Shown one piece after another: positions 1-23,235 of a stretch of 23,235 nucleotides of DNA. The stretch's first letter is position 1. Every line of letters begins with the position of its first letter. Source of the DNA: a virus; the IMG/VR virus record IMGVR_UViG_3300023184_000537, positions 1-23,235 of that record, one strand, 5' to 3'. The position numbers and the translations under genes were made by a program. The notes under the pieces were generated by a model. The model saw only the letters and a list, made by a program, of their open reading frames with translations. It did not search any database and was not told where the DNA came from.

Positions 1-141
1 GCAATAAGTAGTTGGCAACTAGGTGATTTTAAGAAAGCATATAAGCACGGCAAAGAAGCAGTAAAGATAAGTCCAAATGATGAACGACTAGCAAAGAACC
101 TAGCGTTCTATAAGGAGAAGATGAATGGCAACACTAAATGA
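1..141 (+). CDS. C-terminal fragment of a TPR-containing protein
   Basis: The frame is open from the first base and ends at TGA 139-141, giving the last 46 residues of a gene that begins outside the window. The visible part reads as one tetratricopeptide repeat: GDFKKAYKHGKEAVKISPND, followed by a short helix with ERLAKNLAFYKEKM. Phages of aquatic bacteria often carry TPR repeats at the end of glycosyltransferase-like genes beside the tail genes, so that is one possibility. The catalytic part is not visible and the function is open. The last 17 bases overlap the next gene, which suggests translational coupling in the late operon. Confidence 0.6.
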   Translation, partial: AISSWQLGDFKKAYKHGKEAVKISPNDERLAKNLAFYKEKMNGNTK

Positions 142-1021
142 TATGATCGCAGAAGTGCGGTCTTCACTGGCTGGGTATACCCTGCGACAAGATCGTATCT
201 CATATCTTACCAGTGCCATCACTACAACAGATACAGCAATACAAATTGGTTCATCTGCAAACCTTGCTAAAGGAATCATTGAAATCAATGATGAACTTAT
301 CTGGGTTGATAACTTTGATAAGCAAAGCAATACAATGAATGCAGCACCTGGCTTTGGTCGTGGGTATCAAGGAACATCACCTTCACCACACGCAGCCAAT
401 GCTCAGGTAATTCTGACTCCATCATTCCCGCGTACTAACATTCAACAAGCTATTAACGACACAATTAACTCTGTCTATCCTAAACTCTTTGCAGTCTACT
501 CAACAACATTTACTTTTAATGCAAGTCAAACAACATACGCGCTGCCTGATGCAGCTAAGAATGTTATCTATATGTCTTGGCAAACAACAGGTTCTAGCCG
601 TGAATGGCTACCTATTGACAAATGGCGACAAGATTTAATGGCTAACGTTGCTACTTTCAATACACAAAAGACAGTTAATATCTATGAGAATATCCAGCCA
701 GGACGTACAGTTCAGGTTTGGTATGCAGCAAACCCACAGACTATGACAAGCGGTACTGATGATTTCAGTGCAGTAACTGGTCTACCTGAATCTAGCAGAG
801 ATGTAATTGTCTACGGCGCAGCCTACCGCCTGCTTTCATTCATTGATCCAGGACGCATTAACTTGACTTCAGCAGAGGCAGACCTTGCAGATAGCAAGGT
901 TCCAGGTGCTGCAGGTTCTAGCAACTCACGATATATCTATGCGCTGTATCAACAGCGCCTACAAGACGAGTCACTCAAACTCACTGGCAATTTCCCAATA
1001 CGTATCCATTACACAAAATAA
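125..1021 (+). CDS. virion structural protein, possibly head-tail connector/neck
   Basis: A 298-aa protein without a signal peptide or membrane segment. It begins with a helical stretch (MATLNDMIAEVRSSL) of the kind seen in head-tail connector and adaptor proteins. A beta-rich module at about residues 50-98 contains ELIWV and a GRGYQGT..H motif. The middle and C-terminal parts hold further alpha/beta sequence rich in Thr, Ala and Asn. The ELIWV module reappears in the next gene (EIVWV), so the two products probably share a fold. The position at the head of the tail/fibre genes supports a virion role. The exact role (adaptor, neck or tail tube) is inference. The ATG lies inside the end of the preceding gene. 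Confidence 0.6.
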   Translation: MATLNDMIAEVRSSLAGYTLRQDRISYLTSAITTTDTAIQIGSSANLAKGIIEINDELIWVDNFDKQSNTMNAAPGFGRGYQGTSPSPHAANAQVILTPSFPRTNIQQAINDTINSVYPKLFAVYSTTFTFNASQTTYALPDAAKNVIYMSWQTTGSSREWLPIDKWRQDLMANVATFNTQKTVNIYENIQPGRTVQVWYAANPQTMTSGTDDFSAVTGLPESSRDVIVYGAAYRLLSFIDPGRINLTSAEADLADSKVPGAAGSSNSRYIYALYQQRLQDESLKLTGNFPIRIHYTK

Positions 1022-1033
1022 GGTAGGAAAAAT

Positions 1034-1828
1034 ATGACACGTAGATTCAGCTCTACCAGCGTTGCTACATCGCTAGCAGGTAGTATCAATAGTTCTGATA
1101 CAACCATTACTGTAGCATCTGGTACAGGTTCTGCTCTTATGGGTGGTGTAACACTTTCTCCTGGTAACGTAGATTCATTTGCAATTGCACTTGATGTGGA
1201 TACTATCAATGAAGAAATCGTATGGGTTACCGCAATCTCGTCTAGCACTTTGACAGTAGTTCGTGCTCAAGCTGGAACATCTGGCATAGCACACACTGCA
1301 GGTGCATCCGTCAAACACGTGCTTACCGGTGATGACGCAACATTCTTTACAGCAGGTGTAGCAACGGCTGATGCCGCAATTCCAGAGGCAGTAGTAACTG
1401 CTAAGGGTGATCTTATTGCAGCAAGTACTAGCGCTACAGTTGATAACCTAGCAGTTGGAACAGATGGACAGGTACTCACGGCTGATTCGGTAAGTACATT
1501 AGGTGTAAAATGGTCTACTCCAGTTACTCTTAATTTAACACTTAACGCTAAAACTGGTTCTTATACATTACTATCAAGTGATGTTAATAAACTGGTCACA
1601 GTAACTAGCGCATCTGCATCTACTATTACTATTCCTAACGGTGTCTTTACGGTAGGCCAGCAGATTAACGTCAGCTCCCTTGGAACTGGTCTAGTTACTA
1701 TTGACTCGGATGGAACTACAGTTCTTCGTTATGCTTTAGGAACTGTCCTTCGTACTCAATATTCAACAGCAACAATTATTTGTATTGCAAGTAATGAATT
1801 TCTATTGGTGGGAGATTTATCAGCGTGA
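1034..1828 (+). CDS. tail fibre or minor tail protein
   Basis: A 264-aa, Ser/Thr/Ala-rich beta-structured protein. Residues about 55-95 repeat the module of the upstream gene (NEEIVWV, then VVRAQAGTSGIAHTAGASV). Residues about 122-160 contain the phage fibre-type segment AKGDLIAAST..VDNLAVGTDGQVL, common in tail-fibre and adhesin shafts. The last 100 residues look like a beta-sandwich (TITIPNGVFTVGQQINV). AGGAAAAAT precedes the ATG. The stop overlaps the GTG start of the next gene (GTGA), so the two fibre proteins are probably made together. Fibre or minor tail assignment is by composition and position. Confidence 0.6.
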   Translation: MTRRFSSTSVATSLAGSINSSDTTITVASGTGSALMGGVTLSPGNVDSFAIALDVDTINEEIVWVTAISSSTLTVVRAQAGTSGIAHTAGASVKHVLTGDDATFFTAGVATADAAIPEAVVTAKGDLIAASTSATVDNLAVGTDGQVLTADSVSTLGVKWSTPVTLNLTLNAKTGSYTLLSSDVNKLVTVTSASASTITIPNGVFTVGQQINVSSLGTGLVTIDSDGTTVLRYALGTVLRTQYSTATIICIASNEFLLVGDLSA

Positions 1829-3144
1829 GAATCCTAGGAGTAGTAGCATCTTCATCTCGTGAAGTTCCAAATGCACCAACAATTGGAACAGCAACTAACG
1901 TTGGGACTGGTCGCGCCTATAACAATGGCGCAGCAACCGTTACTTTTACAGCGCCTACTTTTGATGGTGGTTTTCCTATTACTAGCTACACAGTTACATC
2001 TAGCCCTGGTGGATTTACTGGTACAGGTGCCTCTTCACCTATTACTGTAACTGGTTTACAATCTGCTACAGCATATACATTTACTGTAACTGCTACTAAT
2101 GCTAGTGGTATAGGTGCAGCCTCTGCTGCATCTAATAGCATCACAGCAACCACGGTTCCACAGGCTCCAACTATTGGAACCGCTACTGCGGGTAATGCTT
2201 CTGCAACAGTTACTTATACAGCAGGTGCTACAGGTGGAGCAACAGTTACTGCATATACAGCGACTTCTTCACCTGGATCATTAACAGGAACAGGCACATC
2301 TCCTATTACAGTCTCAGGTCTTACCAATGGAACTGCCTACACATTTACAGTTACAGCAACTAATGCTAACGGTACATCTACTGCCTCTGCTGCATCTAAC
2401 AGCGTTAGTCCTGTTGCTCCATTTAGCCCAACAACTTATTACTACACAGCAAGCGGAACATTTACACCAACATCTTATCCAGCAACTTATGATGTATATG
2501 TTCTTGGTGGTGGAGGTTTTCTCGGAAACCAAAGTAATTCAAGTACCGCAAATCTATCAACTACCTGTTACGGCGGTGGTGGCGGTGGCGGATATTACGC
2601 AACTGGCAGTGGAACGATTAACAGTGGAAGCGTAACTGTTACAGTTGGTGCTGCTGGAATCGGTGGTGCTGGTGGTACAAGTACATTTGCTGCAGTTAAC
2701 GCAGCAGGCGGTGCAGCAGGTAACAACGGAATCGTCGCTAACCAAAAGTGCGGCGATGGTGGCGCAGGCGGTTCTGGTGGCGGTGGCGGCGGTATGCAAC
2801 GCTATAGAAATAACACCCTTGAGGTTCTTGCTTATAGGGCTGCTGGAAATGCTGGAAGTACTGGTGGTTCTGGAAACGCATCTGGTGCTGACCCATTTTT
2901 TAATTCAATAGCAGGAAATGGTGGTGCTGGTAGCGGTGTATCAAGTTCAGGTGGTGGAGCATCTACCCTTGGTTTTGGTGCTACTGCTGGAGTGAGTTCC
3001 TATGGCACTAATGGAAACACTGCTGGAATTACCGTTGCTGGAGTTAACTATGGTTCTGGTAAAGGTTTAGGTTTTGGCTATATCGCAGGTACTGGTAACC
3101 GAGCATCAACTGATGGTTATGTAGTTATTAGAAGAAACGCATAA
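1825..3144 (+). CDS. fibronectin-III and glycine-rich fibre/adhesin
   Basis: A 439-aa protein starting with GTG inside the previous stop. Two tandem fibronectin type III domains occupy about residues 15-110 and 111-197; each starts with APTIGTAT and ends with AYTFTVTATNA(S/N)G. The two copies are also alike at DNA level, so one arose by duplication. After a short linker, YYYTASGTFTP opens a glycine-rich C-terminal domain with runs such as GGGGGGGYY and GGAGGSGGGGGG, the type found at the tips of phage receptor-binding fibres. Likely role: cell-surface binding at the tail tip. The family-level call is good; the receptor is unknown. Confidence 0.7.
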   Translation: MRILGVVASSSREVPNAPTIGTATNVGTGRAYNNGAATVTFTAPTFDGGFPITSYTVTSSPGGFTGTGASSPITVTGLQSATAYTFTVTATNASGIGAASAASNSITATTVPQAPTIGTATAGNASATVTYTAGATGGATVTAYTATSSPGSLTGTGTSPITVSGLTNGTAYTFTVTATNANGTSTASAASNSVSPVAPFSPTTYYYTASGTFTPTSYPATYDVYVLGGGGFLGNQSNSSTANLSTTCYGGGGGGGYYATGSGTINSGSVTVTVGAAGIGGAGGTSTFAAVNAAGGAAGNNGIVANQKCGDGGAGGSGGGGGGMQRYRNNTLEVLAYRAAGNAGSTGGSGNASGADPFFNSIAGNGGAGSGVSSSGGGASTLGFGATAGVSSYGTNGNTAGITVAGVNYGSGKGLGFGYIAGTGNRASTDGYVVIRRNA

Positions 3145-3153
3145 GGAGTAAAT

Positions 3154-3534
3154 ATGGAACATTTAGAAAACCATCCACACGCATTTCTTAAAGATGGCGT
3201 TGTTGTAAATGTAGCAGTATTTGATGGACACGATTCAGAACTGCTAGATATAATTAAAGAAGCACACAATGCAGATTTAGTTATGTGTTGTTGCGATCAC
3301 GGTATGGCATCTATTGGTGGGTTTTGGGGTGAGACTCGTTTCTACCCAGCAAAACCTTATCCAAACTGGGTCTGGTATGATGGAAGTGGGACTTTCCATC
3401 CAGATGGAATGGAAAAAACTCCTCCGCAATGGGTACCTCCAATCCCAATGCCAACCGATGCTTATTATGAATGGAGCCAAGAAGACAATGAATGGAAATT
3501 TGTCAGAGATTTTGAGGTTGATGAAGACGAGTAA
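3154..3534 (+). CDS. hypothetical protein, possible fibre-associated protein
   Basis: A 126-aa acidic protein with a good ribosome site (AAGGAGTAAAT before ATG) nine bases after the fibre gene. The N-terminal half is alpha/beta with a cysteine cluster (VMCCCDHG, about residues 48-55). The C-terminal half is rich in Trp and Pro (PNWVWYDGSG, PPQWVPP, YYEWSQEDNEWKF) and ends in acidic residues. Trp/Pro-rich tails like this occur in small proteins encoded next to phage fibres, including fibre-assembly chaperones and capping proteins. I do not recognise the family. The role is suggested only by position. Confidence 0.5.
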   Translation: MEHLENHPHAFLKDGVVVNVAVFDGHDSELLDIIKEAHNADLVMCCCDHGMASIGGFWGETRFYPAKPYPNWVWYDGSGTFHPDGMEKTPPQWVPPIPMPTDAYYEWSQEDNEWKFVRDFEVDEDE

Positions 3535-3536
3535 TA

Positions 3537-4247
3537 ATGAGTAGCATTGTATTTATCAATACGGTAGATGCACCTGATATTTATGCTCCACAACCTTGCT
3601 CAAAGCTAATACCAGATTGGTACAAAAATACCAATTCATACATCGGTGAAACTAAAACGCCAAATGGTAATGGCTCAACAACTGCAACCATTAAACGCTG
3701 TATGCCAGTTTTTGATGTAATGAACGCTGGTTATATTCTTGTTACTCATACAGATATTTGGGTAAGTCAGAAGCCAGACCTTCCAGATAATCCTAACAAA
3801 ATAATACCCTGGTTTGAATGGCCTTCTTTTGATGCAATTTCTTTTCATCCAGAAGAACAGGCACCATTACATCCAAAAGTAGTAGGAACTCCTATTCCTA
3901 AGTGGATAAATCCTTGGGGCATTAAAACTCCAGCAGGATATTCAACATTATTTATAGCTCCAGTACATAGAGATAATCCATTTACTGCATTGCCAGGGAT
4001 AGTAGATACTGATACCTACACAGCACCAGTAAATATCATCTTTACTTTAACAGATCCAGAGTTTGAGGGTTTAGTCCCAGCAGGTACACCGATTGTTCAG
4101 GTCATTCCTTTCAAGCGAGAGTCTTGGGATATGGCTATTGGCACAGAAAAAGATTTAACAGAACAAAACAAAGTATCTACAAAATTACGTACTAAATTCT
4201 TTGATTCTTACAAGACTCAGTTCAGGCAGACTAAAGAATATAAATAA
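3537..4247 (+). CDS. conserved phage protein of unknown function (DUF6065-like)
   Basis: A 236-aa protein with no membrane segment. Segments that I associate with an uncharacterised family in marine cyanophages and other phages are visible: CSKLIPDWYKN near the N-terminus, IKRCMPVFDVMNAGYI, IPKWINPWGIKTPAGYSTLF, HRDNPFTALPGIVDTDTY and VPAGTPIVQVIPFKRESW. The linking name DUF6065 is from memory and should be checked. The many aromatic and proline residues fit a beta-rich fold, but I see no catalytic motif. It lies one codon after the previous gene and ends just before a strong terminator, so it closes the first block of fibre genes. Confidence 0.55.
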   Translation: MSSIVFINTVDAPDIYAPQPCSKLIPDWYKNTNSYIGETKTPNGNGSTTATIKRCMPVFDVMNAGYILVTHTDIWVSQKPDLPDNPNKIIPWFEWPSFDAISFHPEEQAPLHPKVVGTPIPKWINPWGIKTPAGYSTLFIAPVHRDNPFTALPGIVDTDTYTAPVNIIFTLTDPEFEGLVPAGTPIVQVIPFKRESWDMAIGTEKDLTEQNKVSTKLRTKFFDSYKTQFRQTKEYK

Positions 4248-4250
4248 ACT

Positions 4251-4276
4251 AAGCCCCGCTTCGGCGGGGTTTTTTA
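4251..4276 (+). terminator. intrinsic terminator with a cUUCGg loop
   Basis: Four bases after the stop of the 236-aa gene, the arms 4251-4259 and 4264-4272 pair around a TTCG tetraloop closed by C-G, and an uninterrupted T tract runs 4270-4275. This is a textbook rho-independent terminator for rightward transcription. It separates the fibre genes from the 735-aa tail gene, so the latter either relies on readthrough or has its own promoter. Confidence 0.92.
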
Positions 4277-4301
4277 TTGGAAACAATCTAAGGAGTAGTT
4301 A

Positions 4302-6509
4302 ATGCCATACGGCGACGATATTACCGAACGCTTACCCTTTGTACTATCTAATCCATCGGGCAACATTAACTACACAGCTACTGGCTATGCCTACGATATT
4401 GCTATCGCTGGTCTACCGTTCTTTATTACTCCCCTAGATGATTCACCTTATCGCCGTGTAACGGCTCAGTACCGCAAGCAACAACTTGATACTACCCGCG
4501 AACCTGGTGAACAGACACTCACCGGTTGGTGGCTTAGATCCCAGTCTTCATTCCACCTTGGTCAAGGCATTAAGTTCTTTGAACCAGCACAGGATGAGTC
4601 GCTTCGCTTTCAGTACACATCATCTAAAGGTTTAGATGTATGGACTAAGGGACAGGCAACGCTGCTTAAGAACTGCAATAGTCAGCACATCACAACAGGT
4701 GGTATCCGTAGCAATGGTCGTCCTTGGCAGTTAATGCGCTCTATCCAATGGACTAAGAGTTCAAATAACTATGATGGTGTTCTTCTTGTTGATGAGTATG
4801 ATGCAGATAAAGTTTTTCCAAAGATTACTGTATCTATTAACAACAAGGCTCTGACTTCCAACGTGGCGACGCTGACAACTACTGCAGCACACGGCCTATC
4901 TATAGGTATGGAAATTGTTATTACTGGTGTGGATGCCACCTTCAACGGTACGTACCGCATCACAACCATACCTACAACTACTACCTTTACTTATGCCAAG
5001 ACAGCAACTAACGTTGCATCTACTGCTGTATCTCCAGTAGGTACAGGCGTTGCAGAGGTTATCCACTTTATTGACTACAACTCAGGATCAGACTATCCAG
5101 TACACGCAATCTGCGATGATGGTGTCTATGCCTATTGGGTTACTAACGTACTTAATACTGGAACTCCAAGACTGCGAGTATACAAGAAGCTGCTATCTGA
5201 TGATAGTTCTGTATCGCCTACTCTAATGATTACTGAGAACAGCATTACTGTAACTAACGCTGTTATTGAATATACTAAAGAGCGTCTTGTTATGTGCGTT
5301 AATGACAAGATCTATGAGTTTGCAAGTACAGCAACAACATTGCCTGCTGCTGTTTATACCCACAGAGATCCAGACCACATATTTACTAGCATTACTTCAT
5401 CAGGTGCTGCTATCTATGTAGCAGGATATAGCGGTATTCAATCAAATATTTACAAGTTTACACTTGAAGCAACTGGAGCAATGCCTACGTTAACATCTGC
5501 TATTACCGCAGCTGAACTACCAGTAGGTGAAATTACATTTAAGATTTCCTATTACCTAGGTTATATGTCTATCGGTACCAACCAAGGTATGCGCGTAGCA
5601 CAGGTGTCAGATTCAGATGGCTCCATTGCTTATGGCCCATTGCTCTTTGAATCAGACCAGCCAGTCTATGACTTTGCTTTCCGAGATAAGTTTATCTGGG
5701 CAGCAACAGGTGTTGATGGACAGGTGGGCGTTACTCGCGTCAACCTTGGTCAAGAAGTTAGCCAGTTAGTCTTTGCCTATGCCTGGGATCTTTATGACCC
5801 AGATGACACGCTAGGTCACTACACCACAGCGTGTGCCTTTATGGGAGATACCAACCGTTTAGCGTTTTGTAATGCAGGAGATGGTGTAGATGGAACTATC
5901 TACATTGAATCAGCAACTGAACTAATACCAACTGGTTCAATGCGTACAGGTTTTATCCGCTACAACACACTTGAATTAAAGATTTTCAAATTGATTCAGG
6001 CACGTGTTAACACAGTCAATGGTGCATTTAGTATTGATTCTATTGATGAAGATGGTGGAGTAGTTTCGATTGGTATTTTCTCACAAGGTGATGACGTTCC
6101 AGAGATTAACATTAACTACCCAGTAGGTGCTCAACAGTACTTAGCCTTTAGATTTAATCTGACTCGATCAGCTAGCGATTCAACTCTTGGTCCACTCTTT
6201 ACTGGATACCAGACTAAAGCTCTACCTGCTATCCCACGTCAGAGACTTATTCAGTACCCAGTGATGTGTTATGACCACGAGATGGACAAGTTCAATAATG
6301 AGGTTGGCTACGAAGGCTCTGCTTGGGCGCGTATGTCACAGCTTGAAACAGTAGAAAATGCTGGAGATACCATCCGAGTCGAAGACTTCCGTACAGGTGA
6401 GTCTTACATTGGACTCATTGAAGAGATGGACTTCATCAACAAGACACCAACCGATAAGCGATTTTCCGGTTTTGGAGGATTGCTCCTAGTTACAATCCGG
6501 AGCGTTTAA
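4302..6509 (+). CDS. large virion/tail protein
   Basis: A 735-aa protein, second largest product in the window, with AAGGAG seven bases before the ATG. The N-terminal 170 residues contain DITERLPFVLSNPSGNINYT and a Trp-rich stretch (GWWLRSQSSFHLG). Residues about 176-250 form an Ig-like insert often seen in phage structural proteins (TAAHGLSIGMEIVITGV, then FNGTYRITTIP). The central part reads like a beta-propeller or solenoid (IYEFASTATTLPAAVYTH; IYVAGYSGIQSNIYKF). The C-terminus has VRVEDFRTGES-like beta sequence. Size and place before the lysis genes suggest a tail hub, nozzle or baseplate protein. No enzymatic motif was seen. Confidence 0.55.
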   Translation: MPYGDDITERLPFVLSNPSGNINYTATGYAYDIAIAGLPFFITPLDDSPYRRVTAQYRKQQLDTTREPGEQTLTGWWLRSQSSFHLGQGIKFFEPAQDESLRFQYTSSKGLDVWTKGQATLLKNCNSQHITTGGIRSNGRPWQLMRSIQWTKSSNNYDGVLLVDEYDADKVFPKITVSINNKALTSNVATLTTTAAHGLSIGMEIVITGVDATFNGTYRITTIPTTTTFTYAKTATNVASTAVSPVGTGVAEVIHFIDYNSGSDYPVHAICDDGVYAYWVTNVLNTGTPRLRVYKKLLSDDSSVSPTLMITENSITVTNAVIEYTKERLVMCVNDKIYEFASTATTLPAAVYTHRDPDHIFTSITSSGAAIYVAGYSGIQSNIYKFTLEATGAMPTLTSAITAAELPVGEITFKISYYLGYMSIGTNQGMRVAQVSDSDGSIAYGPLLFESDQPVYDFAFRDKFIWAATGVDGQVGVTRVNLGQEVSQLVFAYAWDLYDPDDTLGHYTTACAFMGDTNRLAFCNAGDGVDGTIYIESATELIPTGSMRTGFIRYNTLELKIFKLIQARVNTVNGAFSIDSIDEDGGVVSIGIFSQGDDVPEININYPVGAQQYLAFRFNLTRSASDSTLGPLFTGYQTKALPAIPRQRLIQYPVMCYDHEMDKFNNEVGYEGSAWARMSQLETVENAGDTIRVEDFRTGESYIGLIEEMDFINKTPTDKRFSGFGGLLLVTIRSV

Positions 6510-6703
6510 TGCAGGCACAAGACTACGCAACAGTAGCTGTTGCAGTATGCACAATAGTAGGAGGCTTTGCTGGTGCAGTGCGCTGGTTAGTTAAGCACTA
6601 TCTCATCGAACTTAAAAGTAACGGTGGCTCAAGTATGCGTGACTCGTTAGACAGACTAGAAAAGCGTGTTGACGATTTGTTCAAGTTAGTAGCAGAGAAA
6701 TGA
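6509..6703 (+). CDS. small membrane protein, holin-like or spanin-like
   Basis: A 64-aa protein starting at TAATG, so its start overlaps the previous stop, with GGAG seven bases upstream. Residues about 7-26 (ATVAVAVCTIVGGFAGAVRW) form one membrane helix. The rest is a charged helix (SLDRLEKRVDDLFKLVAEK) with heptad-like spacing of Leu and Val, so a coiled coil is likely. It sits directly before the endolysin, a usual place for a holin or holin partner. A second small membrane gene follows the endolysin, so which one is the pore former cannot be decided from sequence. Confidence 0.55.
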   Translation: MQAQDYATVAVAVCTIVGGFAGAVRWLVKHYLIELKSNGGSSMRDSLDRLEKRVDDLFKLVAEK

Positions 6704-6706
6704 GTA

Positions 6707-7165
6707 ATGATGAAACCTGTTGTAAAGAAAGCCACACCTGCCGCTATTGCTGTACTGCGCCAGGCCACAGCGATATGTCCATCCAGGTCGAAGGTATCGG
6801 ATGGCTTACTGCCATCAGCAGCACACCAGTTGCAGAATCCTAACTCAGACCACAACACAGGGTACGGTGTGGATTTAACACACTCTCCACTAGATGGAAT
6901 TGATTGTGCTGATTTGTTTATCAAACTGCAAGCAGATCCACGAGTTAAGTATCTAATATTCAAAGGCCACATTTGGTCTAAAGAAAAGGGAACTGACAAC
7001 TATGTCGGTCCCAATGCACACAACCATCATCTTCACATCTCGATTAAAGACGGATGTGGGGCTGACACCTCACCTTGGTTCCCTTGGCTGGGAACTCCCA
7101 AGGTGGTCAACAAAGTAAAGGCTAACTTCCCTAAGTCTTTACCCAAGAAGAAGGAAACCAAATGA
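6707..7165 (+). CDS. endolysin, peptidase M15-like (D-Ala-D-Ala/L-Ala-D-Glu type)
   Basis: A 152-aa protein expected to cut peptide bonds of the host cell wall at lysis. The zinc-site pattern of M15/VanY-type peptidases is present: NSDHNTGYGVDLT gives His49 and Asp56, and HNHHLHIS gives His108/His110. There is no signal peptide, so export would depend on a holin. The short C-terminal tail is basic (KVVNKVKANFPKSLPKKKE) and may bind the wall. The start is one of two adjacent ATGs; ATG 6707 is given. It is flanked by small membrane genes on both sides, a compact lysis cassette. The substrate bond is inferred from the family. Confidence 0.8.
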   Translation: MMKPVVKKATPAAIAVLRQATAICPSRSKVSDGLLPSAAHQLQNPNSDHNTGYGVDLTHSPLDGIDCADLFIKLQADPRVKYLIFKGHIWSKEKGTDNYVGPNAHNHHLHISIKDGCGADTSPWFPWLGTPKVVNKVKANFPKSLPKKKETK

Positions 7166-7350
7166 ACGCAAAGACACAAGCAGTACTCGCAACATATCTT
7201 CGTGCAGGAATCGCAGCAATCATTGCTCTGTATCTTGCTGGAGAATCAGATCCAAAGAAGCTAGCAATGGCAGCAGTAGCTGCAGTTGCCGGTCCAGTCC
7301 TTAAGTGGCTAGACCCAAAGGCTACAGAGTTTGGTCGCGGTTCTAAGTAA
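7162..7350 (+). CDS. small membrane protein, probable holin
   Basis: A 62-aa protein whose ATG overlaps the endolysin stop (ATGA), with AAGGAAAC upstream. Two hydrophobic helices are visible: TYLRAGIAAIIALYLAG (about 10-26) and LAMAAVAAVAGPVLKWL (about 33-50). They are joined by a short charged turn (ESDPKK), and the tail is charged (DPKATEFGRGSK). This two-helix hairpin shape matches many actinophage holins that permeabilise the membrane for the endolysin. It is the last gene before a strong terminator. Confidence 0.65.
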   Translation: MNAKTQAVLATYLRAGIAAIIALYLAGESDPKKLAMAAVAAVAGPVLKWLDPKATEFGRGSK

Positions 7351-7369
7351 CCGATAGCGCGAGGCAAAC

Positions 7370-7407
7370 GGCCCTCATCCCTTCGGGGGTGGGGGCCTAT
7401 TTTTTTA
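7370..7407 (+). terminator. strong intrinsic terminator of the late operon
   Basis: Arms 7370-7381 and 7386-7397 make a continuous 12-bp stem (with G-U pairs) around a TTCG loop, followed by a T-rich tract at 7398-7407. The reverse strand lacks a matching T tract, so it acts rightward. It closes the late structural and lysis operon. Confidence 0.93.
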
Positions 7408-7414
7408 TGCCGTT

Positions 7415-7678
7415 TTATTCTGCATCTACTGGGCAAGGAACTGTCACCAGGTTGCCACAATTAACACAGGTAGCATCAAGGAAATACCAAACAAGTTCAA
7501 AGTCTTCAAAGGATGCCATAACGTTAAACACCTGGGACCCACACGGACAGACGTGGATAGGGCCTAAGGCCCGCAAATCGGCACCGAAAGGCTCAGGAAG
7601 GGCATCTCTGCGCCATCTGAAAGATGGCAGGGTTGGTAGACGGAACCGCACAGTATAGGTATTATTATCGCGCCCCAT
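7415..7678 (-). CDS. hypothetical protein with a zinc-ribbon-like motif
   Basis: A lone leftward gene of 87 aa. The start chosen is ATG 7678, because GGGAGAG lies nine bases upstream; an in-frame GTG at 7711 is the longer alternative. The N-terminal half is basic (RFRLPTLPSFRWRRDALPEP). The C-terminal half carries CPCGSQVFNV and later CVNCGNL..PCP, a cysteine arrangement that could bind zinc. The segment FEDFELVWYFLDATC between them is well ordered, which favours this frame over the rightward open frame on the opposite strand. I associate this type of protein with actinophages but know no function. Confidence 0.65.
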   Translation of the reverse strand: MGRDNNTYTVRFRLPTLPSFRWRRDALPEPFGADLRALGPIHVCPCGSQVFNVMASFEDFELVWYFLDATCVNCGNLVTVPCPVDAE

Positions 7679-7688
7679 CAAGGGGCGC
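7670..7688 (-). promoter_or_regulatory. inverted repeat over the start codon of the leftward zinc-ribbon gene
   Basis: GCGCCCC at 7670-7676 pairs perfectly with GGGGCGC at 7682-7688 around a five-base loop. On the leftward transcript the ATG (7678-7676) falls in the loop and stem edge, and the Shine-Dalgarno GGGAGAG begins directly upstream of the stem. A folded stem could hide or expose the start. It has no T tract, so it is a poor terminator in either direction. Confidence 0.45.
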
Positions 7689-7759
7689 TCTCCCTGTTTA
7701 ATTCGCCTCACGGCTCATATTGTAGCAATCAGGTGCGAGTCTCAGGTGATGACACGCCG

Positions 7760-7774
7760 TAAGATGGTACCCTT
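7760..7774 (+). promoter_or_regulatory. candidate -10 element for a leaderless transcript
   Basis: TAAGAT at 7760-7765 fits the actinobacterial TANNNT -10 pattern and lies nine bases before GTG 7775 and 15 before ATG 7781. No Shine-Dalgarno precedes either start. Leaderless mRNAs are common in actinobacteria, so transcription may begin at or near the start codon of the peptidase gene. No convincing -35 was found. Confidence 0.25.
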
Positions 7775-7780
7775 GTGACT

Positions 7781-8338
7781 ATGACAACTATCGTGGGTAT
7801 CGAAGGTATTGATTTCGCTCTGCTTGTAGCTGACTCACAGATTACCGAGGATAACCTGGTGACATTAGCCACCAGTACACCTAAGATAGTTGAAGTAGGT
7901 AAGTACCTGCTAGGTATCTCAGGTGATACCAGACCAGGTGATATACTCTCGTACAACTGGAAGCCTCCGGCCTACAAAGGTGAAGATCCGGTCCAGTTTA
8001 TGGGCAAAAAAGTTATACCAAGCATACTCGCAGCTTTCAACGACAGTAGTTACGACTACAGTAAGGCAGACAAAGATGGTGGTTTCGATTATCTACTTAG
8101 CTTTAACGGCAATATCTTTCGTATTGCTTGTGATCTCTCTTTTTTCCAAAGTTCTCTCGGAATATACGGCATTGGTAGCGGCGGTCAGTTTGCTCTTGGG
8201 TATCTCTATGGAGTTAGAAAGAATGATGTCGAAGTAGGTTACGCCAAACGACACGCCCGTATAGCAGTGGAGATTGCTTCGGTCCTTGACTCCAACACAG
8301 GCAAGCCCTTACAGTTCGTAGTCCAAGAACGGTTCTAG
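7781..8338 (+). CDS. HslV/proteasome-like Ntn-hydrolase peptidase
   Basis: A 185-aa protein resembling the HslV (ClpQ) subunit. From ATG 7781 the product begins M-TTIVGIEG, so removal of Met exposes the Thr nucleophile. Asp18 (VADSQ) lies at the same distance from Thr as HslV Asp17, Lys35 (TSTPK) falls within one residue of Lys33, and GIGSGG at 130-135 matches the HslV IGSGG loop. Length is close to HslV (about 175). In the family, 12 subunits form a protease chamber fed by the HslU ATPase; no HslU is encoded here. GTG 7775 is an alternative start. It opens the rightward replication operon. Confidence 0.78.
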   Translation: MTTIVGIEGIDFALLVADSQITEDNLVTLATSTPKIVEVGKYLLGISGDTRPGDILSYNWKPPAYKGEDPVQFMGKKVIPSILAAFNDSSYDYSKADKDGGFDYLLSFNGNIFRIACDLSFFQSSLGIYGIGSGGQFALGYLYGVRKNDVEVGYAKRHARIAVEIASVLDSNTGKPLQFVVQERF

Positions 8339-8347
8339 GAGGAGCTG

Positions 8348-8482
8348 ATGGATTCGACAATTGAACTTAAAGGAATACAAATGACAGATGAATATGCTGC
8401 TCATTATTTTTACCAGATGGGTTGGATGGCTTGCCGACTTGCTTACAAACTAAAAGATGAGAAGAACAATGACAGCAACTGA
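8348..8482 (+). CDS. small hypothetical protein
   Basis: A 44-aa frame starting at ATG 8348 with an excellent ribosome site (AGGAGG region, 8337-8345) directly after the peptidase gene. An internal ATG at 8381 also has an upstream AAAGGA. The sequence is a helix rich in aromatic residues (EYAAHYFYQMGWMACRLAYK) and ends in charged residues. It overlaps the start of the nuclease gene by 14 bases, typical of a coupled operon. No family was recognised. Confidence 0.5.
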   Translation: MDSTIELKGIQMTDEYAAHYFYQMGWMACRLAYKLKDEKNNDSN

Positions 8483-9416
8483 TCCTAAAGAATTACTACT
8501 AACTGCACTACGTGCAGGCGATGCTAAGCGTTCACGTTCTACACAGATACAGATTGGTCCATCAGAAGTAGGCGGTTGCAGGCGTAAGGTTTGGTATCGC
8601 TTGAATGACCAACCTGAAACTAACAACAATGAATTAAAACTAGCAGCCATTATGGGTACTGCTATACACGCAGAAATTGAAAGAGCGCTGGCTGATAATC
8701 CAGATGTATTGATTGAGACATCAGTTGAATACAATGGAATGAAAGCACACATTGACTGTTTTGTTCCTAGCACTGGTGATGTTATTGACTGGAAGACATC
8801 CAAGATTAAAAACCTTGGTTACTTCCCATCAAAGCAACAACGATGGCAGGTACAACTTTATGGCTACCTCCTAGCTAACAACGGCTATGCGGTCAACCGA
8901 GTGTCACTGGTAGCAATTGCCAGGGACGGGGACGAAAGAGATGTCAAGGTTCACACCGAAGACTACGATGAGTCCATTGCACTAGAAGCACTCGGTTGGC
9001 TAGCAGCTGTTAAGGAAGCAGCAGAACCACCAGCACCTGAGAAGGATGCAAGTTACTGTCAGTTCTACTGCAAGTTCTATGACGCAAGTGGGCAGATGGG
9101 ATGCGTTGGTCTAAAAAAAGAACATACACCAGTGACTGATGTTGTCATTGATGATGTAGATATTGACAAGAATGCACTGTTGTACTTACAGTTAGCAGCA
9201 CAGATTAAAGAGCTAGAGTTCCAACAAGATTCATTACGATCTAGCTTTGAAGGTTTGCTTGGTATTACTAACAGTGGTATCGAAGTAAGTTGGAGCACTA
9301 TCAGAGGACGCGAGTCAGTTGATAGTGCAGAGGTAGAAAAACTTTTAGGGTTTGTCCCTAAGAAGGTAGGCGCTGAGAGTCAGCGCTTATCTATAAAGCA
9401 AAGTGGAGGTAAGTAA
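8469..9416 (+). CDS. Cas4/RecB-like PD-(D/E)XK exonuclease with Fe-S cysteines
   Basis: A 315-aa protein of the Cas4/RecB nuclease group, probably a DNA exonuclease for replication or recombination. Numbered from ATG 8469, the visible motifs are Cys37 (SEVGGCRRKVWYRL), His67 (GTAIHAEIE), Asp96 (HIDCF), Asp107-Trp-Lys109 (VIDWKTSK), QVQLYGYLL at 127-135, and Cys197, Cys201 and Cys212 (YCQFYCKFY...MGC). One N-terminal and three C-terminal cysteines are the 4Fe-4S set of Cas4. The ATG at 8457 is a longer alternative, but GAGAAG precedes 8469. No cas1, cas2 or CRISPR array is nearby, so this is a phage recombination enzyme. Confidence 0.85.
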   Translation: MTATDPKELLLTALRAGDAKRSRSTQIQIGPSEVGGCRRKVWYRLNDQPETNNNELKLAAIMGTAIHAEIERALADNPDVLIETSVEYNGMKAHIDCFVPSTGDVIDWKTSKIKNLGYFPSKQQRWQVQLYGYLLANNGYAVNRVSLVAIARDGDERDVKVHTEDYDESIALEALGWLAAVKEAAEPPAPEKDASYCQFYCKFYDASGQMGCVGLKKEHTPVTDVVIDDVDIDKNALLYLQLAAQIKELEFQQDSLRSSFEGLLGITNSGIEVSWSTIRGRESVDSAEVEKLLGFVPKKVGAESQRLSIKQSGGK

Positions 9417-9790
9417 TGTCAGTAGACGGTACAAAGTTTCAGGTTAACTACAAGTTGCCTGACGGTACGTTAGTTAATCTATATGCCAAAGATGTTAAGG
9501 ATTTAGAGACAGGTCTAACAGATTTATCAATGGTATCTACTCTTATCAAGTCAACATCACGTGAACTATCTGGTGGAGTACAGGCACCAGCACCAACTGC
9601 AGAAGGAATTAAGCAACAGTTCAATGCACCAGGAGCACCAGCTGCAGAGGCACCAGGTAGCAAGGGTTGCAAGCACGGAGCAATGAACTACAAAGAAGGC
9701 GTGAACGCTGCAGGTAAGGCGTGGCGTGCGTATATGTGTCCAGCACCTAAGGGTGCGCCAGATCAGTGCGAACCTATCTGGGTTCGATAA
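9416..9790 (+). CDS. hypothetical protein with C-terminal zinc-finger-like motif
   Basis: A 124-aa protein starting in the TAATG overlap with the nuclease gene, after GGAGGT. The N-terminal 60 residues are alpha/beta (FQVNYKLPDGTLVNLYAKD). A low-complexity Pro/Ala linker follows (APGAPAAEAPGS). The C-terminal part has CKHGAMNYKEG, then YMCPAPKGAPDQCEPIW, giving Cys/His ligands for a zinc site. I recall proteins with this tail beside Cas4-like nucleases in actinophages. A single-strand DNA binding or recombination-accessory role is possible but not shown. Confidence 0.6.
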   Translation: MSVDGTKFQVNYKLPDGTLVNLYAKDVKDLETGLTDLSMVSTLIKSTSRELSGGVQAPAPTAEGIKQQFNAPGAPAAEAPGSKGCKHGAMNYKEGVNAAGKAWRAYMCPAPKGAPDQCEPIWVR

Positions 9791-9793
9791 CAA

Positions 9794-10063
9794 ATGAGGG
9801 AGCCTCGTGATTACGAGACTCCATTATGTGCTGAAATCGGTGGAGACTTTTGGTTTCCTGAAAAAGAATCTGAGGATGGCAAAAAGTTACTCGACCCTAG
9901 TTATGCAAAGTCTATTTGTCGTAGCTGTGTACACAGAACAGAGTGTGCAGAGTGGGGCATCAAGAACGAACGCTTTGGTATCTGGGGTGGACTAACAGAA
10001 TACGAACGTAAGGTTGCTCGTTCAAAACGAAACATTAAATTAAAAGGATGGAACGTTGCTTGA
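9794..10063 (+). CDS. WhiB-family transcriptional regulator
   Basis: An 89-aa WhiB-like protein, a family almost confined to actinobacteria and their phages. It binds a 4Fe-4S cluster and works with the primary sigma factor. The four ligands are Cys12 (PLCAEI), Cys42 and Cys45 (SICRSCVH) and Cys51 (TECAEWG). The turn GIWGG at 62-66 and the basic tail (ERKVARSKRN) are the other family marks. ATG 9794 has no clear Shine-Dalgarno and lies three bases after the previous stop, so reinitiation is likely. Phage WhiB proteins can repress host whiB genes or redirect host transcription; which applies here is unknown. Confidence 0.92.
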   Translation: MREPRDYETPLCAEIGGDFWFPEKESEDGKKLLDPSYAKSICRSCVHRTECAEWGIKNERFGIWGGLTEYERKVARSKRNIKLKGWNVA

Positions 10064-10904
10064 TTTATCTCGTGCGTGGGGTGGTGTGCTTACCAAAGCA
10101 ACACCGTTACCCGACGTATGGGATGGGTTAAAAGCAAAAGAGATTAAGTTCCGTCGGGGACAAGTGTGTATGGTTGCAGCAGCACCTAACGCTGGTAAGT
10201 CAATGTTCGCATTGATTTATGCAATCAAAGCAAAGGTCCCTACATTATTCTTTTCAGCCGATACAGACACAACTACCGTGATGATGCGAGCAGCAGCTCA
10301 CACATCTGGTCACTCACAGGTAACTGTCGAGTCCAACCTGGCTACTGATAGCCATTACTACGACCACCACTTCAAGAAGTTTGGTCACATTAAGTGGGTC
10401 TTTGATTCATCACCTTCATTAGATGATATTGAGATGGAGATTAGAGCTTACGTAGAACTCTACGGACAAGCACCGGAACTAATCGTCATTGATAACCTGA
10501 TGAACGTGGCTGCTGAGACAGACAATGAATGGGCTGGTCTTCGTGCGATAATGATGGAACTCCACGATATGGCACGTAAGACTGAGGCTTGTGTACTTGT
10601 ACTACACCACGTATCTGAGCAATCAGAGTACGGAAGTCCCACTAAACCACCAGCAAGACGGGCTATTCACGGCAAGGTATCGCAGTTACCTGCGCTTATC
10701 CTTACCTTGGGTTACGATCCAGGACAGGCAACCTTGTCGGTTGCATCAGTCAAGAATCGTTTTGGGCCACACACTGCAGATGCTTCCAACTATGCAACGT
10801 TGTTGGTAAACTATGCAGCGTGTCAGATCTCAGATGAGAATGAGTTTGGCTGGATGCTAAGGAGAGATGCAATGGCAGGATACCAAGGAGCATACAATGT
10901 CTAA
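10056..10904 (+). CDS. RecA-fold ATPase, DnaB-like replicative helicase
   Basis: A 282-aa ATPase corresponding to the C-terminal helicase core of DnaB, without the N-terminal primase-binding domain. Walker A is APNAGKS (43-49), Walker B is ELIVIDN (141-147), and LVLHHVSEQ (181-189) fits the following sensor strand. An upstream helix (VWDGLKAKEIKFRRGQVCMV) leads into the core. The start is TTG 10056 with AAAGGA seven bases upstream, overlapping the whiB end by eight bases. With the split primase downstream it forms the replication machinery. A RadA-like role is a less likely alternative. Confidence 0.8.
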   Translation: MLDLSRAWGGVLTKATPLPDVWDGLKAKEIKFRRGQVCMVAAAPNAGKSMFALIYAIKAKVPTLFFSADTDTTTVMMRAAAHTSGHSQVTVESNLATDSHYYDHHFKKFGHIKWVFDSSPSLDDIEMEIRAYVELYGQAPELIVIDNLMNVAAETDNEWAGLRAIMMELHDMARKTEACVLVLHHVSEQSEYGSPTKPPARRAIHGKVSQLPALILTLGYDPGQATLSVASVKNRFGPHTADASNYATLLVNYAACQISDENEFGWMLRRDAMAGYQGAYNV

Positions 10905-11067
10905 ATCTAATACAGAGATGGCGTACGTAAAGAACCGTATCAATAAGTTAGAGAAAGACTTTGCAGCTTTTGCTTCCTTACTTATTCAAGCAGGTATCGT
11001 CCGTGTAGATGTTGAAGAGGGTCAACAAGTGTTCGCTGTCAATAAGGTAAAACTAGATGGCGAATAA
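10897..11067 (+). CDS. small coiled-coil hypothetical protein
   Basis: A 56-aa protein. ATG 10897 is chosen because AGGAG lies eight bases upstream; an in-frame ATG at 10867 lies within the previous gene and lacks such a site. MAYVKNRINKLEKDFAAFASLLIQAG is a likely coiled-coil helix, followed by a short beta stretch (RVDVEEGQQVFAV). It overlaps both neighbours by a few bases. No family was recognised; a helper of the helicase or resolvase is possible from position only. Confidence 0.55.
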   Translation: MSKSNTEMAYVKNRINKLEKDFAAFASLLIQAGIVRVDVEEGQQVFAVNKVKLDGE

Positions 11068-11407
11068 GAACGGACGCAAAGGTTCTCAGTTTGAGACTGA
11101 TGTAATGAAGTGGCTCCGCAAGTGCGGAGTTACAGCAGAACGTCTGACTAAAGCTGGGGCGAAAGACGAAGGAGATATGGTCGCAGTGATTGCGGGAGAA
11201 ACCTATATCCTTGAACTCAAGAACAGGCAGACTCTTTCATTGCCTGAGTTCTGGAGAGAAGCACAAGTTGAGGCGCTTAACTACGCAAAGGCTAGAGGGC
11301 TTGGGGAAGTGCCTTTGTCTTATGTTGTAGTTAAGCGTCGCAACGCTTCAATAGATCAGGCTTGGGTAATCCAAGACTTAGCACAATGGTTAAAGGAGAA
11401 ACAGTAA
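11057..11407 (+). CDS. Holliday junction resolvase-like PD-(D/E)XK nuclease
   Basis: A 116-aa nuclease resembling archaeal Hjc-type and phage resolvases that cut branched DNA. Catalytic-pattern residues are Glu13 (GSQFETDVMKWL), Asp40 (KDEGDMVAV), and Glu53 and Lys55 (YILELKNR). The N-terminus is basic (NKNGRKGS) as expected for DNA binding. Its position between the helicase and primase genes supports a role in resolving replication or recombination intermediates. The fold call is firm; the precise DNA substrate is inferred. Confidence 0.78.
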   Translation: MANKNGRKGSQFETDVMKWLRKCGVTAERLTKAGAKDEGDMVAVIAGETYILELKNRQTLSLPEFWREAQVEALNYAKARGLGEVPLSYVVVKRRNASIDQAWVIQDLAQWLKEKQ

Positions 11408-11646
11408 TGGCAATAGCTATTAAACCTCTTCGTCGTAGACGGCGTACCACACAACGTGGTAAGTCAATGAGTCAATCCCAGAGATGGGGGAAAGTAGTAA
11501 CAACAATGCCAGTTCCAGGTGGAGAAATAACAACAACAGAAATACTAGTACCAGAAGTTGTACCAGTCGAAGATGCGCCTGCATTTGATGTAGATATAGA
11601 TGACCCATACGAAAGAGTTAAAGATGATTTGCCTGAACTGTCGTAA
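11407..11646 (+). CDS. small hypothetical protein with basic head and acidic tail
   Basis: A 79-aa protein. ATG 11407 follows AGGAG by eight bases and overlaps the previous stop (TAATG); an in-frame ATG at 11362 lies inside the resolvase gene. The N-terminus is strongly basic (KPLRRRRRTTQRGK), the middle is Thr/Val/Pro-rich (TTTEILVPEVVPVED) and the C-terminus is acidic (DVDIDDPYERVKDDLPE). The basic head could bind nucleic acid. Largely disordered by eye; no family was recognised. Confidence 0.5.
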   Translation: MAIAIKPLRRRRRTTQRGKSMSQSQRWGKVVTTMPVPGGEITTTEILVPEVVPVEDAPAFDVDIDDPYERVKDDLPELS

Positions 11647-11800
11647 AGCTGGAGAAGAGAACCAAGCAAGTCACCTCAAGCGTGCTGCACACTGGCACGA
11701 CAAGTGCGATACGAAGGGATGTGTATGTCAACACAAGACTGGTCCAGGTTACATAAGGTTGGCAGGCATAACTCCGATGAGGCAAACTCAATCCCCATAA
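11624..11800 (+). CDS. small zinc-finger-like protein
   Basis: A 58-aa protein starting at ATG 11624 within the end of the previous gene. It begins MICLNCRKAGEEN and continues with HLKRAAHWHDKCDTKGCVCQH, giving CxxC, several His and CxC-H ligands for one zinc site. Small Cys/His proteins of this design are common between replication genes of actinophages. It shares bases 11725-11800 with the primase zinc-finger gene in another frame. The frame is supported by the ligand pattern; the function is unknown. Confidence 0.55.
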   Translation: MICLNCRKAGEENQASHLKRAAHWHDKCDTKGCVCQHKTGPGYIRLAGITPMRQTQSP

Positions 11801-12099
11801 GTCCTATTGTAAGTTACTTCGGTGGAGAAGTGCGGGAGGGTCGAGAGGTTGCAGTGCGTTGTGTAATGCACAGTGACTCTCGCCGTTCTGCATCAATGAA
11901 TACAGATAAGAACCTTTACTATTGTCAGACTTGTGGTAAGGGTGGCAACGCAGTCAACTTGGTCTGCATACTAGAGAACTTGGAGTTTAAGGATGGCCTC
12001 AAACGTGCAATCGAAATTGCTACTAGAAGCGGCTCAGAGATACGCTCAAGCTCTAAGTCCGGAAGCGCTAAACGTGCTAGAAGGACGTGGAATATCTGA
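11725..12099 (+). CDS. primase zinc-binding (CHC2-like) subunit
   Basis: A 124-aa protein matching the N-terminal zinc domain of DnaG-type primases, which reads the template for primer start sites. Ligands are Cys46 and His49 (VRCVMHSDS), then Cys67 and Cys70 (YYCQTCGKGGNAVNLV), followed by the usual helix FKDGLKRAIEIA. The tail is basic and Ser-rich (SSSKSGSAKRARR). ATG 11725 is chosen for GAAGGG six bases upstream; ATG 11719 and GTG 11704 also fit. The catalytic half is a separate gene overlapping by 107 bases in another frame, so the primase is split. Confidence 0.8.
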   Translation: MSTQDWSRLHKVGRHNSDEANSIPISPIVSYFGGEVREGREVAVRCVMHSDSRRSASMNTDKNLYYCQTCGKGGNAVNLVCILENLEFKDGLKRAIEIATRSGSEIRSSSKSGSAKRARRTWNI

Positions 12100-12643
12100 A
12101 GAGGTAGCATCAAGGTTTATGTTAGGCACAGTAGTTGAACCTAACAATGGACACGAGATGTATGAAGGATGGATCTCTATTCCATACATCACTGCCAGTG
12201 GTAGTTGCGTTGGCTTTAAGTTTAGAAGATTAGATGATGGTAAGCCTAAGTATGGTAGCCCTACTGGGCAGAAGGCACATCTGTATAACGTGTGCGATAT
12301 AACCTTGGACTCACGACACATCGTAGTCTGCGAGGGTGAGCTAGATGCAGTCATTACTAGCGGGATGCTAGGCATCCCAGCAGTGGGTGTACCAGGGGTA
12401 GCCAGTTGGAAGAGCCACTTCCCCAAACTCTTTGGTGGCTATGACGTTATCTATATCGTTGGCGATAATGATATTAAAGAGGATGGAACTAACCCAGGAG
12501 CTGAGTTTTCTAAGCGCGTGGCGAATGAGGTGATGAACTCAACTATTGTTACACTACCACCTGGTATGGATATTAACGATTACTACTTAGCACACGGTGC
12601 TGATGCCACCCGTACGGTACTGATAGGGGAGTCTAATGTATGA
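11993..12643 (+). CDS. primase catalytic (TOPRIM) subunit
   Basis: A 216-aa protein carrying the RNA-polymerase and TOPRIM part of a DnaG-like primase, which makes primers for lagging-strand synthesis. The N-terminus has the DnaG-type segment ALNVLEGRGISEEVASRF, then GFKFRRLDDGKPKY. TOPRIM residues are Glu114 (VCEGELDAV) and Asp158/Asp160 (IVGDNDIKEDG). The start ATG 11993 has GGAG six bases upstream, inside the zinc-finger gene. The two products together span the expected primase domains. The stop overlaps the next start by eight bases. Confidence 0.85.
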   Translation: MASNVQSKLLLEAAQRYAQALSPEALNVLEGRGISEEVASRFMLGTVVEPNNGHEMYEGWISIPYITASGSCVGFKFRRLDDGKPKYGSPTGQKAHLYNVCDITLDSRHIVVCEGELDAVITSGMLGIPAVGVPGVASWKSHFPKLFGGYDVIYIVGDNDIKEDGTNPGAEFSKRVANEVMNSTIVTLPPGMDINDYYLAHGADATRTVLIGESNV

Positions 12644-13049
12644 CAATGACAGAGAACGAGTGGGTCATAATGCTACAGACTTTGCAGCATATGGGCTTTC
12701 ACATCTTGCAGCAGGACAGAACAACACAACTGATACTCATACGCCCGCAACCAACCCGTTAGCAGATCACCCAGCAGTAGCTGGCTACCGCAAGGTAGGT
12801 GTGAGTACTGAGAACTTAACATCCTTTATTGAATCCTTTGCATCCCTGCGTGCTATGCGTGTTAAGGGTGTAGGACACGAGCAGTATGCAATAGCACAAG
12901 GGCAGAAGTTCGAGTCTTTTACTACCTCAGATACTGTTCGAGAGTTGATTGAAGAGCTGGCTGATGCCAGCAACTACATAGATTTCCTTGCTATTAAACT
13001 ACTCAACATCCAGTACACAATAGATCAGGTGCTACCCGACTGTGAGTGA
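12636..13049 (+). CDS. MazG-like/phage nucleotide pyrophosphohydrolase-like protein
   Basis: A 137-aa protein. The N-terminal 50 residues look disordered (polar, many Thr, Asn and Ala). The C-terminal helical part has RELIEELADASNYIDFLAIK (103-121), close to the EExxD signature of MazG-type NTP pyrophosphohydrolases. Such enzymes remove dNTPs or alarmones during infection. Only one such acidic motif is clear, so activity is not certain. GGGGAG lies four bases before ATG 12636. Confidence 0.45.
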   Translation: MYDNDRERVGHNATDFAAYGLSHLAAGQNNTTDTHTPATNPLADHPAVAGYRKVGVSTENLTSFIESFASLRAMRVKGVGHEQYAIAQGQKFESFTTSDTVRELIEELADASNYIDFLAIKLLNIQYTIDQVLPDCE

Positions 13050-13674
13050 ACTACACCCAGTAATCTATGACCTGGTTCCTAGCGTGGCTAGAACTATCTA
13101 TCGTAGGTACAAAGCTCACGTTGAGTTTGATGACATCAAGCAAGAGTTAATGGCGTGGGCAATGACTCGTATCCCAGACCACACAGAAGATTTAATGGAG
13201 CCAGTAGAGGCTAAGCGCAAGCACAATGAGCAGCGCATTGCATACCAGATGAGACGTGTAGCTGAGCGCTATGCACGCAAGGAGAAGGCATCTAAGTCTG
13301 GCTACCAGATTATAGATGAAGCCTACTATGACCCAGTTAAGTTAGGTCAACTGCTTCCCTTTGTTATTGCATCAGTCATTGATGGCACAGTGCTAGAGCA
13401 GGTGCAACAGATGATTCAAGATGGATTGCCTAAGGGTAAGTCATCACCAGCAGAAGGCGGCAACCTGCTGATTAGCCTTATAGATATTAAACGTGGCTAT
13501 CTTAAACTAGAAGCAGATGACCAGGCCCTATTGCGTATGCGTCATCACGAGAACTACACGCTGCAACAGATAGCACAAGTACTAGAATGTGCTACATCTA
13601 CTGCAGATCGCAGGTGTGGTAATGCTTTGAATAGATTAAAAGACTTACTCGGTGGACCGAGTCCTTTTCAATGA
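13042..13674 (+). CDS. sigma-70-like transcription factor
   Basis: A 210-aa protein with remnants of two sigma regions. VEFDDIKQELMAWA (27-40) resembles region 2.1-2.2, which binds RNA polymerase. Residues 155-203 (LEADDQALLRMRHHENYTLQ, QIAQVLECATSTADRR) form a region-4-type helix-turn-helix for the -35 element. A linker of 70-plus residues separates them. Start GTG 13042 overlaps the preceding stop by eight bases. With WhiB in the same operon it is a candidate switch from early to late transcription. Which phage promoters it reads is unknown. Confidence 0.75.
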   Translation: MSELHPVIYDLVPSVARTIYRRYKAHVEFDDIKQELMAWAMTRIPDHTEDLMEPVEAKRKHNEQRIAYQMRRVAERYARKEKASKSGYQIIDEAYYDPVKLGQLLPFVIASVIDGTVLEQVQQMIQDGLPKGKSSPAEGGNLLISLIDIKRGYLKLEADDQALLRMRHHENYTLQQIAQVLECATSTADRRCGNALNRLKDLLGGPSPFQ

Positions 13675-14054
13675 AAGAACAAGAGTTATTTGACTACCTT
13701 AAAGTCAACCTGTATCCGGACCTGACCAAGAGCGAGGGCATCTATGATGCCTTTGACTGTATCTCTAGGCAAGCTGGTCACTACATCGAACTCAAGTGTA
13801 GAAACACTCATTATCCCACGTTACTGATTGAAGAGATGAAGTATCGCAAGCTGATAACGCAAGCAGCAGAGCGAGATCTCATCCCGTTCTACATCAACTC
13901 GACACCAGTAGGTGTCTTTTCTTTTGACCTAATGGATGTACCTGAACCAGAGTGGCTCAGTCACTGGATGCCAGCAACTACTGAGTTCTCACGTTCGCAT
14001 AAGGTCAGTAAGTTAGTAGGATATTTAGCTATTGAGGAGGCAGTGCAGTTATGA
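13671..14054 (+). CDS. PD-(D/E)XK nuclease-like protein
   Basis: A 127-aa protein with the core pattern of the restriction-endonuclease fold: Asp26/Asp29 (YDAFDCIS), then Glu40-Leu-Lys42 (YIELKCR), and an alpha/beta region IPFYINSTPVGVFSFDLMD. The start overlaps the sigma-like gene stop (ATGA). It is the third PD-(D/E)XK-type gene in this operon after the Cas4-like and resolvase-like genes. It might process host DNA or recombination intermediates, or be inactive. The call is by motif only. Confidence 0.55.
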   Translation: MKEQELFDYLKVNLYPDLTKSEGIYDAFDCISRQAGHYIELKCRNTHYPTLLIEEMKYRKLITQAAERDLIPFYINSTPVGVFSFDLMDVPEPEWLSHWMPATTEFSRSHKVSKLVGYLAIEEAVQL

Positions 14055-14224
14055 TTTATGAGTACAAGTGTATCAAGTGCAACGCAGTTCTATCCGTTGA
14101 GCGTAGCATCCACGAGGAGGCATCAACTCCTATGTGCTTTGATTGCCACGAGAGTATGGATAGAGTGTGGTCTACACCAGGTATTCAATTCAAGGGCGGA
14201 GGGTTCTATTCTAATGGTGGATAA
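14051..14224 (+). CDS. FmdB-family zinc ribbon protein
   Basis: A 57-aa protein in an ATGA overlap with the upstream gene. It has the FmdB design: MIYEYKCIKC at the N-terminus, SIHEE in the middle, CFDCHESMDRVWSTPGIQF, and the closing FKGGGFYSNGG, which is the usual end of FmdB-like proteins (GFY then a short polar tail). Four cysteines (CxxC plus CxxC) would bind one zinc. FmdB proteins are put forward as regulators in actinobacteria and others, but a phage role is not known to me. It overlaps the methyltransferase gene by 11 bases. Confidence 0.75.
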   Translation: MIYEYKCIKCNAVLSVERSIHEEASTPMCFDCHESMDRVWSTPGIQFKGGGFYSNGG

Positions 14225-14780
14225 TAAATACCCTGATTGGTTTAGCATTACTGCTAAGCCTAACTTTGAGAGGTTCTTAATTCCCTTAGCGGGTCAAGAG
14301 AATCTGACCTTCCTCCAGCTCGGTGCATACACGGGTGATGCCAGCCTATGGCTGCTCGATAACGTACTTACTGGCAGGAACTCTATCTTGGTTGATGTTG
14401 ATACGTGGGAGGGATCTGATGAAGAGGTGCATCATAAGATGGACTTCTCTGATGTTGAAGCTACCTATGATACAAAGGTACGAGGCAAGGCAGTCAAGTC
14501 CAAGAGCACTACTGTTAAGTACCTACTAAAGAATAGTTTTGAGTATGACTTTGTCTATGTAGATGCAGACCACACTGCTGCCTCTGCCCTGATAGATGCT
14601 GAGTTGGCTTGGTACTCCCTTAAATCCGGTGGCATCCTTGCCTTCGATGACTACGAGTGGGGTACTCACCTGCCCGCTCACCTTGCACCTAAGCTGGGTG
14701 TGCAGTTGTTTATTCACAGACATCAGGCAGAGTTTGAAACCCTTGTAATCAATGGACAATACTGGGTACGTAAGATATAA
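14214..14780 (+). CDS. class I SAM-dependent methyltransferase
   Basis: A 188-aa methyltransferase of the type annotated Methyltransf_24. The SAM-binding glycine loop is FLQLGAYTGDASLWLL (about 37-52), an acidic strand-end follows (ILVDVDTWEG), and YDFVYVDADHTAASALIDAE is the second signature, with SGGILAFDDYEWG after it. ATG 14214 is chosen because the frame upstream is occupied by the FmdB gene and GGAGGG lies about ten bases before. A substrate is not visible; small molecules, surface sugars or proteins are all possible. It is the last gene before the terminator. Confidence 0.75.
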   Translation: MVDNKYPDWFSITAKPNFERFLIPLAGQENLTFLQLGAYTGDASLWLLDNVLTGRNSILVDVDTWEGSDEEVHHKMDFSDVEATYDTKVRGKAVKSKSTTVKYLLKNSFEYDFVYVDADHTAASALIDAELAWYSLKSGGILAFDDYEWGTHLPAHLAPKLGVQLFIHRHQAEFETLVINGQYWVRKI

Positions 14781-14822
14781 TTTAATCCTTGGCAAGCGCC
14801 CGCTTGTTGAGTGCTAGCAAGA

Positions 14823-14858
14823 AGCCCCCGCCGGTTACCCGACAGGGGCTTTTTGTTT
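14823..14858 (+). terminator. probable bidirectional terminator between converging operons
   Basis: AGCCCC 14823-14828 pairs with GGGGCT 14845-14850 around a 16-base loop, followed by TTTTTGTTT on the rightward side. On the leftward side the stem is followed by TTCTTG, a weaker tract. It lies between the last rightward gene (ending 14780) and the last leftward gene (ending 14874), where converging transcription must stop. A short palindrome (CAAGCG-CC-CGCTTG) lies just before at 14793-14806. Confidence 0.8.
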
Positions 14859-14873
14859 AGCTAAGGAAAAGGG

Positions 14874-15392
14874 TTAAGAAACCTTAGCCACATCTACTAT
14901 ATTTTGTATGAGCCACTCTACCACAGGCACTGCAACTGCATTACCCATTTGCTTATAGCGAGCAGAGTCTGACTGTCCAGCAGTCCAATCATCAGGGAAA
15001 CCCTGTAATCTTTCACACTCTACTGGTGTTAAGCGGCGTACTGTTCCTTCATTAAGAAGTGTTTGATCGTTAGCAGTTGCAATAGTCAAAGACTTGTCAT
15101 CACTAATCAATGGACCTTTACCTCCGCCTGGTTTACCTTCACGCATACGCATTAGCATAGGCATATTGTTCCCACCTGTCCCCATTCTAGCTTGAAGTGT
15201 ATTGATTACTCCGCCTTGTAAGCGTACATCATCTACTCTATTACCATAAAAGATAATAACAGTAGTTCTAATATCTCCATTATCAAAAGCATTCAAGGTC
15301 GGCATTACCCCCCCCTCAATCCAAGTCTCATAGTCATCCACGTTTTGAGCACGCCTACTCTTTGTGAACCACAAGGTTTTCACTTCCTCCAC
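14874..15392 (-). CDS. C5 cytosine methyltransferase, C-terminal part (motifs IX-X)
   Basis: A 172-aa frame carrying the end of a DNA cytosine-5 methyltransferase. Motif IX is VRRLTPVECERLQGFPDDW (118-136), and motif X is RYKQMGNAVAVPVVEWLI (145-162). The first 110 residues look like target-recognition sequence (RRAQNVDDYETW, PTLNAFDNGD). It has no catalytic PCQ, so it needs the upstream fragment. It is in the +1 frame relative to that fragment and overlaps it by 38 bases. The GTG 15392 has GGTGGAGG-type purine sequence nearby, and TTG 15377 is another possible start. It could be a separate subunit or a frameshifted half; an eight-G run (15308-15315, written as C here) lies inside this half. 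Confidence 0.75.
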   Translation of the reverse strand: MEEVKTLWFTKSRRAQNVDDYETWIEGGVMPTLNAFDNGDIRTTVIIFYGNRVDDVRLQGGVINTLQARMGTGGNNMPMLMRMREGKPGGGKGPLISDDKSLTIATANDQTLLNEGTVRRLTPVECERLQGFPDDWTAGQSDSARYKQMGNAVAVPVVEWLIQNIVDVAKVS

Positions 15393-16173
15393 CTAAGTCT
15401 CCACCATTGGCACGCAAAGTACCAACTCCTTCTGTGTATCCACCAAAGGATGATGAAGTTACTACTACATTATCTTCAGGTCTTTTGTATGTAGTAGCGG
15501 TAAGAGTTGTTACTCCTGGTGAATACTTGGCGAAGCCTGTTTGACCAAAGCTAAGCGGAGTGCTTCCGGTAGTGTCTTCTCTCGTCTTGCGGATCTGCGT
15601 AGGATTCCTTCGCAAGCCCTCTGACTTAAAAAGTATTTCGGCAATGCCTCTGTCAGAAGAACGTCGCCCAACGATGAAGACTCTTTTGCGTCGCTGGGGT
15701 ACTCCGAAGTATTGAGCATCAAGCACACGCCAGCCGACAGAATACCCGAGGTCGGCCATCGTCCCGATGACGACTCCAAAATCTGCTCCTTTGTTACTGG
15801 ATAGCAGACCAGGTACGTTTTCGAGGATGAAGTATTCGCTTTGCGCTTCTTCCACAATTCTTGCAGCTTCCCAGAATAACCCGCTTCGTGCGCCAGCAAG
15901 ACCAGCTCTTTTGCCAGCAACGCTGACGTCTTGGCAGGGAAATCCTCCTGCAATAATTCCTTTGCTTGGATTAAATCCGACTCCAATTAAATCACTTCCT
16001 TTCACTGTAGTTACATCATTAAATTGTGTTGCATCAGGGAAGTGCTCAGCCAATACCTCATTGCACTTCTTATCTATCTCAACAGAGGCTACAACTCTTA
16101 CGCCTTGTCGTTGCATAGCAAGGTCAAATCCTCCGACACCTGCGAATAAAGATACGCCCGTCATCTCACTCAT
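15355..16173 (-). CDS. C5 cytosine methyltransferase, N-terminal catalytic part (motifs I-VIII)
   Basis: A 272-aa fragment with most C5 methyltransferase motifs: I (SLFAGVGGFDLAM, 8-20), IV with catalytic Cys80 (AGGFPCQDVSVAG), VI (ENVPGL, 118-123) and VIII (QRRKRVFIVGR, 160-170), then target-recognition sequence. It stops at TAG 15357-15355 just after ENLVVHKE. The reading can be joined to the downstream fragment by one +1 step at the AAAG of this stop region, giving VVHKSRRAQ. Start ATG 16173 overlaps the preceding stop. The likely job is methylating phage DNA against restriction. Active protein needs both parts. Confidence 0.88.
   Translation of the reverse strand: MSEMTGVSLFAGVGGFDLAMQRQGVRVVASVEIDKKCNEVLAEHFPDATQFNDVTTVKGSDLIGVGFNPSKGIIAGGFPCQDVSVAGKRAGLAGARSGLFWEAARIVEEAQSEYFILENVPGLLSSNKGADFGVVIGTMADLGYSVGWRVLDAQYFGVPQRRKRVFIVGRRSSDRGIAEILFKSEGLRRNPTQIRKTREDTTGSTPLSFGQTGFAKYSPGVTTLTATTYKRPEDNVVVTSSSFGGYTEGVGTLRANGGDLGGGSENLVVHKE
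15510..15986 (-). CDS. possible overlapping gene inside the methyltransferase
   Basis: A 158-aa frame lies wholly inside the catalytic methyltransferase gene, in its +1 frame. It contains segments that I recall as annotated small phage proteins: DFPAKTSALLAKEL at the start, SSSKTYLVCYPVTKEQILE, LNTSEYPSDAKESSSLGDVL, and YFLSQRACEGILRRSARREK with TLPEALRLAL near the end. Such proteins are usually seen as alternate frames of dcm-type genes. It may therefore be dual coding or an annotation artefact kept open by the conserved methyltransferase. No clear ribosome site was checked convincingly. Confidence that it is translated is low. Confidence 0.3.
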   Translation of the reverse strand: MESDLIQAKELLQEDFPAKTSALLAKELVLLAHEAGYSGKLQELWKKRKANTSSSKTYLVCYPVTKEQILESSSGRWPTSGILSAGVCLMLNTSEYPSDAKESSSLGDVLLTEALPKYFLSQRACEGILRRSARREKTLPEALRLALVKQASPSIHQE

Positions 16174-16586
16174 CAGTACCAGCCTCGTCTATTGCTATGT
16201 TGGAGAGCGCGGCAGAAACTTCCGCCGTAGCGGTGCTCAACATATCGCACAGCGTGGAGGATTTGGATACCAGGGTCGCTACTTCTCTCTCTAAGGAGCT
16301 GAGCAATTCCGTAAGCAGTGGATCGTTTGTTGTCTGCCAAGTGGTCAAGCCGGCTCTCACGGGTCCAAAGGGTGATAGCACATTTGACCTGACTGTTGTT
16401 GTAACCGAGTGCGTTGAGGTAACTAATGATAAGTGCCTTGTTCTCACGCTTCTCCTCCATAGTTGCCTTCGTCCTCGCCTGCATCTGCGGGATCTCCAAA
16501 GGGTGGTGTGCTATTTGCTCTGGTATGAATACCCACAGTAAGCCTACTATCAGGGTTAATACTCCAAGTCTTGCCCTCTTGCTCAT
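16173..16586 (-). CDS. membrane-anchored transglycosylase/lysozyme-like protein
   Basis: A 137-aa protein with one N-terminal membrane helix (LGVLTLIVGLLWVFIP, 7-22) and an outside domain resembling lytic transglycosylases. TLWTRESRLDHLA contains the likely catalytic Glu77, STAYGIAQLL (89-98) is the typical GxAQ segment, and RYVEHRYGGSFCRALQH closes the fold; Cys69 and Cys125 could pair. ATG 16586 is chosen for AAAGGAG five bases upstream. It cuts or remodels cell-wall glycan and is separate from the late M15 endolysin, so a role at entry, in superinfection control or in early wall changes is possible. Confidence 0.75.
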   Translation of the reverse strand: MSKRARLGVLTLIVGLLWVFIPEQIAHHPLEIPQMQARTKATMEEKRENKALIISYLNALGYNNSQVKCAITLWTRESRLDHLADNKRSTAYGIAQLLRERSSDPGIQILHAVRYVEHRYGGSFCRALQHSNRRGWY

Positions 16587-16725
16587 CAAAACTCCTTTGT
16601 TCATCAAGCAGTTGCTTGTACGTGTCCGGATATAGGTGAGCTAGGCGCACTAGCGCCTTGTCTCTTGCTCTTCGATAGTTACGGTAATGAACTACTTGTC
16701 TCCCGCTTACCTGCTTACTCTCCAT
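16444..16725 (-). CDS. hypothetical actinophage protein
   Basis: A 93-aa protein with GGAGG nine bases before ATG 16725. The N-terminal half is basic and helical (QVVHYRNYRRARDKALVRLA, then HLYPDTYKQLLDEQ), and the tail is acidic and Gly/Pro-rich (PPFGDPADAGEDEGNYGGEA). The YRNYRRARDKALVRLAHLYP segment resembles small proteins that I associate with actinophage early operons. No function is known. Its last 143 bases overlap the start of the transglycosylase gene in another frame, an unusually long overlap. Confidence 0.65.
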   Translation of the reverse strand: MESKQVSGRQVVHYRNYRRARDKALVRLAHLYPDTYKQLLDEQRSFDEQEGKTWSINPDSRLTVGIHTRANSTPPFGDPADAGEDEGNYGGEA

Positions 16726-16798
16726 TGATCTTGTCCTCCCACACTATAAGCACATATGCTACCAGCATTACTAGTATCAGACCTAACGCTAGGCTCAT
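16715..16798 (-). CDS. 27-aa single-pass membrane peptide
   Basis: ATG 16798 overlaps the upstream stop (ATGA), and the frame ends inside the start of the next gene. The product MSLALGLILVMLVAYVLIVW plus EDKINGE is one hydrophobic helix of about 19 residues with a charged tail. It fits exactly between two coupled genes and fills an otherwise empty 70-base gap, which supports translation. AAGG lies about ten bases upstream. It could modify a host membrane protein or the neighbouring transglycosylase; no family was recognised. Confidence 0.5.
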   Translation of the reverse strand: MSLALGLILVMLVAYVLIVWEDKINGE

Positions 16799-17037
16799 AG
16801 GCTAGCTGCCTTAATGATATCGGTGATATCTAGGCTTTGGCCTACTAGGTGAGCGTCCTCTTCATCGCTCTCCCACCCCGACACCAGTACACGAGAGCCG
16901 GTAGGTGCTAGATATAGCCATTGTAGGCACTGCTCTGGGTCATTACCACCCCACTCAGCGTTACCGTTCTCGTCCACTACCTCATATAGCAAGATAAGAT
17001 CAGACTTCTTTGGGTGTATGGTGTAGATATTACTCAT
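16795..17037 (-). CDS. hypothetical protein
   Basis: An 80-aa acidic protein. ATG 17037 is chosen because AGGGAG lies three to four bases upstream; an in-frame ATG at 17058 lies further inside the preceding gene. It reads as a small alpha/beta domain (SDLILLYEVVDENGNAEW, CLQWLYLAPTGSRVLVSGW) ending in DEEDAHLVGQSLDITDIIK. No family was recognised. Short overlaps with both neighbours place it in the leftward early operon. Confidence 0.6.
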   Translation of the reverse strand: MSNIYTIHPKKSDLILLYEVVDENGNAEWGGNDPEQCLQWLYLAPTGSRVLVSGWESDEEDAHLVGQSLDITDIIKAASL

Positions 17038-17188
17038 CTTCTCCCTCTTCCAATCCAAACAGGCGAGCCATTGCAGAGTTCGCTCTCTCTAAGTTCTTAA
17101 TAGCCAAAGCTATGTCCTCTTCCTTGATGTTCTTCTCTGCTTGATCTAGGCATAAGTTGAACTTAGCCCGTAGGTATTCTTCATTCAT
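17030..17188 (-). CDS. small helical hypothetical protein
   Basis: A 52-aa protein with GGAGG seven bases before ATG 17188. It is almost wholly helical (MNEEYLRAKFNLCLDQAEKN, then IALAIKNLERANSAMARLF) with charged ends and a plausible two-helix coiled coil. It overlaps the preceding gene by four bases and the following gene by eight. Too short for family recognition; the conserved operon packing supports its reality. Confidence 0.6.
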   Translation of the reverse strand: MNEEYLRAKFNLCLDQAEKNIKEEDIALAIKNLERANSAMARLFGLEEGEDE

Positions 17189-17337
17189 TTACTTGCCTCC
17201 ACTTGTTTGTTCTCGCACTCTTCGCAAGTGCTAGAGTCGTAGGTATTGCGGTCGTATTCTCCCTCGCACGTATCGCACTGTACGTAATAGGTGTCATCAT
17301 AGAAAACAGGATCGTTAAGTTGCATTTCATAACTCAT
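17185..17337 (-). CDS. small zinc-ribbon-like acidic protein
   Basis: A 50-aa protein beginning MSYEMQLNDPVFYDD and carrying YVQCDTCEGEYDR then SSTCEECENKQ, two CxxC pairs that can form a zinc ribbon. It is strongly acidic. ATG 17337 overlaps the stop of the upstream gene (ATATGA). Small zinc ribbons in early phage operons often bind host proteins or RNA polymerase, but no target is visible here. Confidence 0.6.
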   Translation of the reverse strand: MSYEMQLNDPVFYDDTYYVQCDTCEGEYDRNTYDSSTCEECENKQVEASK

Positions 17338-17561
17338 ATGTCTGCCCTCGCCATTAGCCATTCATCGGCTAGGTGCAAGGTAATAGCCTTGCCTGCCTCT
17401 CCCATAGCTGCCATTAAAGTACCGGCTACGCCGGCTCCCTCGATTATGCAATTACCTCTAGTGTCCAATAGATCTATTACCCACGCTCTCTCGCTCTCGC
17501 TCTCCATATCCTCAAATTCTCGGATACTTAGGCGATAGATAGTCTCGCTTAGTTCGATCAT
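17334..17561 (-). CDS. hypothetical protein
   Basis: A 75-aa protein with a strong purine ribosome site (GGGAGAGGG) eight bases before ATG 17561. The N-terminal part is acidic and helical (REFEDMESESERAW); the C-terminal part is Gly/Ala-rich (EGAGVAGTLMAAMGEAGKAI) with a likely amphipathic helix after it. The DNA behind ESESER is a short CTCTCG-type run. No membrane segment is strong enough to call, and no family was recognised. Confidence 0.55.
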   Translation of the reverse strand: MIELSETIYRLSIREFEDMESESERAWVIDLLDTRGNCIIEGAGVAGTLMAAMGEAGKAITLHLADEWLMARADI

Positions 17562-17717
17562 TTACTTACCCTCTCCCTCGCACGTTAATAGATCTTCACA
17601 CCATTCATAGCCGGTGCCAGTCCATAGTAGGTGACTAGCTATCTCCCATAGTCCCCAGATAGCTAGTCCTATCAAGATCCCAGCTACGAGCCAGCCTCTC
17701 GGTGTTATGTATTGCAT
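17562..17717 (-). CDS. small single-pass membrane protein
   Basis: A 51-aa protein with AGGAGAGGG before ATG 17717. Residues about 9-32 (WLVAGILIGLAIWGLWEIAS) form a Trp-rich membrane helix, followed by a short outside or inside tail with two cysteines (YEWCEDLLTCEGEGK). The stop abuts the next ATG with no spacing. It is one of two single-helix membrane peptides in this operon. Superinfection exclusion or membrane targeting is possible, but this is inference from size only. Confidence 0.55.
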   Translation of the reverse strand: MQYITPRGWLVAGILIGLAIWGLWEIASHLLWTGTGYEWCEDLLTCEGEGK

Positions 17718-17842
17718 TACTCGCCCTCTCCTTCTGTCATAGTAAGAATGTACCCACGATCTAAGCCCTCTATGTAGGCGTCTAGCACCGCCATAGTGGT
17801 TTCATAATCCCATTGTTTAGGCATTGTGATAGTTACGCTCAC
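17717..17842 (-). CDS. 41-aa hypothetical protein
   Basis: The frame starts at GTG 17842, overlapping the upstream stop (GTGA), directly after GGAGGTGGAGG, and ends in TAATG shared with the next start. An internal ATG at 17824 is a shorter alternative. The product MSVTITMPKQWDYETTMAVL is followed by DAYIEGLDRGYILTMTEGEGE, a small acidic helix-rich peptide. The perfect coupling on both sides supports a real gene. No family was recognised. Confidence 0.5.
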   Translation of the reverse strand: MSVTITMPKQWDYETTMAVLDAYIEGLDRGYILTMTEGEGE

Positions 17843-18189
17843 GCCTCCACCTCCTGTCCAAACTTGACGTTTTTATAGCAAGAGGCATTGTAGGCAACCT
17901 CTCCCACCTGATCGCAATAAATACCTTCAACGCGACCTAATACCTTGCTTTCTTTATAGCTTTTACCCTTAGCCCTACGCCGTAACACTCTCTCGACGGT
18001 ATAAGTATCGTCCCAGGCTAGTGTTATGCGGACAAGATAACCGGCAGACACCGGCAATTCTACCTCCACGCACTCACCTTCCGGCTTGTATACCCCTACA
18101 CGTCCTCCGCTTATAGCTGCCACGTTACGAATACCGATCTGTTGAATGAGAGTATCCTCATCAAACGGACGTCCTAATTGTTGATCCAT
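17839..18189 (-). CDS. hypothetical actinophage protein
   Basis: A 116-aa soluble protein. ATG 18189 follows the extended ribosome site AAAGGGTTAG. The N-terminal helix FDEDTLIQQIGIRNVAAISG leads to a beta-rich part with YLVRITLAWDDTYTVERVLRR and a closing VEGIYCDQVGEVAYNASCYKNVKF. The last segment and the DDTYTVER strand resemble a recurring small-protein family in actinophages, known to me only as uncharacterised. It follows a structured 79-base leader, so expression may be controlled separately from the upstream gene. Confidence 0.65.
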   Translation of the reverse strand: MDQQLGRPFDEDTLIQQIGIRNVAAISGGRVGVYKPEGECVEVELPVSAGYLVRITLAWDDTYTVERVLRRRAKGKSYKESKVLGRVEGIYCDQVGEVAYNASCYKNVKFGQEVEA

Positions 18190-18268
18190 TGTCTAACCCT
18201 TTCAATAGTGGAATGGAGACTAGTATCTCCCCACCGCCTACCCTTAACGGATAGGCGATAGGTAAATA
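18190..18268 (-). promoter_or_regulatory. structured leader with competing hairpins
   Basis: On the leftward transcript, arms at 18256-18249 and 18243-18236 form an eight-pair stem with a five-base loop (GCCTATCC with GGGTAGGC; the G-U pair exists only in leftward RNA). After it, GGAGA (18230-18226) pairs with TCTCC (18219-18215). The ATACTAG between can instead pair with CTAGTAT near the upstream stop. The ribosome site AAAGGGTTAG comes next. There is no T tract, so this looks like an RNA control element and not a terminator. Confidence 0.4.
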
Positions 18269-18622
18269 CTAGGCAGCTTCTAGCGTCTGGCACTCTCTCG
18301 CGCCCACTTCTCCTTCTGCTAATAGATAGGCGATCTGCTGCGCTGCTTGTTCAATAGCTCGCTCGTGTTGATATTGTAACGCCTTGAAAGAGTAACGAGA
18401 TACCGGCTCGCTTATCACTCTCGCGTTATAGTCTCGGTACATCACAAAAGTTTCCATTGTAAAGATCCCACTAGTGCCGGTTATACATTCTGAAAGTATT
18501 GTGTGTATAACCTTGCTAGTAGATGAATGATAAGTGGACAGTTTCACGCGATAGTTATTCTCTAGCGTGTAGGTACTGACTATCTTTCTGCCTTGCTCAT
18601 TGATGATTTTATCCTGCTTCAT
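18269..18622 (-). CDS. hypothetical protein
   Basis: A 117-aa protein starting at ATG 18622 after AAAGGGTTAGAG, the same start context as the next gene. The first 65 residues are beta-rich (GRKIVSTYTLENNYRVKLST, then TSGIFTMETFVMYRDYN). The last 45 form a helix (SFKALQYQHERAIEQAAQQI) ending in GEVGARECQTLEAA. It stands alone between two structured leaders, unlike the overlapping genes downstream. No family was recognised. Confidence 0.6.
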   Translation of the reverse strand: MKQDKIINEQGRKIVSTYTLENNYRVKLSTYHSSTSKVIHTILSECITGTSGIFTMETFVMYRDYNARVISEPVSRYSFKALQYQHERAIEQAAQQIAYLLAEGEVGARECQTLEAA

Positions 18623-18702
18623 TCTCTAACCCTTTCTATAGTTAGCTCCTAGTGAGCTACCATAGGAGAGAGGATACACATACTCTCCCCCATAGTAAAG
18701 CA
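18623..18702 (-). promoter_or_regulatory. structured leader with mutually exclusive stems
   Basis: In leftward RNA order: GGAGAG (18688-18683), CTCTCCTA (18670-18663), TAGCTC (18659-18654), TAGGAG (18651-18646, inside GAGCTA 18648-18643). CTCTCC can pair with GGAGAG, or its CTCCTA part can pair with TAGGAG; TAGGAG is in turn blocked if TAGCTC pairs with GAGCTA. This chain of exclusive helices ends just before the AAAGGG ribosome site, the layout of an attenuator or riboswitch-like control. Confidence 0.45.
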
Positions 18703-18879
18703 CTAGATATAATCTTTCACCGTGTCCAATACCTGGCTATAAGTAAAGTCTCCGGATTTATAGCTGCGGATCACGCGTAGAATATCCTCCTCCTCTCGTA
18801 TAGTCTCGAACAATATGCCAGGATCTGCCATAAGATCGCCGGCTAGGCATTGAATAAGGTTAGCTGCGCTCATTGTCAT
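18703..18879 (-). CDS. small hypothetical protein
   Basis: A 58-aa helical acidic protein starting at ATG 18879 (a second in-frame ATG at 18873). The sequence includes ANLIQCLAGDLMADPGILFE and ILRVIRSYKSGDFTYSQVLD. It starts one base after the previous stop, so it is coupled to it. No clear ribosome site is visible. No family was recognised; composition resembles small protein-protein interaction modules. Confidence 0.55.
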   Translation of the reverse strand: MTMSAANLIQCLAGDLMADPGILFETIREEEDILRVIRSYKSGDFTYSQVLDTVKDYI

Positions 18880-18880
18880 A

Positions 18881-19030
18881 TTACGCGCTCACTTTCTCTT
18901 GTAGGTGGATACCTTGCTTCTCGTATACCTTAAGGATAGCGCGTAGGCGTGTCTCCGATAGGATAGCGCGTACCCATTCTGCGCCATCATAATCAATAAG
19001 CGAGATCTCTCGCTTGATCTGCTTAGCCAT
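18881..19030 (-). CDS. small basic hypothetical protein
   Basis: A 49-aa protein whose ATG 19030 lies in the stop of the ArdC-like gene (TAATG). It begins MAKQIKREISLIDYDGAEWV and continues with a basic helix (RAILSETRLRAILKVYEKQG). The coupled start and basic charge are its only clear features. It could cooperate with the ArdC-like protein, but no evidence beyond position was seen. Confidence 0.55.
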   Translation of the reverse strand: MAKQIKREISLIDYDGAEWVRAILSETRLRAILKVYEKQGIHLQEKVSA

Positions 19031-19389
19031 TATGCCACCGCCAGCTCACGCGCTAAGCGTGGAGATGTCTCGCTAATCTCCTCCGTGTCGGTTATGTCGA
19101 ATACATAACGCCAGGTAAAGCGTAGATCTCCGTCGTCGTCCGCGCCGATAGGCACTAGAATAGCTGCGCCGCGTGATCCTTTCTTTACGCTTCTGCCAGC
19201 TTCTCTCCACGCGTGGAAGCCAGCGCATTGTGTCGCGCTAGGCTTCTGCAGAATAATCATCAATGCGTTATTAGGTGAGAAGCTATCTAGTAAGTTACTA
19301 GGTGGCGTGATACCTTGATCTTTTAACGCTTCTACGCCAGCGCGTAGGTTAGCGATAAAGTCTGCTTTATCTTGCTTAGATCTTGTCAT
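19030..19389 (-). CDS. ArdC N-terminal-like (DUF1738-type) antirestriction-related protein
   Basis: A 119-aa protein, first gene of the leftward operon. ATG 19389 is chosen for AAGGGTTAAG upstream; an in-frame codon at 19428 would place 13 extra residues in the leader. SFSPNNALMIILQKP, then ATQCAGFHAWREAGRSVKKGSRGAAILVP is the family pattern of the ArdC N-terminal domain (N..L...Q....V.GF..W...GR.VKKG.KG). In ArdC this domain binds single-stranded DNA and precedes a metalloprotease; that protease (HExxH) is absent here. An early antirestriction or DNA-binding role is inferred. Confidence 0.7.
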   Translation of the reverse strand: MTRSKQDKADFIANLRAGVEALKDQGITPPSNLLDSFSPNNALMIILQKPSATQCAGFHAWREAGRSVKKGSRGAAILVPIGADDDGDLRFTWRYVFDITDTEEISETSPRLARELAVA

Positions 19390-19448
19390 TATCTTAACCC
19401 TTATCTTGTGAGCTTGTAGGTGTCTCACTAAGTAGAGAATACTAAGTG

Positions 19449-19474
19449 ACTATACCTTATGCAAGACTAATCAA
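19449..19474 (-). promoter_or_regulatory. candidate promoter of the leftward early operon
   Basis: On the leftward strand TATAGT (19454-19449) matches the -10 consensus in five of six bases. TTGATT (19474-19469) lies 14 bases upstream, a short spacer for a -35. Transcription would start near 19442, giving a leader of about 50 bases that contains GTGAG and CTCAC arms. Another pair (TTGCAT with TATTCT) lies slightly downstream. A leftward promoter is needed here; the exact hexamers are uncertain. Confidence 0.4.
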
Positions 19475-19520
19475 GTATTGAATGGTAACGATTAGATAAC
19501 GATTTAATAGGTTTATGGGT

Positions 19521-19543
19521 AGACATATGGCGCGGATATGTCT
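19521..19543. promoter_or_regulatory. dyad operator 1 (AGACAT-N11-ATGTCT)
   Basis: AGACATAT at 19521-19528 and ATATGTCT at 19536-19543 are perfect inverted arms of eight bases around GGCGCGG. The dyad lies 46 bases upstream of the candidate leftward -35. The same half-sites and spacing recur at 19720-19742, so this is probably a protein binding site for a homodimer. Confidence 0.6.
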
Positions 19544-19564
19544 AAGGGTTATGGCACTAGATCA

Positions 19565-19623
19565 CCGGATAAGGCTAGGCGATAGCTCACCGGTTATGGC
19601 TATCGGTTAGCCGGATATGGCTA
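19565..19623 (+). repeat. three CCGGWTAWGGCTA iterons
   Basis: CCGGATAAGGCTA (19565-19577), CCGGTTATGGCTA (19590-19602) and CCGGATATGGCTA (19611-19623) are direct copies starting 25 and 21 bases apart. They lie between the two dyads. Iterated sites like these are typical for initiator or repressor binding, for example at phage replication origins. The first two copies are also flanked by CAC on the left. Confidence 0.6.
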
Positions 19624-19719
19624 GGCCTTGCAAGGTTAGAGGGTTACTTAATAGCTGCAAGGGTTAAGGGTTAGGTGTGCCGGGTAGGTAGTCCGCCCCT
19701 ATCTCTTTACTAACACCCT

Positions 19720-19742
19720 AGACATCTAGCCCGCATATGTCC
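19720..19742. promoter_or_regulatory. dyad operator 2 (AGACAT-N11-ATGTCC)
   Basis: AGACAT at 19720-19725 and ATGTCC at 19737-19742 repeat the half-sites of operator 1 with the identical 11-base spacing; one outer base differs. It lies 51 bases upstream of the rightward -35 element. The matched placement at both promoters suggests one regulator for both directions. Confidence 0.55.
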
Positions 19743-19793
19743 AAGCCTTACCGTAAAGTAGAGGGTTAGGCCGGAGACGGACACCCCCCCTTG

Positions 19794-19822
19794 TTGAATT
19801 GTGGCGCGGTGGTCCGTATACT
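19794..19822 (+). promoter_or_regulatory. rightward sigma-70-type promoter
   Basis: TTGAAT (19794-19799), a 17-base spacer and TATACT (19817-19822) make the best promoter seen in the window: four of six and five of six consensus bases at ideal spacing. Transcription would start near 19829 and run through a leader of about 370 bases into the terminase operon. Confidence 0.65.
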
Positions 19823-19861
19823 CCCCAACAAAATATATTTCCTAAAGTGAGATCCAATAAT

Positions 19862-19948
19862 ATGGCTCTGACCTGCACTTATACTTACTGTGATACAACT
19901 CACATCTGTAAAACGGGAAATGCGTTAAATTTCCTGCCTTATATATAG
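19862..19948 (+). CDS. possible 28-aa leader peptide
   Basis: About 33 bases after the predicted transcript start, ATG 19862 opens a 28-codon frame: MALTCTYTYCDTTHICKTGN then ALNFLPYI. It has three Cys and one His (possible metal site). The ribosome site is weak (AAGTGAG upstream). TAG 19946-19948 comes just three bases before a stable hairpin at 19952-19974, which is the layout of a leader peptide with attenuation, but the frame may also be chance. Confidence 0.25.
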   Translation: MALTCTYTYCDTTHICKTGNALNFLPYI

Positions 19949-19951
19949 TAA

Positions 19952-20063
19952 GGGGTTTTAATAGGAAAAACCCCGACTGGTGTTAATGTGGCCTCTGGCG
20001 AGGCCCCTAGGCCGAGACCTAACTTACCCCTCAGTTCGCTTGGGCTCCTTCGGGCGCCAAGCC
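19952..20063 (+). promoter_or_regulatory. hairpin-rich leader of the terminase transcript
   Basis: Three hairpins follow one another: GGGGTTTT (19952-19959) with AAAACCCC (19967-19974); GGCCTC with GAGGCC around TGGC near 19990-20005; and CTTGG with CCAAG around a TTCG-containing loop near 20039-20061. None is followed by a T tract, so simple termination is unlikely. They may protect RNA, pause polymerase, or be DNA structures for packaging. Confidence 0.4.
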
Positions 20064-20101
20064 CGAACTAGTCCGTACTTTTTAGTGGGGATAGCTATAT
20101 C

Positions 20102-20156
20102 TAACCAGATGTAGATCATCCATTAACCAGGTGGAACCCCCTGCTTTAACCAGGTG
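20102..20156 (+). repeat. three TAACCAGRTG iterons before the terminase gene
   Basis: TAACCAGATG (20102-20111), TAACCAGGTG (20124-20133) and TAACCAGGTG (20147-20156) start 22 and 23 bases apart, about two helix turns, so they face the same side of DNA. The last ends 40 bases before the terminase start. Copies 2 and 3 extend to TTAACCAGGTG. This is where many phages place the site bound by their small terminase. Confidence 0.65.
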
Positions 20157-20195
20157 AGAAAACTTGTTCCGCCCGATTTTTTTTGAGGAGATTAC

Positions 20196-22055
20196 GTGGC
20201 TGATAATTCAGCAGATATAGCAAAGCGTATTATCCTCGGCGCAGTAGCAGAGGGTATGACCGTCGAGGCAGCCACGGCTTCTGCCGGTAAGTCCATCAAG
20301 ACCTACGAGTACTACCGCCGCACCGATAAGATATTTTCAGATAAAGTGGACCGAACCCGCCTGGGTCTTAAAGACAAGGCATTTGCATCTGGCGATGTCC
20401 ACGACATTACTTTTGCCGAGTTCCGCCAGAGGTTCCTGCATAGCCGTACCTTTGAGCATCAACAGAATATTGTAGATGTAATTGAGGGCAGAGAACCTGG
20501 ATGGCTACACCCATCTATGAAGTTTGAAAAGGGTGTGGCTAATAACCGCATTCTTATTAACATCCCGCCCAACCACGCCAAGTCAATGACTATCACCGTT
20601 GACTACGTCACCTGGCAGGTAGCACGCAATCCCAACTTCCGTGTTCTTATTGTTTCCCAAACGCAGCGCTTAGCTGCCGACTTTCTCTACGCCATCAAGC
20701 AACGCCTGACTCATCCGAACTATGAAGATCTACAACAGGCATACGCGGCTGGCGTAGGGTTTAACTCAAAGACTGCTTCCTGGCAAGCAACCCGTGTCAC
20801 CTTCGGTGATGAACTCCGTGAGTCATCTGAAAAGGACCCGAACATCGAGGCCGTTGGTATCGGCGGTCAAATCTACGGCAAGCGTGCCGATATGATTATT
20901 GTAGACGATGCTGTGACGCTCTCTAACGCTAATGACTTTGAACGACAGATTAAGTGGCTCACCCAGGACGTTCGCTCCCGTTTGAACCCTACAGGTAAAC
21001 TTATTATTATCGGTACCCGTGTAGCATCCGTTGACCTATACCGCGAGCTACGCCAAGAAGATAGATACCCAGGTGGATTAGTTCCTTGGACCTATCTTGC
21101 AATGCCAGCATTGCTGAGCACAGATGAGGACCCTGACAAGTGGGAAACTCTGTGGCCTAAATCAGATGCACCCTTTGACGGGCAAGAAGAATCTGACAAG
21201 GACGAGAACGGTTTATACCCACGATGGTCTGGACGGAACTTATACAATGAGCGTCAAGCGATGGACACCAGCACTTGGGCGCTGGTCTATCAACAGCAAG
21301 ATGTCTCCGAGAACTCTGCTTTTGATCCTGTCTGTGTTCGTGGCTCTATTGACGGTATGCGCAAATCCGGCCCATTAGTTGCAGGACACCCAGGTCATCC
21401 TAAAGATTTAAGCGGCTTCTCAATTATCTGTGGTCTTGACCCAGCGATGATTGGCGATACCGCAGCTATATGTTATGCCATTGATCGTAGTTCTAATAAG
21501 CGCTACATCATAGATGCAATCAAGATTACGCGACCATCTCCGGCAGACATCAGAGACTTGATATTTAACTGGACTTCTTTATATGGACCCAGTGAATGGA
21601 TAGTGGAGAAAAATGCTTTCCAATCATTCCTTACCCAAGATGAAGGAATTCGTCAGCACCTGGCAAGCCGAGGAGTGCTACTGCGGGAACACCATACTGG
21701 AAACAACAAGTGGGACGCAGGCTTCGGTGTTGCATCAATGTCAACTTTGTTCGGCACCAAGCAACACGATGGCAAGCACCACCGCGACAATCTTATCCAT
21801 CTTCCCTCTGATCAGACGGAGAATGTTAAGGCACTGATTGAACAGTTAATCACTTGGACTCCTACTACTAAGGGTAAGACAGACTTAGTAATGGCGCTGT
21901 GGTTCTGTGAAATCCGAGCACGTGAGATGCTCAACTATGGTCAGTATAACTCTCACCACCTTAAGAATCCGTTTCTTACATCAGCTGAGAAGCGTAAGCG
22001 TGTAGTTGTCAACATTGACCAACTGCTTGCAGATCAAAACAAACACTTCGTCTAG
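20196..22055 (+). CDS. terminase large subunit with N-terminal HTH-like extension
   Basis: A 619-aa DNA-packaging motor. Residues 1-60 look like a helix-turn-helix of small-terminase type (AKRIILGAVAEGMTVEAATA, then SAGKSIKTYEYYRR), after which the ATPase begins. The Walker A-like loop is IPPNHAKS (123-130), Walker B is MIIVDDA (233-239), and IIGTR (271-275) fits the coupling motif. The nuclease half shows Asp415 (CGLDPAMIGD) and Glu471 (WIVEKNAF), which cut concatemers. Start GTG 20196 has GGAG upstream. No separate small terminase gene precedes it, so the N-terminal part may do that job. Confidence 0.9.
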   Translation: MADNSADIAKRIILGAVAEGMTVEAATASAGKSIKTYEYYRRTDKIFSDKVDRTRLGLKDKAFASGDVHDITFAEFRQRFLHSRTFEHQQNIVDVIEGREPGWLHPSMKFEKGVANNRILINIPPNHAKSMTITVDYVTWQVARNPNFRVLIVSQTQRLAADFLYAIKQRLTHPNYEDLQQAYAAGVGFNSKTASWQATRVTFGDELRESSEKDPNIEAVGIGGQIYGKRADMIIVDDAVTLSNANDFERQIKWLTQDVRSRLNPTGKLIIIGTRVASVDLYRELRQEDRYPGGLVPWTYLAMPALLSTDEDPDKWETLWPKSDAPFDGQEESDKDENGLYPRWSGRNLYNERQAMDTSTWALVYQQQDVSENSAFDPVCVRGSIDGMRKSGPLVAGHPGHPKDLSGFSIICGLDPAMIGDTAAICYAIDRSSNKRYIIDAIKITRPSPADIRDLIFNWTSLYGPSEWIVEKNAFQSFLTQDEGIRQHLASRGVLLREHHTGNNKWDAGFGVASMSTLFGTKQHDGKHHRDNLIHLPSDQTENVKALIEQLITWTPTTKGKTDLVMALWFCEIRAREMLNYGQYNSHHLKNPFLTSAEKRKRVVVNIDQLLADQNKHFV

Positions 22056-22065
22056 GGAGATAACA

Positions 22066-22125
22066 ATGGCAACAGCATCAAAGTGCAAAAAGTGTGGCAA
22101 GTCAAAGAAAATGTGTAAGTGCTAA
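22066..22125 (+). CDS. 19-aa cysteine-rich microprotein
   Basis: ATG 22066 follows GGGAGATAACA closely, and the stop forms TAATG with the next gene. The product MATASKCKKCGKSKKMCKC has CxxC and CxC with many lysines, enough to hold one zinc and bind nucleic acid. It fills the whole gap between terminase and the next gene. Very short Cys/Lys proteins occur at this place in some actinophages. Real translation is likely from its ribosome site and coupling, though the size leaves doubt. Confidence 0.45.
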   Translation: MATASKCKKCGKSKKMCKC

Positions 22126-22274
22126 TGGCAACAAAGAAGCCTACGCCTAAAGCGACTGTTAAGGCACCTGTTAAAAAGAAGGTGCAAGTAATGCCAGATA
22201 AAATTTCTCCATCCAAGATGACACCGGCACAAAAAGCGCGTTATCTCAAGAACCCAGAACGCTACGACTACTAA
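22125..22274 (+). CDS. small basic hypothetical protein
   Basis: A 49-aa lysine- and proline-rich protein: MATKKPTPKATVKAPVKKK at the N-terminus and SPSKMTPAQKARYLKNPERY near the end. The first half should be disordered; the second half has one helix. Such basic peptides can accompany DNA in the capsid or assist the packaging motor. It starts in the stop of the microprotein. No family was recognised. Confidence 0.55.
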   Translation: MATKKPTPKATVKAPVKKKVQVMPDKISPSKMTPAQKARYLKNPERYDY

Positions 22275-22283
22275 GGACAACTA

Positions 22284-22826
22284 ATGGCAAAGCCAACCAA
22301 GCAACAGATAGCACAAGGCAAAGCCCGTGCAGGTGGTAATAATCCAGTTAAAGTAACTAACGCTGAATTAAAAAAACTTGCTAATGGTGTTGTAACCGCT
22401 GTTTCTATTGTTGCTCCTGGTGCTGCAGTTAAAGACGCAGTTCTTCTTGCAAAAGCAATTAAAGCTGGTAAGTTAACAAAAGATACTATCCGAGCTGCTG
22501 AAATATCTAAACTTCAAAAAGCTGCTCAAGAAAAACCTTATGCTAAAACATATAAAGGTAAGCAAGGTGTAGATTCCGATACAACAATTAAAGTAAAAGG
22601 AACTCCTAAACAAACTCCTGAAACTGGAGCAAAAGTAGTTTTCAAAAAAGTTGTTGAACCTGGATCTCCTAAACTTATTAAAGACCGTGCTGCAAGATCT
22701 GAAACAAGAATTAAATCTGCAGATGAAGCCATTAAAGAAAACATTAAAAATCGCAAGGGCAAACTAGCTCGTTCAACCGCAGCAGCAGTTGCTGGTTCAA
22801 CAAACTTAAAGCCTAAAAATAAGTAA
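22284..22826 (+). CDS. basic Lys/Ala-rich protein, possible virion-internal protein
   Basis: A 180-aa, very basic protein between terminase and portal. A hydrophobic helix (VVTAVSIVAPGAAVKDAVLL, about 36-55) is followed by amphipathic and disordered Lys-rich sequence (KGKQGVDSDTTIKVKGTPKQ) and a second helix (AARSETRIKSADEAIKEN). Codon use is more A-rich than in the terminase. It could be an internal or ejected DNA-binding protein or a membrane-active ejection protein. No family was recognised. Confidence 0.55.
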   Translation: MAKPTKQQIAQGKARAGGNNPVKVTNAELKKLANGVVTAVSIVAPGAAVKDAVLLAKAIKAGKLTKDTIRAAEISKLQKAAQEKPYAKTYKGKQGVDSDTTIKVKGTPKQTPETGAKVVFKKVVEPGSPKLIKDRAARSETRIKSADEAIKENIKNRKGKLARSTAAAVAGSTNLKPKNK

Positions 22827-22835
22827 GGAACCCCA

Positions 22836-23235
22836 GTGCTAACACCAAAAGAAGTTAACGACAAGCTAGGTCGGCTGCAGACCAAATTCGCTGCACGCGA
22901 CCAGCGTATGCGTGATGTTCTTTCGGTACGTCAAGGAGATCTCTCAAAGGTCTACCCTTCGATGTTCTCCGAAGATTATCCAAAGCCACTCGTGGCTAAC
23001 TTCATTGATGTTGCAGCACGTGACTTAGCAGAAGCGATGGCACCACTGCCATCATTTAACTGCTCAGCTACTAATATGGTTTCAGACTCTGCACGTAAAG
23101 CAGCAGATACTCGTACTCGTATTGCAAACTTCTACGTCTCAGTTGCTGAACTGCAACTGCAGATGTATGAAGGTGCTGACTGGTTTAACACATACGGAAT
23201 GATGATTGGTATGGTCGAGATGGATTACGACTCTA
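22836..23235 (+). CDS. portal protein, N-terminal part (runs off the window)
   Basis: The frame opens at GTG 22836 with AAGGA seven bases upstream and is still open at the last base, giving 133 residues. It reads MLTPKEVNDKLGRLQTKFAA, then RDVLSVRQGDLSKVYPSMFS, YPKPLVANFIDVAARDLAEA and MAPLPSFNC. This is the usual start of portal proteins in actinophages: a helical clip region, then a conserved NFIDVAARDLAE-type helix. Position after terminase supports the call. The portal ring forms the vertex through which DNA is packaged. Confidence 0.75.
   Translation, partial: MLTPKEVNDKLGRLQTKFAARDQRMRDVLSVRQGDLSKVYPSMFSEDYPKPLVANFIDVAARDLAEAMAPLPSFNCSATNMVSDSARKAADTRTRIANFYVSVAELQLQMYEGADWFNTYGMMIGMVEMDYDS

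Follow-up and report, generated by a model that had tools for sequence, protein, structure and literature searches.

Organization of the intergenic stretch upstream of terL

Near the right side of the window, a 23,235-base fragment of a virus record, an intergenic stretch of 767 bp (19429-20195) separates leftward small genes from the rightward gene of the terminase large subunit, terL (Table 1). The nearest leftward ORF starts at 19428 and no gene lies between this position and terL, in agreement with the first-pass annotation, which had found no separate small terminase (TerS) gene in front of terL. The contig is internal and incomplete, and the hosts of the phage family are probably freshwater actinobacteria; the window encodes a WhiB-like regulator (9794-10063), which fits an actinobacterial host, and a sigma-factor-like protein (13042-13674), both of them possible late regulators. 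Elsewhere in the window, a cytosine DNA methyltransferase-like sequence on the minus strand (14874-16173) consists of two ORFs that overlap in different frames (15355-16173 and 14874-15392), which may reflect a frameshift or an arrangement as two genes, and an ORF at 7775-8338, starting with MTMTTIVGIEGIDFALLVADSQ, looks by eye like a proteasome-type Ntn-hydrolase.

The intergenic stretch contains three iterons, and TAACCAGRTG has no further exact match on either strand of the window. Their start-to-start distances are 22 and 23 bp, and the last one ends 39 bp before the GTG start codon of terL at 20196. When the 767-bp stretch was dinucleotide-shuffled 1000 times, a triple of 10-mers at 15-30 bp spacing and with 9/10 identity or better never appeared, so that the row of repeats seen in front of the terminase at first pass is real.

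Table 1 Features upstream of and within terL, in window coordinates
Feature	Position	Strand	Remarks
Inferred direct terminal repeat (DTR), about 129 bp	19691-19819		left cut before GTCCGCCCC; right cut GTAT/ACTCCCC; from homology and contig starts
CRP/GlxR-type palindrome	19889-19904		TGTGATACAACTCACA, perfect; some 54 bp before the putative start
Promoter-like element, putative late -10 and start (about 19951)	19940-19955	+	TATATATAGTAAGGGG; consensus; conserved in relatives
Putative late-operon leader, structured, about 245 nt	19951-20195	+	MFE -83 kcal/mol; four-helix consensus
Hairpin with iteron 1 (loop and 3' arm)	20095-20114	+	CTATATCT[AACC]AGATGTAG; arms partner-specific in relatives
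Iteron 1	20102-20111	+	TAACCAGATG
Iteron 2	20124-20133	+	TAACCAGGTG
Iteron 3	20147-20156	+	TAACCAGGTG
Terminase large subunit (terL), 619 aa	20196-22055	+	GTG start; PHROG 38, E=4.6e-64
N-terminal small-terminase-like HTH, residues 5-56	20208-20363	+	AlphaFold2; Foldseek viral matches; conserved in relatives

Genome ends

The Streptomyces phages Immanuel3 and FlowerPower have exact DTRs of 275 and 253 bp, respectively, which start with GTCCCAT and end at GGAGTG/AGTCCCC (the slash marks the cut), 404 and 371 bp before terL. The right junction, GGAGTG/AGTCCC, is invariant in 14 of 14 aligned Streptomyces records and was aligned by eye with GTAT/ACTCCCC at 19819/19820 of the window. With contig ends serving as a proxy for reads, the left end was placed from contigs of separate samples (L009, L041, L046 (=L209), L047 and L067), all of which start at one homologous base before GCCC that corresponds to window position 19691 and lies 122-130 bp before ACTCCCC; the contigs of four more relatives start 18-19 bp further out. 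From this homology and these contig starts we infer the DTR of the window, which would place the repeats about 280-340 bp inside the left genome end. Among 34 relatives the first repeat core is 306 ± 21 bp from the predicted right end of the DTR, and the repeats therefore stand beside the predicted cut, as cosB or pac sites do. The first-pass annotation had proposed that the iterons form a packaging site read by the terminase, an idea that would lose ground if the physical ends mapped far away; the predicted DTR is in fact only about 280 bp away from the repeats, on their upstream side.

The terminase large subunit carries a small-terminase-like HTH

TerL is of the T7 type: it has gp19 homology with the ATPase core, as seen from its match to PHROG 38 and to T7 DNA maturase B (PDB 4bij, E=1.1e-9 over residues 129-295). 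Its nearest full-length annotated relatives are the TerL proteins of Streptomyces Beephvirinae and of Planktophila phages, which are 42-47% identical over at least 98% of the length. Two of these nearest records are the isolated freshwater Nanopelagicales phages E7 and F5 of Planktophila (PMC10202952).

An AlphaFold2 model of residues 1-80 gave a confident four-helix HTH (helices 5-18, 23-29, 34-43 and 45-56; block pLDDT about 89-94 over residues 11-50), which bears out the N-terminal extension with an HTH noted at first pass. In a Foldseek search against viral structures, the best folds include several annotated small terminases and phBC6A51-type HTHs (about 1-3 Å), and the best matches superimpose with an rmsd of about 1-2 Å over 48-58 residues, the small size of the domain keeping the E-values above 0.06. 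The proposed likeness to small terminase folds thus stands as regards the fold, viral TerS proteins being among the closest, but not as regards the E-values. Against the PDB no significant match was obtained, the highest TM-score being 0.52 with Sf6 TerS (3hef, E=9.4), and the HTH sequence matched a TerS PHROG weakly (E=0.12). The model of full-length TerL was set aside from the fold search owing to its pLDDT of 66. The HTH is followed by a single further helix (45-56), a low-confidence linker (57-72) and then the ATPase part. In a whole TerS an oligomerisation helical core and a stalk follow the HTH (PMC9611059); neither appears in the AlphaFold2 model of the TerL N-terminus, which is accordingly an HTH domain and not a whole TerS. 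The HTH is kept in the TerL of the Streptomyces and Planktophila relatives and of one Lentzea genome contig. A TerL with a built-in small-terminase-like HTH beside DTR ends is thus well supported.

TerS is regarded as indispensable in vivo and is as a rule encoded by a gene of its own. A separate TerS elsewhere in the genome would have argued against recognition by the fused HTH; we recognised none among 20 candidate small proteins selected from the window and from a near-closed relative of 40.3 kb (0/20 matched a TerS PHROG), a screen of chosen proteins, which a highly diverged TerS could escape. Among the late proteins, several small conserved ones are without a known function. A text search within a literature library found no described TerS-TerL fusion.

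Repeat cores change in concert among relatives

The equivalent place in 77 relatives holds one to three copies of a core of 7-8 nt, which falls into five classes (AACCAGGT, CAGCTAA, [AG]CCGGTA, CC[CT]AGTA and CCG[AC]TAA). The place of the repeats is thus kept and their core differs; as described below, the HTH does not follow the core. The spacing of 22-23 bp in the window is about two turns and had suggested that the iterons lie on the same DNA face; among relatives the spacing ranges from 16 to 29 bp, so the phase is not conserved.

Copies in one genome agree at 7.35 of 8 core positions, compared with 3.03 of 8 across classes, while the 8 nt after the core are not shared (agreement of 2.53/8 within a genome versus 2.81 across genomes). 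The classes being defined by the core itself, the informative points are that the copies of a genome share one class and that their flanks differ. Judged from this comparison of sequences, the pattern is that of a recognised motif with a lineage-changing partner rather than of a recent duplication, because the copies agree in the core and differ in the flanks, and the concerted changes of the core imply a co-varying partner other than TerL.

The first copy in relatives is 171 ± 18 bp downstream of the promoter-like TATATATAGTA with its putative start. The distance from the last copy to terL is variable (113 ± 117 bp, range 23-592 bp), because tRNA, HNH-like and other genes have been inserted between them. 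Their placement therefore ties the repeats to the leader or the terminus rather than to terL. A tRNA-Arg(acg) occupies this place in L008 (5912-5985) and L018 (2115-2188), and further relatives have HNH-like or other ORFs there. The possibility that the repeats themselves are a promoter, considered because of TATAAT-like ends in some relatives, was rejected since such ends are missing in the window and in several classes. A search for complementarity between the core and other parts of the leader gave no signal.

A CRP-type site, a promoter-like element and a structured leader

Besides the CRP/GlxR-type palindrome between the predicted DTR and terL, no site in the window comes within one mismatch of this motif. 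All 62 relatives that could be tested have TGTGA-N6-TCACA, with at most two mismatches, at -54/-55 or at -68 to -70, and the palindrome is also found in all Streptomyces relatives, usually as two sites each, and in both Planktophila phages. This suggests that a host regulator of the CRP family acts at the late promoter or at the genome end. The promoter-like element of the window has its counterpart in the Streptomyces relatives as GGTATATATATAATGGGG or near variants.

Downstream of the putative start, the leader is predicted to fold into four helices, in which 92% of cells are paired compared with at most 50% when the partners are slid, and which show 50 double-changed cells against 17.1 in shuffles. 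Covariation was counted on this named structure instead of the RNAalifold consensus; RNAalifold, applied to the whole MAFFT alignment, recovered no more than 14 pairs, the variable stems being badly aligned. The leader had no Rfam match at the gathering threshold, the best being at chance level (E=0.97). It includes a helix, GCGAGGCC/GGCCGAGC, that contains tandem G-A, as well as a long-range ACCCC/GGG pairing, and it has terminator-like hairpins followed by TTTTA.

Iteron 1 contributes the loop and 3' arm of a hairpin, and across relatives each arm pairs better with its own counterpart than with permuted ones on average (9.12 versus a permutation mean of 7.96; maximum of 500 permutations, 9.24). 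Copy 2 has no such partner-specific hairpin (6.49 versus 6.39), copy 1 has none in core class E, and iterons 2 and 3 of the window lack the 3' arm. An alternative in which the 5' arm pairs with copy 2 was rejected as a general feature, since it holds in some classes only. Taken together, the region would be at least a regulated late promoter with a putatively transcribed leader.

TerL does not follow the repeat cores

The first-pass annotation had proposed that the fused HTH reads the iterons, and the comparison of relatives does not support this part of its proposal. The HTH of the window (residues 10-46) is identical to those of four relatives (L032, L053, L060 and L079), all of which have CCG[AC]TAA cores, and two more groups with identical HTHs mix core classes. 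The TerL proteins of L005 and L006 are 97.6% identical, and their cores are CAGCTAA and AACCAGGT, respectively; no TerL position separates the classes AACCAGG and CAGCTAA. In Streptomyces Manuelvirus a near-identical HTH-TerL and the DTR junction are retained and AACCAGG-type repeats are absent. DNA binding by small-terminase HTHs can be of low sequence specificity (PMC4737164, PMC9611059), and the missing covariation therefore weakens the pairing of HTH and iterons and leaves TerL itself among the candidates.

In the class CC[CT]AGTA, codons 54-55 of terL (about +158) read ACT AGG, which is the core reversed and includes a rare Arg codon. Most genomes with the CCTAGT core have these codons, which no other class shows; in L076 and L022 they follow the core and not the HTH clade. 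When the cores were compared against the terL start, a signal (z about 5) came mainly from this one class with its ACT AGG codons; it is confounded by phylogeny and was set aside. In a gene-by-gene test of association with class, the top real gene was a zinc-finger primase-like ORF (11704-12099); the test is crude, weak and phylogenetically confounded, rests on 13 genomes with few class changes, and singled out no partner protein.

Interpretation

We give about one chance in two to the reading that the repeats are class-specific sites for a trans-acting factor other than TerL, situated in the leader of the late operon. The left genome end would then be arranged in the order DTR, CRP/GlxR-type site, late promoter, structured leader RNA and terL with its HTH, and the iterons would be class-specific direct repeats in the leader, about 170 nt into the transcript and some 300 bp inward of the DTR. 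A lineage-specific factor may recognise them at the DNA or RNA level and so control the late operon, of which terL would be the first gene; the fused HTH would more likely act directly at the terminus, whatever the sequence of the iterons. The concertedness of the cores, their steady distance to the start and the DTR, the covarying leader, the promoter-like and CRP-type sites, and a TerL and HTH that do not follow the core class argue for this reading. It is weakened by the association test, which did not find a candidate factor, by the start and the leader being deduced from conservation, and by the fixed distance to the DTR, which is equally expected of a packaging site.

Lambda terminase uses R sites beside cosN. 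By analogy, TerL alone could recognise the iterons as a packaging site, translocate the DNA and cut at the DTR about 280 bp away, and a small-terminase-type HTH fused to TerL, the failure to recognise a TerS, the predicted DTR ends nearby, the repeats, which keep a fixed distance to the terminus and do not move with terL when genes are inserted in front of it, and the reversed core inside terL in one class are all consistent with it. We nevertheless consider this unlikely, given the different cores accompanying identical HTHs or 97.6% identical TerLs, the lack of any TerL position separating AACCAGG from CAGCTAA, the variation in spacing (16-29 bp) and copy number (one to three), and the Manuelvirus genomes, which have the HTH and the DTR junction and lack the repeats. 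Slightly more doubtful still is a one-polypeptide terminase in the full sense, in which TerL with its HTH recognises the terminus without TerS and the leader repeats are the packaging signal; if this were true, late transcription and packaging initiation would share one site.

It is improbable that the repeats are a packaging or replication site for a separate protein that escaped recognition, such as a diverged TerS or an origin or primosome factor, whose specificity changes by lineage. The concerted core changes, which imply a partner other than TerL, would suit such a protein, as would the small conserved late proteins without known function and the zinc-finger primase ORF, which has the highest class association among real genes; on the other side, none of the 20 proteins tested matches a TerS PHROG, and the association is based on 13 genomes with few class changes. 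A purely RNA-level switch, in which the hairpin arms of iteron 1 and a competing copy would control attenuation or translation, is equally improbable: the partner-specific arms in classes A-D and the terminator-like hairpins before TTTTA fit it, but neither copy 2 nor copy 1 of class E shows a partner-specific hairpin, copies 2 and 3 of the window lack the 3' arm, and control of terL translation is unlikely because the repeats stay put when genes insert before terL.

Apart from the packaging question, the genome end with its conserved structured leader and CRP/GlxR-type site suggests that the late operon of abundant freshwater actinophages is under the control of a host regulator and an undescribed RNA. 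As for the terminase, a family that has cultivable Streptomyces and Planktophila members, a TerS-like HTH on TerL and no recognised TerS makes it testable whether one polypeptide suffices for site recognition, translocation and cutting.

Comparison with known systems

The Beephvirinae (Immanuel3, FlowerPower and Manuel) resemble the window most extensively: TerL is homologous over its full length including the HTH, terL is the first late gene, and a CRP-type palindrome and a promoter-like element, TATATATA, lie between the DTR and terL. Their DTRs are exact and longer (253-275 bp) than the predicted DTR of the window, about 129 bp; their repeats are unlike those of the window, being 10-11 bp apart and absent in Manuelvirus, and the leader sequence is not alike. 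The Planktophila phages E7 and F5 share 46-47% TerL identity, including the HTH, and TGTGA-N6-TCACA before terL, but no comparable leader sequence was seen in them. The T7 terminase (gp18 and gp19) is similar in the gp19-related ATPase of TerL and in its DTR ends, predicted ones in the window; T7 has a separate TerS, whereas the window phage has the HTH fused to TerL. Like the R sites of lambda cosB, the iterons are short repeated sites beside a terminase cut, here a predicted one, with an HTH in the terminase; unlike cosB, they show no covariation with the HTH, their spacing is unphased, the predicted end is a DTR and not cos, and they lie inside a putatively transcribed leader.
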